NCBI RefSeq assembly: GCF_902168435.1 | Contig: NZ_LR656173.1 | Coordinates: 124,001 to 188,000 of the forward strand | DNA: 64,000 bases | Direction: 5' to 3' | Origin: Bacillus marasmi | Lineage (GTDB): Bacteria > Bacillota > Bacilli > Bacillales > Cytobacillaceae | Shown: piece after piece, positions 1 to 64,000 of the stretch | How the letters are laid out: each line of letters opens with the position of its first letter | Position numbering within the stretch: the stretch's first letter is position 1 | The notes under the pieces: generated by a model | Seen by the model: the letters and a program-made list of their open reading frames with translations, nothing else | What the model was told of the DNA's origin: nothing | Database searches by the model: none | Translations under genes and position numbers: made by a program

Positions 1-584
1 AATCGCTTATCACGCTCAAATTTGTCTGTTTTACTACCCCCGTCTTCCTGGTCATTCACTACTAGAGTATCTAATTTCCCCTTCGTATCTATATACAAAA
101 ATGATTCATGTGGCAATTTTGAACGATCAAGATCCCAATATTCGTGGGTGACTCCAACAGAATGCCATGGTAATGAGGTTTTTAAAAGACGAGTTAGCCA
201 ATATTTTATTTTTCCATTGTATTGCATCGTTAAATATTGGTCTTTTTCTAAACTGCTCTTATTAAAATTTGGTTGAACCTCTAATATCATGTCTGCATCA
301 AGCAGCAGTAAGTAATCTGAATCCGAAAATGTTTCTTGTGCTAGGCTTACTGCTTTTGTACGGTTGTATCCAAAGTTTTTAAATGGTTCAAAATGAACCT
401 TACCATTAATCCCATTTTCTTTGCACCATTTTTTAATAATTTCTGGTGTTCCGTCAGTTGATCCTGTATCGCAAATCGAAATGTAGTCGACAATTGTTTT
501 GGCAGAATTTAAACACCGTTCAATAATTCTGGATTCGTTTTTCACAATCATACATAAACAGATCTTTTTATCTTTCTTCCCCAT
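1..584 (-). CDS. Family 2 glycosyltransferase, N-terminal part (cut by window edge)
   Basis: The reading frame is open from an ATG at 584 to the window edge, giving about 194 residues. A strong Shine-Dalgarno (AAGGAGG) lies 7-13 bases upstream. The protein opens with the GT2 signature: CMIVKNES at residues 11-18, DTGSTDGT at 39-46 and the metal-binding DAD at 96-98 inside LLLLDADM. GT2 enzymes move a sugar from a nucleotide-sugar donor to an acceptor. The gene lies next to, and on the same strand as, two Thr-rich collagen-like genes. Glycosyltransferases beside bclA-type genes decorate the Thr residues of exosporium collagen in related bacilli, so a spore-surface role is inferred. The family call is firm; the acceptor is not. 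Its end lies outside the window. Confidence 0.85.
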   Translation of the reverse strand, partial: MGKKDKKICLCMIVKNESRIIERCLNSAKTIVDYISICDTGSTDGTPEIIKKWCKENGINGKVHFEPFKNFGYNRTKAVSLAQETFSDSDYLLLLDADMILEVQPNFNKSSLEKDQYLTMQYNGKIKYWLTRLLKTSLPWHSVGVTHEYWDLDRSKLPHESFLYIDTKGKLDTLVVNDQEDGGSKTDKFERDKR

Positions 585-690
585 TTTAGCGACCTCCTTG
601 CCTACTAACGCTAACTTCCCTATCATATTCTTATTAATATGACTAGGAATAAATTATGTTTGGACTTCGTGACTATTTTATATGTAAAGG

Positions 691-727
691 AAAAAGTGCC
701 CATCATACTGTCATGGACACTTTTTTA
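691..727 (-). terminator. Intrinsic terminator after collagen-like gene 1
   Basis: A stem of about 13 bp (AAAAAGTGTCCAT pairing with ATGGGCACTTTTT, one wobble) is followed by a T-run on the minus strand. It sits just past the stop codon at 760. Confidence 0.75.
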
Positions 728-759
728 AGTCTAGCCTATTATTCAATCAACGTTAGTTC

Positions 760-1899
<1,140 letters not shown>

Positions 1900-2003
1900 T
1901 CAGCTAACATATCAAATCATAGTTTAATTTTATTAAAATAATAAAAATACCTATTTAAATGAATACATTTGAAGCGAGAATAGCCCGAAAAATGACATGC
2001 ATA

Positions 2004-2034
2004 CAAAAAGGAAGGCTACATAGTATACCTTCCA
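2004..2034 (-). terminator. Terminator after collagen-like gene 2
   Basis: GGAAGG (2028-2033 read on the minus strand) pairs with CCTTCC (2010-2015) over a 12-nt loop, followed by TTTTTG on the minus strand. Confidence 0.7.
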
Positions 2035-2058
2035 AAGTATAGGCTTATTTTTTATTGC

Positions 2059-3612
<1,554 letters not shown>

Positions 3613-3694
3613 TTACTTGCATTCTATAATATTTTGAAATTCGAAATATTGTATGGGACAACCGCCTTTTATGTAATACATTTTTTAGAAAATG

Positions 3695-3731
3695 ATAAAA
3701 AAGCCTACTCTCCATAACAGAGAATAGGCTG
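3695..3731 (-). terminator. Terminator after the exported protein gene
   Basis: AGCCTATTCTC pairs with GAGAGTAGGCT on the minus strand, followed by TTTTTT. It lies 13 bases beyond the stop codon at 3744. Confidence 0.8.
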
Positions 3732-3743
3732 CATAACTTCCCA

Positions 3744-4475
3744 CTATTTAAAATATTTTTTTATCTTTGCCTTTTGCAACACCCAATTACCATTGACTCT
3801 TTTCCAACTGGAATCCACATAGGCTAATTTCTCTCCACCATAGCCCTCCTCTACCAGTTGTCGACCTTTTATTCCAAAGGAAAGATCTTTAAGCCTCGTC
3901 AAGTGAACAGTATTTATCGGGGAAACAATCAATTCCATTGGTTCATTTAGGGAGCCATGGTGGTAAACTCCCTTTTGCTCAAGCTGATTTTTTCGGTGAG
4001 ATAAACTCAGAGTATTGGTTTGATTTAGATCATTAATTTTAATAGATGCTTGATAATTATTTTCATATTGAGCTGTAATATCAACGGTTTCTGGTAATGG
4101 AATGCTCTTTATTTGTTGGTTTTCAAATACTAACAATATAGATTGTTCCTTTTTTTTATTGTTAGTGGAATAAGTGACGAAAATGTCTTTAATACCATCC
4201 TGGGTTACGTCCTGGAAAACAATATTTGTTTTTGAGGTGTTGCCTAACGGTACACTTTTTAGTCTTCCCTCATTATTTGAGATCGTTAATTTGGTCGACG
4301 CACCCTTTTTTATTAATTCAATATCTTCAACTTCATGGTCTCCAGTGACATCCTTTTTATATGAATGAATAATCGTTGGTTTTTTTTCTAAAGCATACAC
4401 AACCGTAATATTCGTAAAGCCAATAAAAAATATTGTTAGTAAAAGTAACAACTTATCAATTTTCATAGATGTCAT
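3744..4475 (-). CDS. Exported protein with FG-GAP/VCBS-like segment, function unknown
   Basis: The likely start is the ATG at 4475, which follows GGAAAGGTGTG; an upstream in-frame start at 4526 has no ribosome site. This gives 243 residues. The N-terminus (MTSMKIDK, then a hydrophobic stretch ending near YALEKK) is a Sec signal peptide without a lipobox cysteine. The middle carries two segments of the type DVTGDHEVEDIEL and DVTQDGIKDIFVTY, resembling the calcium-binding loops of FG-GAP/VCBS beta-propeller repeats. The rest has no motif I recognise. It stands alone between the collagen genes and parC with its own terminator. A secreted or cell-wall-associated protein is the most that can be said. 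Confidence 0.6.
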   Translation of the reverse strand: MTSMKIDKLLLLLTIFFIGFTNITVVYALEKKPTIIHSYKKDVTGDHEVEDIELIKKGASTKLTISNNEGRLKSVPLGNTSKTNIVFQDVTQDGIKDIFVTYSTNNKKKEQSILLVFENQQIKSIPLPETVDITAQYENNYQASIKINDLNQTNTLSLSHRKNQLEQKGVYHHGSLNEPMELIVSPINTVHLTRLKDLSFGIKGRQLVEEGYGGEKLAYVDSSWKRVNGNWVLQKAKIKKYFK

Positions 4476-4545
4476 CACACCTTTCCTAATGGTAATTTGC
4501 CCAATAAAGGAAAAATGATGCAGCAAATGTTTTTTTTAGTAACAA

Positions 4546-4580
4546 ATCAACCCCCTTACCAAAAAGATAAGGGGGTTGAT
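4546..4580 (-). terminator. Terminator after parC
   Basis: There is a perfect 13-bp stem (ATCAACCCCCTTA with TAAGGGGGTTGAT) and a 9-nt loop, directly beyond the parC stop. The trailing T-run is weak. Confidence 0.7.
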
Positions 4581-4582
4581 GA

Positions 4583-7036
4583 TTAGTTATTATCCGTCGA
4601 GGCAATCTCTTCAGGAATACCTTCTTCTTTATATATCGCGATAATTTTCCCGCTGTCTGATTCATCGAAAATGAATGAACCATTTTGGTAGCGATCATTG
4701 TAGCGTAAATCTTTAACAAGTAATGTTTCTATCTGTCCTTTAGCAGACTCAATCATGACTTGATCGTGCTCGGTTGTCATAACGAAGCCGATAACCCGAT
4801 GAGGATTAGCTTTTAATTCCCGTAAGACGATAACACCGCGTTTGGCTCTGGATGCTAGCTCAAATTCAGTTAACTTCATTTTTTTGACCGCACCACGTTG
4901 TGTAGCCATTACAATTGATTGTTTATGATTAGGTTCAACTAGCTGCCCACCAACAACATAATCACCGTCTTTTAAGTTCAGTCCCTTAACTCCAGCTGCA
5001 CGTGCACCTACAATACTAATTTCTTCTTCCTTGAACCATAACGCGTACCCAAAGTGAGTCATTAGGAACAATTCTTTGTTTCCATCTGTCACATGTACAT
5101 CTATTACTACATCATCGCCTTTTACATTTACAGCTACAAGAGGTTTTGAGTAACGTTGGGCTTTATACTGACTTAATTCAGTTTTCTTTACCATACCGTT
5201 TTTCGTAACAAACAGTAAATACTCGTTATTATCAAAGTTTTTAATGGGAATAGCTTTAATAATTGATTCATCACGATCAATTGGAATGATATTCGCTATA
5301 TGCTGCCCCATATCCTTCCAACGAATATCAGGCAATTCATGAACAGGGCAATACAAGTAATTCCCTTTGTTAGTGAATAACAGAAGCACATCAGTTGTGT
5401 TCATATCAAGCTTAGCCAATAACCGATCACTGTCTTTTATCGCAAAATCTTGACCGTTTGACGCTGCATATGATCGCTGGCTTGTCCGTTTTACATAACC
5501 ATGATCCGTAACGGTTACGATTACATCTTCATTGGCAATCATGACCTCGAGATTAATCTTAATTTCTTCAATTTCAGCTTGAACAACTGAGCGACGCTCA
5601 TCTGCAAATTTCTTTTTCACTTCTTTAAGCTCGTTTTTAATAACCTGAAGCAGCTTATGCTCACTACCTAAAATAGCGGTTAGTTCTTCAATTTTCTTCG
5701 CGAGTTCTTCTGCTTCATTACGCAATGCGGTTATATCTGTATTGGTTAAACGATAAAGCTGCAACGACACGATTGCTTCTGCCTGTGGTTCAGTAAACTG
5801 AAATCTAGCTATTAAGTTATCCTTCGCGTCCCTTTTATCCTTTGAAGCTCGAATTGTTGCAATAACCTCATCTAAAATCGATAAGGCCTTGATTAATCCT
5901 TCAACGATATGCTGACGTTCGCTCGCTTTTCTTAGCTCGTATTGTGATCTTCTTGTTACAACTTCCTTTTGGTGATCAATGTATGCGGTTAGCATTTCCC
6001 TAATCCCCATAAGCATAGGTCGTTTATTATGAATGGCAACCATGTTAAAGTTATAGGTTATTTGAAGATCCGTGTTTTTATATAAGTAATTTAATACACC
6101 TTCAGCATCCGTATCTTTTTTCAATTCGATTACAATCCGTAGGCCAGTCCGATCGGTTTCATCACGAACTTCAGAAATCCCCTCAAGCTTTCGGTCAAGG
6201 CGAAATTCATCCATTTTTTTAACAAGATTCGCCTTATTTACCTCATACGGAATTTCAGTGATGACGATTTGCTGCTTGCCTCCACGGATTGTTTCGATAT
6301 CAGCTTTACTCCGGATAATGATTTTTCCTTTACCCGTTTCATATGCCTTCTTTATTCCTTCGACGCCTTGAATGATCGCTCCGGTTGGGAAGTCAGGACC
6401 TTTAATGACAGTCATTAACTTATCTACGGATACATCTGGATTATCTATTTTCATCAATACGCCATCGATGACCTCACCAAGATTGTGCGGAGGAATATCT
6501 GTTGCATAACCGGCTGAAATTCCAGTTGACCCATTTACGAGTAGGTTAGGAAATCTTGCTGGCATAACTGTTGGTTCTTCAGCAGTGTCATCGAAGTTTG
6601 GAACAAAATCGACTGTTTGTTTATCAATATCACGTAATAGTTCGCTAGCAATCGCCGATAGTCTTGCCTCTGTATAACGCATCGCTGCAGGAGGATCGCC
6701 GTCAACGCTCCCGTTATTACCGTGCATTTCAATTAAGTATTTGCGAACCTTCCAATCCTGACTCATCCGGACCATCGCTTCATAAACGGAGGAATCACCA
6801 TGAGGGTGATAATTGCCGATTACATTACCAACCGTTTTAGCCGATTTGCGGAAACCTTTTTCATGGGTATTTCCTTCTACATGCATGGCATATAAAATCC
6901 GTCTTTGAACTGGCTTTAACCCATCACGGGCATCGGGTAATGCCCGTTCTTGAATAATATACTTACTATAACGTCCGAAGCGGTCACCTATAACATCTTC
7001 AAGAGGAAGATCGCGGAATTTTTCTACTTGACTCAT
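4583..7036 (-). CDS. parC: DNA topoisomerase IV subunit A
   Basis: The protein has 817 residues, a normal length for ParC of bacilli. It cleaves and rejoins DNA to unlink daughter chromosomes, working as a C2E2 complex with ParE. The breakage-reunion domain contains the catalytic tyrosine Y121 in [10 protein letters not shown] and the quinolone-determining segment [10 protein letters not shown], with wild-type Ser82 and Glu86. A coiled-coil follows near residues 430-490, then the C-terminal DNA-wrapping beta-pinwheel with repeats such as RGAVKKMKL and [10 protein letters not shown]. It is ParC rather than GyrA because of the tight coupling to parE: the parE stop overlaps the parC start (ATGA). 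Start and family are secure. Confidence 0.97.
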
Positions 7037-9012
7037 CCTTCAGATTCCTCCTCTGCCACACTAATATTCTCATTTTCAAGGATGCTTCCATCCTCTTCTA
7101 AACCAAAAGCAACATTTGATTCAATCCATTTTCTTCGCGGTTCTACTTTATCACCCATTAATGTTGTCACACGTCGTTCAGCTCGTGCAGCATCATCAAT
7201 ACGAACACGAATGAGCGTTCGTGAATCAGGATTCATTGTCGTATCCCAAAGCTGATCAGCATTCATCTCACCGAGACCTTTATAGCGCTGAATTATATAT
7301 CCTTTACCCACTTTTTTTATGGCGCCTTGAAGTTCATCATCGCTCCAGGCATATTCAATTACTTCTTTTTTGCCCGACCCTTTACTAACCTTATAAAGCG
7401 GAGGTAGAGCGATAAAGACTTTGCCATTTTCAATAAGCGGCTTCATGTAACGATAAAAGAAGGTTAAAAGCAACACTTGGATATGCGCTCCGTCTGTATC
7501 AGCATCGGTCATAATGACGACCTTATCATAATTGATATCCTCGACGCTAAAATCAGAACCAACACCACCACCAACAGCGTGGATGATTGTATTGATTTCT
7601 TCATTTTTAAATATATCTGATAGCTTAGCTTTTTCCGTATTAATTACTTTTCCTCGCAACGGTAAGACAGCTTGGAATCTGCGGTCTCGTCCTTGTTTAG
7701 CAGAACCACCAGCAGAATCTCCCTCTACTAGATATAGTTCATTTTTCTGAGGATTTCTTGATTGAGCCGGTGTTAATTTACCAGATAATAGTGCCTCTGA
7801 ACGTTTTCTCTTTTTCCCGCTGCGTGCCTCTTCACGTGCTTTTCGAGCAGCCTCACGTGCTTGATAAGCTTTTAATGATTTTTTTATTAAAAGGGAGCTA
7901 ATATCAGGATTTTCCTCTAGGAAGTAAGACAAGTGCTCTGAAACAACAGAATCTACTGCAGAACGGGCCTCGCTTGTCCCTAATTTTCCCTTTGTTTGTC
8001 CTTCGAATTGCAATAATTCTTCTGGAATTCTAACTGAAATAATCGCCGATAAGCCTTCGCGAATATCTGCTCCATCAAGGTTTTTATCCTTTTCCTTTAA
8101 TAATCCGACCTTGCGAGCATAATCATTGAACACACGTGTCATTGCTGTTTTAGAGCCGGCTTCATGCGTACCGCCATCCTTTGTCCGCACATTATTGACA
8201 AAGGAAAGGACGTTTTCTGAGTATCCATCATTGAATTGAAATGCAAAATCTACCTCAATGCCATTTTGAGCCCCTTCAAAGCTTACAACTGGATGTAATG
8301 AATCCTTCTCTTCATTTAAATAAGCAACAAAAGCTTCAATGCCATTTTCGTAATGATAGACATCTTGTACATCGTTTCTTTCATCAATAATTTCAATTTT
8401 CATACCTTTAAGCAAAAAGGCTGACTCTCTCAAGCGTTCTGACAAGGTTTCATAGTTATAGCTAGTGCTGGAGAAAATGGTCGTGTCTGGTTTAAAATGA
8501 ATCGTTGTCCCAGTTTGATTAGTCTTTCCAATTTTCTCTAGCGTCGTAACTGGTTTACCACCATTTTCAAAGCGTTGCTCATAAATAAAGCCATCGCGTT
8601 TGATTGTCACGACAAGCCATTCTGATAATGCATTAACAACCGAGGCTCCCACTCCATGTAAGCCTCCGCTTGTTTTGTAGCCACCTTGTCCAAATTTCCC
8701 GCCAGCATGGAGGACGGTTAAAATCACTTCTGGTGTTGGTTTGCCCAGTTTATGCATTCCAGTCGGCATACCTCGACCCTTATCTTGAACACTAATTGAA
8801 TTGTCCTTGTGTATCTTCACAATTATATGGTTACCGAAACCTGATAAGGCTTCATCGACAGAGTTATCAACGATTTCATATACGAGGTGGTGAAGACCGC
8901 GGGCATCGGTGCTGCCAATATACATACCAGGTCTTTTCCGTACGGCCTCAAGCCCTTCTAGCACCTGGATGGCGTCATCATTGTAATCGAATACTTGCTG
9001 GTTTCTTGCCAC
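7033..9012 (-). CDS. parE: DNA topoisomerase IV subunit B
   Basis: The protein has 659 residues if translation starts at the GTG at 9012, which follows GAAAGGGG at good spacing and aligns with the known ParE N-terminus ([20 protein letters not shown]). Longer in-frame extensions to 9045 lack that support. The N-terminal GHKL ATPase domain includes [10 protein letters not shown] and [12 protein letters not shown]. The Toprim domain contains [15 protein letters not shown] and the metal-binding DADTDG. ParE supplies ATP-driven strand passage to ParC. The genes overlap by 4 bases and form an operon. A LexA-type box lies upstream at 9138-9151, fitting SOS control of parEC in B. subtilis. Confidence 0.97.
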
Positions 9013-9137
9013 GAACATACCCCTTTCATACTTACAAAACAACAAAACCCATTTTAAACACTATGGTGTCAAACTTGTTTAATAATTCGTCTATTAAATC
9101 GTATTTTCCTTTTTGAATTTAAGAAAATATATTTTAC

Positions 9138-9151
9138 AGAACGAACGTTCG
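9138..9151 (-). promoter_or_regulatory. LexA (SOS) box upstream of parE
   Basis: AGAACGAACGTTCG matches the Bacillus LexA consensus CGAACRNRYGTTYC at 12 of 14 positions, including both GAAC/GTTC half-sites at the right spacing. It lies 126-139 bases before the parE start and just downstream of a candidate promoter (9161-9188). parEC is reported as LexA-controlled in B. subtilis. Confidence 0.6.
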
Positions 9152-9160
9152 AATTATATT

Positions 9161-9188
9161 ATTTTATCATATATTTTAAAACGTACAA
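9161..9188 (-). promoter_or_regulatory. Candidate sigma-A promoter of parEC
   Basis: Minus strand: TTGTAC (9188-9183), 16-bp spacer, TAAAAT (9166-9161). The LexA-type box begins about 10 bases downstream, where it would block initiation. Confidence 0.45.
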
Positions 9189-9308
9189 TGTTTATTGTAT
9201 CTCGCTTTATTTGTATTTGGCAAACAGTTCTCATGATTGCTCACCAATTTGTAGAAATTTTATACATAAAAAAAAGCCTAATGTATCAATATTTTAAGCA
9301 GAAACGAA

Positions 9309-9348
9309 GAAAAAAGAAAGGCATGGGACGAATATTTCACCCCATGCC
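9309..9348 (-). terminator. Terminator after yneT
   Basis: GGCATGGG pairs with CCCATGCC over a 13-nt loop, followed by TTTCTTTTTTC on the minus strand. The rest of the gap 9189-9355 holds no other feature I can see. Confidence 0.75.
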
Positions 9349-9355
9349 AATTTAA

Positions 9356-9775
9356 TCACATATTTTTTGTTATTGCATGTTCAACTTTAATACAACGATC
9401 CATAATCACTGTAAAGCCTTTTTCAGTTAATTCTTGGAAAACCCCTTCATGCTGTAACCCTAATTGGGCCCAGAAAATATCAGCATCGATTTTTAAGAAT
9501 TCTTCAGCCACTTCTGGCAAGAATTCTGAGCGGCGAAACACGTTAACAATGTCAACATGTCCTTTTACATCGCTAAGCTTGGCAACTGCTTTTACACCTA
9601 ACACTTCTTTAGCCTGTGGATTTACAGGAATAATTTCATACCCGGCATCTTGCATTGCTTTTGATACCATATATGAGGTTCTTTCTGGATTATCACTTAA
9701 TCCAACAACTGCAATTCTTTTAGCTTTTTTTAAAATTGCTCCGATTTCTTCACGACTAGGGTTTTGAATTGCCAT
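9356..9775 (-). CDS. yneT: CoA-binding domain protein, YneT/YccU family
   Basis: The protein has 139 residues and is a single-domain CoA-binding Rossmann fold. The nucleotide loop is in RIAVVGLSDNPERTSYMV (residues about 20-38), followed by GYEIIPVNP and the family hallmark pattern around VDIVNVFRRSE. Related domains are found in succinyl-CoA synthetase alpha subunits, but this short form lacks the catalytic partner and its role is unknown. The position beside parE and plsY is the same as yneT in B. subtilis, which supports orthology. It has its own terminator and is separated from the GH18 gene upstream by 124 bp. Confidence 0.85.
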   Translation of the reverse strand: MAIQNPSREEIGAILKKAKRIAVVGLSDNPERTSYMVSKAMQDAGYEIIPVNPQAKEVLGVKAVAKLSDVKGHVDIVNVFRRSEFLPEVAEEFLKIDADIFWAQLGLQHEGVFQELTEKGFTVIMDRCIKVEHAITKNM

Positions 9776-9899
9776 ATGATTTCACTCCCGCTAATATTGA
9801 TTTGTACTATTATTTTACCTTTTTCACCATGATATTCCTATTTTTCTGCTCTCAATATCAGAACCTTACATTTCGGCAGTATGAATCCCTAGCGAAACT

Positions 9900-11672
9900 T
9901 TATTGATTATTCACCTGGCTATTTGGCATTTGCATTGCTGTCCAAGCCGTTGGAGCAGCAAAATATCGCGACCAACTGGCAATTCCAGCTAGATCATATT
10001 TAGAAGCTAATTCGGCGCGTTTTTTTAAGGAAAGTTCATCCTCTAGCCAAACTTTATAGGTTGCATTTTCTTCCACTGAAACAAACTCTGCATAATTTTG
10101 TCCGCTTTGTTCATCGTACGTTGGTGTCAATTGATGCTCAAGAAGCCAAGCAGTCACTTTTTCCATGGACATTGATTCAGAGGTAACGGTGACAGCTCCG
10201 TCTGGTCCTGTCGTTTCCTTCCATAGTCTCGTATATAGCGGAACACCAAGAACAAGCTTTTTATTCGGTACCTGCTCAAGTAATTTCTGAAGGTTCTGCT
10301 CCACCCATGGCAGGCTAGCTACACTTCCTGCTACCGGTGAGCTACCCCAATGCTCGTCATAGGCCATAACCACCATATAATCAACTATTTGCGACAGTTT
10401 ATCCCGTTCGTAAAATGCAGACCAATTACCGCTAGAAGAGATAAAAGTAATATCCATCGAAACATGTAGACCTGCCTCATGGAAATATGGCGTCGCTTCA
10501 CGAACGAATTGTGTCACGAGTGGCCCATCCTCATTACGTACATTTTCTATATCAATATTAAAACCATCAAGTCCATACATTTGGCTAAAATGGAGAAGTT
10601 GGCGTATGATGTTTTGTCTAGTTTCAAAATCAGAAAATGCTTCATGGGTTAAATCAGGATCGAAATCATTGGAGAATAGTGCCCAAACAAGATATCCCTT
10701 CGAATGTGCCCATTTAACATAATCAATTGATGCTAAATTTTGGACACTACCATCGGTCCCACCAAGCTTAAACCAAGTCGGCGAGACAATATTAACACCT
10801 GGCATATCAGGTATAGCACTCGTATTAGGATTTTTAGAATAGACCGCTTCCCATGTCAGATATACCTGTCCTGCACCTGGAATCTCTCTTAAATTGGTTT
10901 CTTTAACTGTATGATTCACTTGAATTTTTTCGGTTTTTCCTGGGGTAATTAGTTCCTTATCGATGTAACCAGCGATCCCGTTTGCTTTTCTAACAAAATA
11001 GAAATTTGCTTTTTCCCCTTCAATAACAACCGATTCATTTGCAACTGTTTGCGCAGTATACGGTGACCTTAAATCAGCTTTCACACGCAATCGGAGTTTT
11101 TCTTCATGGACATCCTCGCTTGTGATTTTTGCTTGTTTCAATTTCTGTCCATCCTTTTCAATTAAAACAGCTTTAGTATCTGGCAAAATCTCATAACGAA
11201 TAGGATAAAACGAGAGTATCGTCTCAAGTGCAATAAAATGTTCGCCATCCTTTTGTGTTAAAGCGGGAATTTGCAGTTCAACTGGAGTTTGATTAACAAA
11301 ATATGTTAAAGACTCCGTTGGCATTTGCACGACTTTATCTGCAGTAGTGATTATCATAGATTGAGATTTTTCATCATAAATTACACTATCGTCCATTTTC
11401 TTTAAAAATGTATATGGGATATAAATTGTTTCCCCTTTAACTAAGGCATTTCCTTGTTGTTTTCCAGAAAAGACAATCGGATGGTCACCTTGGAAATAGG
11501 GTTCCTTTTCCTTTGATGCAAAGGGATATAATAAAAACAGAATACTAGAAATGACCAAAAGCACACCAAAAAGAATCCCTGCAATTAGGACACCAGGCGG
11601 AATTGATTTTTGTTTTTGCAGTTGTAATCTAGCCAGTAAAATCTCCTCCTCAATTGAAAACACAATCACCAA
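9900..11672 (-). CDS. Membrane-anchored family 18 glycoside hydrolase
   Basis: Up to 590 residues. A transmembrane segment near residues 30-50 (VLIAGILFGVLLVISSILFLL) places the rest outside the cell. A copper-amine-oxidase-N-like stalk follows (about 65-175), then an SH3-like segment (about 190-245) and a GH18 barrel (about 265-575) with the catalytic signature DGFNIDIE, which has the proton-donor Glu intact. GH18 enzymes cleave beta-1,4 GlcNAc linkages; spore-lytic and wall-lytic members such as B. subtilis YaaH/YdhD are close in design. Start: the TTG at 11672 has no ribosome site, whereas a perfect AGGAGG lies inside this frame, 8 bases before a CTG at 11636. True initiation may therefore be at that CTG (578 aa). 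Confidence 0.8.
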   Translation of the reverse strand: MVIVFSIEEEILLARLQLQKQKSIPPGVLIAGILFGVLLVISSILFLLYPFASKEKEPYFQGDHPIVFSGKQQGNALVKGETIYIPYTFLKKMDDSVIYDEKSQSMIITTADKVVQMPTESLTYFVNQTPVELQIPALTQKDGEHFIALETILSFYPIRYEILPDTKAVLIEKDGQKLKQAKITSEDVHEEKLRLRVKADLRSPYTAQTVANESVVIEGEKANFYFVRKANGIAGYIDKELITPGKTEKIQVNHTVKETNLREIPGAGQVYLTWEAVYSKNPNTSAIPDMPGVNIVSPTWFKLGGTDGSVQNLASIDYVKWAHSKGYLVWALFSNDFDPDLTHEAFSDFETRQNIIRQLLHFSQMYGLDGFNIDIENVRNEDGPLVTQFVREATPYFHEAGLHVSMDITFISSSGNWSAFYERDKLSQIVDYMVVMAYDEHWGSSPVAGSVASLPWVEQNLQKLLEQVPNKKLVLGVPLYTRLWKETTGPDGAVTVTSESMSMEKVTAWLLEHQLTPTYDEQSGQNYAEFVSVEENATYKVWLEDELSLKKRAELASKYDLAGIASWSRYFAAPTAWTAMQMPNSQVNNQ

Positions 11673-11905
11673 AATAAATATTCATTTCATCTGGAAACCA
11701 TGCCTAAATTAAAAATCTCATACTCTATCATCTTAGCAAAGGGAGCAAATGAAAAAAAGTAGTTATTGTAGGAGTCATTAAAAAGCAAATGTATGTCATA
11801 AACATGAGTTACCTTATCGCTTAAAATGCTATAAATCCTCATGGTGTTTTTCAAAAAAGATGTTACAATATAGGAATGATTAAGTAAGTTCGAAGGAGAC
11901 ATTTT

Positions 11906-12508
11906 ATGGTAACAAACGCAATTATACTCATCATCGCTTATTTACTAGGTTCCATCCCTTCTGGATTAATTGTCGGGAAAATGTTTTATGGAAAAGATAT
12001 AAGAGAGCATGGAAGCGGAAACCTTGGTGCAACTAATACATTTCGCATATTAGGAAAAAAGGCCGGTTTAGCCGTTACTTTTGCAGATATTTTAAAAGGA
12101 ACCTTAGCCGTTTTATTAGTAGACTGGTTAGGTGCAGATATACATCCTCTAATTGCCGGAGTGATTGCTGTAGTAGGTCACATGTTTCCCGTGTTTGCAG
12201 GTTTTAGAGGTGGAAAAGCTGTCGCAACCTCTGCCGGTATCATACTAGCCTATGCACCGCTTATGTTTGTGATTTTATTATTAGCCTTTTTCATTAGTTT
12301 ATATATTACGAAATATGTATCACTTTCCTCAATGCTCGCTGCCGTTGCTGCGATTACATATTCTTTGATTAACGGAGATTTACCATTAATCATTGTGGTA
12401 GGAGTATTGAGCAGCTTCGTCATTTACAGGCACCGAACGAATATAAAAAGAATAATCGATAAAACCGAACCAAAAATTACATGGTTAGACAAAAAAGAAC
12501 GTAAATAA
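11906..12508 (+). CDS. plsY: Acyl-phosphate:glycerol-3-phosphate acyltransferase
   Basis: The protein has 200 residues with about five transmembrane helices. PlsY uses acyl-phosphate made by PlsX to acylate glycerol-3-phosphate at position 1, the first step of phospholipid synthesis, at the inner membrane. Hallmarks are the N-terminal [15 protein letters not shown], the glycine-rich active-site loop [10 protein letters not shown] at about residues 34-43, and [18 protein letters not shown]. The start is supported by GAAGGAG eight bases before the ATG. It corresponds to yneS of B. subtilis, adjacent to the yneT-parEC block as here. A terminator follows directly, so it is probably monocistronic. 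Confidence 0.97.
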
Positions 12509-12513
12509 GAATG

Positions 12514-12548
12514 GAAGAACCCGATTACTCTGGGTTCTTTTTTTTTCC
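12514..12548 (+). terminator. Terminator after plsY
   Basis: GAACCC pairs with GGGTTC over a 9-nt loop, followed by a long T-run. Confidence 0.85.
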
Positions 12549-12742
12549 TAAAATGTAAATTATGTAAAATTTAAAGGAAAAATGACATATTTTTTGCAAA
12601 TTCCTGTTCTGGATTGCCTTAATTTGGTATTATTATTTTATGTAAAAGTGACATTAATCACAGTTAACATTATTTTTTCAATTATCGACATATATACTGG
12701 TAAACTATCATAAATTTTTTGTAGACACTTGAAATTAAAAAC

Positions 12743-12762
12743 AACTGGTGCGTACACCAGTT
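12743..12762 (+). promoter_or_regulatory. Perfect 8-bp inverted repeat just before the kinase ribosome site
   Basis: AACTGGTG, four bases (CGTA), CACCAGTT. It ends only a few bases before the AAGG ribosome site of the kinase gene, so it could be an operator or an mRNA hairpin modulating translation. Confidence 0.4.
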
Positions 12763-12781
12763 TATTTAAGGATGGATGGTT

Positions 12782-13921
12782 ATGCAAATGGATCAAAAAT
12801 CAGTATTTGAACAAATGCCTTTCCCTCATTTTATCATTAACCAAAAATACCAAATTCTGTCTTCATCACATTCAGCCAAACATAGTTTCTCAGAAACGAC
12901 ATCATTCATTGATCTTGTGCAATCTTCCCAATGGAACATATTTGAAGAATTTTTAAACGCAAATCACCAAAATCATTATGGCGAACTAAAAATGGTAAAT
13001 AACGAATGCAATATTTTGTCATTTCAGGTTTATAAAGTGGCACAAGCAGATGGAACCTTTCATTTATTTTGCATCCCGATTGAGACTTACTCTGCTGAAG
13101 TAAGTGATTTACTGGATACAGTGGAAGGGAAAATTTCTGACCTAAATAATGAAATTGAAGTAAACAAATATATTTTTGATCAAAAGCTAGCGAAGATGAA
13201 GGATGCAGCAATTCTCTCGGAGCATTTGGCAACAATTGGGCAGTTGGCAGCTGGAATTGCCCATGAGATCCGCAATCCACTTACAACTGTAAAAGGATTT
13301 ATTCAACTTATACAGCCTTATTTAGTAGATATCGGTAAAGAAGATTATGCGATTATTGCCTTAGAGGAAATAGATCGAGCTAATGAAATCATTTATGAAT
13401 TTCTCAATTCTGCAAAGCCGAAGGTTCACAAAAAACAAATCATTCCTTTAGAAAAGCTTGTGAAGGACATCATGATGCTCTACGAAAGTGAAGCCATACT
13501 CCGGAATATAGATATCGAATGGAATTCAAAGGGTGAAACAGCATCCTTGTTTATTGATGCAAAGCAAGTGAAGCAAGTATTAGTAAATCTCATCAAAAAT
13601 GCTATTGAGGCAATTACAGAAAATCAAAGTAATGAAAAAGGAAAGATATGCATTAACACTGAAGCCATTGAAGATAAAGCTGTAATATGGATTGAGGACA
13701 ATGGAATTGGTATGAAGAAAGAAACAGTAGATAATCTTTTTGTACCATTCTATTCAACAAAAGTTGAAGGAACAGGTCTTGGTTTAACGGTTTGTAAAAA
13801 TATCATTGAGGAGCATGGTGGTAATATCATTGTCTCAAGTACTCTTGGTTTAGGTACCTCATTCCGGATAGAATTACCCATTTATAAAAAGGCAAATCAA
13901 AACAGTAATGGTGACATTTAG
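12782..13921 (+). CDS. Sporulation-type sensor histidine kinase (PAS-HisKA-HATPase)
   Basis: About 379 residues. It has no clear transmembrane segment and is probably cytosolic. The N-terminal ~110 residues form a divergent PAS-like sensor (FEQMPFPHFIINQKYQIL). A linking helix is followed by the H-box IGQLAAGIAHEIRNPLTT with the phospho-acceptor His, then the HATPase domain with N-box NLIKNAIEAI, G1 box DNGIGM and G2 box GTGLGLTV. The HEIRNPLT box is typical of Bacillus kinases that feed the Spo0F/Spo0B/Spo0A phosphorelay (KinA-E group). No response regulator is adjacent, which fits an orphan phosphorelay kinase. Three ATGs (12776, 12782, 12788) compete; 12782 has the best spacing from AAGGATGG. 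Confidence 0.8.
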   Translation: MQMDQKSVFEQMPFPHFIINQKYQILSSSHSAKHSFSETTSFIDLVQSSQWNIFEEFLNANHQNHYGELKMVNNECNILSFQVYKVAQADGTFHLFCIPIETYSAEVSDLLDTVEGKISDLNNEIEVNKYIFDQKLAKMKDAAILSEHLATIGQLAAGIAHEIRNPLTTVKGFIQLIQPYLVDIGKEDYAIIALEEIDRANEIIYEFLNSAKPKVHKKQIIPLEKLVKDIMMLYESEAILRNIDIEWNSKGETASLFIDAKQVKQVLVNLIKNAIEAITENQSNEKGKICINTEAIEDKAVIWIEDNGIGMKKETVDNLFVPFYSTKVEGTGLGLTVCKNIIEEHGGNIIVSSTLGLGTSFRIELPIYKKANQNSNGDI

Positions 13922-14011
13922 CACATGAGTCATGAATTTGTCAAAAAATATAGATAATTACCTTCCTTTTTCAGGATACAATATCAGTAACGAATTGAGG
14001 AAGGTGTTACT

Positions 14012-14200
14012 ATGATAAGTTCGAACATACATCAAGAGGAGTTCATATTTTCTACAACGGCAAGTGATGCTAATAGCCCGGTTGATGAATTTATTTTAGA
14101 ACTTTTTGATTACTCTCCCAATCAGTCCTGCGAAGGTACACCAAGAAAAATCATTACAAATTTCGAAGAATTGATTGATTTTTTCGAAACGATTGAATGA
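14012..14200 (+). CDS. Small protein of unknown function, 62 aa
   Basis: A short acidic protein of 62 residues with a good ribosome site (GAGGAAGG before the ATG) and a strong terminator 25 bases after its stop. Near the C-terminus it has a run of acidic and aromatic residues (FEELIDFFETIE). There is no transmembrane segment, signal peptide or motif I recognise. It lies between the sporulation-type kinase and the HesB-like selenoprotein gene, facing the latter. Its own signals suggest a real gene, but no function can be given. Confidence 0.55.
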   Translation: MISSNIHQEEFIFSTTASDANSPVDEFILELFDYSPNQSCEGTPRKIITNFEELIDFFETIE

Positions 14201-14222
14201 AACAAAACTCGTGTAAATGAAT

Positions 14223-14290
14223 AAGGGTTTGATTTCCTTTAACTGCTTGGAATTAGTGCCAAGCGCTCATAAAGGAAATCAAACCTTTTT
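14223..14290. terminator. Large nested bidirectional terminator
   Basis: Perfect 15-bp stem (14226-14240 with 14271-14285). Its 30-nt loop contains a second 6-bp stem (GCTTGG 14245-14250, CCAAGC 14259-14264). T-runs on the plus strand and A-runs on the other side let it serve both the 62-aa gene and the convergent HesB-like gene. Confidence 0.75.
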
Positions 14291-14306
14291 GTTTGGAATA
14301 TAATAT

Positions 14307-14597
14307 TTATAGCTTAAGCAGTTTAAAACGACTTTTGCCCAATACATCTGTTACATAATCCAATTTAGTTTGATTACAATAAATCATATCACGGGGTTGT
14401 AACAAGAAGTCTATGCCTTCTATTGTCACGATTTCATCATTGGTTATAGGCTGCTCTTCCAGAGACAGATTCAACTCTGGACCACCTCAACCAATGCCAA
14501 TACTTAAACGTACGTATAACTGTTCATCATCCATCTTCTTCCCTTTTTCGATTGCTCTTGATATTAAATCATAAGCAGGTCCGGTTATTTGGAACAT
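14307..14597 (-). CDS. HesB/IscA-like selenoprotein, in-frame TGA = Sec37
   Basis: Reading through the TGA at 14487-14489 gives 96 residues from the ATG at 14597 (after AAAGGAGAGAG) to the TAA at 14307. Residue 37 lies in the segment LSIGIGUGGPELNLSL. In the A-type iron-sulfur carrier fold (IscA/HesB) this spot is the first conserved cysteine (GGGCSG in IscA), so selenocysteine replaces a cluster ligand. The C-terminal CxC pair of IscA is absent. The later segment (DEIVTIEGIDFLLQP...LDYV) keeps the family pattern. A perfect 7-bp hairpin begins 5 bases after the TGA. HesB-like selenoproteins are a described group. Sec machinery (selA, selD) sits 10 kb away. A standard gene finder misses this gene. 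Confidence 0.85.
14458..14481 (-). promoter_or_regulatory. SECIS-like hairpin of the HesB-like selenoprotein
   Basis: Minus strand: UCCAGAG (14481-14475), 10-nt loop, CUCUGGA (14464-14458), a perfect 7-bp stem. It starts 5 nt after the Sec UGA, inside the coding sequence, as in bacterial SECIS elements read by SelB. Confidence 0.6.
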
Positions 14598-14748
14598 ATT
14601 ATTGCTCTCTCCTTTTATTGTACTTTATGCTGTTAAAATATTGAGAATAAAGAAATTTTCATGAATAAATTTAATATGTATTATAGTTAGAAGAGATTAT
14701 TTTGTATATTCATTTGCTCAATATCTATTTTTTGACAAGGAGATCAAT

Positions 14749-15912
14749 ATGAAAAAAAACGGAAAAATTCTCATGCTCTTAACTGTCGTTTTGATTGCTA
14801 CGATAGCATATGTTTATTTTGAAAAAGGCCCTAACACACTAACTGATGAAAAAAGTAAACCTGTCTCAGTTGGCACCCATGCATCAAGGACTTCTTCCAA
14901 CGTAAATGCGGATAAAATAATTGTTCAATCTGCGACAATTGGTGCAATTGGAGATATATTAATTCACGATTGGGTTTATCAAGACGCAGCAGTCGACCAA
15001 ACATACGACTTTAAACCAATGCTGACCAATGTTAAGCCATTTATGACTAAACCAGATTATTTAATTGCCAATCAGGAAACCATTCTTGGTGGAGTTGAAA
15101 TGGGTCTTTCGAGTTACCCTACCTTTAATTCACCTCAAGAAGTCGGAGATGCATTTATCGATGCCGGAGTTGATTTCGTTACAACCGCTAACAACCATAG
15201 TCTTGACAAAGGAGAACGAGGTATATTAGCTGAAATCGACTATTTTAATCGAGTTGGGTTGCCCTACGTTGGTGTGTTTAAGGATCCCCAAGACCAACAA
15301 ACCTTGCGTATTATGAATATTAATGGAATAAAAGCGGCTATTCTTTCCTATACATACGGCACTAATGGAATTCCCATTCCAAACGGAAAAGAATACTTAG
15401 TAAACTTAATTGATCAGGATAAAATAAAAGCCGAAATCAAACGAGCAAAACAACAGGCAGATATAGTCATCATGAGCATGCATTGGGGCAACGAATATCA
15501 GAGATTCCCAGCAACCCTTCAAAAGGATCTTGCTCAATTTCTTGTCAACGAAGGTGCAGACATTATTTTTGGTCACCATCCACATGTGCTTCAGCCTATG
15601 GAATGGCTAACTGATCCAGCAGGTCGGAGGGCTTTTGTTATTTATTCATTAGGGAATTTTTTATCAGGTCAAATGCATGATTATAAGGATATTGGCGGTT
15701 TAGCAACGATCGATGTCAAGAAAACCGTCAACACAACAGGAGTCAAAATTGAATTATCTAATCCATCATTTTTACCAACCTATGTATCAAATCAAAAGCT
15801 CCAGAATTATCGTGTTGTACCCCTATCTGACGCTTCAGGGTTTGGTTTGTCTGGTGCTGCAGAGAAAAACGATGAAATTATGGCTCATATGACTCAATGG
15901 TTAAATAAATAA
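14749..15912 (+). CDS. CapA-family calcineurin-like metallophosphatase, exported
   Basis: The protein has 387 residues. An N-terminal signal or anchor (ILMLLTVVLIATIAYVYF) is followed by the CapA fold. Metal-binding motifs of the metallophosphatase superfamily are visible in order: GAIGDILIHD, NQET, TTANNHSLDKG, SMHWGNEYQ and FGHHPHVLQ. The family includes CapA/PgsA of poly-gamma-glutamate synthesis and B. subtilis YwtB, but no capBC genes are nearby, so capsule synthesis should not be assumed. The start is supported by AAGGAGATCAAT before the ATG. It is transcribed away from the HesB-like selenoprotein gene, sharing a 151-bp divergent gap. Confidence 0.85.
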   Translation: MKKNGKILMLLTVVLIATIAYVYFEKGPNTLTDEKSKPVSVGTHASRTSSNVNADKIIVQSATIGAIGDILIHDWVYQDAAVDQTYDFKPMLTNVKPFMTKPDYLIANQETILGGVEMGLSSYPTFNSPQEVGDAFIDAGVDFVTTANNHSLDKGERGILAEIDYFNRVGLPYVGVFKDPQDQQTLRIMNINGIKAAILSYTYGTNGIPIPNGKEYLVNLIDQDKIKAEIKRAKQQADIVIMSMHWGNEYQRFPATLQKDLAQFLVNEGADIIFGHHPHVLQPMEWLTDPAGRRAFVIYSLGNFLSGQMHDYKDIGGLATIDVKKTVNTTGVKIELSNPSFLPTYVSNQKLQNYRVVPLSDASGFGLSGAAEKNDEIMAHMTQWLNK

Positions 15913-16092
15913 TAAGAGTTCACCATTTGAATTAAAAAGTTATTCATGATAAAAAGTAATGACAAATAAATAAATGTTTGGTGGCAGAACTATTACGAAA
16001 TCATGAAATTACTGTGTAAATAGTGAATACTCATCGACTTGTTTGCGGTCCTCTACTATAATGAAAGCATACCGAGGAGAGGAGTTTTCAAT

Positions 16093-16380
16093 ATGAAAAT
16101 CCACATTAGTCACGAGGCAGCACAATGGTATAAAAATGAATTACAGCTAAAAAATGGTGATAATGTTCGTTTTTATGCACGATATGGCGGACATAGCTCA
16201 GTCCAACAAGGTTTTTCCTTAGGTCTATCCACGGATGTTCCTATGGACATCGGTGTGAAAGAAGAAATTGTAGGAATCACTTTCTTCATAGAAGATGGAG
16301 ACCTTTGGTATTTTGACGAAAAGGACTTATATATCGATATTAATCAACAATTTTCCGAGCCGGAATTCCGTATATCCTAG
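16093..16380 (+). CDS. yneR: HesB-like YneR family protein
   Basis: The protein has 95 residues from the ATG at 16093, which follows GAGGAGAGGAG; an in-frame start further upstream (16039) has no ribosome site and does not fit the family. It matches B. subtilis YneR (HesB/YadR/YfhF group): MKIHISHEAAQWYKNEL, then NGDNVRFYARYGG, then GITFFIEDGDLWYFDEKDLYID. The position after RYGG, a cysteine in IscA-type carriers, is His here, so classical cluster binding is doubtful. It lies next to yneQ and yneP as in B. subtilis. Function is unknown. A second, selenium-containing HesB-like gene lies 1.5 kb away. Confidence 0.85.
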   Translation: MKIHISHEAAQWYKNELQLKNGDNVRFYARYGGHSSVQQGFSLGLSTDVPMDIGVKEEIVGITFFIEDGDLWYFDEKDLYIDINQQFSEPEFRIS

Positions 16381-16381
16381 T

Positions 16382-16421
16382 AAAAAAACGAGCAGGCGAA
16401 TAGTCGTCTGCTCGTTTTTTG
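16382..16421. terminator. Terminator between yneR and yneQ
   Basis: AAAACGAGCAG pairs with CTGCTCGTTTT, with T-runs on both strands; the genes converge on it. Confidence 0.85.
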
Positions 16422-16443
16422 TAGTTCAATCTTATCCTAAACT

Positions 16444-16734
16444 TCACCAAATATATTGGTCTAAACCCTCTTTTTTTAATATTTCTATCTGCACTTCACC
16501 AATCAAATCAAAATGTGGATATAGCTTGTTCCTGTTATCAATCCATTCAGGCTTTAAGCCGTATTGGTTTCCCCATTGTATCAACCTATCGAGATTACGA
16601 CATCCTACCTTTGTAACTGTTTTACTATTAGGAAAGCGATCATCAAGCCAGTAATGGGTTATAAAAGCAATTTGTCCAGCAGCCACTTTCCGTTTCCATT
16701 CTAAAAGATCTGCTCGTTTAATGCCAAATGCCAT
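16444..16734 (-). CDS. yneQ: YneQ family protein, function unknown
   Basis: About 96 residues. It matches YneQ of B. subtilis in motif and position: MAFGIKRADLLEWKRKV, AFITHYWLDDRFP, TVTKVGC, then YPHFDLIGE. There is no transmembrane segment or known catalytic motif. Either of two adjacent ATGs (16737, 16734) could be the start; the second is better spaced from GGGAGGAAC. It is the last gene of a yneP-yneQ pair, 14 bases apart. Confidence 0.8.
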   Translation of the reverse strand: MAFGIKRADLLEWKRKVAAGQIAFITHYWLDDRFPNSKTVTKVGCRNLDRLIQWGNQYGLKPEWIDNRNKLYPHFDLIGEVQIEILKKEGLDQYIW

Positions 16735-16748
16735 CACAGTTCCTCCCT

Positions 16749-17186
16749 TTACAACTGGTTGGATTGTGGTTGTTTTTTAGCATTATCGTATGCCCTATGC
16801 CACTCAGGATATTTTCTCTTAATAGATATCGGACGAAACGAATCATGTTTTACACAAACGTGTTTTGATTTACCAGTAACCGACAACTCTAATTGTCCAT
16901 TATAAATTTCATAACCATATGTAACCCGGAATCCATCATATTCCTCTATCCAAGTATGAACTGTCGCAGTTTCACCGTAACGGAGTGGCTTTTTATAGGA
17001 TGCTTCAATATCAATCACTGGGGATATTATTCCATCCTTTTCCATTTCAGCATAATTAAAACCAAGATCTTGAATTAATTTTGTCCTACCTAATTCCATC
17101 CAAACAAGATAATTCGCATGATAAACAACACCCATTTGGTCTGTTTCAGCATAACGAACTTCGATTTCTTTTTTTGAAACAAGCAT
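16749..17186 (-). CDS. yneP: Hot-dog fold acyl-CoA thioesterase, YneP family
   Basis: The protein has 145 residues of the 4-hydroxybenzoyl-CoA thioesterase (YbgC-like) family. The active-site segment is near the N-terminus: VRYAETDQMGVVYHANYLVWMELGR, where the Asp of TDQMG is the family's catalytic residue, followed by SYKKPLRYGE. Such enzymes hydrolyse acyl-CoA thioesters; the substrate is unknown. It shares a short operon with yneQ. The start follows AAAGGAGAG. The order tlp-yneP-yneQ is as in B. subtilis. Confidence 0.88.
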   Translation of the reverse strand: MLVSKKEIEVRYAETDQMGVVYHANYLVWMELGRTKLIQDLGFNYAEMEKDGIISPVIDIEASYKKPLRYGETATVHTWIEEYDGFRVTYGYEIYNGQLELSVTGKSKHVCVKHDSFRPISIKRKYPEWHRAYDNAKKQPQSNQL

Positions 17187-17349
17187 TGATATACTCTCCT
17201 TTAGCTTTTGAAAAACATGGTCTTATCAGTTAGGTATATGAATTTCCCATCTTATTCATTGTACCAATGTACGTAGTAATAACACCAGAGTCATAGTAGT
17301 TTGATTATGTTCACAGTTTATTATTACATACATGGCGTAAATTGACATC

Positions 17350-17386
17350 AAAAAGGACCTATCCTCATTTGGATAGGTCCTTTTTG
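17350..17386 (-). terminator. Terminator after tlp
   Basis: Perfect stem AAAGGACCTATCC with GGATAGGTCCTTT, 6-nt loop, T-run on both strands. The remainder of 17187-17349 shows nothing else. Confidence 0.88.
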
Positions 17387-17398
17387 CGATCCCACTTA

Positions 17399-17620
17399 TT
17401 ATTTCCGATTGCGAGCTTCATCTTTTACTTCTAATCGCATTGAATCGATACTTTCTCGTCGCCGTTCGTTTTTGGCTTCAATTTGCGCTCTTTCTTCTGG
17501 GCTTGCAAATTCTAACGCCTCTTCTGCCTCTTCCATATTTTCGATGGTATGAACAATCATCTCCTGAAGCTTTTCAACATTATCGCTACGATCATCTGGA
17601 TTAGGTCTATTTTGAGCCAT
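17399..17620 (-). CDS. tlp: Small acid-soluble spore protein Tlp
   Basis: The protein has 73 hydrophilic residues and matches Tlp throughout: NRPNPDDRSDNVEKLQEMI, TIENMEEAEE, then RREALDSMR-like RRESIDSMRLEVKDEA. Tlp is made in the forespore and found in the spore core. The start has AGGAGGATGAAGT before the ATG. A perfect 8-bp inverted repeat lies 28-48 bases upstream. It is adjacent to sspN as in B. subtilis, where the two form a sporulation operon; here a terminator follows sspN, so tlp may have its own promoter. Confidence 0.95.
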   Translation of the reverse strand: MAQNRPNPDDRSDNVEKLQEMIVHTIENMEEAEEALEFASPEERAQIEAKNERRRESIDSMRLEVKDEARNRK

Positions 17621-17647
17621 ACTTCATCCTCCTATATCTTTATGCTT

Positions 17648-17668
17648 GTTACAAATTTAGTTTGTAAC
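17648..17668 (-). promoter_or_regulatory. Perfect 8-bp inverted repeat upstream of tlp
   Basis: GTTACAAA, five bases, TTTGTAAC, located 28-48 bases upstream of the tlp start. Possible operator for a forespore regulator; the protein is unknown. Confidence 0.4.
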
Positions 17669-17732
17669 GAATCTTGAAAATAATAAAAGGTAAAGGGTGG
17701 AAATTGATTAAAACGTATGAAAAAAATACAAA

Positions 17733-17757
17733 ATAAAACCCACCAAAATGGCGGGTT
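17733..17757 (-). terminator. Terminator after sspN
   Basis: Minus strand: AACCCGCC pairs with GGTGGGTT (one wobble), 5-nt loop, followed by TTATTTTG. Confidence 0.65.
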
Positions 17758-17774
17758 CATTGTAGAGGATATAT

Positions 17775-17918
17775 TTATTCCCCTTTAGTTTGGATGACTT
17801 GGGCGTGTTTTCCAGATGTATCCTGCATTTGCTTCCCTTTATTGCCTCCAAATCCTCGGGGTTGCGTACCTAGGGTTTCTGGAACAAAAGCCTGACTTCT
17901 TTTTTTCTGCTTGCCCAT
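17775..17918 (-). CDS. sspN: Small acid-soluble spore protein SspN
   Basis: The protein has 47 residues and is too short for ordinary ORF cut-offs. It starts MGKQKKRSQAFVPETLGTQP and continues through FGGNKGKQMQDTSGK to a C-terminal IQTKGE. This matches the SspN pattern of B. subtilis (MGNNKK, VPSHLGTKP, DTSG, QTKGE). The ribosome site GAGGAGGG lies 7 bases before the ATG at 17918. It is made in the developing forespore. It sits between tlp and an FbpB-like gene in the conserved yne region. Confidence 0.92.
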   Translation of the reverse strand: MGKQKKRSQAFVPETLGTQPRGFGGNKGKQMQDTSGKHAQVIQTKGE

Positions 17919-17986
17919 ATTAAATCCCTCCTCATAAATAGCTTACCCATTTATGAAAGGAACATCATTAGGAAATGCATCCAAAT

Positions 17987-18121
17987 CTATTCTGCTTTTT
18001 CCAATCTTTTTGCTTCGATACGATTTTCGATTTTTTCCATCGCATCACGGTCGCTTAATAGCTGACGTTTGTTTTCGGAAACTAACTCGGCAAAGGAGCG
18101 TTTTCTAGGTTTTCTCATCAT
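17987..18121 (-). CDS. FbpB-family small basic protein
   Basis: 44 residues starting at tandem ATGs (18121, 18118) after AAGGAAGGTG; an apparent extension to 18175 has no ribosome site. The sequence MMRKPRKRSFAELVSENKRQ followed by an acidic/basic helix ending EKIENRIEAKRLEK matches the FbpB family (KKRSFEELVxENKxELL). In B. subtilis FbpB is a Fur-controlled co-factor of the FsrA iron-sparing small RNA, but many bacilli carry several paralogues without that role. I see no convincing Fur box upstream, so the iron link is not supported here. Confidence 0.7.
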   Translation of the reverse strand: MMRKPRKRSFAELVSENKRQLLSDRDAMEKIENRIEAKRLEKAE

Positions 18122-18269
18122 ATTCACCTTCCTTATTGTTATTGTATCAGTTATTCTGTCCGGAAACGCTTTCAATTATTACAACTTTTTGAAAATTATT
18201 TTAAGTATTTACTATGTTAATAATCATGAAAACGGAATTGTAAAATAAACAGAATATATCTTGCTTTTT

Positions 18270-18303
18270 ACAAAAAAAAGCTAACCAAACTTGGTTAGCT
18301 TTT
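18270..18303 (-). terminator. Terminator after the ResA-like gene
   Basis: AAAGCTAACCAA pairs with TTGGTTAGCTTT, then a long T-run on the minus strand. Confidence 0.88.
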
Positions 18304-18305
18304 GA

Positions 18306-18815
18306 CTATTTCGTATTTTCTTCCATATCCTCTAGCTTCATTGAACCAGTAATCTTATAATCGATTATTCCTTTTTCGTTTATAAAGAAAGTTGTTGGAA
18401 TGGAGACGATGCCATAATCTTTATTTACTTCATTATTTTCATCTAATAGAATTGGAAATGTTAGTCCATACTCTTTTACGAAGCCTGCAACATCATTCGT
18501 TGTATCCATGTTAACAGCTAATATTTCAACCCGATCTTTGTTACCTTCATAAAATTTTTGCATATCAGGCATTTCTGCTTTACAAGGTGGACACCAAGTT
18601 GCCCAGAAATTTAACATCACTTTTTTACCCTTATAATCAGATAGTTTAACTGTATCTCCAGCTAATGTTTTTAATTCAAAATCTGGCGGGGTATTTCCGA
18701 TCTCAAGACCAACTTTTTGTCCAGATGTATCTTGTTCTTCCTTCCCCATTGCTTGCACCATTGCTACTGCAAATAAGGCTACAATGACTACTGCAGCAAT
18801 TACTTTTTTAATCAT
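18306..18815 (-). CDS. ResA/TlpA-like thiol-disulfide oxidoreductase (YneN position)
   Basis: 169 residues from the ATG at 18815, which follows GAGGAGGAGCAGC; the extension to 18842 is not supported. An N-terminal membrane anchor (IAAVVIVALFAVAMVQA) exposes a thioredoxin fold outside the cell. The active site is WCPPC (C75, C78) in LNFWATWCPPCKAEMP, with the cis-proline in SIPTTFF. Family members reduce disulfides in apocytochrome c (ResA) or spore-cortex proteins (StoA). The position beside citB matches B. subtilis yneN. Exact substrate unknown. Confidence 0.85.
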   Translation of the reverse strand: MIKKVIAAVVIVALFAVAMVQAMGKEEQDTSGQKVGLEIGNTPPDFELKTLAGDTVKLSDYKGKKVMLNFWATWCPPCKAEMPDMQKFYEGNKDRVEILAVNMDTTNDVAGFVKEYGLTFPILLDENNEVNKDYGIVSIPTTFFINEKGIIDYKITGSMKLEDMEENTK

Positions 18816-18956
18816 GCTGCTCCTCCTCAAAATTAATACCATTGAAAATATTTTAACCTAAAAAACTTAATATAACAAAGCTGTCTGCCGATAAAATGTG
18901 ACAAAATTATGAAATACCTACACGGGTATTATTGTTTGTAAAAAAAATAATAATTA

Positions 18957-18985
18957 AGACGTCCGAAAATAAATATCGGACGTCT
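18957..18985 (-). terminator. Terminator after citB
   Basis: Perfect 10-bp stem AGACGTCCGA with TCGGACGTCT, 9-nt loop, followed by a T-rich tract. Confidence 0.85.
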
Positions 18986-18993
18986 CAATACTA

Positions 18994-21732
18994 TTAGTTA
19001 GCTTTAGCAGCTTTAACTTTTTCGCGTAATACCATTTGTAGAATACCGCCATGACGGTAGTAGTCGATTTCAACTTCTGAGTCGAAACGAACAAGAACTT
19101 CGAATTCTTTCTTGTTGCCAGCTTCGTCAGTAGCTGTAACTTTTACCATATCACGTGGTTTTACGTTTTCATCAACTTGAACTTCGATTGTTTCTTTACC
19201 TGTTAAGCCAAGTGTTTCTGCGCTTTCTCCAGCTTTGAATTGAAGTGGAAGAACACCCATTAACACTAGGTTAGAACGGTGAATACGCTCGAAGCTTTCA
19301 GCGATAACTGTTTTAATTCCTAATAGGTTTGTACCTTTTGCGGCCCAGTCACGAGAAGATCCCATACCGTAATCTTTACCTGCTAGGATTGCAAGACCAG
19401 TACCTTCTTCTTTGTACTTCATGCAAGCATCAAAGATAGCCATAACTTCGCCAGTTGGCCAGTAAGTAGTGAATCCACCTTCTGTACCAGGAGCAATTTG
19501 GTTACGGATACGGATGTTAGCGAATGTACCTCTCATCATAACTTCGTGGTTACCACGGCGAGAACCGTAAGAGTTGAAGTCACGTGGAGAAACGCCTTTT
19601 TCAGTCAGGTATTTACCTGCTGGAGTATCTTTACCAATTGAACCAGCTGGTGAAATGTGGTCAGTTGTTACTGAATCACCAAATTTACCAACTACACGTA
19701 AGCCAGTTAAAGGTTTAACTTCATCTGGATCAGCTTTTAAGCCTTCGAAGAATGGAGGGTTTTGGATGTAAGTTGAATCCGCATCCCAAGTGTATAATGG
19801 CTCATTGCTAGTTTTGATTTCGTTCCAACGAGCGTTGTCGCCAAATACGTTTTCATATTCTTTACGGAATAATTCAGGTGTTACAGTTTGCTTAACAACT
19901 TCGTTAACTTCAGCAGTAGTTGGCCAAATGTCTTTGAAGAATACATCATTGCCATCTTTATCTTTACCTAGTGAGTCGTTTTGAAGGTCGATGTTCACGT
20001 TTCCAGCTAGTGCATATGCCACAACAAGTGGTGGAGATGCAAGGTAGTTACCTTTTACTAGTGGGTGAATACGTCCTTCAAAGTTACGGTTACCAGAAAG
20101 AACAGAAGTTACTAATAAGTCGCTATCTGCTACAGCTTTTTCAATCTCGTCTTTCAATGGACCTGAGTTACCGATACAAGTAGTACATCCGTAACCTACT
20201 GTATTGAAACCTAATTGCTCAAGGTATGGAAGTAAGCCTGAATCACGAAGGTATCCAGTTACAACTTTAGAACCAGGAGCTAAAGAAGTTTTAACAAATT
20301 TAGGAACTTCTAAACCTAATTCAACTGCCTTCTTAGCAACTAAACCAGCGCCAACAAGAACGTATGGGTTAGAAGTGTTAGTACAGCTAGTGATAGCAGC
20401 GATTGCGATAGCACCAGTTTTCATAACAGCTTCGTCACCATTGTTAAATTTAACAGTGATTTCTCTGTCAAGTTCAGCTTCAGTTAAGCCAAAGCCTTGG
20501 TTACCTTGAGGAGCACTGATTTGGTTAACGAAAGTTTCTTTCATTTGAGATAGAGGAATTAAATCTTGTGGACGCTTAGGACCAGAAAGATTAGCCTCAA
20601 TCGCAGAAAGATCGATTTCAACAACTTTAGTATATACAGGCTCATCGCTTGGATCTAAGAATAAGCCGTTTTCTTGGCAATATTTTTCAACAACTTTAAC
20701 TGCTTCTTCGTCACGACCAGTTAATTGTAGGTATGCTAATGATTCGCCATCAATTGGGAAGAATCCGCAAGTTGCGCCGTATTCTGGAGCCATGTTAGCA
20801 ACAGTTGCACGGTCAGCTAATGGTAATGAAGAAACGCCAGGTCCGAAGAACTCAACGAATTTATTTACCACGCCAGCACCACGAAGAACTTGAGTTACTT
20901 TTAACGCAAGGTCAGTTGCAGTAGCACCGTTTGGAAGTTCACCAACTAATTTTACACCGATAACTTCTGGAACTGGGAAGTATGAAGGTTGTCCAAGCAT
21001 TCCAGCTTCTGCTTCAATACCACCAACACCCCAACCAAGTACGCCAATACCGTTGATCATAGTTGTATGTGAATCTGTACCAACTAATGTATCTGGGTAT
21101 GCTTCAAGCTCGCCGTCTGCTGTTGTAGCAACATGAACAACATCAGCTAAATACTCAAGGTTAACTTGGTGAACGATACCAGTTGCAGGTGGAACTGCAC
21201 GATAGTTATCAAATGCTTTTTGAGCCCAGCTTAGGAATTGATAACGCTCAGCGTTACGTTCGAATTCTAATTCCATGTTAGCTTCTAAAGCAGTTTGTGA
21301 ACCGTAGTTGTCAACCTGTACTGAGTGGTCGATAACTAGGTCTACAGTTTTTTCAGGGTTGATTGCATCTGGATTTCCACCCATGTCAGCCATTGCCTTA
21401 CGAAGTGAAGCAAGGTCAACTACTGCAGGTACCCCAGTGAAGTCTTGAAGGATAACGCGTGAAGGTTTGAAAGGAACATCGATTTCCTTAACTTCGCTTG
21501 TACCCCATTTTGCAAGGTTTTCTACGTGTTCTTTTGTAATTACACGTCCGTCATATTGACGTAACACTGATTCAAGTAACACTTTGATTGAGTAAGGTAA
21601 TCTTGAGATTTTTCCAAGACCCGCTTCTTCAAGTGCACTTAAACGATAATAGTTATACTTTTTGCCGTTCAGTTCAAACGATGTCCGTGATTGGAATACA
21701 TCGTTTTTTGCTAAAACATCATTTTTTGACAT
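18994..21732 (-). CDS. citB: Aconitate hydratase (aconitase A)
   Basis: The protein has 912 residues, the usual length. Aconitase interconverts citrate and isocitrate in the TCA cycle using a [4Fe-4S] cluster. The cluster cysteines are in [10 protein letters not shown] and [11 protein letters not shown]. Further family landmarks are [27 protein letters not shown], the linker after residue ~600 and the swivelling domain with [20 protein letters not shown] and [16 protein letters not shown]. Without iron the B. subtilis enzyme also binds RNA. It is transcribed alone from a promoter with a CcpC box and ends in a strong terminator. The order sspP-sspO-citB-yneN is that of B. subtilis. Confidence 0.98.
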
Positions 21733-21833
21733 ATGTATTACCCCCTATTCGTACTCAATTATACCAAAACAAGGTTAATTGTCGAAAAGTTTGAATTTTC
21801 ACCCATCCGAACTTTTCTTGCAATTCCAATTTT

Positions 21834-21863
21834 AATATATTCGGCGTTATAAGTAAATAACAA
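21834..21863 (-). promoter_or_regulatory. Candidate citB promoter
   Basis: Minus strand: -35 TTGTTA (21863-21858), 18-bp spacer, -10 TATATT (21839-21834). A near-dyad (AATAAC, 6 bases, GTTATT) overlaps the -35 side, similar to the second CcpC half-site at the B. subtilis promoter. Confidence 0.5.
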
Positions 21864-21880
21864 GAAAGTTATTGCTTTGT

Positions 21881-21895
21881 ATAAGTTTATCTTAT
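21881..21895 (-). promoter_or_regulatory. CcpC operator (ATAA-N7-TTAT) of citB
   Basis: ATAAGTTTATCTTAT fits the CcpC consensus ATAA-N7-TTAT exactly and lies about 60 bases upstream of the inferred start point, close to the -66 dyad known for B. subtilis citB. CcpC is the citrate-sensing repressor of aconitase. The rest of the 21733-22060 gap is AT-rich without other clear features. Confidence 0.6.
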
Positions 21896-22060
21896 TGTTT
21901 TAATGATTTTAATCATTTTTATGTATTAAAACTAGATAAATAAAGAGCTATTAATCAAATACTAATCCTGTTTCATGGATATTATTTTATCCTAATATAA
22001 CATCAGAACATCTGCATGACATTTTTTGAAGCGGTAAAACTATAATTGGAGGTGAAAATA

Positions 22061-22210
22061 TTGTCAAAACGAAAAGCAAATCACGTCATCCCTGGAATGA
22101 ATGCGGCAAAATCGCAGGGTATGGGAGCAGGATTTAATGAAGAGTTTTCAAATGAGCCTTTAACAGAAAAGCAAAAGTTGAATAATAAAAAGAGAAAGAA
22201 AAATCAGTAA
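22061..22210 (+). CDS. sspO: Small acid-soluble spore protein SspO
   Basis: 49 residues from a TTG start at 22061 with a near-perfect GGAGGTG seven bases upstream. The protein runs [21 protein letters not shown], then [17 protein letters not shown] and a lysine-rich tail, the SspO (formerly CotK) pattern. It is made in the forespore. It is divergent from citB, exactly as in B. subtilis. A possible but weak sigma-G-like promoter lies near 22010-22045. Confidence 0.93.
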
Positions 22211-22260
22211 CGACGATTAAGTGGAAGTAGATTACGGTGGTAATATTAAAGAACATAAAT

Positions 22261-22287
22261 AAAGCGGTCACTATTAAGTGACCGCTA
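22261..22287. terminator. Bidirectional terminator between sspO and the DUF2524-like gene
   Basis: AGCGGTCACT pairs with AGTGACCGCT over a short loop; the flanking genes converge. Confidence 0.8.
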
Positions 22288-22292
22288 TTTGT

Positions 22293-22568
22293 TCAATTAT
22301 CAGGTAGATTCACTTCATGTATGATGCTTTCTAGATCTGAGCGGAAGCGTTCCAACTGAGATCGTTGGTGGTCTGACGCAACCTCCAAAGCATTTTCAAT
22401 TTGTTGGTATGCTTCGTTGACTTCATTTTTCAAATGCTTTAATTGGTGACCATAGCTCGCACTATCTTGCACAATTTCACTATATAGTCCTTGCACATCC
22501 TCAATTCCTTGTTGCGCTGCCTGAAATGCTTGTTGTTTGTTCTTATGATAAGGCATGTACTTTTTCAC
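22293..22568 (-). CDS. YtzC/DUF2524-like small helical protein
   Basis: 91 hydrophilic residues, predicted almost wholly alpha-helical. The C-terminal half (NEAYQQIENALEVASDHQ followed by QRSQLERFRSDLE) resembles the conserved part of B. subtilis YtzC (DUF2524), which has the same spacing of Asn, Ala, QR-QL and R residues. The function of that family is unknown. The gene is inserted between sspO and sspP, on the opposite strand. The family call is tentative. Confidence 0.5.
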   Translation of the reverse strand: MKKYMPYHKNKQQAFQAAQQGIEDVQGLYSEIVQDSASYGHQLKHLKNEVNEAYQQIENALEVASDHQRSQLERFRSDLESIIHEVNLPDN

Positions 22569-22666
22569 TCCTATTCCAAGGTTACCGTTAAATTGTGCAG
22601 TTTTTAAAAGAAATATTCAGTATAAACGTGCGTTGAATTCACAATCTATATTTAGGAGGGATTTAC

Positions 22667-22810
22667 ATGAACAAAAACAACGGAAAAGATATGCGCCGAA
22701 ATGCACCAAAAGGTGGAAATAGCGGTCAACCCGAGCCATTAAGCGGCTCCCATAAAGTTAAAAATCGCAACCACACAAGACAAAAACATAACCAGCACCA
22801 TGATATGTAG
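22667..22810 (+). CDS. sspP: Small acid-soluble spore protein SspP
   Basis: 47 residues from an ATG preceded by TAGGAGGGA. The sequence begins [18 protein letters not shown] and ends in a His/Lys-rich tail with [15 protein letters not shown], matching SspP. It is a forespore-specific minor small acid-soluble protein. In B. subtilis sspO and sspP are co-transcribed; here a gene on the other strand and a terminator separate them, so sspP must have its own promoter. Confidence 0.9.
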
Positions 22811-22930
22811 AAAAGCGGAAGCGGCTTGCCCAGAGGCGACAGGCATAAGACGAGCCGGCTGGAAGGTTGTTCTTTAACCTTCTGGACGGAACGGCTTATG
22901 ACCCCGAGCCTCTAGCCGCTGGAGCTAGAC
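22810..22930. repeat. Interspersed palindromic repeat, copy 1 (about 121 bp)
   Basis: The GC-rich unit begins GAAAAGCGGAAGCGGCTTGC and ends CGCTGGAGCTAGAC. It forms a long imperfect hairpin: GGAAGGTT with AACCTTC at the tip, GGCATAAG with CTTATG below, and AGCGGCT with AGCCGCT near the base. Repeats of this type (GCGGAAGCG...GGAGCTAGAC) are spread through many Bacillus genomes. Confidence 0.8.
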
Positions 22931-22932
22931 AA

Positions 22933-23052
22933 GAAAAGCGGAAGCGGCTTGCCCAGAGGCGACAGGCATAAGACGAGCCGGCTGGAAGGTTGTTCTTTAA
23001 CCTTCTGGACGGAACGGCTTATGACCCGAGCCTCTAGCCGCTGGAGCTAGAC
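22933..23052. repeat. Interspersed palindromic repeat, copy 2 (about 120 bp)
   Basis: Nearly identical direct tandem copy of the unit at 22810-22930. The only difference seen is three Cs instead of four in the segment ATGACCCGAGCC. Confidence 0.85.
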
Positions 23053-23053
23053 A

Positions 23054-23090
23054 GAGAAAAGCGGAAGGCGCCTGCTTATCGGCGACAAGA
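23054..23090. repeat. Partial third palindromic repeat
   Basis: It starts like the two full copies (GAAAAGCGGAAG), then diverges to GCGCCTGCTTATCGGCGACAAG and stops. It looks like a truncated variant of the same repeat family, lying against the selA terminator. Confidence 0.6.
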
Positions 23091-23098
23091 TTGACATT

Positions 23099-23141
23099 AA
23101 AAAAGGTTGCATGGTGTTATTCACCATTTGCAACCTTTTTT
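23099..23141 (-). terminator. Terminator overlapping the selA stop codon
   Basis: Minus strand: AAAAAAGGTTGCAAATGGTG pairs with CACCATGCAACCTTTTTT. The left arm is the last selA codons, so the mRNA ends right at the gene. No selB follows. Confidence 0.85.
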
Positions 23142-24526
23142 AGTGCGATTAAGATGAGTTCTAGTTCTGGTTCTGTAACGGTTCGTAAGTCGAGTTGTAT
23201 TTCTTCATTTTGAATTCGGACTATAATCGCTGGGGAATGCTCAGTTCGTAGCTTTCTTGCTAGCTGTTCAGCAGTTAACTGTGGATGGCTAATCCCTACA
23301 ACATAGGTCGGTAGCTCGACATCCGGCATCGTACCTCCACCAACTTGACTAGTACCTTCTATTATCTTCACTTGATAAGTTTCATGGATTTGACGTATAA
23401 AGCGAACACCTTTACTTTGTATTTCTTTTTGAGTAATGAGCAAATCGCGGATGGTTGGTATATTTCGTAATTCACTTCCACCCTTTACATAATCAATCAA
23501 GGTACCTTCTAATGCTGCAAGAGTCATCTTATCAACTCGTAGAACACGTGCGAGTTGATGCTTTTTTAACCTATCAATCAATGCTTTTTTACCAGCGATA
23601 ATTCCAGCCTGGGGACCACCGAGGAGCTTGTCTCCACTAAAAGAAACGATATCTGCACCTGCTCTCAGCACTTCGCCAACAACAGGTTCATCACCAATTC
23701 CGTGCTTTCGGAAGTCGTATAAAACGCCACTTCCGAGGTCTTCATAAAAAATCACCTGCTCGTGTTTTTGGGATAAATTGACTAATTCCTCTGTCTCTAC
23801 AGATTTCGTGAAACCTATCGTTTTAAAATTACTGGTGTGCACTTTTAGGAGCATCGCAGTCTGATCGGAAATAGCGTTTTCATAATCGTATAAATGAGTT
23901 TTATTGGTTGTTCCGACCTCGATTAGCTTCGCGCCACTTTCTTCCATGATTGAAGAAATGCGGAACGAACCACCGATTTCAACTAATTGACCACGCGAAA
24001 CAATCACTTCTTTTTCAAAGGCGAGCGCACGAAGAACTAAATACACCGCAGCAGCATTATTATTAACAACCATCGCTGCTTCTGCACCTGTGATTTCTTT
24101 GATTAGGGTTTCCACATGGGTATGTCTCGAGCCTCTTTCACCTTCTTGAATCTTGTATTCCAAATTAGAGTAGTTTTGTGCTGCTACGACTACATGTTCA
24201 GTGGCTCGATCACTTAATCGTGCTCTTCCAAGATTTGTATGTAAAATTGTACCTGTGGCGTTAATTACTCTTTTTAATGTGTAGCTTGTTTTTTTCTTCA
24301 CCTGCGTTTCAGTTATAGTGAAGATATCATTTAAAAAAAGGGACGTTCCTGGCTCGGCTCCCTTCCAGGTTCCGGTTAATATTTCTTCTCTAACGGAGTC
24401 TAGAGTTTGTTTTATTATTTCGGTTAAATAGCCTGTCTCCAGCTTGTGTTCGGATTCAATTTTTGAAAACCGATCATCCTTTTGCAGCTCATGAACAGGA
24501 GGTAAAGATCGCAGTAAATGTTTCAA
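23117..24526 (-). CDS. selA: L-seryl-tRNA(Sec) selenium transferase
   Basis: 469 residues from a TTG at 24526, which follows TTGGAGGGG; the extension to 24577 has no ribosome site and lies outside the family's N-terminus (KHLLRSLPPVHELQ is typical). SelA is a PLP enzyme that converts Ser-tRNA(Sec) to Sec-tRNA(Sec) with selenophosphate. Visible features are INATGTILHTNLGRA, the cofactor region with NNNAAAV, and the PLP lysine K300 in SFSGDKLLGGPQAG (K295 in E. coli). It is normal length and intact. selB usually follows selA but is absent here; palindromic repeats lie in its place. Confidence 0.97.
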   Translation of the reverse strand: MKHLLRSLPPVHELQKDDRFSKIESEHKLETGYLTEIIKQTLDSVREEILTGTWKGAEPGTSLFLNDIFTITETQVKKKTSYTLKRVINATGTILHTNLGRARLSDRATEHVVVAAQNYSNLEYKIQEGERGSRHTHVETLIKEITGAEAAMVVNNNAAAVYLVLRALAFEKEVIVSRGQLVEIGGSFRISSIMEESGAKLIEVGTTNKTHLYDYENAISDQTAMLLKVHTSNFKTIGFTKSVETEELVNLSQKHEQVIFYEDLGSGVLYDFRKHGIGDEPVVGEVLRAGADIVSFSGDKLLGGPQAGIIAGKKALIDRLKKHQLARVLRVDKMTLAALEGTLIDYVKGGSELRNIPTIRDLLITQKEIQSKGVRFIRQIHETYQVKIIEGTSQVGGGTMPDVELPTYVVGISHPQLTAEQLARKLRTEHSPAIIVRIQNEEIQLDLRTVTEPELELILIALKKVANGE

Positions 24527-24630
24527 AAAAACCCCTCCAAAAATAGATACATTAGCTATTATATCAATATTTACCACTATTAAAAATCTCGAGAAAAATT
24601 GTCACATTATGTTCTAAATTTTTTCTAATG

Positions 24631-24665
24631 AAAAAGAGACTGAAGTTATATAAAACCAGTCTCTA
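24631..24665 (-). terminator. Terminator after the SelW-like gene
   Basis: AGAGACTG pairs with CAGTCTCT over a 14-nt loop, followed by TTTTTC on the minus strand. It separates the selW-like gene from selA. Confidence 0.8.
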
Positions 24666-24673
24666 AAAACACT

Positions 24674-24910
24674 TTATGCATTCATTTTTTCAATTAATTC
24701 ATTTGATCGTGGAAATACGCCTGTTTCCTTTTTTGAATAGATCTTTTCATCATTTACAGTAACCTCGAAAATTCCACCGGAAGCAGGAATGAGCTCCAAT
24801 TTCTCGATTTCTCCTCTGAAATGTGTAAATAAGTCTTCTGCGACACTCGCAGCTTTCGGAGCGTAGTTTCACATCATGCAAAATTCAATTATTACTGAAT
24901 ATTTCTTCAT
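24674..24910 (-). CDS. SelW/Rdx-family selenoprotein, in-frame TGA = Sec14
   Basis: 78 residues from the ATG at 24910 (after AAAGGGGAAATTCCT) to the TAA at 24674, reading through the TGA at 24869-24871. The redox motif CxxU is C11-M-M-U14, in VIIEFCMMUNYAPKA. The rest fits the Rdx thioredoxin-like fold: AEDLF, the conserved GGIFEVTVND, YSKKETGVFP and a C-terminal helix. SelW-like proteins are small thiol/selenol redox proteins of unclear substrate. A perfect 6-bp hairpin follows the TGA. Divergent from selD and just upstream of selA, it is very likely a true selenoprotein rather than a pseudogene. Confidence 0.9.
24838..24852 (-). promoter_or_regulatory. SECIS-like hairpin of the SelW-like gene
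   Basis: Minus strand: CUGCGA, loop GUG, UCGCAG. It begins 16 nt after the Sec UGA; the loop is 23-25 nt downstream, in the range of bacterial SECIS elements. The selD hairpin has the same GUG loop. Confidence 0.6.
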
Positions 24911-24975
24911 AGGAATTTCCCCTTTAATTAAAAAATTGCTATCGTAATTGTAGTATAAGCACGAGGTATCACGCA

Positions 24976-25012
24976 AATTATCTGTTTTAATATTGTGCGC
25001 GAACAGATAATT
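24976..25012. promoter_or_regulatory. Perfect 11-bp inverted repeat between selW-like and selD
   Basis: AATTATCTGTT (24976-24986), 15-nt spacer, AACAGATAATT (25002-25012). TATACT -10 elements lie on both sides (25018-25023 for selD, 24957-24952 for selW), so the repeat covers the upstream region of both divergent promoters. Candidate shared operator. Confidence 0.5.
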
Positions 25013-25043
25013 AAAGGTATACTAAACATTGGAGGTGAAAAAC

Positions 25044-26096
25044 GTGAGTGAACAAGATAAAATACGCCTAACTTCATTTTCTACAAAAGCTGGCTGAGGC
25101 TGCAAAATTGGTCCTGAGGACCTGGCGCAAGTGTTGCGCCTTTTACCTGAGCAAGCCCCAGTCCCAGAATTATTAGTTGGGCATGAAACTAGCGACGATG
25201 CCGGCGTTTTTCAGTTAACAGATTCAATTGCACTAATTCAAACTCTTGATTATTTTACTCCCATTGTGGATGATCCATATAAATTTGGACAAATTGCCGC
25301 AGCAAATGCGTTAAGTGATGTTTATGCAATGGGCGGTGTACCAAAAACAGTCCTGAACATTGTTGGGTACCCGGTAAAAAAATTAGGTCCAGATATCTTA
25401 GCTGAAATATTACGCGGTGCTTCTGATAAAGTGACAGAAAGTGGCGCTGTCACAGTTGGGGGCCATTCAATTGATGACCAGGAACCAAAATTTGGCTTAT
25501 CTGTAACAGGCATTGTGCACCCTTCGAAAATTTGGAAAAACGTTGGTGCAAAACCTGGGAATGTATTAGTCATAACGAAGCCAATCGGTGTTGGTATTAT
25601 TACTACTGGGATAAAACGCTGTGCTGTTACTGCGGAACAAGAAGAAATTGTAACGGAAACAATGGCCATGTTAAATAAAACGGCTGCAGAAGCGCTTGAA
25701 GGACTTCATCCTTATGCGGTAACTGATGTGACCGGATTTGGATTACTTGGACATGGAAGTGAAATGGCAAGAGGAAGTAATGTCAGCTTGGAGATTCATC
25801 TATCACAGGTTCCAGTGCTCGAGGGAGCATTTGAACTCGCTAAAGATGGGGTCGTACCAGGAGGGTCAAAAGCTAACCACAAGTGGCTGTTGGATGACGT
25901 CGATTACGAGAATATACAGCAACACGAGCAAATCGTCCTATGCGATGCGATTACATCAGGTGGATTGCTGGTAGCACTAGATGAATCAGAAGCAATACAA
26001 TATATCGAAAATCTTCACAAACGCGGACATGCTGTTGCTGAAATCATTGGTGTCGTCAAAGAAAAACAAGAGAAGCTAATTTATGTAAAAAAATAA
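25044..26096 (+). CDS. selD: Selenophosphate synthetase, itself a selenoprotein (in-frame TGA = Sec18)
   Basis: 350 residues from a GTG at 25044 (after GGAGGTG), reading through the TGA at 25095-25097. SelD makes selenophosphate from selenide and ATP, the selenium donor for SelA. Sec18 lies in FSTKAGUGCKIGPEDL and replaces catalytic Cys17 of the E. coli enzyme; the essential Lys21 follows. Further landmarks are DDAGVF, ALSDVYAMGG and TDVTGFGLLGHGSEMA. A naive gene call begins at the GTG at 25131 and loses the whole active-site segment. Two hairpins lie just after the TGA. Sec-containing SelD is a known variant, which makes the enzyme depend on its own product. Confidence 0.95.
25110..25140 (+). 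promoter_or_regulatory. SECIS-like double hairpin of selD
   Basis: Two adjacent perfect stems: GGUCC-UGA-GGACC (25110-25122, starting 12 nt after the Sec codon) and GGCGCAA-GUG-UUGCGCC (25124-25140). The first has the spacing of a minimal bacterial SECIS; the second shares its GUG loop with the selW-like hairpin. Confidence 0.6.
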
Positions 26097-26102
26097 ACAT
26101 CA

Positions 26103-26135
26103 ACAATCCCCTTAGCCATGAGCTTTGGGGATTGT
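26103..26135. terminator. Hairpin between selD and pspA
   Basis: ACAATCCCC pairs with GGGGATTGT. The genes converge, so it may end both transcripts; a T-run is lacking. Confidence 0.5.
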
Positions 26136-26141
26136 CTGTGC

Positions 26142-26813
26142 TTACGCTGTTGTAGGCTTTGCTTGTTTAAGCAAGTCTAATTCTTTTTGAACTTCATCCT
26201 GTAGTACTTTATCCAAGAGTACATTCTCTTGTGGTCGTTTCATTTCATGAATTGATTGTGTTGCACTAGCTTTTGCCTCTAGATTTAAAATTTGTTCTTC
26301 CATACGTGAAAATCCTTTAATGGCATTTTGTGGTGAAAACGAGGTTAAGGTTTGATTCACGTGCTGAGAAGCTTGAGCTGCGTTAGCTCTGGCAATAAGC
26401 GCCAGTTTTTTCTGCTGTAAATGCTCATACGTATCCTGTAATTTTTTGACTTGACCATATAAACTGGTCGTTTGTTGCTTGATCGTTTCGTACGTCGCTT
26501 TGGTTTGCACTAATTTTTTCTCGTGGCTGATTTTATCTTGAAGTGCTAATTTAGCAATTTCATCCTCATTCCGGTCAACAGCTAATTGAGCCTGGCGAAC
26601 ACGTTTTTCGATGATACCTTCCGATTCAGCAATTAGTACTTCGTATTTCTTTTCAATAAATAATTGGTTGGATAGTGCATTCTCTGCCTTTTCCATTTCT
26701 GCCTCTAAGTCACGTAAATATTGTTTTAGCATTTTAATTGGATCTTCCATTTTATCAATTGCATGATTGACATCAGCAAGTGCAATCCCTTTTAATCTTT
26801 TAAAAATACCCAT
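26142..26813 (-). CDS. PspA/IM30-family membrane-stress protein
   Basis: 223 residues from the ATG at 26813 (MGIFKRLKGIALADVNHAID); the longer frame to 26846 runs into the preceding gene. It is almost wholly helical coiled-coil, as in PspA, LiaH and Vipp1, which form rings or filaments on damaged membranes. It starts with the amphipathic helix MGIFKRLKGI, which binds membranes, and keeps the family's EDPIKMLKQYLRDLEAEM segment. Its start overlaps the stop of the membrane-protein gene upstream (TAATG), which itself follows htrA by 21 bases. An htrA-membrane protein-pspA operon is therefore clear from spacing. Confidence 0.88.
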   Translation of the reverse strand: MGIFKRLKGIALADVNHAIDKMEDPIKMLKQYLRDLEAEMEKAENALSNQLFIEKKYEVLIAESEGIIEKRVRQAQLAVDRNEDEIAKLALQDKISHEKKLVQTKATYETIKQQTTSLYGQVKKLQDTYEHLQQKKLALIARANAAQASQHVNQTLTSFSPQNAIKGFSRMEEQILNLEAKASATQSIHEMKRPQENVLLDKVLQDEVQKELDLLKQAKPTTA

Positions 26814-27355
26814 TATTTTACCTCCTTGTTTATTGACCGTTCCCATTCATCTAGGAAATCTAGTTTTTGAGTTGGAACAGATACATATTCACTGATAACA
26901 TCCATTGTTTCTTCGGCTTTTTCACGTGTTTTATACCAATAATAGCCTCCCATTAATAGGAATAGTAACGCAAGCCAGTTCGGTAATAACGTCCATAATC
27001 CTATAAACAGTAGCGCAGCACCAATCCCCTTAACCAAAGACTTTTTACCGGCAAATTTTAGAAGCGCTAATCCGGCGATAATTAATCCTAGGTCAAATAA
27101 AATTGGAAAAAACGTACCATGGTGAGTATGGTGTCCTCCAACAAAGCGCTGATGAACCTCAATTCCATGCCTTGGTTCATTAAAGTGGCCCAAACCACCT
27201 TTATCAAAGCTGTGCATCACAACTTGATGATGAACTTGTGTTATGTCTTGGCTAAAAGGAGCCTGACCAAGATGTAGGAAAGCCATTTTTGATAAGTGGA
27301 ATACAACTAATGCACATATAGCAATGCCAATAAACCATAGTATTCTTTTTTTCAT
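26813..27355 (-). CDS. Small membrane protein in the htrA-pspA operon
   Basis: 180 residues from the ATG at 27355, which is 8 bases after AAGGAGG; the GTG at 27364 overlaps that site and is unlikely. There is an N-terminal membrane helix (ILWFIGIAICALVVFHL), a His-rich external loop (QVHHQVVMHS, VGGHHTHHGTFF), then two or three helices (about residues 85-140) and a cytosolic tail. The two-to-three-helix block recalls the LiaF/LiaI-type partners of PspA proteins. The gene is translationally coupled to pspA. A membrane anchor or sensor for PspA is likely. The His cluster might bind a metal, which is speculative. Confidence 0.6.
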   Translation of the reverse strand: MKKRILWFIGIAICALVVFHLSKMAFLHLGQAPFSQDITQVHHQVVMHSFDKGGLGHFNEPRHGIEVHQRFVGGHHTHHGTFFPILFDLGLIIAGLALLKFAGKKSLVKGIGAALLFIGLWTLLPNWLALLFLLMGGYYWYKTREKAEETMDVISEYVSVPTQKLDFLDEWERSINKEVK

Positions 27356-27376
27356 CCATTTCACCTCCTTTCAAAG

Positions 27377-28603
27377 TTATTCTGTTAATGTCACTGTGAT
27401 TGTTTCGAGCTTACCGTTTCGGTACACGCCAATTTTCACTTTTTCACCAACTTTTAATTGTGTGTAAAGGATTTTTCGTAAATCACTGGCTCCATCAATT
27501 TCAGTTTCATTAAACGAAACGATAATATCCTGTACTTTAAGACCGGCTTTGCTTGCAGCTGAATCAGGATTGAGATTGGTCACCATTGTTCCGTTTGTAA
27601 TGTTTTCTGGAAGGTCTTGAAGGTATTGCGCTGGGATTTGCTCTAAATCTGTTAGACTAACTCCCAAATAGGGTCTAGTAATTTTTCCTTTTGAAATCAA
27701 CTCGTTAACGATTGGAATAACATCGTTACTTGGAATGGCAAAGCCTAATCCTTCAATACCACTTTCTGAAATTTTTAGACTATTGATACCAATGACCTGT
27801 CCATCCGTGTTAAGAAGCGCCCCGCCGCTATTGCCGGGATTAATCGCTGCATCAGTTTGGATTACATCGAGATCCCATTCTCCACTAGATGTAGAAACTG
27901 ACATCGAACGATCAACACCACTAACAATTCCTTGTGTTACCGTACCCGATAAATCAAGGCCCAATGGATTACCGATTGCAACAACCTGGTCACCTGCACG
28001 AACTGTGCTTGAATCGGCAAAGCTAAGAACATTACTCACATTTTTTGCATCTATTTCCAAAACCGCTAAATCGGTCAGCGCATCCGCACCAATGATTTTC
28101 GCGTTTGTTTTCTGCCCATTTTCTAGTGTAATCTCAACTTCACTTGCACCTTCGATAACGTGATTATTCGTCACGATATAAGCTGAATTGTCCACGATTT
28201 TAAAGATCACCCCAGAGCCTGTCCCGCTTTTGACCGTTTGATTTTGTGAAGTATAGCGGTTTTTCGCCTGTTGAATATTAGTTACACCAACAATCGATTT
28301 AGAAGCAGTTTCGACCATATCAGAGATTGAATTAAAGCTGGTGTCACCCTTTGTTGCTTGTGCAGTTACGGTTTGCGTATTTGAATCTATTTTTACTTCA
28401 TCCTTTGCCTCGAATTTTTGAATGGCTTGTGATATAGTTTCTAGATTCATTTTGTTTAAGACTTGCTCGGAATATGGACTTGCAATGAATGCAACTGTTA
28501 AAACCGATCCAATAATCCCACCTGTTACTGTGGCAATAAATTGTTTACCCTTTGAAGCCTTTTGAATAGTGACTTGTTGTTGATTATCCTCAAAATTTTC
28601 CAT
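27377..28603 (-). CDS. htrA: HtrA/DegP-type membrane-anchored serine protease
   Basis: 408 residues. One transmembrane helix near residues 24-42 is followed by an external trypsin-like domain with catalytic triad H148 (NNHVIEGA), D178 (ALTDLAVLEID) and S259 (INPGNSGGALL), then one PDZ domain (about 310-400). It degrades or refolds misfolded exported proteins. The start follows GTGGAGGG. It lies between pspA and cssS; B. subtilis htrA and htrB are controlled by CssRS. A 21-bp motif at 28691-28711, shared with the prsA-like and cssR upstream regions, is the likely CssR site. Whether this is the orthologue of htrA or htrB cannot be decided. Confidence 0.92.
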   Translation of the reverse strand: MENFEDNQQQVTIQKASKGKQFIATVTGGIIGSVLTVAFIASPYSEQVLNKMNLETISQAIQKFEAKDEVKIDSNTQTVTAQATKGDTSFNSISDMVETASKSIVGVTNIQQAKNRYTSQNQTVKSGTGSGVIFKIVDNSAYIVTNNHVIEGASEVEITLENGQKTNAKIIGADALTDLAVLEIDAKNVSNVLSFADSSTVRAGDQVVAIGNPLGLDLSGTVTQGIVSGVDRSMSVSTSSGEWDLDVIQTDAAINPGNSGGALLNTDGQVIGINSLKISESGIEGLGFAIPSNDVIPIVNELISKGKITRPYLGVSLTDLEQIPAQYLQDLPENITNGTMVTNLNPDSAASKAGLKVQDIIVSFNETEIDGASDLRKILYTQLKVGEKVKIGVYRNGKLETITVTLTE

Positions 28604-28690
28604 GCTCTAACCCTCCACTTATCTAGAAACTGATATTTTTTCGTTAGTAATTATCATTTCTTTCATCTGTGATTATCTTATCGAGAACAT

Positions 28691-28711
28691 ATGACAAACT
28701 TATTAACAAAC
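28691..28711 (-). promoter_or_regulatory. Candidate CssR box upstream of htrA
   Basis: Read toward htrA: GTTTGT, six bases (TAATAA), GTTTGT, CAT. It is identical at 19 of 21 positions to the box upstream of the prsA-like gene. Direct repeats with about one-turn spacing are typical of OmpR-class regulators. Candidate -10 GATAAT lies about 20 bases downstream. Confidence 0.55.
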
Positions 28712-28760
28712 TAGGAAGAGAACATGAAGAGTTATGTAATAAATCGTTACTTTTGCACAA

Positions 28761-28795
28761 AAAATAGCACCCCTTGAAAGGATGCTAGTTTTTTG
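28761..28795 (-). terminator. Terminator after cssS
   Basis: Minus strand: AGCATCC pairs with GGGTGCT (one wobble), followed by a T6 run. Confidence 0.75.
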
Positions 28796-28800
28796 TGGTA

Positions 28801-30210
28801 TTACGTTGTTTTTTGAGGTAGTTTGATGACAAATTTTGTCCCCTTGCCCTCTTCACTAGATACTGTAATTTCACCATTATGAAGCTGGACCAATTGTTTC
28901 ACAATCGATAAGCCTAGTCCGAAGGCACCATAAGGATTATTTTTACGAGATAAATCTGCTTTATAAAACCGGCGCCAAATTGATTCAATTTCTTCTGCAC
29001 GAATCCCTACACCTGTGTCCTCAATCTCAATCATCGTGTGAGTGTCACTTGTAATGCCACGAAGTGTAATCGTGCCATCTGCAGTAAATTGAATACTGTT
29101 TTTTGTAATATTAATTAGGATTTGAGTTAAACGATCATAATCGGCGTACACAACGGCTGTCTCTTCTGCTTCTATGATGATTCTGGTGTTTTTTTCTTCT
29201 GCTTGAAGCAGTAGTGTTTCTTTGATGATTTCTAGAAGCTCAGCTAATTGTATCTCTTCTTTGTTCAATTTAACCTGATTGGATCTTATTTTTTCATAAT
29301 CTAGATTTTCATTTACGAGTCGAATTAATCGTTTCGTTTCCTTGCTGACGAGGCTGATGCCTTTTTCTTTATCTTCCTCAGAAATCATCTTGTTCCGCAT
29401 TCCTTCAATGACTCCACTGATGGTTGTTAATGGCGTCCGCATTTCATGGGAAACATCTGCCATAAATTGACGGCGTCGATTTTCTAAACTTTCGATTTCA
29501 TCCATTGAGCTTTTCAGCTTCGTTACCATGTTATTAAAATCACTGGCAAGTTCACCAATCTCATCAAATTCCGAAGCTGGTAATTTCACTTCATAATTAC
29601 CAGCTGATATCATTGAGGTCGCATCGCGAATTCCTTGAATTCTTTTGACATGAATCTTGGATAAAATCCAACTTAACAATAGAGTAACTGACAAGGCAAT
29701 GACCACTGTAAAAAGCAAGTAACGATTGATTTCACTTATCATCTCCCGTGTTCCGCTTACTGGTGAAAGAAGTAATATTCCACCGACAAATTGACCAGAT
29801 TGCAAATAAGGAACTGCCACTAATGAAACGTCTTGGTCATAGCGTGTATCGCGCTTCACAATTAGCGTCGCCCCTTCCGTTATTTGCTGCCATTCTCTTT
29901 TCTCAAGTTCAATTCTCGGGATTTTTCCGACAACTGGATACACTACTGTTCCTCGTTCATCAAAGATAATAAAAGTAATGTTTCGAGCATTTAAAACAGT
30001 ACTGTACTGGTTTAGAATTTGTTCGCGCCCAACTTGGATTCGCTGGAATTGGTGCAATATACTCTCCCCATAATTTGTAAGCTCTTCGGCCTTAGTGCGA
30101 TACACGAAGTTTTCTACGAGATTCGTAAAAACAATACTAAGGATTAGCAAAGCTACAATGAGAATGCTGATATGGCTGATGAATAGCTGATAAATATATT
30201 TAAGCCTCAT
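28801..30210 (-). CDS. cssS: CssS-like sensor histidine kinase (secretion stress)
   Basis: 469 residues. There are two transmembrane helices (about 10-33 and 165-185) around an external sensor of about 130 residues, then a HAMP domain, the H-box FMADVSHEMRTPLTTISG with H255, and the HATPase domain with DTGVGI and GAFGLGLSI. CssS senses misfolded exported proteins and phosphorylates CssR. The gene overlaps cssR by 11 bases. It is assigned to CssS rather than a generic kinase because it sits beside an htrA-type protease, as expected for that system. Confidence 0.82.
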   Translation of the reverse strand: MRLKYIYQLFISHISILIVALLILSIVFTNLVENFVYRTKAEELTNYGESILHQFQRIQVGREQILNQYSTVLNARNITFIIFDERGTVVYPVVGKIPRIELEKREWQQITEGATLIVKRDTRYDQDVSLVAVPYLQSGQFVGGILLLSPVSGTREMISEINRYLLFTVVIALSVTLLLSWILSKIHVKRIQGIRDATSMISAGNYEVKLPASEFDEIGELASDFNNMVTKLKSSMDEIESLENRRRQFMADVSHEMRTPLTTISGVIEGMRNKMISEEDKEKGISLVSKETKRLIRLVNENLDYEKIRSNQVKLNKEEIQLAELLEIIKETLLLQAEEKNTRIIIEAEETAVVYADYDRLTQILINITKNSIQFTADGTITLRGITSDTHTMIEIEDTGVGIRAEEIESIWRRFYKADLSRKNNPYGAFGLGLSIVKQLVQLHNGEITVSSEEGKGTKFVIKLPQKTT

Positions 30211-30910
30211 CCTCTACCACCGATTCATCAAACTTATAGCCGACGCCCCATACCGTGTGGAGAAACGGCTGTTTAGCTGTGCCAATTTTTGTGCGAAGCC
30301 GTTTAATATGGACATCTACGGTCCGTTCATCTCCATAATATTGGTAGCCCCAAACCCGTTCAAGCAGCTGCTCTCTTGAAAATACTTGGCGTGGATGCTC
30401 GATAAAATAATAAAGTAGATCAAATTCCTTCGGAGTTAAATTGGTAATGTGCTCACCATTTAAAAGGACCTCTCTTGTTTCTTTACTGATTTTAAACATT
30501 TGTGTTTCTAAATAATGATTGCGATTTTCCTCATTATTTTTTTGAACACCACGGGTACGTCTTGAAACGGCTTTAATGCGTGCCATTAAGGCAAGCGGAC
30601 TAAACGGCTTTGTTACATAATCATCCGCTCCCATTTCGAGCCCTAATACTTGATCTGATTCCGAATCTTTAGCTGTTAGCATAATAATCGGAATGTCCTT
30701 ATCTTGTTCACGGATTTTACGACAAATCGTGACTCCGTCCATATTCGGTAACATCCAATCAACGATTAACAAATCCCATTCTCCGTCTTTGTACCGCTGA
30801 TAACCTTTGAGGCCATCGTTAATAAATTCTCCTTCAATGCCTTCCTTTAAGAAGAACATTTCAACCATCGAACAAACGCTCTCATTATCCTCTATCATTA
30901 AAATTTTCAT
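30200..30910 (-). CDS. cssR: CssR-like OmpR-family response regulator
   Basis: 236 residues from the ATG at 30910 (MKILMIEDNESV) after GAAGGTG; the upstream extension to 30958 is not needed. The receiver domain has the acidic pair in IEDNE, phospho-acceptor D51 (LLIVDWMLPNMDG) and the conserved Lys in YVTKPFSPLALMAR. The C-terminal winged helix (TPKEFDLLYYFIEHP, YGDERTVDVHIKRLRTKIG) binds DNA. It is expected to activate htrA under secretion stress. Possible autoregulation is suggested by a copy of the shared motif at 31057-31078. Confidence 0.85.
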   Translation of the reverse strand: MKILMIEDNESVCSMVEMFFLKEGIEGEFINDGLKGYQRYKDGEWDLLIVDWMLPNMDGVTICRKIREQDKDIPIIMLTAKDSESDQVLGLEMGADDYVTKPFSPLALMARIKAVSRRTRGVQKNNEENRNHYLETQMFKISKETREVLLNGEHITNLTPKEFDLLYYFIEHPRQVFSREQLLERVWGYQYYGDERTVDVHIKRLRTKIGTAKQPFLHTVWGVGYKFDESVVEDEA

Positions 30911-31056
30911 AAAAACACCTTCCATATCGTTCGGTCTGCTAAACATCAGTTTTGCCAATCGTCATAAACAAATTCTTATAAATTCAAAGTAAATCGAATT
31001 GCAGGAAGGTTCAACCGTTTTTTCAATATATCCCAAATTTTTAATCTATCAGAAAT

Positions 31057-31078
31057 AGTTTGTTAATATTTTGTTCAT
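31057..31078. promoter_or_regulatory. Third copy of the candidate CssR motif, upstream of cssR
   Basis: Matches the htrA copy at 18 of 22 positions but in the opposite orientation relative to the gene. It lies about 147-168 bases before the cssR start. The gap 30911-31056 shows no other clear element. Confidence 0.4.
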
Positions 31079-31129
31079 TTCTGCTGGAAAGTGAAGCGGA
31101 ATTTTCCAAGGTATTTTAAAATTGCAAAA

Positions 31130-31160
31130 TAAAAAGGAGACTAATGCAATCTCCATTTTT
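31130..31160 (-). terminator. Terminator after the 155-aa membrane protein gene
   Basis: Minus strand: GGAGA pairs with TCTCC over a 9-nt loop, followed by TTTTTATTTTG. Confidence 0.65.
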
Positions 31161-31167
31161 AGACTTA

Positions 31168-31635
31168 CTATTCTCCTGATTTTTCAAAGACCTCGACAAC
31201 ATCCCAACGCTCATCGTACCGCTTTATTTCAACGAGGGTATTCTCGCCTTTATTATTTTTATAGAAAATATAACCTTTGTTTTCATGGAGATAAACCGCT
31301 GGTCGCCCATAACAACCATCTGTACAGCTTGTATATACGATATCGAGCAAGGATAATGAAGCAACATCTGTTTTACCACTATTAATAATATCGTCAGTGG
31401 ATTCCTCGCGAAACCTGTCCAAATTTACATCAAAGCTCTTTTTGACTTCTTCGATAATTGGAATATTTAGCTCTTGTGCGGTTTGATCAATTTGGGCAAA
31501 GGTTACGATGTTCTTTTGATAGATTAATTGCATATAACCGACACGGATGAGAATGATCGCCATCAACCCAAACAATATCATATATATGAAGCGAACACGA
31601 ATTTTCGTCTGATCTTGAAAATCCTGCATGGGCAT
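31168..31635 (-). CDS. Membrane-anchored protein of unknown function, 155 aa
   Basis: One transmembrane helix (about residues 17-35, IYMILFGLMAIILIRVGYM) and an external domain of about 120 residues containing a Cys pair (SCTDGCYG). There is no family I recognise. It lies between cssR and the prsA-like gene on the same strand, 76 bases after the latter. It could be co-transcribed with the foldase and belong to the same envelope-quality-control group; that is inference from position only. The start follows AGGGGAGATGCCC. Confidence 0.55.
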   Translation of the reverse strand: MPMQDFQDQTKIRVRFIYMILFGLMAIILIRVGYMQLIYQKNIVTFAQIDQTAQELNIPIIEEVKKSFDVNLDRFREESTDDIINSGKTDVASLSLLDIVYTSCTDGCYGRPAVYLHENKGYIFYKNNKGENTLVEIKRYDERWDVVEVFEKSGE

Positions 31636-31711
31636 CTCCCCTAATGGTTTTTTAAAAGTATATGCTTAAGGGTTTTCCAATAGAAGAGGATGTCTATCAA
31701 ACTCATCATAA

Positions 31712-32593
31712 TCAGTATTTTTTAATGTTCGCATCAAGCCTTGCGTCCTCTAGCCAGGATGTATATTCAGTCGATAACTTTTCATCAAGCAGTGCGGCTT
31801 TGATATCTTTTTTATGATCTTCGTACTTGGCTTCTATAGCTTCCTTCTTTTCAAATACTTTAATAATATGGTATCCATAATCAGTTTTGACTGGCGAACT
31901 AATCTCATTTACTGATAGTGTAAAGGCTACTTCTTCAAATTCGGCAACCATATCACCTTCGTAAAAAAAGCCAAGGTCCCCGCCCTTATCCTTTGTGCTA
32001 GTATCGGTAGAATATTCCTTAGCCAGTTTTGTAAAGTCTTCTCCATTAGCAAGCTTTTCCTTGATTTCGTTTGCTTTTGATTCATCCTCTACTAAAATAT
32101 GACTTGCCTTTACTTGTTGAGGCGTCGTAAACGAAGCTTTATTATCTTCAAAATACTGCTTCATTTCTTCTTCGCTTATTTTTATGCTAGGTTTAAGCAG
32201 TTTTTCCGCTAATAGATAGCTTTTTATATCAGCCTTTACTTGGGCAACCGTGACACCGCTAGCCTCAATCGTTTCCTTAAAGCTTTCTTCCCCACCATAA
32301 GAGTCCACAACAGTTTGATATTCCTTATCTATTTCGCTTTTTGAGACTTTGATATGCTTTTTAGCTGCAGCTTGCTCGATTAATTTTTCAGAAATCAATG
32401 CCTCGAGCATCTCTTCCCCATAGGTTTCATTAAGGATTTTGTTTAGTTCATTCTGGTTGATAACCTCCCCATTAACCTCCGCTATAGCATCCTTATTCAT
32501 CAAAATAAGAGTGAGCACGATAATCGAAGCGACGATTAGCACGCCTGTTAAGGCATACATCATCCCATTGCGTGATTTCAGTTTAGCTAACAT
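31712..32593 (-). CDS. PrsA-like extracytoplasmic foldase (parvulin PPIase)
   Basis: 293 residues. An N-terminal helix (about 11-32, MMYALTGVLIVASIIVLTLIL) has no lipobox cysteine, so unlike lipoprotein PrsA this protein is anchored by an uncleaved helix. The N/C chaperone regions (SurA-like) surround a parvulin domain (about 155-245) with ASHILVEDE, DLGFFYEGDMV and TDYGYHIIKV. It assists folding of secreted proteins. It lies in the CssRS/HtrA neighbourhood and carries the shared motif 48-68 bases upstream, so its expression is probably tied to secretion stress. The start follows GAAGGAGATG. Confidence 0.85.
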   Translation of the reverse strand: MLAKLKSRNGMMYALTGVLIVASIIVLTLILMNKDAIAEVNGEVINQNELNKILNETYGEEMLEALISEKLIEQAAAKKHIKVSKSEIDKEYQTVVDSYGGEESFKETIEASGVTVAQVKADIKSYLLAEKLLKPSIKISEEEMKQYFEDNKASFTTPQQVKASHILVEDESKANEIKEKLANGEDFTKLAKEYSTDTSTKDKGGDLGFFYEGDMVAEFEEVAFTLSVNEISSPVKTDYGYHIIKVFEKKEAIEAKYEDHKKDIKAALLDEKLSTEYTSWLEDARLDANIKKY

Positions 32594-32640
32594 AGTTCAT
32601 CTCCTTCGTTTTTGAATTACATTCATCATAGTGGTTAAAT

Positions 32641-32661
32641 ATGACGAATTTATTAACAAAC
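32641..32661 (-). promoter_or_regulatory. Candidate CssR box upstream of the prsA-like gene
   Basis: Read toward the gene: GTTTGT, TAATAA, ATTCGT, CAT. 19 of 21 positions match the htrA box in the same orientation. A -10-like TATGAT lies downstream, so the second half-site would overlap the -35 region. Confidence 0.55.
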
Positions 32662-32685
32662 AATGAAGGCGGTATGAAAAATAAA

Positions 32686-32730
32686 AGCTGATTCATCTCT
32701 CTATATAAAAAGAGCTTGAGTCAGCTTTAA
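32686..32730 (-). terminator. Terminator after tdh
   Basis: AAAGCTGACTC pairs with GAATCAGCTTT (minus strand), followed by TATTTTTC. Confidence 0.7.
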
Positions 32731-32740
32731 CATGAGCTAA

Positions 32741-33697
32741 TTAACTTGCAATAGGTCTGTTGTAGTTTAATTTCTCGAGCATATCGACTGTCATGCTGGC
32801 TAAATCGTAATGTGTTTTAAAGCCCCATTCTTCCTTAGCAATTGATGCATCCAATGAATTTGGCCAACTATCAGCGATTGCTTGTCGGATAGGGTCAATT
32901 TTATAAGAAATGTTAAAATGGGGAAGATGCTTCTTTATTTCTGTGGCAACCTGCTCAGGATCAAAACTCATCGCCGTCACATTAAAGGAATTTCTGTGTG
33001 ACAATTTTGCTGGATCGGCTTCCATTAAGTCAACAATCGCCTGTAAGGCGTCAGGCATATACATCATATCAAGATAAGTTCCTTTATTTAAATAGCAAGT
33101 ATATTTACCGCAGTTAAGTGCCTCATGATAGATTTCCACAGCATAATCCGTCGTCCCCCCGCCGGGAGGGGTCACGTAAGATATTAACCCAGGAAAACGC
33201 AAGCCACGCGTATCAACTCCGTATTTATGAAAATAGTAGTCAGCCAACAACTCCCCCGCGACTTTATTTACTCCGTACATCGTCGTCGGACGCATAAGCG
33301 TATCTTGAGGCGTCATATCTTTAGGGGTAGCAGGACCGAATGCCCCAATTGAGCTCGGCGTGAAAAACTGGCAGTTACGCTCCTTTGCTATCTCAAGTGC
33401 ATTAATGAGCCCGTTCATGTTTAAATTCCAAGCTAACAAAGGCTGCTCCTCAGCTTTTGCTGATAACAACGCTGCTAAATGTATGATTGTATCGACTTGA
33501 TATTGAGATGCAATGTTTAACATGGTTGTTCCGTCTGTTACATCTAGGATTTCGAACGGACCTGATTCTGATACTTCACGAACAGTCCTTTTTATATCGG
33601 TTGCAACAACATTGTCGGTGCCGTAAATATGTCTCAAGGTGGCAGTTAGTTCTGAACCGATTTGACCTAATGCGCCGGTAATCAAAATTTTCTTCAT
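32741..33697 (-). CDS. L-threonine 3-dehydrogenase, epimerase-type (SDR)
   Basis: 318 residues from the ATG at 33697, 7 bases after GGGAGG. It is an extended short-chain dehydrogenase with NAD-binding GALGQIGSE near the N-terminus, the catalytic YGVNK (Tyr and Lys) near residue 145, and LRFPGLIS in the substrate lobe. This branch of threonine dehydrogenases resembles UDP-galactose epimerases and oxidises threonine to 2-amino-3-ketobutyrate. The gene follows kbl by 64 bases on the same strand; kbl cleaves that product with CoA, so together they convert threonine to glycine and acetyl-CoA. The pathway context makes the call strong. Confidence 0.9.
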   Translation of the reverse strand: MKKILITGALGQIGSELTATLRHIYGTDNVVATDIKRTVREVSESGPFEILDVTDGTTMLNIASQYQVDTIIHLAALLSAKAEEQPLLAWNLNMNGLINALEIAKERNCQFFTPSSIGAFGPATPKDMTPQDTLMRPTTMYGVNKVAGELLADYYFHKYGVDTRGLRFPGLISYVTPPGGGTTDYAVEIYHEALNCGKYTCYLNKGTYLDMMYMPDALQAIVDLMEADPAKLSHRNSFNVTAMSFDPEQVATEIKKHLPHFNISYKIDPIRQAIADSWPNSLDASIAKEEWGFKTHYDLASMTVDMLEKLNYNRPIAS

Positions 33698-33761
33698 CAC
33701 TGTACCTCCCTTATACTCAAATATTCAGTTTTTCAGGCAGGATATTGGAACTTGAGGGCAA

Positions 33762-34952
33762 TTAAATTAACCCCATTTCCCTACCAACTTTTTCGTAAAT
33801 GGCAATGGCCGAATCGAGCATTCCTTTTGTATGGGCTGCTGTTGGCATATTACGCACCCGACCAGTTCCTTTTGGGACAGTTGGGAATACAATCGCCTTT
33901 GCGTATACTCCTTCTTCAATTAACCGACGACTAAATTGTTGTGTTTGAACTTCATCCCCGATAATGCATGGGGTAATTGGTGTTTCACTGTTGCCGATAT
34001 TAAAGCCTAGTTCTTTTAAGCCTTGCTTCAAATAGTCGCCATTTTCCCATAAGCGATCATTAAGTGCTGTGCTACTTGTTAAAATATTTATTGCCTCGAT
34101 ACACGCTGCCACATCTGCAGGTGTCATCGCTGTAGAAAATAGAAATGGACGGCTCCGTACTTTAAGCCAATCAATTAATGCTTGTTTTCCCGCCACATAA
34201 CCTCCAACTACACCAAGTGCTTTTGAAAGCGTGCCAATCTGAAAATCAATTTTGTCAGATAAACCGAAGTATTTAACAGTCCCCGCGCCTTTTCCAAGTA
34301 CCCCTGATCCGTGGGCATCATCTACATAAGTGATCAAATCGAATTCTTCTGCGATTTTGACGATTTCAGGCAGCTTAGCAATATCTCCATCCATCGAGAA
34401 AACTCCATCGGTTATCACCATTATTTTGTTATATTTACCTGACTCTAATGCTTCCTTCGCCTTTTGACGCAAATCTTCCATATCTGAATGCTTGAATCGG
34501 ATAATCTTTGCTCGAGAAAGTCTGCAGCCATCTATGATTGAAGCATGGTTTAATTCGTCCGAAAGAATAGCATCGTTTTCATCCATCACAGCTGAAATAG
34601 CTGCCATATTACAATTAAATCCGGATTGATAACTAATTGCTGCTTCAGTTTGCTTAAATTGAGCGAGCCTCTCCTCAAGCAAAGTGTGCAGTTTCAAAGT
34701 TCCATTGATTGTTCGAACTGCACCGGAGCCTACTCCAAATGATTTTATTGCATTGATGGCAGTATTTTTTAGCCGCTCATCGGTTGCTAAGCCTAAATAA
34801 TTATTTGATGAAAGATTAACTAAATTTCTTCCATTAATAGTAATAATAGGACCATTTGGACTTTCCAATGCATCAATTTCATTGTATAAACCTTGTTGTT
34901 TCAACGACTGTAAATGGTTGTTTAAAAAAACCTGCAATTGACGACTGCTCAT
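33762..34952 (-). CDS. kbl: Glycine C-acetyltransferase (2-amino-3-ketobutyrate CoA ligase)
   Basis: 396 residues, the family's usual length. It is a PLP enzyme of the alpha-oxoamine synthase family. Landmarks are [12 protein letters not shown], the aromatic-stacking His region, [12 protein letters not shown] with the cofactor Asp, and the PLP lysine in [13 protein letters not shown]. It converts 2-amino-3-ketobutyrate plus CoA to glycine and acetyl-CoA. AONS (BioF) is a close relative, but the partner tdh gene directly downstream points to Kbl. The start follows GGGGAGG. Confidence 0.93.
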
Positions 34953-35120
34953 TCAATTAGCCTCCCCTAATAACCTGAAGTTTTTCCGATTCACAAGCAC
35001 AAGTGTCCATACTAAAAACACAAAGAAAACTAAGATAACACTTATCATACCAACACTTACCTTACTTTCATTTTATTACAATGAATGTATTTGTGCATTC
35101 AAAAAAGACATTAAATACCT

Positions 35121-35160
35121 AAAAAAAGACAAAGCCCTGGCATCCCTGGACTTCGCCTTA
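35121..35160 (-). terminator. Terminator after the MprF-C-like gene
   Basis: A 10-bp stem with G-U pairs (GGCGAAGTCC with GGGCTTTGTC), then a T7 run on the minus strand. Confidence 0.65.
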
Positions 35161-35192
35161 TTAATGTTACATATTTGCTTTTGTTTCTCGCA

Positions 35193-36302
35193 TTAACTGA
35201 CACGGCTTAAACCTCTGGCCAGCTTTCCTTCATCTCTCTTCGCATTATTTTGATGGATAAGAATAATTAATTGCAAAAATAAAAATGGTAAAAATACCTT
35301 CTTATAAACTAGGTATCGAGCCTCCCACTGCGGAGCAAACTTCTTCTTGTATTCGTGTAAACCCTTAAACTTATAAAAAGAATCACCATGTTCAAACACG
35401 AACCGTGCCAACTTCTCATGTATTGTTGCATGCTTACTATGTCCTACATTAGCTAAAGGTGACATTCCCATACTGCACCAATCATAGCCTTTCTCCTTAC
35501 ACCATTGAAAAATCGACAAAAACAAGAAATCCATAGTACCGTGAGGACAATCAGAAATATGTCTCATTAAATCAATCGTAAATGTCCGTTTCCGTTTTTG
35601 TTTATCACAGGCAAGTGAAGCAAAGGCAATCACTTCTCCATCGGGGTTGCTTAATGTAGCAATCGGAAAACGGGAAAGATAATCCCTACAAAAGAACCCA
35701 ACAGAATAGCCCTTTTCTTTACGATCACCTAGCCAACAGTCTGATATTTCTTCAGCCCTATTGAGCAGTTCGTGATTATGAGGTGGAAATGATACTCCAA
35801 ACTGAAAACCGTTTCGTTCGAATTTATTTTTTCTTGTTCGTAGCTTGGCACCTTTTTTTCCTGCTAGGCTAAATTCATGTAAATCTAGTTTAGCCTCTTC
35901 TCCTAATTTGAATAATCGATAATCGAAATTCCGATAGTACAACATAAAACGTTCAGACACTTGATAAAATACTGGTTTTTTATTCAGCTTTTTACAGTAC
36001 TGTTCAAATTCCTTAATTCCTTCACGTATGAACTCATCTTTACCGATTGGATCACCTAGAACAATGAATTTGTTTCCTATCTTTTGAAACACAAACAAAA
36101 TCTTGTTATTACTAGTACGATACACTTCTTTATCATTAAGAAAAGTTAAATGCGATACATGTGTTCCGCCATTATTTTCGATAAAGGCTTGTACATCATC
36201 TAAGCTTTCTTCGAGTCTAATCATATGTTTGGTTTTTAAAAATAATAATAGAATAAATGTGGATAAAATAAGTCCAACAAAAATAAGAACAAATTGTTCC
36301 AT
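35193..36302 (-). CDS. DUF2156 / MprF C-terminal-domain-like acyltransferase
   Basis: 369 residues. One N-terminal membrane helix (VLIFVGLILSTFILLLFL) is followed by the tandem GNAT-like domain found at the C-terminus of MprF, the phosphatidylglycerol lysyltransferase. Markers are VLGDPIGKDEFIREGI, KPVFYQVSERF, KLGEEAKLDLHEFSLAGKK-like and MDFLFLSIFQWCKEKGYDWCSMGMSPLANVG. In MprF this domain transfers Lys or Ala from aminoacyl-tRNA to lipid; here the flippase half is missing. Its substrate is unknown. The start follows AGGGAGGG. Confidence 0.8.
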   Translation of the reverse strand: MEQFVLIFVGLILSTFILLLFLKTKHMIRLEESLDDVQAFIENNGGTHVSHLTFLNDKEVYRTSNNKILFVFQKIGNKFIVLGDPIGKDEFIREGIKEFEQYCKKLNKKPVFYQVSERFMLYYRNFDYRLFKLGEEAKLDLHEFSLAGKKGAKLRTRKNKFERNGFQFGVSFPPHNHELLNRAEEISDCWLGDRKEKGYSVGFFCRDYLSRFPIATLSNPDGEVIAFASLACDKQKRKRTFTIDLMRHISDCPHGTMDFLFLSIFQWCKEKGYDWCSMGMSPLANVGHSKHATIHEKLARFVFEHGDSFYKFKGLHEYKKKFAPQWEARYLVYKKVFLPFLFLQLIILIHQNNAKRDEGKLARGLSRVS

Positions 36303-36332
36303 AGCACCCTCCCTATCGCATATTACAAAAGC

Positions 36333-36378
36333 ATAAAAATCATATCACGAATGTGACCAAACGCGATATGATTTTTAT
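36333..36378. repeat. Perfect 14-bp inverted repeat with 18-nt loop
   Basis: ATAAAAATCATATC (36333-36346) and GATATGATTTTTAT (36365-36378). On the minus strand it ends in TTTTTAT, 31 bases before the start of the MprF-C-like gene and well after the previous gene's own terminator. It could be a second terminator, an attenuator or an operator. Confidence 0.5.
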
Positions 36379-36429
36379 TAACAAAATTCGACTATATTCA
36401 ACAATCATATCTCTTGTACAAATATCTCC

Positions 36430-36466
36430 AAAAATGGCTAACACCTTAAGTGTCAGCCATTTTTGG
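36430..36466 (-). terminator. Terminator after the giant membrane protein gene
   Basis: AAAAATGGCTGACAC pairs with GGTGTTAGCCATTTTT across a 4-nt loop. Confidence 0.85.
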
Positions 36467-39400
36467 TTAATCCCACTTTTTATACCAAGCAACTAATTTT
36501 TCCTTAAGCTTAGTTATGCCGGTGATTTCGCCTTTTGCGACTTTTTGCTTGTTCCATTCGTTGAAGCTTGCTACAGATATGAGGATTGAACCAGCAATTA
36601 GTAAGTATGCCCACCATGGCATATTCCCCCAAAACGGTCTTGTTTGTAGCAACACGTTTAATAACAGGACCCCAGAACCAACGATAAAATACGATTTAAC
36701 CTTCAAGAACATTCCTACTAACATCGAAACAAGCGATAAAGTCCCTAAAATTAGGGCATCGTATATTGTCGAGCTTTCAAGTCCATCTTGAATAAGAAAC
36801 AATGAGACTAATATTAATATCGACCAATGGATTTTACTTGTTATCAGCTTATATTTTCCGTTTAAACAGTGTTGTAAGTATATTGACACGACCACTAACG
36901 GAAGCATTTGCAATTCCCTTTCAAATAATTCAGGAATATTTAGCATTGCAAGTGTTGAATAGTAAGGTTCAATGAGGTAAATACCACTGACGAGCTTTAC
37001 CCATATTCGAAAACGTTCAGGTATGCGTGCTATTTGTAGCCATAGGCCAAATGAGAGTAGCACTCCCGGTATAAAAGCTGTAAATATCAGCTCGGTTTTA
37101 TAAAGGTAACCTGAACCAAGAAACAAGAGAGCTGTGATCGTATAGCCATCAATTTGTTTTACAGAACCTTTGTCGTCTTCCTCATAAAACTGTTGATAAA
37201 CAAGCTTTCCAACGAATAATAAAACTAAACCAATACCACATACTAATGTTATTTTATATTCGTTTAAGAAGGTTGCTATTTTTAAATATTTCATTGTTGC
37301 CGAAAAGAATAACAACAACGGAATAAGCGTCATGATATTCCACTTAATCACAGTCAAATAGGCAATCAACCCAAACGCATATATAACGGTTACGGCATAG
37401 AGTGTCAAGCTGTATGGGTACGTACCAATAAAGGCGGCAATGCCTAACATTGAAAATGGTACAAGATAATATTTTGCTCGATTTTTAAAATTGGGTGATG
37501 CTAACAGCCAATATACAAAAATAGTCAAACTGGTAAATAAAAATGAATACTGTGGCTCAAGTTCGAGCTTAAGACTTAGCATTCCAGTAACAAACCATAA
37601 GTAAATCGAAGTAAACCCACTATATAGAAATGCTTTAATCTGCCATTCTGTTTGAACTAAATATGCGCTCGTAAAATAAACGGCTCCTGATAATAAAAAG
37701 TTCCATACTGTATTCTCGGTAAAAATAAAGAAGCTAAATAGGAGTGCACCCGGAAGATAAAGATGACCAACCCAGACGAACCCACTGGCAATCGCCGAAC
37801 TCTTCCGAGATACCACTAAACCTGCAATTAGTATAAGTACTCCACCAAGTGTATTTTCCAAATAAATCATCGTCGTTGGCACTTGAACTTGAAGATAGAG
37901 TGATTGGAGAACTACAAAATATGTGATTAAGCTCAATATGCCGATTATATATGGTAGGTATTTGTATCTAAGTACTAGATAAAAAGCAATATAAACGGCT
38001 ATACCAACAACTAGCACTGCTGGCCGTACCCAAACTTCATCGATATTAAATGTTAGCGCAAATAAGATGGCGAGTGAATAAAAGCCTTGACCGACTAAAA
38101 AAGAGTTATTCGCAAGCTCGATTTGCTTTATTCTTGTCCATACATAGTACGCTAAAAAAGAACTTGCACTTGCGACGATTGCGTTCATGACAATCCCGAA
38201 ATTCACATAATAATAATCTGAACTAACACGGATTTGTTCTGCAAATGCTAAACCTGAAAATGCCAATGAAAGTGGCAACAACCACGGTATTGCAAGCTTG
38301 AGGATCTTACGTTGGTCTATTTTCTCGCTTAAATAAAAACATGCACTTATCAATAAATTGATAATTCCTAACTGAAGCCATTTCTCGTGATACAGTGTCA
38401 TCAAAATACCTACCATCATAATGGCCATACCAATGTCGCGGGAACTTTGTTTGATGATTAGAAGATAAGTTTGCTTCATTAGAAATCCGATGGTGCAAAA
38501 TAGAGTAAAACCAATCAAAAATATTGGCAGAGATAAGTCATTAAGCTTTATTATCAGATTTGCGAAATGAATTAATTCAAACAAAGATGCTGCCAAAAAG
38601 ATGGGGCTTAAATAATGAAAGAGTAATAGCCTCAAGTTGTTTGCTAAATAAACAAATTGTCCAGCCAACAATAAATAGGCAAAGAAAATCGCCCATGAAG
38701 GTGTATCAAACATCATATTTACATAAAAAGCCTCAAGGCTGATATAGATAAATGCTGCACCTGAGACAACAGCACTCGTTAATTGAAACACCTTTCGCCA
38801 ATGGTCTTGTTCATCAAGGAATTTCGGAAGTGCTAAAAAGCCAATACCCACTAAAACAAAGAGTACTTCGGCGAAGCTATTAAGCATCGAATGATATATT
38901 ACTTGATAGGCACCATAGACAATCATCGTACTAAATATAAAATGGTATTCTTTTTTGCCACTTACAAATACCATAGCAAGGTACACTGCAGCTGTAAGTA
39001 GGAGGTTTAATCCATTAACAAGACCGTTTTCATAAAAAATTAACGTTAATAATGAAGATAGGATTAGCTGAATTTGGGCAAATGCCACTAGTTCATTCGT
39101 GAAAAGCTTTAAGGATTCCTGTTTCTTTAAACGGTGAAACACCAGTACAGTACCTACGTTATAAAGCATAAAGCCAAAATAAAACCAGTCTTGTCGCAAA
39201 TGCAGTGCCGCGATTAAAAACGCCGCTCCAGTTGTTGTAGTTAAATATGAAAACCATACAAATAGTCGAGATGAAAGCTTCCGGGCAATTGCAATATAAA
39301 TAGGAATAAGAAGAATACAACTAATCAAACCGAAAATATATCTTCCTTCGCCATTAAAGGAGAAATAATCACCAAGCAATTTAAACCAGCCAATTGATAA

Positions 39401-39922
39401 AAGGAAAATGGGTAAAAATAAACTTCCTAAAACAATGAAGGCTAAACCCGTTTTTTCAATTTTTAATACGCGCTTTGAAAAATAGGAAATTCCAAAAAAC
39501 AGAAATGATACTAAACCAATCGAGCCACTCTTCATCCAATTTGGCATCGATGCCCAATTACTCGTTGCCACAAACAAACCACCAATTAAAAGTAAAATGA
39601 CTCCGAGATTAAGCGACCAAGTGATATTGCGTTCCCTAATCTCCTCTGGGTTGAGCTTTTTAATTTCTCGCTGCGGCTTTGCTAGAATGGTGCGTTTTGG
39701 TTTAGCTGTTACAGTTGAAGATGATGTTGGCCAAGGTGCCTGCATCGCCGCTTTTTTCACTGCGTGATTTAACTCGTGATCATCTTGTAAATCGCGGTAA
39801 TACTTATGATGTGCCCTCGCAATGTCATTAAATTGCCTTCCGTTAATGTAATCCTCTTCAAGTAATAAATGTAATTCCTCCAAAAATAACGCTTTTCTTT
39901 CTTGCTTTGAAGGTCGGTCCAA
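36467..39922 (-). CDS. Giant polytopic membrane protein, about 30 helices, function unknown
   Basis: 1151 residues from a TTG start 9 bases after AAGGAGG. The first ~100 residues are soluble, charged and include a helical segment (LEELHLLLEEDYINGRQF). The remainder is a nearly unbroken series of about 30 hydrophobic helices with no loops long enough for an enzyme domain. It resembles large uncharacterised Bacillus membrane proteins of the DUF2157/SCO7613-like type. No catalytic motif is visible. The promoter region carries a perfect 20-bp palindrome over the -10, implying tight repression. It stands alone with its own terminator. Confidence 0.75.
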   Translation of the reverse strand: MDRPSKQERKALFLEELHLLLEEDYINGRQFNDIARAHHKYYRDLQDDHELNHAVKKAAMQAPWPTSSSTVTAKPKRTILAKPQREIKKLNPEEIRERNITWSLNLGVILLLIGGLFVATSNWASMPNWMKSGSIGLVSFLFFGISYFSKRVLKIEKTGLAFIVLGSLFLPIFLLSIGWFKLLGDYFSFNGEGRYIFGLISCILLIPIYIAIARKLSSRLFVWFSYLTTTTGAAFLIAALHLRQDWFYFGFMLYNVGTVLVFHRLKKQESLKLFTNELVAFAQIQLILSSLLTLIFYENGLVNGLNLLLTAAVYLAMVFVSGKKEYHFIFSTMIVYGAYQVIYHSMLNSFAEVLFVLVGIGFLALPKFLDEQDHWRKVFQLTSAVVSGAAFIYISLEAFYVNMMFDTPSWAIFFAYLLLAGQFVYLANNLRLLLFHYLSPIFLAASLFELIHFANLIIKLNDLSLPIFLIGFTLFCTIGFLMKQTYLLIIKQSSRDIGMAIMMVGILMTLYHEKWLQLGIINLLISACFYLSEKIDQRKILKLAIPWLLPLSLAFSGLAFAEQIRVSSDYYYVNFGIVMNAIVASASSFLAYYVWTRIKQIELANNSFLVGQGFYSLAILFALTFNIDEVWVRPAVLVVGIAVYIAFYLVLRYKYLPYIIGILSLITYFVVLQSLYLQVQVPTTMIYLENTLGGVLILIAGLVVSRKSSAIASGFVWVGHLYLPGALLFSFFIFTENTVWNFLLSGAVYFTSAYLVQTEWQIKAFLYSGFTSIYLWFVTGMLSLKLELEPQYSFLFTSLTIFVYWLLASPNFKNRAKYYLVPFSMLGIAAFIGTYPYSLTLYAVTVIYAFGLIAYLTVIKWNIMTLIPLLLFFSATMKYLKIATFLNEYKITLVCGIGLVLLFVGKLVYQQFYEEDDKGSVKQIDGYTITALLFLGSGYLYKTELIFTAFIPGVLLSFGLWLQIARIPERFRIWVKLVSGIYLIEPYYSTLAMLNIPELFERELQMLPLVVVSIYLQHCLNGKYKLITSKIHWSILILVSLFLIQDGLESSTIYDALILGTLSLVSMLVGMFLKVKSYFIVGSGVLLLNVLLQTRPFWGNMPWWAYLLIAGSILISVASFNEWNKQKVAKGEITGITKLKEKLVAWYKKWD

Positions 39923-39972
39923 AACCGTACACCTCCTTAATCATTTTTTATTTTCACTTCCACGTTTTGCCT

Positions 39973-40008
39973 ATAGTGTAATTTTACACTATTTAAAAAA
40001 TAATTCAA
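39973..40008 (-). promoter_or_regulatory. Promoter with a palindromic operator over the -10, giant membrane protein gene
   Basis: Minus strand: -35 TTGAAT (40008-40003), 16 bases, -10 TAAAAT (39986-39981). The palindrome ATAGTGTAA-tt-TTACACTAT (39973-39992, 9-bp perfect arms) covers the -10, an arrangement typical of repression. Confidence 0.6.
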
Positions 40009-40089
40009 TATGTTCAGAAATTATATTAAAACAGTAAAAATATCGCTTATTTCTTTCATACAACGAAATAAATGCGAAAAAAATCACAG

Positions 40090-40133
40090 TTGGACAATAT
40101 TTAGAAACAGCTTTTCGAACGTTTCTTGTCCAA
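40090..40133 (+). ncRNA. Bulged stem-loop in the leader of the B12/radical SAM gene
   Basis: TTGGACA (40090-40096) pairs with TGTCCAA (40127-40133), and AGAAAC (40103-40108) with GTTTCT (40121-40126). A 6-nt one-sided bulge separates the two stems. It lies about 120 bases before the gene. No known riboswitch was recognised; it may be a leader structure or a DNA-level operator. The rest of the gap 40009-40256 has a T-rich tract near 40160 and the ribosome site. Confidence 0.35.
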
Positions 40134-40256
40134 ATTTAATAGTTATAGATTTAGCTTGCTTTTTTTATTACGATTAACACGTAGCAGATGTGAATAACAT
40201 CACTTTAACTTTATTAGAATAATTTTTTACAAATTAACTCTCAGGGGTGAATATAT

Positions 40257-42050
40257 ATGAAATACGATTTAGTACTTTTACATGCACCAAGTGTTTATGA
40301 TTTTCGTGAGAATTCTTTATTGGCAGGCCCAATCAGTGACGTAGTACCTTCTTCTCCAGTATTTGAAATGTACCCAATCGGGTTAACTAGTATTGCAGAT
40401 TACTTGGAGCGCCATGGTCTAAGAGTAAAGATTATCAATATTGCTAACCGCATGCTGATGAATCCTAACTTTAATGTCGAGAAGAAACTAAAAGGAATTA
40501 AAGCAGCGGCGATTGGTATCGATTTACACTGGCTTCCACATGCACATGGAAGTATTGAACTGGCAAAGCTCACAAAGAAATTCCATCCTGAAACACCCAT
40601 CATATTTGGTGGATTATCTGCAACTTACTATCACAAAGACCTAATTAACGACTATCCGTTTATTGATTTTGTCATGCGCGGTGATTCAACTGAGAAATTA
40701 ATGCTTATGTTAATAGAAGAAATCAAATATGGGAAAAAGAACTATTTAGATATTCCGAACTTAACATGGAGAAATGAACAGGGAGAAACGATTTCTAACG
40801 ATATCACCTATGTTCCTGATAGCCTAGATGAATTCGATGTTCCTGGTTACCGGTACTCCATAAAATCAGTATTCAAATATTTAAACTTTAAAGATCCGCT
40901 TCCATATAACGGTTGGTTACAATATCCAAACACTGCTATTTTAACAGCTCGTGGATGTACGCAAGGCTGCTTGATTTGCGGTGGTTCAAAGCTATCGTAT
41001 GAACAAAACTGTAACAGACCAGGACTAGCATTACGATCACCTGCTAAGCTAGTTGAAGATATTCAATTTATTCAACGCTTTAGCCGTGCGCCAATATTCA
41101 TTCTCCATGATATTCGTCAAGGTGGAAAAGAATATGTTGATGACTTTTTAGGACGTTTAAAGAAAATTAACTTAAAAAATGAATTAGTATTTGAGTTGTT
41201 CCAATATGCAGATGAGGAATTCTTCAAAAAGATTAACGATGCTGTGCCAAAATATAGCATGGAATTAACACTTGAAACACACGATGAAGGCATTCGTCGT
41301 TTTAACGGAAAATTCCGTTGTACTAATAAGAAGGTAATTGATACGCTGAATTATGCATTAAAACATGGTTGTGCAAAAATTGATTTATTCTTCATGGTCG
41401 GTATTCCTGATCAAGATTATGCAAGTGTCTTGAAAAACATCGATTTCGTTGAAGAAATTCATAATTCATGTAACCAAGACCGTCGCCTTTCATACTTTGT
41501 TGCTCCGCTAGCACCGTTCTTAGATCCTGCTAGCCCAGCATTCGAAAACCCTGAATTATACGGTTATAAAAAATTCTGTCATTCACTTGAAGATCACCGT
41601 GAGGCAATTAAGGCCCCATCTTGGAAATATATGCTTAGCTATGAAACAAATAAAATGACTCGCGACGAAATTGTTAATTCAACCTATGAATCTGCTAGTT
41701 TATTAAATGACTTCAAACTTAGATATAACCTGATCGATAAAGCTACACATGAAGATGTGCAAAGTAAAATTTCTGCTTCAATGAAATATATTGCACAAAT
41801 AGATCATCTTATGACTTTGCCAGAAGCAGAAAAAACGGCTGAATTAGCGAAAATCAAAAAAGAGATTGAAGGAATTAATGAATACAGTATTTGTGGTGAG
41901 CACGAATTGAAATGGGAGGTTAAGAAGCATTACGCTGACTTTCTTTCACTTACAGTTGTTGGGATGGAGCTATTATTAGAGGATATTACTGTAAACCTCA
42001 AAAAACAGCTATCCTTCAAAACTCGCACTCAAGTAAATTTAGATAACTAA
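40257..42050 (+). CDS. B12-binding-domain radical SAM protein
   Basis: 597 residues. The N-terminal ~210 residues look like a cobalamin-binding Rossmann fold (PIGLTSIADYLERHGLRVKI, FGGLSATYY), although a canonical DxHxxG motif is not seen. The radical SAM core starts with the cluster motif CxxxCxxC at C234, C238 and C241 (ARGCTQGCLICGG). The C-terminal ~150 residues are helical. Families of this type (for example the Ta0216-like group) are uncharacterised; relatives do methylations or rearrangements on unactivated carbons. It stands alone, between the giant membrane protein and a small coiled-coil gene, so the substrate is not suggested by context. The start follows AGGGGTG. Confidence 0.85.
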   Translation: MKYDLVLLHAPSVYDFRENSLLAGPISDVVPSSPVFEMYPIGLTSIADYLERHGLRVKIINIANRMLMNPNFNVEKKLKGIKAAAIGIDLHWLPHAHGSIELAKLTKKFHPETPIIFGGLSATYYHKDLINDYPFIDFVMRGDSTEKLMLMLIEEIKYGKKNYLDIPNLTWRNEQGETISNDITYVPDSLDEFDVPGYRYSIKSVFKYLNFKDPLPYNGWLQYPNTAILTARGCTQGCLICGGSKLSYEQNCNRPGLALRSPAKLVEDIQFIQRFSRAPIFILHDIRQGGKEYVDDFLGRLKKINLKNELVFELFQYADEEFFKKINDAVPKYSMELTLETHDEGIRRFNGKFRCTNKKVIDTLNYALKHGCAKIDLFFMVGIPDQDYASVLKNIDFVEEIHNSCNQDRRLSYFVAPLAPFLDPASPAFENPELYGYKKFCHSLEDHREAIKAPSWKYMLSYETNKMTRDEIVNSTYESASLLNDFKLRYNLIDKATHEDVQSKISASMKYIAQIDHLMTLPEAEKTAELAKIKKEIEGINEYSICGEHELKWEVKKHYADFLSLTVVGMELLLEDITVNLKKQLSFKTRTQVNLDN

Positions 42051-42056
42051 TTAGTT

Positions 42057-42089
42057 AAGCCCCCACGCTTGATTCGTGGGGGCTTTTAT
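42057..42089. terminator. Bidirectional terminator after the radical SAM gene
   Basis: AAGCCCCCACG pairs with CGTGGGGGCTT, followed by TTTATT. Confidence 0.85.
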
Positions 42090-42098
42090 TCAATACAT

Positions 42099-42446
42099 TT
42101 AATTGGTTTTTTCTGTTTTTCCAGACATCATCAATATCGCTTCTTCATTTTGGGCGATCTTAGTCAATTGTGCATCTAAGCGTTTATGGATATACGCCAA
42201 TTCTTCACTGCTTTGTCTTTTTGTCATTGGTAGAATAATATCCCGTTGGAATTGTTCGACCTTCTCAACAATTTCCTTTATATCTGTCAAATCAATTTGA
42301 TTAACGGAAACGCGATGCTCGATACTATCCATTTTTTCCAGACGCGATAAACGTTGCTCTAAGCCCTGTATTGATTCATCAATTCTGGCTACGTTATTTT
42401 TTATTTCATGAACATTTTCAATTAACTGTTTAAGTAATTCCTCCAT
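42099..42446 (-). CDS. Coiled-coil protein of unknown function
   Basis: 115 residues from the ATG at 42446, preceded by GGGAGAG; the extension to 42473 lacks support. Nearly the whole protein is heptad-patterned helix (ELLKQLIENVHEIKNNVARI, then LEQRLSRLEKMDSIEHRV and VEKVEQFQRDI). There is no transmembrane segment or enzyme motif. It resembles small uncharacterised Bacillus coiled-coil proteins. It is convergent with the radical SAM gene. A structural or scaffold role is all that can be suggested. Confidence 0.6.
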   Translation of the reverse strand: MEELLKQLIENVHEIKNNVARIDESIQGLEQRLSRLEKMDSIEHRVSVNQIDLTDIKEIVEKVEQFQRDIILPMTKRQSSEELAYIHKRLDAQLTKIAQNEEAILMMSGKTEKTN

Positions 42447-42685
42447 CGATGTCTCTCCCAACTGTAGTAACATAAAAGTATTTTAACACTGAATGGCATA
42501 TATAGTTGTGAAGGTTTTATTACTTTTTAATGTATAAACAGTAGCAACCTAGAAATTGTATTCTCGACATTAACTAGCTTTTCCATTCCTACCCTATTCA
42601 TACAAACAATGTAATAATCCGTCACTTCACGATGATTAAGGGTATAATAATGTTATGGAGTAAATTTCATTAGGAGGTAATTTCT

Positions 42686-43411
42686 ATGAGCTTTTATCAG
42701 CAGCTTCATCAATATTATGATTTACTCTTTCCAGCAAATTTTGCTCAAATAGACTTCATCGAAAATAATTGTCAAGTAGGTTCACGAATGCTTGATATCG
42801 CCGCCGGTACGGGAAATCAAGCTATCCTCTTTGCGAAACGAGGCTTTGAGGTTACAGCTACAGATAGCGAAGCAGACATGGTTGCAAAAATGATTGAAAA
42901 AGCAAAGCTTGAAAACATACCTTTGCAAGCTTTAGTCCTACCAATGGAAAAAATCGAGCAGTTGGCTACTTCAAGCTTTGATGTCATTACGTGTATTGGT
43001 AATTCAATTGTCCATTTACCATCGCTTGAGGCAATTAGACTTATGATCAACGATGTATATAAAATGTTGGAGAATGATGGAACCTTCATTATCCAAACCG
43101 TAAATTATGACAAAATCATCGCAGAGCAGATTAAAGAGCTTCCCTTAATCACAAAACCGGATGGAATTCAATTCCAACGAACCTATGAATTCAGTGGGGA
43201 AAAAATACTCTTTACCGGAAAATTAACGGTAGAAGTCAATGGGGGTACGGAATCCTTTGAAAACACGGTTGAGCTTTATCCGCTTCAATCGTATGAACTA
43301 ATCTCTGTATTACAAGAAGCGGGTTTCTCTGAAATAAGTTTATATGGTGATTTTACAGGGAATGAATATACAAGTTCTTCTCCAGCAATTGTCGTTGTAG
43401 CGAAAAAGTAA
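42686..43411 (+). CDS. Class I SAM-dependent methyltransferase
   Basis: 241 residues. The SAM-binding motif I is MLDIAAGTGNQAILFA at about residues 37-52, followed by acidic ATDSEADM (motif II) and DVITCIGNSIVHL (motif IV). The C-terminal half is beta-rich as in ubiquinone-type and small-molecule methyltransferases. The start follows AGGAGG. No neighbouring gene suggests the substrate. Confidence 0.85.
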   Translation: MSFYQQLHQYYDLLFPANFAQIDFIENNCQVGSRMLDIAAGTGNQAILFAKRGFEVTATDSEADMVAKMIEKAKLENIPLQALVLPMEKIEQLATSSFDVITCIGNSIVHLPSLEAIRLMINDVYKMLENDGTFIIQTVNYDKIIAEQIKELPLITKPDGIQFQRTYEFSGEKILFTGKLTVEVNGGTESFENTVELYPLQSYELISVLQEAGFSEISLYGDFTGNEYTSSSPAIVVVAKK

Positions 43412-43443
43412 AGGCTGCTGATTATTAATCAGACAGCCTTTTG
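43411..43443. terminator. Terminator between the methyltransferase and helD
   Basis: AAGGCTG pairs with CAGCCTT with an inner ATT/AAT stem, followed by TTG. The two genes converge. Confidence 0.75.
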
Positions 43444-43461
43444 TCGTTTTACCTATAACTC

Positions 43462-45783
43462 TCAAATGTATTGATATTTATCTTCTGGTATGTCAGACAT
43501 TAGTGGACTAAATTTGCTGATTGAAGCAATATGGAGATTATGCATCGCCCTCGTGCAAGCAGTGTAAAATAACTTTCGCTCACTTTCTTCTACATATTGC
43601 GATGAATCATAGATGATAACCGCATCGAATTCAATTCCTTTGGCTAAATAAGCTGGAATAATGACAACGCCATTTTCAAACGTAATCGTGCCTTTTTCAA
43701 TCAAACGTAGTGATACATATCCTTTTAGCGCCTCGTACGTTTGCTTGCTTTCAAAAGCAGTTCGACATATTACCGCTATCGTTTCATGTCCGTTTTTTTC
43801 ATAATCCTTAATTATATTTATTAGGCTTGTATGCAACAACTGCCGATTATCTACTACGTTAACTGTTGGTTTATTGCCAGGTCGATTGAACGGTATAATT
43901 TGCTGACCATTCTGGATTAGATAACTTGTAAGTTCAACTATTGGTTTCGTTGAACGATATGTTTGGTTTAAAACATAACTCGCAACAGATTCATTATTAC
44001 TCTCCACTCGCTCCGCAAGCGTTTCTGTGTACCCGCTTGATTCGCTATAGATTCCTTGATTAATATCACCTAACAAGGTCATTTTGCTATAAGGAAACAT
44101 GTTTTTTATAAAAGCAAACTGAAATGGCGAATAATCCTGGGCTTCGTCAATAAAGATATGACGGATGGAACTATTAGACCTTTTACCAAGTATTAAGTCT
44201 TGTAAAAATACAAATGGTGTCGCGTCCTCATAGAGGATTTTCTTTTGTTGGAGTTGTTCGAATGTCAGCTTGCTAATTGCTGCATAGTTTTCTAAAGTCG
44301 ACTGACTCTGCATTAAAAATAGCTGTTGATAAATGGAAGCGATATCAACGAATTGAAAAGACTTAACCCGATTAAACAAAGGCTTCATCTTCTGCTTTAC
44401 AAGCATTTCTGATAGTAAATGTTGTTCGCGATCGAAATCATCAAAGCTATTCTCCGAGTAATAGCCCTTTTCCTGTAGTTGCTCAAAAGCTTCTATAAAA
44501 TCATCCTTATCAAGGAATTGCACGGCTTCTTCAACCCATTTTTTTTGTTGTTCTAGCTTTGACCTCTTTTTCAATTCCTTGAAGAGCCATTCCTTTACAA
44601 GTTGCAGACGATTAGGGATTGGATAGCTACGGTCCAAATTATAAAAATACTCATAAATTTGTTCCTTAGAAATGATGATTTTTTTTCTGAAAATGAGATG
44701 ATTAAAAATTAATCCTTGTTGAGCTAATTCTTTTACGTGCTGTTCAATCATTTGTTTAAATTCAATACTACTTTTAAACCGAATACTAGTTAATCTTGTT
44801 TCATACTCATCGCTATTTTTCGCCGTTAAAATATATTCAATTTGGTCAAAAGAATCTTCTAGTGTAAATTCTTTGCTCAAGCGCTGGTCGAGATATTCTT
44901 GAAATGTACTTTGTTGCATATTCTCTTCGCCAAGCTCCGGCAATACGGTTGATACATAGCTATTAAATAATGGATTAGGTGAAAAAAGAATCATATTTTC
45001 TGGTGAAAGAGACTCTCGGTAACGATATAACAAATATGCAACTCTCTGCAATGCTGCCGAGGTTTTTCCGGAGCCAGCCACACCTTGAACTACCACAATT
45101 TTACTCTTTTCATTCCGGATAATTTCATTTTGTTCTTTTTGAATGGTTGCAACAATGCTTTTCATCTGGGTATCAGCGTTATTTCCAAGTACGGCTTGGA
45201 GCATTTCATCTCGAATTGTTACCCCTGAGTCAAACATTGCATGGATAATTCCTTTTTTTATCATAAATTGACGTTTTAGCGTCATTTCGCCACTGATGAT
45301 TCCAACGGGGGTGTTATACTGAGCTGGACCAGGTGGGAAATCATAATACAGACTAGAAATGGGTGCACGCCAATCGTATATAAGGAATTCTTCATCAGCT
45401 TGATCCATAAACGAGGCAATCCCAATATAGATTGATTCAGAATGTTTTTCATCACGCTCCAAAAAGTCAATCCGGCCAAAATATGGTGAATTCTTCAATC
45501 GCTCCAGTGTTCTCAATTCCCGATTAATTTGCGTATGACTTCGCTCGCGTTCCCCTAACAATTCAGCATGTTGACGTAAACTTGTATGCGTCTCAATTAC
45601 ATCATCAGGCTCATCGAGGTTAACGGTGACATCATTCCAAAACGTTTCCCGTATTTCTTTAACATCGAGGCTTACATCTCCGCCTTTAGATTTAAGTTTA
45701 GCCATTTTCTCATCAATTTCTTGGATAATTGAGTTGACCCTAGCTTGTTCGGGCCCTTGTTCTACTTGTTGATTCTGACTCAT
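43462..45783 (-). CDS. helD: RNA polymerase recycling helicase-like motor HelD
   Basis: 773 residues, the normal length for Bacillus HelD. It is a UvrD/Rep-like SF1 ATPase that pries stalled core RNA polymerase off DNA and RNA. The N-terminal coiled arm (REIDEKMAKLKSKGGD region) enters the polymerase secondary channel. Motor motifs are Walker A GVAGSGKTSAALQR, Walker B in IFIDEAQDYSPFQ, LLGDINQGIY and the C-terminal YTACTRAMHNLHI. Start: an ATG after GGGAGGGATTGG. It is convergent with the methyltransferase gene. Confidence 0.93.
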   Translation of the reverse strand: MSQNQQVEQGPEQARVNSIIQEIDEKMAKLKSKGGDVSLDVKEIRETFWNDVTVNLDEPDDVIETHTSLRQHAELLGERERSHTQINRELRTLERLKNSPYFGRIDFLERDEKHSESIYIGIASFMDQADEEFLIYDWRAPISSLYYDFPPGPAQYNTPVGIISGEMTLKRQFMIKKGIIHAMFDSGVTIRDEMLQAVLGNNADTQMKSIVATIQKEQNEIIRNEKSKIVVVQGVAGSGKTSAALQRVAYLLYRYRESLSPENMILFSPNPLFNSYVSTVLPELGEENMQQSTFQEYLDQRLSKEFTLEDSFDQIEYILTAKNSDEYETRLTSIRFKSSIEFKQMIEQHVKELAQQGLIFNHLIFRKKIIISKEQIYEYFYNLDRSYPIPNRLQLVKEWLFKELKKRSKLEQQKKWVEEAVQFLDKDDFIEAFEQLQEKGYYSENSFDDFDREQHLLSEMLVKQKMKPLFNRVKSFQFVDIASIYQQLFLMQSQSTLENYAAISKLTFEQLQQKKILYEDATPFVFLQDLILGKRSNSSIRHIFIDEAQDYSPFQFAFIKNMFPYSKMTLLGDINQGIYSESSGYTETLAERVESNNESVASYVLNQTYRSTKPIVELTSYLIQNGQQIIPFNRPGNKPTVNVVDNRQLLHTSLINIIKDYEKNGHETIAVICRTAFESKQTYEALKGYVSLRLIEKGTITFENGVVIIPAYLAKGIEFDAVIIYDSSQYVEESERKLFYTACTRAMHNLHIASISKFSPLMSDIPEDKYQYI

Positions 45784-45844
45784 CCAATCCCTCCCAAATA
45801 CTATTTTTCACTTATCTTGACCAACAATATGTATGAAAAGTAAT

Positions 45845-45872
45845 ATATCCTCCTACTTTTGTAGGAGGATTA
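45845..45872 (-). terminator. Terminator after the diguanylate cyclase gene
   Basis: ATCCTCCTAC pairs with GTAGGAGGAT over a short loop; the trailing T-run is weak. Confidence 0.6.
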
Positions 45873-45917
45873 ATAAAATTGATTATCAAATTATCGTACA
45901 TTTTTGTCTTGATTTTG

Positions 45918-46724
45918 TTATGATTTTTCAATGACCATATAATTTTTTGAGTACACGTTCTCTAAATCCTCATGATAGAAAGCAAATGTGTTTTTTCCTT
46001 GTTTTTTTGCATAATACATTGCCTTATCAGCTCTTTGTATAAGTATTTCCTCTTCCTCTCCGTCTTGCGGAGCGATGCTCGCACCAATACTAGCAGTAAC
46101 ATGAATGAATTCATCATTAAAAGTATATGGCTTTGATACTTCGTTAATGATACGACTTGCAACTTCTGAAGCGTCTTTCAGATCACAATGATTTAGAACT
46201 ACTATAAATTCATCTCCACCAAGCCTTGAAACTAGATCATCATCTCGTATACAACACTGAATACGGTTTCCTGCTTCTTTTAGTAGCATATCACCAATTT
46301 TGTGACCTGTGGTATCATTTACTTCCTTAAACCCATCCAAATCAATAAACAGAACAACAAGAGTCTGCTTGTTAAGTTGTAATTCAGTTATAGATTTTTT
46401 TAAAAAAGTGTAAAGATGGATGCGATTAGGCAAAGAAGTTAATTCATCATAGTAAGCCATCTGTTGCAATTTTTGTTGGAATTCCATTAATTCTCGATAG
46501 CTTTTTGATAACTGATGTTGCTTTATCACTAATTGCTTATGAAAATAGTTCGCTTTATCATATTGCATACCTAACCAATAGACAATGGTTGTCACTGCTA
46601 TTAGTACTGATACGTCTATCGTTGTTCGAATCGTACTGTGGAGCGTAAGGTAATTGTAAACGCAGTATGGAATTCCAACTAATAAGCTAATAAAAGAAAC
46701 GCTGAACCTTCCTCCATATTTCAT
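45918..46724 (-). CDS. Membrane-anchored GGDEF diguanylate cyclase
   Basis: 268 residues. Two N-terminal transmembrane helices (about 8-25 and 35-52) and a coiled linker are followed by a full GGDEF domain. The active site GGDEF is at 169-173 in SRLGGDEFIVVLN. The inhibitory RxxD site (R160, D163) lies five residues before it, so the enzyme is probably both active and product-inhibited. It makes c-di-GMP from two GTP. No sensor domain is recognised beyond the short membrane part and there is no EAL domain. Alone on its transcript. Confidence 0.9.
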   Translation of the reverse strand: MKYGGRFSVSFISLLVGIPYCVYNYLTLHSTIRTTIDVSVLIAVTTIVYWLGMQYDKANYFHKQLVIKQHQLSKSYRELMEFQQKLQQMAYYDELTSLPNRIHLYTFLKKSITELQLNKQTLVVLFIDLDGFKEVNDTTGHKIGDMLLKEAGNRIQCCIRDDDLVSRLGGDEFIVVLNHCDLKDASEVASRIINEVSKPYTFNDEFIHVTASIGASIAPQDGEEEEILIQRADKAMYYAKKQGKNTFAFYHEDLENVYSKNYMVIEKS

Positions 46725-46930
46725 GCGCTCACCACCATAAACATTAGTATTTTAAAATATTCAATTAATTTAAAAACTTCACTTAGTTATTTTAACATAA
46801 TTAATGGTGGATTTATTCACTATTTGATATATATTATCGTAGAATCTTCATCTCTGATAATAGATTAGCAAATTCCGTACCGCTTAATTTTACCATGATC
46901 TAAATGGTTTTCTTATGTAAATAGAAACAA

Positions 46931-46973
46931 CAAAAAAACCTGCCTCGTGTTAATTGTACCTGGCAGGGTTTTA
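46931..46973 (-). terminator. Terminator after the 45-aa protein gene
   Basis: AACCCTGCC pairs with GGCAGGTT, followed by a T-run on the minus strand. Otherwise 46725-47020 shows no feature. Confidence 0.65.
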
Positions 46974-47020
46974 GCCTTTGACTTCCGCTTCAATATCCGT
47001 GATAATCACATCCTAATTCA

Positions 47021-47158
47021 TTAAAGATTTGTTTTACTGAATTCTGATAGTTGTTCATCGGTTAAATGTTTAATAAACATATTAAAGTTCATTGATTCCA
47101 TCCCATAGTTTTCACAAGCCGATTTGTAGCTTTCATATGCCTGACGATAAATATCCAT
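47021..47158 (-). CDS. Small protein of unknown function, 45 aa
   Basis: 45 residues if translation begins at the ATG at 47158, which is 8 bases after GGGAG; the extension to 47242 reads through AT-rich non-coding-looking sequence. The protein is acidic and helical: MDIYRQAYESYKSACENYG, then FIKHLTDEQLSEFSKTN. It has one Cys and no membrane segment. The gene has a plausible ribosome site and its own terminator. No family is recognised; it could be a small regulatory or DNA-binding adaptor, but this is not shown. Confidence 0.5.
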   Translation of the reverse strand: MDIYRQAYESYKSACENYGMESMNFNMFIKHLTDEQLSEFSKTNL

Positions 47159-47270
47159 TTTCATCTCTCCCTTTTCGTTAACTGTTATATAACAATTTAT
47201 TTTTGTTAATATTAATATATGACAGTTTGTAAACTTCGTCAATCATTTTTTGAAAATTTTTAATTATAAA

Positions 47271-47308
47271 TAAAAAACAGACCCTTGTAATTGTACAAAA
47301 GGTCTGTG
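47271..47308 (-). terminator. Terminator after yeeI
   Basis: ACAGACC and TGTAC pair with ACA and GGGTCTGT arms, followed by TTTTTTATTT on the minus strand. Confidence 0.75.
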
Positions 47309-47316
47309 TTTATGTA

Positions 47317-48036
47317 TTATTCCCCTAAATCAACGTTGTGATAAACACGTTGAACATCATCTAAATCTTCTAAAGCATCAATCATTTTTTCAAATTTTGC
47401 TAGTCCATCCTCTGGAAGTGTTACTTCACTTTGTGCCAGCATTGTAAGTTCCGCTACTGTGAATTCCGTTACACCTGCAGCTTTTAATGCTTCTTGAACA
47501 GCATGGAATTGGTCCGGTTCTGCATAGATGATTACTGCTTCATCTTCTTCAAGAATGTCGCGGACATCCACATCGGCTTCCATTAATATTTCTAAAACTT
47601 CATCAGATGTTTTTCCTTCTAACCCGATTACAGCAGTTGCATCAAACATATAAGCAACTGATCCGCTCACACCCATGTTACCTCCATTTTTCCCGAAGGC
47701 AGCACGCACGTCAGAAGCTGTACGGTTAACATTGTTCGTTAGAGCATCAACAATTACCATTGATCCATTAGGTCCAAAACCTTCATAGCGAAGCTCTGAG
47801 TAGTTTTCTTCAGAACCACCCTTTGCTTTATCTATCGCACGATCAATAATATGCTTTGGCACATTATAAGTTTTCGCGCGTTCAAGTACAAACTTTAATG
47901 CCTGATTCGCTTCAGGGTTTGGCTCGCCTTGTTTGGCTGCAACATAAATTTCAACCCCAAATTTTGCATAAATACGACTTGTATTCGCATCTTTTGACGC
48001 TTTTTTGTCCTTAATATTATTCCATTTACGACCCAT
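47317..48036 (-). CDS. yeeI: YebC/PmpR family protein (YeeI-type)
   Basis: 239 residues from the second in-frame ATG (48036); the start region reads [20 protein letters not shown], the characteristic YeeI/YebC opening. Other family landmarks are [39 protein letters not shown] and [18 protein letters not shown]. The family was annotated as transcription regulators; recent work links YebC proteins to relief of ribosome stalling at proline runs. Monocistronic. Confidence 0.93.
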
Positions 48037-48282
48037 CATGAACACTCGCTTTCAACATTGACTAATTACTGAGTGAATTGATTTCTAGGCTCTATTCACT
48101 GTATTATATTATACCGTATTTAATTGATTTGTTAAGTCTTTCATCATTAAAATGGAACAGGCCATATCATGTATGTTAGATCTTGCTAATTTCCTCGAAA
48201 AAATATCATCATCTGTTAATGGAATGAATTAGGTTTTTACCAATATGATTAATAACAACATCTATTTATGGGGGTGTAATTG

Positions 48283-48762
48283 ATGAGCTTTTATCTCCCG
48301 TTTATTATAGGTATCATCTTAATCATTGGAATTGCTATTTATTCACTATTCTGGTTTACAAAGAAAAAAACTAATTCTGTGCGGAAAAAGATTTTATCAG
48401 GTGACAAAACTTACCTAGCTCATTGGACATATGATGATTCAATAAACTTTGCATCCTTTCAAGGAAAAGGAAGTGCTCTATCGTGGTACAATAAGAAGTT
48501 AGGAGACGTGAAAGAAGTTTTTATCTGTCCCGATGGTGTATTAATTGGCGATGTCATATTTTATAGCTGGAACCGCTTTGCTTATTTTAAAGCCCTTGAA
48601 ATTACTAATGATATTCCCCCATGTATATTTGTTAAAATTGAATTTTCTGCAGGCGAAACAGAAACAATCGCCGAATTTAAAATTCCAATACCACCTGGTA
48701 AAGAACAAGAAGCTGAGGTTGTTCTGGATGCTTTATACGGAATAGTCCGCTTCAGTTATTAA
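48283..48762 (+). CDS. Membrane-anchored protein of unknown function, 159 aa
   Basis: 159 residues from the ATG at 48283 after GGGGGTG. One N-terminal helix (FIIGIILIIGIAIYSLFWF), a basic stop-transfer stretch (KKKTNSVRKK), then a soluble domain of about 115 residues with alternating beta strands (VKEVFICPDGVLIGDVIFYSW, IFVKIEFSAGETETIAEFKI). The domain recalls PH-like or DUF-type membrane proteins but no family is certain. It stands alone with a good terminator. Confidence 0.6.
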   Translation: MSFYLPFIIGIILIIGIAIYSLFWFTKKKTNSVRKKILSGDKTYLAHWTYDDSINFASFQGKGSALSWYNKKLGDVKEVFICPDGVLIGDVIFYSWNRFAYFKALEITNDIPPCIFVKIEFSAGETETIAEFKIPIPPGKEQEAEVVLDALYGIVRFSY

Positions 48763-48772
48763 TAAAAAGCAT

Positions 48773-48817
48773 TGAAAAAACAGAGCCAGCTTCTATAAAT
48801 GGCTCTGTTTTTTTATT
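48773..48817 (+). terminator. Terminator after the 159-aa protein gene
   Basis: AAACAGAGCCA pairs with TGGCTCTGTTT, followed by TTTTATTTT. Confidence 0.85.
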
Positions 48818-48887
48818 TTGAGATAGCAACATATTTATGTATTCAAAGCAAGACAATTCCATTATCTAAGTAAATATGATAAATTAT

Positions 48888-48903
48888 GTTAATGATAATT
48901 AAC
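48888..48903 (+). promoter_or_regulatory. Candidate operator of the MFS gene
   Basis: GTTAAT-GATA-ATTAAC, a perfect 6-bp dyad, lies just downstream of a TATGAT -10-like element (near 48876) and 26 bases before the gene start. The controlling repressor is unknown. Confidence 0.4.
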
Positions 48904-48928
48904 GGATAAGTTAGGAAGTGAAACTTGC

Positions 48929-50098
48929 TTGAACAATAAAAATGCGATGTTAATCTTGTTTTTTGTGATGTTCCTAGTCATGGTTGGCTTTGGAATTATT
49001 ATTCCTGTATTGCCCTTTTATGCAGAGGAGCTTGGTGCATCACCCACCGAATTAGGACTGTTAATGTCAGTATATTCAATTATGCAACTGGTATTTTCAC
49101 CGATATGGGGGAAAGTATCGGACAGGATTGGTCGAAAACCTGTGTTATTGCTCGGGATTACAGGCCTTGCCTTATCATTTTATTTGATGGCAATCGCGGA
49201 CAGTATTTGGATGCTCTTTGCAGCTCGTATTATCGGAGGAATACTATCATCAGCAAACATGCCAACTTCAATGGCATATGTTGCTGATATTACTACTCCT
49301 GAAAACCGAGGGAAAGGTATGGGAATAATTGGCGCTGCAGTGGGACTTGGGTTTGTTTTTGGACCGGCCATTGGCGGGATTTTTTCAAAAAACAGCTTGA
49401 GCTTACCATTTTATCTTGCCGCAGCTTCTTCGATTATTACACTCATACTAATTGTACTTTTCCTAAAAGAATCTTCAACTGCAGAAAGTAGATTGGAAAA
49501 TGCCAAAAAAGAAACATCCATGTGGAAAGCGTTTAGTGGAAGTTTATCCATCTTATTTATTCTTCAGCTGTTTATTTCGTTATCATTGTCTGGATTAGAA
49601 GCAACATTTGCTTATTTTGCAGCTAAAAAAGCGGGAATGGATTCGACTGAAATGGGCTATGTCTTCATGATTATGGGTCTCGCTGGGGCATTCGTTCAAG
49701 GTGGGATGATGGGAAAATTAACAAAAAAATACGGGGAAGGACCTGTGATTCAAGGTGGTATCATTATTTCCGCGATTGGATTTGCCTTGATATTACTCAT
49801 CGATGATTTTATTACAGCTGCTATTTTCTTAACGATATTTGGTATTGGAAATGGCGTAATTCGGCCGAGTATTTCATCTTTGTTAACTAAGCAATCAAAT
49901 ACCGGACACGGCAGTGCCACAGGATTACTATCGTCTTTTGATTCATTTGGTAGAATTGCGGGGCCTGTCCTTGGCGGTTGGCTATTCACGCTGTCTATAG
50001 GATTACCTTATATAATTGGAACTGTGTTATCCTTGTTAGCCTTGGTATTATATAGGGTCTATGTAACAAAAGATTCGAAACAGGCTGAAACAGCATAA
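48929..50098 (+). CDS. MFS multidrug efflux transporter (Bmr/NorA/TetA type)
   Basis: 389 residues with 12 predicted helices. It starts at a TTG after GGAAGTGAA. Motif A, GKVSDRIGRKPVLL, is in the loop between helices 2 and 3. The antiporter motif C, GAAVGLGFVFGPAIGG, is in helix 5, marking a proton-coupled drug exporter of the DHA1 group. The substrate cannot be predicted. It is preceded by a candidate operator and followed by a terminator, so it is a single-gene unit, probably inducible. Confidence 0.88.
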   Translation: MNNKNAMLILFFVMFLVMVGFGIIIPVLPFYAEELGASPTELGLLMSVYSIMQLVFSPIWGKVSDRIGRKPVLLLGITGLALSFYLMAIADSIWMLFAARIIGGILSSANMPTSMAYVADITTPENRGKGMGIIGAAVGLGFVFGPAIGGIFSKNSLSLPFYLAAASSIITLILIVLFLKESSTAESRLENAKKETSMWKAFSGSLSILFILQLFISLSLSGLEATFAYFAAKKAGMDSTEMGYVFMIMGLAGAFVQGGMMGKLTKKYGEGPVIQGGIIISAIGFALILLIDDFITAAIFLTIFGIGNGVIRPSISSLLTKQSNTGHGSATGLLSSFDSFGRIAGPVLGGWLFTLSIGLPYIIGTVLSLLALVLYRVYVTKDSKQAETA

Positions 50099-50102
50099 AG
50101 TA

Positions 50103-50141
50103 ACAAAAAGGCAGGCCTTTGGGTTTGCCTTTTTTATTACA
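50103..50141 (+). terminator. Terminator after the MFS gene
   Basis: AAAGGCA pairs with TGCCTTT (10-nt loop), followed by T-run. Confidence 0.75.
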
Positions 50142-50176
50142 AAAACAAAAAAATGAAGCTGACACATCTTGCAATA

Positions 50177-51037
50177 TTATACATTTCGGCTCACATACCA
50201 CTTATTCAGGTAACAAATAGATATATACAACCAGCCAATTGAAACCGTCGAGACAACAAAGAACCAACCGTCTTTAATGATGAACCAATTACTACGATAA
50301 CAAACGTAATATAGCACATACAGAAATAGGATAACGACACTCTGCAAACTCCTTTTTACACCCTTTAATATGGAAATTATCAAAATCCAAGCGTAAACAA
50401 TGAATTGTAACAATATCAGGGTAGAACGACTCCATATCGGATGATCAAAAAGACTGATATTAAATGTTTGAATTTCAGTTAATATCCATACTCCCCAAAC
50501 CAGAAAAATAATATAGGTCGGAAATAGTCCAAGAAAAATATAAAAATAGTAGAAAACGGGTTTTAACCCTGTTTGTATTTTGTAATACATCCATTTAGAA
50601 ATATAAATAAATATTGGGATCAACATTATCGTCATCCATGTCTTATACCAATTATGACTGTAAATCCCCAAGTATATAAAATATTCCTCAATACCACCGT
50701 ATATGAAACCGAAGATAATTGCCCAATAAAACCTTAATTTAAGTATTATAAATAATAGACCTGTTGCCGAAACGGAAGTTTGAGAAAAAACATTCCCAGC
50801 GAGAATATCATCGTAAGCGAGAGGAGGATTTTTTAAAATGTATGGGTAATACTCATAGGAATCTAAGAATATTAGGATTACGGTTTCAAAGTTAAGTGTT
50901 AATCCTAAAATAGTTAAATAAAATGCGAGTGTGAACCATTTTCTTTTAGCTTTAGTAAAAACAATGATTAATTCAATTATTGTGACAATTCCGAGTAAAA
51001 TGTACCAAAATGTGTTTGTCCAAAACGTGTCAATCAT
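50177..51037 (-). CDS. Polytopic membrane protein of unknown function
   Basis: 286 residues with about eight predicted helices, rich in Trp, Tyr and Phe. There is no catalytic or transport motif that I recognise. The start follows ATGGAGG. It ends near the MFS terminator and is upstream-separated from the ABC permease by its own gap and a terminator, so it appears monocistronic. An uncharacterised integral membrane protein is all that can be said. Confidence 0.6.
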   Translation of the reverse strand: MIDTFWTNTFWYILLGIVTIIELIIVFTKAKRKWFTLAFYLTILGLTLNFETVILIFLDSYEYYPYILKNPPLAYDDILAGNVFSQTSVSATGLLFIILKLRFYWAIIFGFIYGGIEEYFIYLGIYSHNWYKTWMTIMLIPIFIYISKWMYYKIQTGLKPVFYYFYIFLGLFPTYIIFLVWGVWILTEIQTFNISLFDHPIWSRSTLILLQFIVYAWILIISILKGVKRSLQSVVILFLYVLYYVCYRSNWFIIKDGWFFVVSTVSIGWLYISICYLNKWYVSRNV

Positions 51038-51129
51038 AATACCTCCATAATGAGATTAGAGTTTCATATACTATTGTTATACTTAACATCTTCAATTGGA
51101 ATTATTCTTAATATTTCTTCTATCTTCAT

Positions 51130-51171
51130 GTAAAAAACCTTGCACAATAATCGTGACAAGGTTTTTTGCAA
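51130..51171 (-). terminator. Terminator after the ABC permease gene
   Basis: AAAACCTTG pairs with CAAGGTTTT, followed by T-rich sequence. Confidence 0.8.
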
Positions 51172-51173
51172 AA

Positions 51174-52154
51174 TTAATACACATCTTTTCGCGTAAATGT
51201 GAAAAATGAGACGAAAATCCCAGCAATTCCCCAAATCAATAACACCATCAGCGTAAAACCTAAGGTCATTCCCTCAATAGGTGGTGTTCCCCCAGTCAAG
51301 TACTGTGTTGGGGTTAAATTGACCATAAATAAATATTTGGCAGATTCCCATGACGAAACCATATTGGTTAAAATCATTCCTGCAATTAAGCAAGCTAGCA
51401 TGACACCCATCCCTGCTGCTGTACTTTTGATTAATGTTGATAGCATGAATGAAAGCGTTCCTACTACTAAAGATACAAACCAGGCTAATCCAAACACCAT
51501 TAATAAAAATTTCCATTGTGGAACAAGGTGGACACCCGCAGTGCTTAATTCTCCATTTTCAACCGTAAATCCAGTTAATATAGGAGCTGACCAACCGTTG
51601 TATCCAAACACAAGACCAGATATTAAATAAGACAATACAGCAAAGGCCATAATTAAAAATGAAACAGATAGTATTAATGTCATGTACTTACTAAATAAAA
51701 TACGCCAGCGTTTTACCGGCCTTGTCAATAAAAGTTTTACAGTCCCAGCACTGTGCTCAGAAGACACAATATCTGAAGCAATAATCATCACCAATAATGG
51801 CAATAATAGCTGAATCGCATGCTGAAGAAACTCTCTAACGAACGTTGGTGCACCAGGCTCAGTCGGATTAATATCGTGGTCCAAATAATACTGCTGTTGT
51901 TCAATCGAGATTTGGAGCTGTTTCTTCCATTCCTCAGAAATTCCCGTGCTACTCAATCGATTTTGTTTGTTCACAATATCTTGCTGCAGCATTGTCCGCC
52001 AATCCCTTGTACCTAAAGTCTCTTGAATTCTATCTTGTTCGCGGTACTGTGCATATGTGAACATAGAAATCAGTACTGCCATAATCATGATTACGACAAC
52101 CAGTTTCTTTTTTCGGACAATTTTGAGTAATTCATTATGGATGAGATTAATCAA
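51174..52154 (-). CDS. ABC-2 type permease
   Basis: 326 residues from a TTG start 6 bases after GGGGGG, overlapping the ATPase gene by 8 bases. A first helix near residues 18-35 (LVVVIMIMAVLISMFTY), an external segment of about 80 residues, then five helices; the layout is that of ABC-2 / YhaP-like exporter permeases. The loop HSAGTVKLLLTRPVKRWRILFSKY is characteristic of this family. With the ATPase upstream it forms a two-gene exporter; the substrate is unknown (peptide antibiotics and bacitracin-like drugs are common in the family). Confidence 0.85.
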   Translation of the reverse strand: MINLIHNELLKIVRKKKLVVVIMIMAVLISMFTYAQYREQDRIQETLGTRDWRTMLQQDIVNKQNRLSSTGISEEWKKQLQISIEQQQYYLDHDINPTEPGAPTFVREFLQHAIQLLLPLLVMIIASDIVSSEHSAGTVKLLLTRPVKRWRILFSKYMTLILSVSFLIMAFAVLSYLISGLVFGYNGWSAPILTGFTVENGELSTAGVHLVPQWKFLLMVFGLAWFVSLVVGTLSFMLSTLIKSTAAGMGVMLACLIAGMILTNMVSSWESAKYLFMVNLTPTQYLTGGTPPIEGMTLGFTLMVLLIWGIAGIFVSFFTFTRKDVY

Positions 52155-53058
52155 TATAATCCCCCCCTGTCATTTCCAAAAATAAATCTTCTAAAGAAGG
52201 TAGTTTTCTGTTCATTTCTAAGACTGTTACATTTGCCTCCACTAATTTCCGATTCCAATCCCCAACACATTCTTCTACATATGGGGTGATGATGAATTCA
52301 CCTTCCTGCTTTACGACTTCTGTCATTTCATCAAGTAACTTAATGCCTTTTTGAATTGGATCCAATCTCCAAATTAATCGTTCTTGTTGTGTTAATAGAT
52401 TATCTACTGTATCGGTTTTGATCATTGTTCCCTTTGAAATGATAGCAACCCGGTCACACATTAATTGGATTTCGCTTAGTAAATGACTTGAAACAAGTAC
52501 ACTAAGGCCTTCTTCCTCAGCTAAAAGGCGTATGAATTGGCGCATATCCCGAATACCGGAAGGATCTAATCCATTGGTTGGCTCGTCTAAAATTAGTACT
52601 TTAGGATTTCCTAACAAAGCTTGCGCAATCCCTAGTCTTTGTCTCATTCCTAGCGAGTATGTTTTTACTCGATCGTGAATTCTTTCTTGTAAACCAACTT
52701 TTTTTGTCACTTCAATAATTCGTTCATCACCAATGTTCGGTAACATCCCAGCGAAATGCTGTAGGTTCTCCCAGCCAGTTAAATACGGATACATCTCCGG
52801 GTTTTCAACAATGCACCCAAGAAATTCCATCGCCTTTGTAAATTCGGTTGCAACATTATGACCACAAATATAAATTGAACCTGATGTGGGTCGGATTAGG
52901 CCTACGAGCATCCGAATTGTTGTCGTTTTGCCAGCACCATTAGGCCCTAAAAATCCAAAAACCTCCCCTTTTTTAAGTTCAAAATCTATTCCCTTAATAA
53001 TCTCCTTCTTTCCTATTACCTTTTTAAGTCCTTTGACTGACATTGTAATTTCGCTCAT
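52147..53058 (-). CDS. ABC transporter ATP-binding protein
   Basis: 303 residues. Walker A GPNGAGKTT (about residue 38), Q-loop, signature YSLGMRQRLG in place of the usual LSGGQ (normal for the BcrA-like branch), Walker B KVLILDEPTNGLDP, and the switch His in LVSSHLLSE. The C-terminal ~80 residues are an accessory domain. It pairs with the ABC-2 permease downstream; the stop and start overlap. The gene starts 12 bases after the SGNH hydrolase stop, so the three may form one operon. Confidence 0.92.
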   Translation of the reverse strand: MSEITMSVKGLKKVIGKKEIIKGIDFELKKGEVFGFLGPNGAGKTTTIRMLVGLIRPTSGSIYICGHNVATEFTKAMEFLGCIVENPEMYPYLTGWENLQHFAGMLPNIGDERIIEVTKKVGLQERIHDRVKTYSLGMRQRLGIAQALLGNPKVLILDEPTNGLDPSGIRDMRQFIRLLAEEEGLSVLVSSHLLSEIQLMCDRVAIISKGTMIKTDTVDNLLTQQERLIWRLDPIQKGIKLLDEMTEVVKQEGEFIITPYVEECVGDWNRKLVEANVTVLEMNRKLPSLEDLFLEMTGGDYID

Positions 53059-53070
53059 ATGCTCCCACCT

Positions 53071-53847
53071 TTACAACGTAATTAATGAGGCAACCCGTTC
53101 GGCGATGAGTTGGTAGCCTTCAGTATTCGGATGAAACTTATCGGAAAATAAATAATCATTTACATTGAGCTGAAATAAATCAAAAGTTGGCACAAAAACA
53201 GTATTTGGAAAACCTGCGCTAATTTCGGCACTATTATAGTTCCATGCACGGACAACCTTGGATGTTTCAGCTGCATTTTCTAAATCGATAAACGGGTTAT
53301 AAAGTCCAATAAAAAATATTTCAGCTTCCTTATTTACTGAACGAAGTTCTGTGAATATCGCCTGTAAATTTTGTGTATATGCTGACTCGATTGGCTGCAG
53401 ACTTCCAGAGCTCATATCGGCAAGTCCTTCACCACCGCGAAACAAATCATTCCCACCAATTGTGATGAGCAGTATATCAGCATTTTCAACCTGTCTTTTT
53501 ATTTCCTCCTGCTTAACCTGTTTAACTAACTGTTCAGAGCGCAAACCCTTAATCCCTAAGTTCGATAGGGCAAGTTTCCGCTCCGTTTTTTCCTCTAGCT
53601 GAGTCACTAAGTAGCCTACATAGCCCTTCCCTTCTAAATCGCCAGTTCCACGTGTTAGGGAATCACCTAAAGCCACAATTTGCACCCTATCCTTGTCCTT
53701 TTTTGGCTCTGTGTTTACAACTTCTTTCTTAATTGGTTTGCTCGGAGTATCAAAGTAATCGAATAAAGTTATACCAAGACCAACGATACATATAAGAGAT
53801 GCTAACACCGATGTTATGGCAACGAGTAAGACCGATTTATTTCTCAA
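53071..53847 (-). CDS. SGNH/GDSL-family hydrolase, membrane-anchored
   Basis: 258 residues from a TTG start. An N-terminal helix (VLLVAITSVLASLICIVGLGI) anchors or exports the protein. The SGNH blocks are visible: nucleophile Ser in VALGDSLTRGTGD, Asn in TIGGNDLF, and the Asp-x-x-His pair in SDKFHPNTEGY. It resembles B. subtilis YpmR-type lipases/esterases. The substrate, possibly a lipid or wall acetyl group, is unknown. It precedes the ABC exporter genes by 12 bases and is probably co-transcribed with them. Confidence 0.88.
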   Translation of the reverse strand: MRNKSVLLVAITSVLASLICIVGLGITLFDYFDTPSKPIKKEVVNTEPKKDKDRVQIVALGDSLTRGTGDLEGKGYVGYLVTQLEEKTERKLALSNLGIKGLRSEQLVKQVKQEEIKRQVENADILLITIGGNDLFRGGEGLADMSSGSLQPIESAYTQNLQAIFTELRSVNKEAEIFFIGLYNPFIDLENAAETSKVVRAWNYNSAEISAGFPNTVFVPTFDLFQLNVNDYLFSDKFHPNTEGYQLIAERVASLITL

Positions 53848-53986
53848 ATTAGAATCCCAACCTTTCCAATAACTGTTTAGAAATTAATTGTCATTTATTA
53901 ACCCTACAATAAACCATTATATCCTTATTTTTCCTAAAAGCAGAAAATAAATTGGTCATATTTTCTACATCATGCTAGATTTCAAA

Positions 53987-54023
53987 ATAAAAGAGACCTG
54001 ACTAATAAGCCAGATCTCTTGGG
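53987..54023 (-). terminator. Terminator after ilvD
   Basis: AAGAGATCTGGC pairs with CAGGTCTCTTTT on the minus strand, with a T-rich tail. Confidence 0.75.
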
Positions 54024-54035
54024 AACATTTCATAA

Positions 54036-55721
54036 TTAAATTTTCATTACTCCACCTGTATTTGCGCTTGTTACAAGCTTTGAGTAACGAGCTAAATAAC
54101 CTTTTTTCACTTTCGGCTCAAAGCCCTTCCAGTTTGCTTTACGTTTTGCCATTTCCTCATCAGAAATTTCAAGCGTAATTTTACGATTATTTAAGTCAAG
54201 CTCGATGATGTCTCCATCCTCAACAAACGCGATTGGACCACCTTCTGCTGCTTCAGGAGAAATATGACCGATTGAAATACCACGGGATGCACCTGAGAAA
54301 CGACCATCCGTAATCAAACCAACTTTTGCTCCAAGTCCACGCCCTACGATTTGTGATGTTGGTGCAAGCATTTCTGGCATACCTGGACCGCCTTTAGGCC
54401 CTTCGTAACGAATGACAACAACATGTCCTTCCTGTACTTTTCCAGTGATAATTCCGGATAATGCTTGTTCTTGTGAATCAAAACAGATTGCTGGACCTCT
54501 ATGGTATCCGCCAACCGCTGGATCAACCGCACCAACTTTAATTACGGCGCCATCTGGAGCAAGATTTCCGAACAATACTGCTAAGCCGCCGCGCTCGGAA
54601 TAAGGGTTGTCTAATGGTCTAATGACTTCCTTATCTAGAATCTCAGCGCCAGCAACATTCTCCTGTAATGTTTTGCCAGAAACGGTTAGACAATCCCCTT
54701 TAATTGCATTAGGCAACTTAAGAAGCTCGTTGATGATGGCACTTACACCACCCGCTCTGTGCACGTCTTCAATATGATAATTTGATGCTGGTGCGATTTT
54801 TGCAAGATGTGGTACTCGACTGGCAATATCGTTGATTCGCTCTAGTGAATAATCAATCTCTGCTTCATGAGCTAGAGCTAATGTATGAAGAACGGTATTA
54901 GTCGATCCACCCATCGCCATATCTAATGCAAAAGCATTATCAATCGTATCAATCGTCACGATATCACGTGGTTTAATATCTTTTTTAATAAGTTCCATTA
55001 GCTGCTTTGCAGATTGTTTAACAAAATCTTTTCTTTCTTCTGCAACTGCTAAAATTGTTCCGTTTCCTGGTAAAGCTAGTCCTAGTCCTTCAGCCAAGCA
55101 GTTCATAGAGTTAGCAGTGAACATACCTGAGCATGAACCACAGGTTGGGCAAGCTACTTGCTCGATTTCTGTTAGTCTCTCTTCATCAATAAGACCAGAT
55201 TGGAAAGCTCCAACGCCTTCAAATACAGAGTTTAGGTTGAGGGCGTTACCTGCAGCATCCTTACCTGCAGCCATTGGTCCACCACTAACAAAAATCGTCG
55301 GAATGTTAATCCGTAATGCAGCCATCATCATTCCCGGAGTGATTTTATCACAGTTTGGAATACAAACCATTCCATCAAACCAGTGTGCGTTCACAACAGT
55401 TTCAACTGAATCTGCGATGATTTCACGACTTGGAAGCGAATAGCGCATGCCGATATGTCCCATTGCAATCCCGTCATCAACACCAATCGTGTTCATTTCA
55501 AATGGAACACCACCAGCTTCACGAATTGCATCTTTGACAATTTTTCCAAACTCTTGCAGATGAACATGTCCTGGAACAATATCAATATATGAGTTAACAA
55601 CAGCGATAAATGGTTTGTTGAAGTCCTCTTCTTTTACCCCTGCGGCGCGAAGCAAGCTGCGGTGCGGTGCGCGGTCAAAACCGCTTTTGATCATGTTACT
55701 ACGTAATTCAGCCAATCTCAT
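54036..55721 (-). CDS. ilvD: Dihydroxy-acid dehydratase
   Basis: 561 residues from the ATG at 55721 ([11 protein letters not shown]). The frame continues to a TTG at 55730 without a better ribosome site. IlvD dehydrates dihydroxy-isovalerate and dihydroxy-methylvalerate in valine, leucine and isoleucine synthesis. Cluster cysteines are in [11 protein letters not shown] and [19 protein letters not shown], and the Mg-carbamyl-lysine region in GGPMAAGKD. Length and sequence are normal. It is isolated from other ilv genes here. No T-box leader was seen upstream. Confidence 0.96.
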
Positions 55722-55894
55722 TACCCCCAATATTATTACTCTATTCAGTAAATTTTAAGTTTTTACTATTGTACCATTATTTTTAAATTATAAATAGATT
55801 TTACGACAACTCTTTTAGTTTTCGACTGATTTTTCATCTTAGGAAAGAAGTGGATGAGGAATTTTGTTGAGGGAATTTGGAGATTTGCACATGA

Positions 55895-55923
55895 TAAAAC
55901 CTAGTATAACTACTAGGTTTTAG
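55895..55923 (-). terminator. Terminator after the IDEAL-domain gene
   Basis: Perfect 10-bp stem AAACCTAGTA with TACTAGGTTT, 4-nt loop, followed by TTATC. Confidence 0.7.
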
Positions 55924-55932
55924 ACGATACTA

Positions 55933-56163
55933 TTAAGCTGAAATTCGCTTTAATTCGTCGGTGAGTTTTAGGAATTCTTCCTTGTTTCCTTGAAGCAAGG
56001 AGTTATCGATTTCTTTTTTCAATTGTTGGATTCTAAAATCATTGAGGGACTTTTCGAGAAGCATTTCGACAACCATTGTGTCTGACGCACTAATATTTCC
56101 AGCATGACGTTTTGGGGCATTGTGGTGATTTTGTTTCATAAAATTTGGCATCTTATGATCCAT
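55933..56163 (-). CDS. IDEAL-domain small protein
   Basis: 76 residues from the ATG at 56163 (after AAGGAG); a TTG at 56172 is too close to the ribosome site. The N-terminal ~30 residues are polar. The C-terminal part (LNDFRIQQLKKEIDNSLLQG followed by NKEEFLKLTDELKRI) matches the IDEAL domain, whose signature is a helix ending in IDxAL and ExFLxLTxELK. The domain occurs in ComK-related and other small Firmicute proteins and probably mediates protein contacts. Function unknown. Confidence 0.7.
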   Translation of the reverse strand: MDHKMPNFMKQNHHNAPKRHAGNISASDTMVVEMLLEKSLNDFRIQQLKKEIDNSLLQGNKEEFLKLTDELKRISA

Positions 56164-56280
56164 TGAAATCAACTCCTTGTCCTTTTTTTAATTATATTAT
56201 AGTTGCTTGAAAATTAAAACAGTTTTTTGATAATTTTTTGAAAATTTATAAATTTCATTTAATTTCCATTTTTTCCAAGA

Positions 56281-56332
56281 ACAAAACGACTATGCAATGG
56301 CCTGTCCACTACTCCATCGCATAGTCGTTTTT
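56281..56332 (-). terminator. Terminator after the Nudix gene
   Basis: AAAACGACTATGC pairs with GCATAGTCGTTTT, with a T-run on both sides. Confidence 0.85.
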
Positions 56333-56337
56333 ATTTA

Positions 56338-56961
56338 TTATTTATTAAATTTTATTAAATCTAGAAAATGATGTAAGATCCTAGCGGTTAATCCCCAAAT
56401 CACCTTGTCTTCATACTTGTAAAAATATTCATCAATATGTGTTTTGTGCCAGTTGTAATTTTCGCCGCCAATGATTAAATCGAACGGAAATTCACGTTCT
56501 GGCTGAGCCAGAAGATTAACTTTATATATTTCAGGCTCCATGTTTTGAAAATAAGTTAACGGAACCGTAAATACTTCTGCAACTTCTGATTCATTTGGTT
56601 TTATTTGTTCGTCATTTTTGATTACACCTGCAAATGGATAAATGATTCTTCCTAATGCGTTGACCATATAATCCAGTGGTACTAGTTGGTGAATGTTATC
56701 CTTAGAGATTCCTAATTCTTCAGACGTCTCTCGTATTGCCGTATATTGCTCGTCCACATCCTCTGGATCGATTCTGCCTCCTGGGAAACATATTTCACCA
56801 GGCTGACGCCTCATGTTATATGCTCTGACCTCAAACAGAATGTGATAGCCATCCGTTTTTTCGATAAGTGGTAATAGAACAGCAAATTTTGAATAGTTTT
56901 CAGTATCAAGCATCATTGCATGCCGATTTTCCAGGTTCTTCAAAATTTTTTCAATTTCCAT
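56338..56961 (-). CDS. Nudix hydrolase, CoA diphosphatase type
   Basis: 207 residues. The Nudix box is complete: GGRIDPEDVDEQYTAIRE followed by TSEELGI (GX5EX7REUXEEXGU). The upstream motif RRQPGEICFPGG is the specific mark of the CoA-pyrophosphatase (PCD1/NudL/UPF0035) branch, which cleaves CoA to 4-phosphopantetheine and 3',5'-ADP. The start follows GGAGGAGGATAA. Single gene with its own terminator. Confidence 0.88.
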   Translation of the reverse strand: MEIEKILKNLENRHAMMLDTENYSKFAVLLPLIEKTDGYHILFEVRAYNMRRQPGEICFPGGRIDPEDVDEQYTAIRETSEELGISKDNIHQLVPLDYMVNALGRIIYPFAGVIKNDEQIKPNESEVAEVFTVPLTYFQNMEPEIYKVNLLAQPEREFPFDLIIGGENYNWHKTHIDEYFYKYEDKVIWGLTARILHHFLDLIKFNK

Positions 56962-57149
56962 TTATCCTCCTCCACATCCCTATCTTTTTCTATTATTTAT
57001 ACTTCACTTTATACCATCTATATGACAAATGTTATCGTTTCTATCATATAGATACAAATAAAAAGCTTTATATTTAACCTCTAACATGTCCTATCTTATT
57101 CCATCGTGGCATATATATTTCAAGACTTAGTTATGAGGGGGAAGTTTTC

Positions 57150-57425
57150 ATGGTTCAAATATTTGAAAAAGCCGTTATCGGTATGGCTCTGTTAAGAATG
57201 ATCTCCGGAAGTATAGAACTCATCGTTGCTTTTTTTATCCTAAAATCTAATAGTATTGAAAAAGCATTAATTTTAAATAGTAGCCTAGCTTTAGTAGGAC
57301 CAATTATTCTGATTCTTACAACTACAATCGGCTTAGTGGGTTTAGCTGAGAAAATTTCATTTATGAAGGTTGTTTGGATTTTTTCGGGTGTAGCACTTAT
57401 TTTATACGGTGTAAAGAGTAGTTAG
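57150..57425 (+). CDS. yqhV: YqhV family membrane protein (DUF2619)
   Basis: 91 residues with three predicted helices. It opens with an amphipathic stretch and reads GMALLRMISGSIELIVAFFI, the DUF2619/YqhV signature, followed by VGPIILILTTTIGLVGLA. In B. subtilis yqhV lies next to the spoIIIA operon; here it is alone, so it may be a paralogue. Function unknown. The start follows GAGGGGGAAG. Confidence 0.75.
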   Translation: MVQIFEKAVIGMALLRMISGSIELIVAFFILKSNSIEKALILNSSLALVGPIILILTTTIGLVGLAEKISFMKVVWIFSGVALILYGVKSS

Positions 57426-57441
57426 TCCATAACAACAAATG

Positions 57442-58476
57442 TCATTTTTGAAATTGAGTTAAATTCATATTCAAGTTTTCATCATTAAACCTTTTACTTC
57501 CTGTTGATTGAAAAGCAGTTTGTGGCAGTTGATACGTATTTATATCAATCACATATTTTGGCCGCCTTTTTGTCTCAATGTACATCTTTCCTATGTATTC
57601 ACCGATTAACCCTATTGCGATTAATTGTAGACCACCTATTAGCCAGATAGAAGTAATTAGCGAAGTCCAGCCAGTTACTGTCGATCCATACATCTTCAAC
57701 CAAAGGAAATAGACACCAAATACGAGACTTATAAAAAAAGCAATTAAACCTGAAAATAGAACTAACCGGATTGGTGTGATAGAAAAGGACGTTATTCCAT
57801 CAAAGGCAAAAGAGACCATTTTTTTTAGTGGATATTTAGATTCACCAGCCAGACGTTCTTTTCTTGCGTAATAAACGGATGTAGCTTTGAAGCCAATCAA
57901 TGGTACGATACCACGGAGGAATAAATTGACCTCCTCAAATTTTGACAGCTCATCCAGAGCTCTTTTGCTCATCAGTCGATAGTCTGCATGATTGTATACT
58001 AGTGAAACCCCAAGCTTTTCCATCAAACGATAGAAGCCCTGCGCTGTATTTCTTTTAAAAAAGGAATCAGTTTCTCGGTTATCTCGAACTCCATAAACAA
58101 TTTCATAGCCTTCAGTGAATTTTAGTAAAAATTCACGAATCACTTCAATATCGTCTTGTAAATCGGCATCGATAGAAATCACACAGTCTGATCGATCTCT
58201 TGCAGTAAGTAAACCCGCTAATAAAGCCCGTTGGTGTCCAACGTTTCTGGCAAGCTTTACGCCTCTGATCCGTTCATTCCTTAAGCCTGCCTTATAAATA
58301 ATCATCCAAGTATCATCTTTACTACCATCATCTACAAATAATAACTTACTTCGATTCGAAATTAACTTTTCTTCTATTAATCGTTTCATTAAGGCATCTA
58401 ATTGATTCATGGTTTCATGAAGTACGGCACCCTCGTTATAACAAGGAATCACAATTGTCAGATTTGGTTCCATCAT
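57442..58476 (-). CDS. ykoT: Family 2 glycosyltransferase, YkoT/CsbB-like (polyprenyl-phosphate type)
   Basis: 344 residues. The GT-A domain has IPCYNEGAVLHETM, FVDDGSKDDTW and the metal-binding SIDADLQDD, and is followed by two C-terminal membrane helices (about 230-300). Enzymes of this GtrB/DPM1-like group load a sugar onto undecaprenyl phosphate for later transfer outside the cell. It lies 18 bases after a YkoS-like membrane protein in the order ykoS-ykoT known from B. subtilis, so the two probably work as a lipid-linked sugar donor and transferase pair. Confidence 0.85.
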   Translation of the reverse strand: MMEPNLTIVIPCYNEGAVLHETMNQLDALMKRLIEEKLISNRSKLLFVDDGSKDDTWMIIYKAGLRNERIRGVKLARNVGHQRALLAGLLTARDRSDCVISIDADLQDDIEVIREFLLKFTEGYEIVYGVRDNRETDSFFKRNTAQGFYRLMEKLGVSLVYNHADYRLMSKRALDELSKFEEVNLFLRGIVPLIGFKATSVYYARKERLAGESKYPLKKMVSFAFDGITSFSITPIRLVLFSGLIAFFISLVFGVYFLWLKMYGSTVTGWTSLITSIWLIGGLQLIAIGLIGEYIGKMYIETKRRPKYVIDINTYQLPQTAFQSTGSKRFNDENLNMNLTQFQK

Positions 58477-58494
58477 GTTTGCTTCCTCCCGGAC

Positions 58495-60171
58495 TTAGCT
58501 GACTTTGTATAAGTAAATTTTCCATGCTGATGTTTTGGATTCAAATACCTTTTCTAACAATAGTCCCTTTTCACTCGCATTTAATATTTTCACACTGGAA
58601 AATAAGTACTGTCCGCCCATTTCCTTAAACGGCTCTAAGTTAAGGTTGATCGATTTTATTGTTTTCTTCGTATGCTTTTTAAACATATACGATTTGCCAA
58701 GTTCATTTGTGAAAAAATAGCACCTTCCTCCCCACTTATCAAAATATTTTCGAATTTTTTTATTTTTCTCTAATTCATTTGAAATGATTTTTCGAAATTC
58801 ATGCTTATACTTCAGTGGATAAAAATTATTATAAGTATCAAGTGTATAGAAGCCATTATATTGGGCTATTGCCGGATGGAGTCCAACACTTGCGACCCGA
58901 TACTCCTTAACAGGGCGGTTAATGTATTTTTTGATTTCCTGAAATTGATCTTCTGCATAGAATTGCTTCACACTCGGCTTCTTTTGATAAACAAATTCAT
59001 CATTAAAAGATAACAACAAAATTACTTGGGCAGCTATGAGTAGCGGAGCTAAGTGTCTTTGTGATTTCCTATTCTCCCAAAGTATCTTTAAGGCGAGACC
59101 GAAACTTACATAAATCACTAATGGTCGCAAAAAGTGAAATCTTGCAAAATTGAACGTATCCATGAAATGAAATCTTTTTGTGAATGGTTGCCACCCTTCA
59201 TAAAACCAAAAGGCATACCAAAGTGATAGAACAAAATTCAGAAAGAATAAGAACACAAAAGCTCGTTCTTCTCTCCATTTCTTATTTTTCCAAATCATAT
59301 ACAAACCGATAAAAAGCACAGGTAAAATGATGAAGGTGTGAACTGTCATCACATGTGTATGGCCTAATAGATAATTTTTAAAGGTCAGCCGAATGACTCG
59401 CCATAAGGGGAGTTCGGCGTGGAAATATTCATCGCGGCTGTTCGGCTCTGTTGAAAATAAAAACGAATATACCAATCGATACTCAACTAATAAATAGATA
59501 GATGTCATATAAACGAGTGCAAGCAAAAAACGGAGCTGTATTTTCTTTATTTTTAAACAATCCCACACCCAAAATATCCCCATTGCCGTTAAGAAAAAGA
59601 AAAAACCGAGAACAATGCTTGAATAAAACGGCAGTAATGATAACACTACAATGTTTTTCCAAGTTCTAATACCTCTCCTAATATTTAGAAACGTCCATAA
59701 TGCGAGCGGCATTCCTAATGTACTAAGCATACCCGAAGGCCAAAACGGAGTTAATGCGAAAGCTAGTGCAACACCTACTTGGATAAGTAGGTACTTTTCC
59801 TCCTTCAAGAAGTGATCCTTTAACAATAAGTACATTCCGATAAAGGCAAATAACCTAGTTATTGCTTGGCTTAAGCCATAAGCAATCATCGTTGGAAATA
59901 AAGCATAAAGCCAAACGATGCCACTAAACTCGGATCCGAATGCATTACGTGGTAAACCATTAATGATTTGCGGAATCGTCGCATTGAAAGACCCAAATAA
60001 TTGTCCGCTCTTAGCTAAAACCTTATACCAGGCTATATTGGAGTCTAAATTATCATGGACGCGGATGTGCGCGTTCTCCCCTAAAATAAATAGAGGCGAC
60101 AAATAAATGCCCATTACAACTAATGCGATAAACACATAAATCTTTTCTTTTTTTTGCAAAATTCCTTTCAT
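58495..60171 (-). CDS. ykoS: YkoS-like polytopic membrane protein (DUF6044), putative sugar transferase
   Basis: 558 residues from the ATG at 60171 after GAGGTGT; the frame extends to 60183. About ten to twelve helices, with an external region near the front (LGENAHIRVHDNLDSNIAWY) whose acidic and aromatic residues recall the first loop of GT-C transferases, and a soluble C-terminal domain (about 430-558). It precedes the ykoT-like gene by 18 bases on the same strand. A role in moving a lipid-linked sugar to a wall polymer is inferred from this pairing. A strong hairpin lies about 100 bases upstream. Confidence 0.75.
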   Translation of the reverse strand: MKGILQKKEKIYVFIALVVMGIYLSPLFILGENAHIRVHDNLDSNIAWYKVLAKSGQLFGSFNATIPQIINGLPRNAFGSEFSGIVWLYALFPTMIAYGLSQAITRLFAFIGMYLLLKDHFLKEEKYLLIQVGVALAFALTPFWPSGMLSTLGMPLALWTFLNIRRGIRTWKNIVVLSLLPFYSSIVLGFFFFLTAMGIFWVWDCLKIKKIQLRFLLALVYMTSIYLLVEYRLVYSFLFSTEPNSRDEYFHAELPLWRVIRLTFKNYLLGHTHVMTVHTFIILPVLFIGLYMIWKNKKWREERAFVFLFFLNFVLSLWYAFWFYEGWQPFTKRFHFMDTFNFARFHFLRPLVIYVSFGLALKILWENRKSQRHLAPLLIAAQVILLLSFNDEFVYQKKPSVKQFYAEDQFQEIKKYINRPVKEYRVASVGLHPAIAQYNGFYTLDTYNNFYPLKYKHEFRKIISNELEKNKKIRKYFDKWGGRCYFFTNELGKSYMFKKHTKKTIKSINLNLEPFKEMGGQYLFSSVKILNASEKGLLLEKVFESKTSAWKIYLYKVS

Positions 60172-60273
60172 CATACACCTCACCAGTCACGTTGGTTAAC
60201 TAGCTTGATTTAAAGACTGTTTTTAAGGTTTACTAAAATGAAAATATTATTCAAAATTACAGAAAATGGAATT

Positions 60274-60302
60274 AAACGAGCTGTCATATTAACAGCTCGT
60301 TT
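60274..60302. repeat. Perfect 11-bp hairpin in the ykoS-lysE divergent gap
   Basis: AAACGAGCTGT (60274-60284), 7-nt loop, ACAGCTCGTTT (60292-60302). No gene on either strand ends here, so it is not an obvious terminator. Possible operator, attenuator or end of an unseen small RNA. Confidence 0.5.
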
Positions 60303-60405
60303 TACATTTCTGGGAAAATTAAAAATATTTCCATTCCATTGTCGTACAAGCCACATTTGCTGAATAAACTGTACGAGCACTGTATAATGCAGGAGGAATG
60401 CCTAT

Positions 60406-61035
60406 ATGTCTACCTTTATTAGCTATGTATTTTTAGGATTATCATTAGCTGCACCAATTGGACCTATTAATGCAGCACAACTTGAAAAGGGAATTCGCAA
60501 TGGTTTTTTTCATTCCTGGTTCGTAGGATTGGGTGCGATTATAGCGGATGCATTTTACATGGGTTTGGTTTACTTAGGTTTTGTGCATTTTTTAGAAAAA
60601 CCAATTATTCAAGCGTTTCTTTGGTCGTTCGGATGTTTTGTCCTCATCTACACGGGCGTTGAGAGTCTTATCGGAGCAGGAAAAATCAGTACGAAACAGT
60701 CCCGTGTTTCCGAGCCACTATCGAAATCATTCCTTTCCGGATTCTTCATGTCCATTTCCAATCCTTTGACGATATTATTTTGGCTCGGAATTTACGGTTC
60801 TGTTTTAGCAAAAACAGTTTCAAACTACAATATGGATCAATTAATACTTTATAGTGGTGCGATGTTTAGTGGTTTATTGATTTGGGACCTTTCAATGGCA
60901 CTGCTTGCAAGTACGTTTAGACAGTTTTTATCACGTTCGTTGTTGACTTCAATTGCCTATTTATCTGGATTATCGCTAATTGGTTTTGGTATTTATTTTG
61001 GCATTGAAGCAATAAAGACATTATTTTTCTTTTAG
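60406..61035 (+). CDS. LysE-family amino acid exporter
   Basis: 209 residues with six predicted helices. The N-terminus SLAAPIGPINAAQLEKGIRNG is the LysE/RhtB signature (with APIGP). The middle has SFLSGFFMSISNPLTILFWLG, also characteristic. Members export basic or neutral amino acids. The start follows AGGAGG. The end overlaps by 15 bases with the convergent amino acid permease gene. The paired arrangement of an exporter and an importer is suggestive but the substrates are unknown. Confidence 0.9.
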   Translation: MSTFISYVFLGLSLAAPIGPINAAQLEKGIRNGFFHSWFVGLGAIIADAFYMGLVYLGFVHFLEKPIIQAFLWSFGCFVLIYTGVESLIGAGKISTKQSRVSEPLSKSFLSGFFMSISNPLTILFWLGIYGSVLAKTVSNYNMDQLILYSGAMFSGLLIWDLSMALLASTFRQFLSRSLLTSIAYLSGLSLIGFGIYFGIEAIKTLFFF

Positions 61036-62403
61036 TACTAATTTTTCAAAAACTGGTTTTGTTCGCGAGGAACCACCTTTTTTCTTGGCAAAAAAGTGAA
61101 TCATGAGCGAAACGATTCCAATAAATATGACAAAGCCAATACTCACGAGAAAGCCTGGACGGATAGAATCTTGGAAAAGCGTTCCACTGACTGCTAATAA
61201 AATAAATACCATTCCAATAAAACGTTTAAGCTGGTCCCATAGTGTTAGTTTGATTAACCTTTGAACCGACACCAATACGAAAAGCCAGTTATACAAAAGC
61301 ATTAAGCCCGCTGCGGTTGTGATATATTCATAAATCGTATCAGGCATAACCAGCGCTAAAACAATCGACGTAACCAAGCCGGCAACCGTCAGAAACATAG
61401 CATACATAGGGACTTTTAATTTACCCTGTTTCGCGAAGAGCTTAGGAGCATCTCCATCCTCCGCTAACGTAACAAGCATACTAGTTACTGCAAATAATGA
61501 TGCGGACATGGTTGAAAAACCTGCGATGATGAGAGCCCCATTAAAAACATGAGGAAAAAATCCAAGCTTATAATTTCCCATTGCAATGACAAAGGGGCTT
61601 TCTTTTGCGTTAAAATCCTGCCAAGGAACCATTGTAACAGCTAAGCCTATCGATATGAGATAGATAGTGGTTAACAAAATAATCATGATTTTGCCAGCTT
61701 TAGCGGCATCTTTTTTATTTCGCAAACGGACCGACATAATCCCCATAATCTCAATTCCGCCAAAGGCATAAAAGGCAAAAATTAAAGCAGACCACAAACC
61801 TTTAAACCCTGCTGGAAAATAATCATTCATTTGCTTAGGTGTACGAAAGACTTCTTTTCCTACATCTAGCATGCCAAATAAACCGGCTCCAGCCAAAATA
61901 ATAAACATAAATATCGCGGCAATTTTTACAACAGCAAATACGTTTTCCATTCTTTCAAAACCTTTTGTGCCGGTTAAGACCACTATAATACCTAGCACTG
62001 CGTAGATTGATGCAAAAACCCATAGAGGCAAATGAGGAAACCAAAATTTTGTAAAAATCGATAAAGCTGTTAACTGACTACCCATTATCAATAATTCTGA
62101 AAACCAATAAACCCAACCACTACTAAATCCGGCCCAACGGCCAAAAGCTTTTTTAGCGTACGAGCGAAATGAGCCCTTTTGTGGATCCTTTGCATACATT
62201 TTGGACAGAGCATCAAACACCACATACGTACCAATTGCTGCGACAATAAATCCAAAGATCATTGATGGTCCTGTCATTTTAATACCAAGACCTGAACCCA
62301 AGAAATAACCAGTTCCTATGATACAACCAACACCAATTAATGAAAGCTGCCACCATTCAAGTGGTTTTTCATTTTGTTGACTGCCGTTCGCTTGCTTTGC
62401 CAT
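61021..62403 (-). CDS. APC-family amino acid permease
   Basis: 460 residues from the ATG at 62403, which follows TAGGAGGATCCTA; the frame extends to 62484 but that part is AT-rich leader. Twelve predicted helices. The first contains GVGCIIGTGYFLGSG, the unwound-helix substrate motif of the amino acid-polyamine-cation superfamily, and helix 6 has FAFYAFGGIEIMGI. It resembles Bacillus AapA/YbxG-type permeases, but the amino acid is not predictable. A terminator-like hairpin lies 85 bases upstream of the start. Confidence 0.88.
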   Translation of the reverse strand: MAKQANGSQQNEKPLEWWQLSLIGVGCIIGTGYFLGSGLGIKMTGPSMIFGFIVAAIGTYVVFDALSKMYAKDPQKGSFRSYAKKAFGRWAGFSSGWVYWFSELLIMGSQLTALSIFTKFWFPHLPLWVFASIYAVLGIIVVLTGTKGFERMENVFAVVKIAAIFMFIILAGAGLFGMLDVGKEVFRTPKQMNDYFPAGFKGLWSALIFAFYAFGGIEIMGIMSVRLRNKKDAAKAGKIMIILLTTIYLISIGLAVTMVPWQDFNAKESPFVIAMGNYKLGFFPHVFNGALIIAGFSTMSASLFAVTSMLVTLAEDGDAPKLFAKQGKLKVPMYAMFLTVAGLVTSIVLALVMPDTIYEYITTAAGLMLLYNWLFVLVSVQRLIKLTLWDQLKRFIGMVFILLAVSGTLFQDSIRPGFLVSIGFVIFIGIVSLMIHFFAKKKGGSSRTKPVFEKLVLKEK

Positions 62404-62487
62404 TAGGATCCTCCTATATTTGTTAAATCTGAAATTGAACATAATTTTATTCGTACTGCCTTCATCTTTTTCTATAATTTCCAAACA

Positions 62488-62516
62488 ATAAAAAAAACAG
62501 CATAAATAGCTGTTTT
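62488..62516 (-). terminator. Intrinsic terminator in the leader of the amino acid permease gene
   Basis: Minus strand: AAAACAGC, 7-nt loop, GCTGTTTT followed by a run of T. It lies 85-113 bases upstream of the permease ATG and about 260 bases beyond the stop of the preceding gene, so it may be either that gene's terminator or a transcription attenuator. Confidence 0.6.
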
Positions 62517-62772
62517 AGGTTTTTGGAATGATTAAGAAATTTTCCCATTTAATAGACAGTTTTTCCCTATTTCCGCTTTACATCGCAGTGATTTTCCATT
62601 ATTATTACATTTAGTGTATGAAATGGGCGAATTGAAATGATAATAACTTTAATTATCTTAATATTAGACAAATTCCGACTTTAAAATAGGAATATTGTCT
62701 TATTTTGCGCTTTCCCGAGAAATAATAGTTGGAAAATTCACTACTTTCCCAGCTCATTTTTGTAATTCACGA
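62517..62772 (-). other. Gene-free 256-bp stretch upstream of the permease terminator
   Basis: AT-rich, with no open frame of note on either strand. It contains several short inverted repeats, for example around the segment read on the minus strand as GGAATTTGTC. A leader RNA or promoter region is possible but no known riboswitch class was recognised. Confidence 0.3.
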
Positions 62773-63195
62773 TTAACGACTACCTTTATTGGAAATCGCA
62801 TCTTCAAAAGGCGCATAAAATATCCCGCTTGGAGCTAAATATTCGCTCTCCTGCTCTCGCACCTCATCATTTACTGTATATTCACCTGGAGGGAAATAAT
62901 CAAATAAGCCACTTGTACTGTGAAGAAGAATAAAACTTTCATTAAGTTCATCCATCAGTTCCTTATAGCTATCATAATCTATAATTTCTCCTTCTTCATC
63001 TAACTCAAAATTTTCCCTAACCGCATCGTAAAAATCATCATGATTGGTTGATGCAATATAAAGATCCACATCCAAACAATCTAGGCATAATAAGATTTCT
63101 TCCTCCTTAATACGGTCATATGATCGTTGAACCATTTCAGTTAAGAATTTTAAGATCTTATCTGGGTTACTAAGTTTCATTTTTGTCTTTAGCAT
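62773..63195 (-). CDS. Acidic protein of unknown function, 140 aa
   Basis: 140 residues, strongly acidic (many Asp and Glu), without membrane helices. The N-terminal half is helical (PDKILKFLTEMVQRSYDRIK, then EEEILLCLDCLDVDLYIAST); the C-terminal half has LFDYFPPGEYTVNDE. No family recognised. The start follows GGGAGG. It is flanked by non-coding sequence on both sides and appears monocistronic. Presumably cytosolic. Confidence 0.55.
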   Translation of the reverse strand: MLKTKMKLSNPDKILKFLTEMVQRSYDRIKEEEILLCLDCLDVDLYIASTNHDDFYDAVRENFELDEEGEIIDYDSYKELMDELNESFILLHSTSGLFDYFPPGEYTVNDEVREQESEYLAPSGIFYAPFEDAISNKGSR

Positions 63196-63312
63196 TTATC
63201 ATTACCTCCCAAACATGTCATCTTTTAGCTAAGGTAGTTGCATATATTTCCGGTTCTTACTCATGTTAAATAGAAACTGCTCCATACTAATAGTACTATA
63301 CCGGAAAGGACG

Positions 63313-63672
63313 ATGAAATTGAATATCCTTGTGAAGTACTTCATCATTTTTATCATATCTTTTACTACTTTATGCAGTATGTTTCCTGTAAATAGTTCAA
63401 ATGCTCGAAATATTGAATATGAGCAGAAACCTGTACCTGCCTATGCAAAATGGGGCAGTTTAGCAATGAAAGAAACAAAACAAAAATATCCAAATGCACA
63501 GATTATTGATTACTTACATGTTGGAAGAATCGTAAATCCCAACAGTTCATCAGAAACCTTCAAGCTTTGGCTAAGAGAAGGACAGCGAGAATTTGGCGTG
63601 TATATTACAATTGAATTTGACACAAAAACTGAAAAACTTCTCCGTTTAACTTTCAAGGAAACTTCTCGCTAG
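63313..63672 (+). CDS. YqzG/YhdC-family exported protein (DUF3889)
   Basis: 119 residues. An N-terminal signal peptide (YFIIFIISFTTLCSMFPVN) is probably cleaved near SSNA. The mature part fits the DUF3889 pattern: PVPAYAKWGSLAMKETKQKY, DYLHVGR, FKLWLREGQREFGVYI and TEKLLRLTFKE. The family occurs in bacilli and is uncharacterised. The start follows GGAAAGGACG. No downstream gene on the strand within the window. Confidence 0.8.
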   Translation: MKLNILVKYFIIFIISFTTLCSMFPVNSSNARNIEYEQKPVPAYAKWGSLAMKETKQKYPNAQIIDYLHVGRIVNPNSSSETFKLWLREGQREFGVYITIEFDTKTEKLLRLTFKETSR

Positions 63673-64000
63673 GCATACTGTAAAATAGAAACAAACAAAA
63701 ATAATTCTACATAAAAATCGAATTTAGACACTGTTTTTTTTATCAGTGTCTATTTGCTGCCTCTTTAGTCAATTATTCTTCCGACAAAATAAATATAAAA
63801 GTATTTTTATCCGACAAATCGCGCGTTTTAGGCGTATACAAGGTAATTTTTTTGTCGAGCGTATGTTCTTGATTATCTTATTTATCGGTCATATACTAGT
63901 TACAATAACTTGATGTATCACAGTTTTGTAAGCTTTTTTCCTTAGAAGGGTTCCTTCGAATTTTTGAAAACCACTCTTTTACAATCCTTTTTAGGGCCTA
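63673..64000. other. Gene-free 328-bp stretch at the window end
   Basis: It holds a hairpin (AGACACTG with CAGTGTCT, about 63726-63751), two exact CCGACAAA octamers 30 bases apart (63781 and 63811) and TTTGTCGA at 63851. A short minus-strand frame ending near 63945 could be the tail of a gene beyond the edge, but this is too little to call. Confidence 0.35.

Follow-up and report, generated by a model that had tools for sequence, protein, structure and literature searches.

The window, the whole 64,000-nt stretch of Bacillus marasmi DNA analysed here, contains on its minus strand (14597-14307) a 96-codon frame that is broken by an in-frame TGA at codon 37. A sequence-only reading of the window had reported a TGA inside an otherwise intact frame of this length, preceded by a ribosome site, and had named no strand; both features are present, on the minus strand, in the following arrangement.

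14609..14613, minus: Shine-Dalgarno-like AGGAG, upstream of the start (read from sequence)
14597-14595, minus: ATG start codon (sequence)
14310..14597, minus: probable selenoprotein coding frame, 96 aa, with selenocysteine (Sec) as residue 37 (sequence and homologues)
14487..14489, minus: in-frame TGA read as selenocysteine (TGA in 156/156 distinct homologues)
14309-14307, minus: TAA stop of the same gene (sequence)

Translated through the TGA, the frame gives MFQITGPAYDL...RLSIGIG-Sec-GGPELNLSLEE...KLLKL, 96 residues that include one unconserved cysteine, Cys74.

A search at 1e-6 of 193 genomes from this taxonomic family found homologues in at least 147, from which at least 160 distinct loci encoding 156 distinct proteins were fetched. 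The set kept for analysis has 163 rows, three of them repeat fetches of the same places; it leaves out second matches of several genomes, and its loci are those among the matches listed. Rows were dropped if they were fragments starting after the Sec codon (L065, L071), weak matches that have no TGA and fall outside this subfamily (L066, L067, L068, L072), a HesB-like sequence with a TGA and a C-terminal CC (L069), or duplicates (L023 and the window copy). The genome's own paralogues (L011, L012) gave no tblastn match at 1e-2. One row (L029) was read only up to a further TAA, and a few others are short or oddly ended. From 92 picked rows we made alignments of 90 (A1, excluding L141 and L151) and 62 (A2), the latter reduced to 58 in A3 by exclusion of L010, L026, L042 and L151.

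The internal codon is TGA in all 156 distinct homologues and a Cys codon in none, while the true gene ends are TAA in 117, TAG in 23 and TGA in 23 of the 163 rows. In the homologues the frame continues beyond the TGA, and selective constraint is equally strong on either side of it (dN/dS 0.141 before the Sec codon versus 0.144 after the hairpin described below; 879 pairs), in line with the family-consistent sequence on both sides that had been claimed. The codon extends beyond the family: 98 of 398 genomes in a class sample matched, with one TGA in each of the best 16 of these rows (12 of them from outside the family), and 20 of 299 genomes in a phylum sample matched, the best 14 rows carrying TGA. 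Phage records gave no match. Homologues with Cys at position 37, which the sequence-only reading had suggested looking for, are absent among the 156 close ones; only the distant relatives L195, L196 and L067 have Cys there. The best class-level stop-free rows, G273 (52.7 bits) and G334 (47.7 bits), were considered as a Cys version and rejected as distant relatives in which MRxSC replaces MGIGU; a tree joins the three MRxSC-type rows (100/90), the placement of the three being unsure.

By motif, the homologues divide into subfamily A (118 distinct, the window's type) and subfamily B (38 distinct, with Ser at Sec+12). In a 63-row tree with many unresolved forks, B forms one side of a branch (99/94) and A is nearly one group, with two out-of-family relatives inside it. 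One subfamily A copy (L029, from G043) has an extra in-frame TAA after the Sec codon and is broken or misread; its genome has two selA matches.

Sec insertion at UGA calls attention to the RNA that follows, and two overlapping hairpins lie there.

14450..14469, minus: SECIS hairpin, assigned by comparison (covariation, covariance model, low synonymous change)
14469-14466 with 14453-14450, minus: SECIS lower stem, outermost pair mismatched in the window copy (covariation)
14465, minus: SECIS bulged U (sequence)
14464-14461 with 14457-14454, minus: SECIS upper stem (covariation)
14460-14458, minus: SECIS apical GGA (sequence)
14458..14481, minus: 7-bp hairpin (14481-14475 with 14464-14458) starting 5 nt after the TGA (sequence; not conserved)

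Comparison of the homologues indicates that the conserved, covarying SECIS is the element at 14469-14450 and not the 7-bp hairpin noted earlier. Folding of the relatives' RNAs, together with codon tables, gives a conserved layout of lower stem, usually a bulged U, upper stem CUCU/AGAG and GGA loop; the apical GGA loop begins 26 nt past the UGA, so that the element lies inside the coding region, with G in its apical loop. The upper stem is whole in 155/156 homologues and the lower stem in 146/156, with three of four pairs in the other 10, the window copy included. For each homologue the lower-stem count uses whichever of two registers, bulged or unbulged, pairs more fully, a choice made after the sequences were seen; shuffles given the same choice, in which the 3' arms were re-dealt, left the lower stem whole in 57 homologues on average and 75 at most (500 shuffles). 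Across 62 aligned relatives, 98.2% of SECIS cells are paired, against 40.7-70.8% for slid versions of the element, and double-sided changes occur at three pairs. Synonymous change is low across the region, and the loop Leu codon is CTG in 156/156 genes, versus 201 of 1562 Leu codons elsewhere in them. A covariance model built without the window found the window copy at 67.7 bits (E 9.4e-16), the element in two HesB-like paralogues of the genome (31.3 and 19.3 bits) and the same core in class relatives, although these matches partly reflect protein homology and are not independent evidence. An Rfam scan of the window and the locus matched no SECIS family. Within the window, 15 TGA sites on both strands lie at least 30 codons from a start and have about 50 open codons after them; the site in this gene is the sole carrier of the conserved SECIS core among the 15 and is therefore more than chance. 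A single copy of the core, CTCTGGARGAG, is present in the window, versus 0.02 expected.

The 7-bp hairpin is indeed present 5 nt after the TGA, but its candidacy as the SECIS was rejected: all seven pairs are found in 1/156 homologues, and the helix pairs at 63.4%, with no double changes and no excess over shuffles. It overlaps the conserved element and competes with it in naked RNA, where the window copy folds at -13.7 kcal/mol as the 7-bp hairpin versus -6.1 kcal/mol as the SECIS. The window SECIS folds once the first 15 nt are omitted, an effect that a ribosome positioned at the UGA might also have, and with this omission its central pair probability exceeds 0.5 in 143/156 homologues.

The 4.64-Mb assembly has the machinery to decode such a codon, including the selB and Sec tRNA whose absence the sequence-only reading had raised as a possibility. 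One tRNA-Sec scores above the Rfam cut-off (62.2 bits versus 47) and is given the anticodon tca by ARAGORN, selB scores 361.5 bits against a cut-off of 242.25, and selA and selD lie in the window itself.

23117..24577, minus: selA, L-seryl-tRNA(Sec) selenium transferase (TIGR00474, 562 bits, cut-off 267.9)
25044..26096, plus: selD, with an in-frame TGA at codon 18 (Sec18, 25095-25097, KAG-Sec-GCK; TIGR00476, 398.7 bits, cut-off 125)

Because of its in-frame TGA, standard ORF calling starts selD too late, at 25131. Between selA and selD, on the minus strand (24674-24910), is a 78-codon frame of the SelT/SelW/SelH type with a TGA at codon 14 (24871-24869) in a CxxU motif, CMMU; it scores 65.9 bits for TIGR02174 (cut-off 34.2) and is a second hidden selenoprotein gene of the window.

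Among the 193 family genomes, 172 have selA above cut-off. Subfamily A occurs in 118 of these 172 and in none of the 21 selA-less genomes, and subfamily B in 37 selA-bearing and three selA-less genomes; since these counts run over related genomes, which are not independent data, Fisher's p for the association should not be read literally. One of the three B exceptions (G179) is a draft 81% complete and has a selB match. The other two (G171 and G175) have neither selA nor selB, and their plasmid-type B protein is identical to those of G047 and of Cytobacillus plasmid pBO1. These identical proteins (L057, L058, L059 and pBO1, L193 6001-6273) come from the plasmid and from three genomes, two of the genomes lacking selA and selB, and it seems that a pBO1-type plasmid brings the selenoprotein gene into hosts unable to decode Sec.

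The copies in G171 and G175 are among the few observations that would agree with the TGA being a real stop, in a pseudogene, a truncated peptide or a sequencing error. Another is that four plasmid records (among the matches listed) have no annotated gene where the match lies; standard gene calling ends the gene at its UGA, which amounts to an annotation gap. The same TGA in 156/156 homologues and the equal dN/dS on either side led us to reject a pseudogene or sequencing error, and with the covarying SECIS and the full machinery they leave a real stop with a negligible probability. Comparison thus identifies the frame, with near certainty, as a genuine selenoprotein gene that depends on the Sec machinery.

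HesB-like selenoproteins are already an established kind: a survey from 2006 counted 11 (PMC1794560), one from 2016 that covered more than 5200 organisms counted 90, spread over 86 of them (PMC5029168), and a 2026 account gives them the motif UxGP and no known role (PMC13188914). The window protein shares with this group, represented by TIGR01911 (HesB_rel_seleno) and NF038090 (IscA_HesB_Se), the Sec motif (UGGP here), kinship with IscA/HesB and the SECIS core, which class relatives and two of this genome's paralogues also have; it differs in having no C-terminal Cys, which most other TGA-bearing class members keep. With U scored as C it reaches 33.8 bits for TIGR00049 (cut-off 58.8), 29.8 for NF038090 (85) and 20.6 for TIGR01911 (66.35), and no Pfam family matches it at E 1, while Pfam Fe-S_biosyn matches 88 of the 90 relatives of alignment A1 at E 0.01. 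The missed cut-offs do not prove distinctness, because the genome's C-terminal-Cys paralogues also miss that of TIGR01911 (43.9 and 38.7 versus 66.35). Contig C23 of the same genome (L013) has two HesB-like frames on its minus strand, 8026 to ~8330 and 10099 to ~10420, about 2 kb apart, each with an in-frame TGA and C-terminal Cys and both found by the SECIS model.

A-type Fe-S carriers (IscA, SufA, ErpA) have three conserved cysteines, two of them in a C-terminal CxC. Structure prediction gives the window protein the IscA/HesB beta fold, stopping at the final strand with no CxC tail, and places Sec on a beta-hairpin tip (GIGUGGP); Sec stands at IscA's first cluster-ligand position. The family thus shares with the A-type carriers the predicted fold and the first-ligand position, and departs from them in that Sec replaces Cys, both C-terminal ligands are absent and the cysteine count is usually zero (none in 142 of the 156 homologues, one in 14), so that Sec is the only conserved chalcogen. 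All three points had been anticipated by the sequence-only reading: the fold, the position of Sec and the loss of the C-terminal CxC. Its proposal of a selenol redox or metal-binding device, rather than a normal Fe-S carrier, fits the 142/156 proteins that have no Cys.

A dimer or tetramer could bind metal or an Fe-S cluster through one Sec per chain plus other side chains, and the IscA fold, Sec in place of the first ligand and the conserved Tyr73, Phe74, Asp80 and often His67 (beside Pro40, present in 156/156) would suit such a site. The missing C-terminal ligands speak against it. So does the structural match with the highest identity (28% over 91 aligned residues), DsrR from Allochromatium vinosum (2k4z), which belongs to a different phylum, shares the IscA fold (predicted here for the window protein) and, by the title of Grimm 2010 in the reference list of PMC11406059, does not bind Fe-S. 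We regard a metal or Fe-S binder as improbable. DsrR is not known to be a selenoprotein. It is part of a sulfur-oxidation gene cluster (PMC11406059) and is described as regulatory.

The surroundings of the two subfamilies differ. In the window, the nearest gene upstream is divergent.

14749..15912, plus: divergent CapA-like protein (Pfam PGA_cap, 250.7 bits)

Such a CapA-like gene lies divergent within 500 nt in 93/118 A loci; PlsY is in reach in 87/118 and a YneR-like gene in 57/118. The window gene and subfamily A lie outside sulfane-sulfur (yrk/cst) gene clusters, and subfamily A is a lone gene. For subfamily B, clusters of rhodanese/TusA/CoA-disulfide reductase, DsrE or TauE genes are in reach in 24/38 loci, versus 1/118 for A, and any of seven sulfur/thiol clusters is in reach in 36/38. 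Cluster representatives were named by Pfam; one small cluster is probably OsmC. On pBO1, genes for a metal-sensitive regulator, DsrE, rhodanese, TusA, glutaredoxin, MBL, TauE and peroxiredoxin come before the B gene and a rhodanese gene comes after it, whereas a Mesobacillus foraminis plasmid copy of B adjoins copper genes and nitrite reductase, not rhodanese genes. B lies among the same gene kinds as yrk/cst-type sulfane-sulfur clusters; a yrk cluster of comparable kind, that of B. licheniformis, responds to sulfane sulfur, and as described it has no HesB-like member (PMC9918477). The position of B among reactive-sulfur genes suggests, tentatively, a role in sulfur chemistry.

Thioredoxin-like, glutaredoxin and peroxiredoxin genes near some B loci would also suit a selenol peroxidase or reductase, in which Sec would act on peroxides or mixed disulfides as reductant and an external thiol such as bacillithiol or thioredoxin would restore it; redox enzymes make up most of the selenoproteins whose role is known (PMC13188914). 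The homologues have neither a resolving cysteine nor a UxxC motif, however, their predicted fold is IscA-like and not thioredoxin-like, and the B neighbours indicate sulfur transfer at least as much as peroxides; we therefore hold such an enzyme to be unlikely, at something like one chance in four.

The HesB-like protein encoded at 16093-16380, which the sequence-only reading had called yneR, is present nearby, but it falls below the Pfam Fe-S_biosyn cut-off (22.8 versus 26.3), and a search of solved structures by sequence found nothing for it. It has R30-Y31 at the same positions as the YneR/PdhI pair, and the gene is probably yneR, as that reading has it. These are two residues reported for YneR/PdhI of Bacillus subtilis, an inhibitor of pyruvate dehydrogenase E1 (PMC10090944). 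YneR/PdhI has an IscA-like fold in common with the selenoprotein (9a4q), and a YneR-like gene often adjoins subfamily A; it has no Sec, and the two window proteins have no detectable sequence similarity, so tandem kinship of their genes was rejected. By analogy, the hairpin tip could dock in the active-site channel of an enzyme as in YneR/PdhI, with Sec as a redox-sensitive or covalent contact. The correspondence of the tips was drawn by eye, the two sequences do not align, no partner is known and syntenic neighbours need not interact, all of which makes a Sec-tipped regulator a long shot. The kinase described earlier as lying beside the gene does not adjoin it: a histidine kinase at 12776-13921, below the NCBIfam KinD cut-off (174.8 versus 775 bits), is separated from it by a 62-aa ORF, and no functional link between the kinase and the selenoprotein gene was found. 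This ORF (14012-14200, plus) is convergent to the selenoprotein gene, has relatives at 42/118 A loci and has no Pfam match.

The explanation that we favour as a whole, at a probability of roughly 0.45, is a selenoprotein whose one-site selenol handles sulfane sulfur. UGA37 is, with near certainty, decoded as selenocysteine by the ribosome with SelB, tRNA-Sec and the SECIS hairpin. The lone selenol, instead of carrying a cluster, would attack sulfane sulfur (persulfide, polysulfide), and the sulfur would be carried or passed on as Se-S, much as TusA, DsrE and rhodanese, which are single-cysteine sulfur carriers (see PMC9918477), do with their cysteine. The resolver would be an external thiol or partner protein, outside the selenoprotein. 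Subfamily B would act inside sulfane-sulfur operons, and subfamily A would do the same from a separate gene with a transcript to itself. We favour this explanation because of the context of B and the precedent of those carriers; the function proposed for A is borrowed from its sister B because A has no sulfur neighbours. Given the identity of the gene, we infer the one-site mechanism at somewhat less than even odds. A bolder statement, that this is a selenium-only branch of the IscA fold which has lost all cysteines and the Fe-S job and become a one-atom selenol carrier (protein-Se-S), an encoded selenopersulfide relay placed by B in persulfide operons and encoded on its own by A in most of the family's genomes that have selA, is still doubtful.

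Selenium in enzymes usually has a metal or a resolving cysteine next to it. Here a family that has shed the cysteines defining the known job of its fold keeps Sec in every sampled member, with no close Cys version, in hosts that are mostly ordinary soil-type Bacillaceae, and if sulfane sulfur is handled by Sec without a second residue, selenium would be used here in a novel way. The A/B split offers a direct genetic test of function. Our literature search, which did not extend to supplements, found no HesB-like selenoprotein that lacks C-terminal cysteines or lies in a sulfane-sulfur operon; the lone-Sec form, its frequency in this family and the stand-alone/operon split were all absent from what it returned.

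A promoter and terminator scan found three candidates, versus 3.2 by chance, and no terminators. A TATAATA-like stretch is common to many A genes within 140 nt before the start, between the gene and its divergent CapA-like neighbour (window ~14680-14690, minus); 53/118 A genes have it as ATAATATA, and it is possibly a promoter with a long leader.
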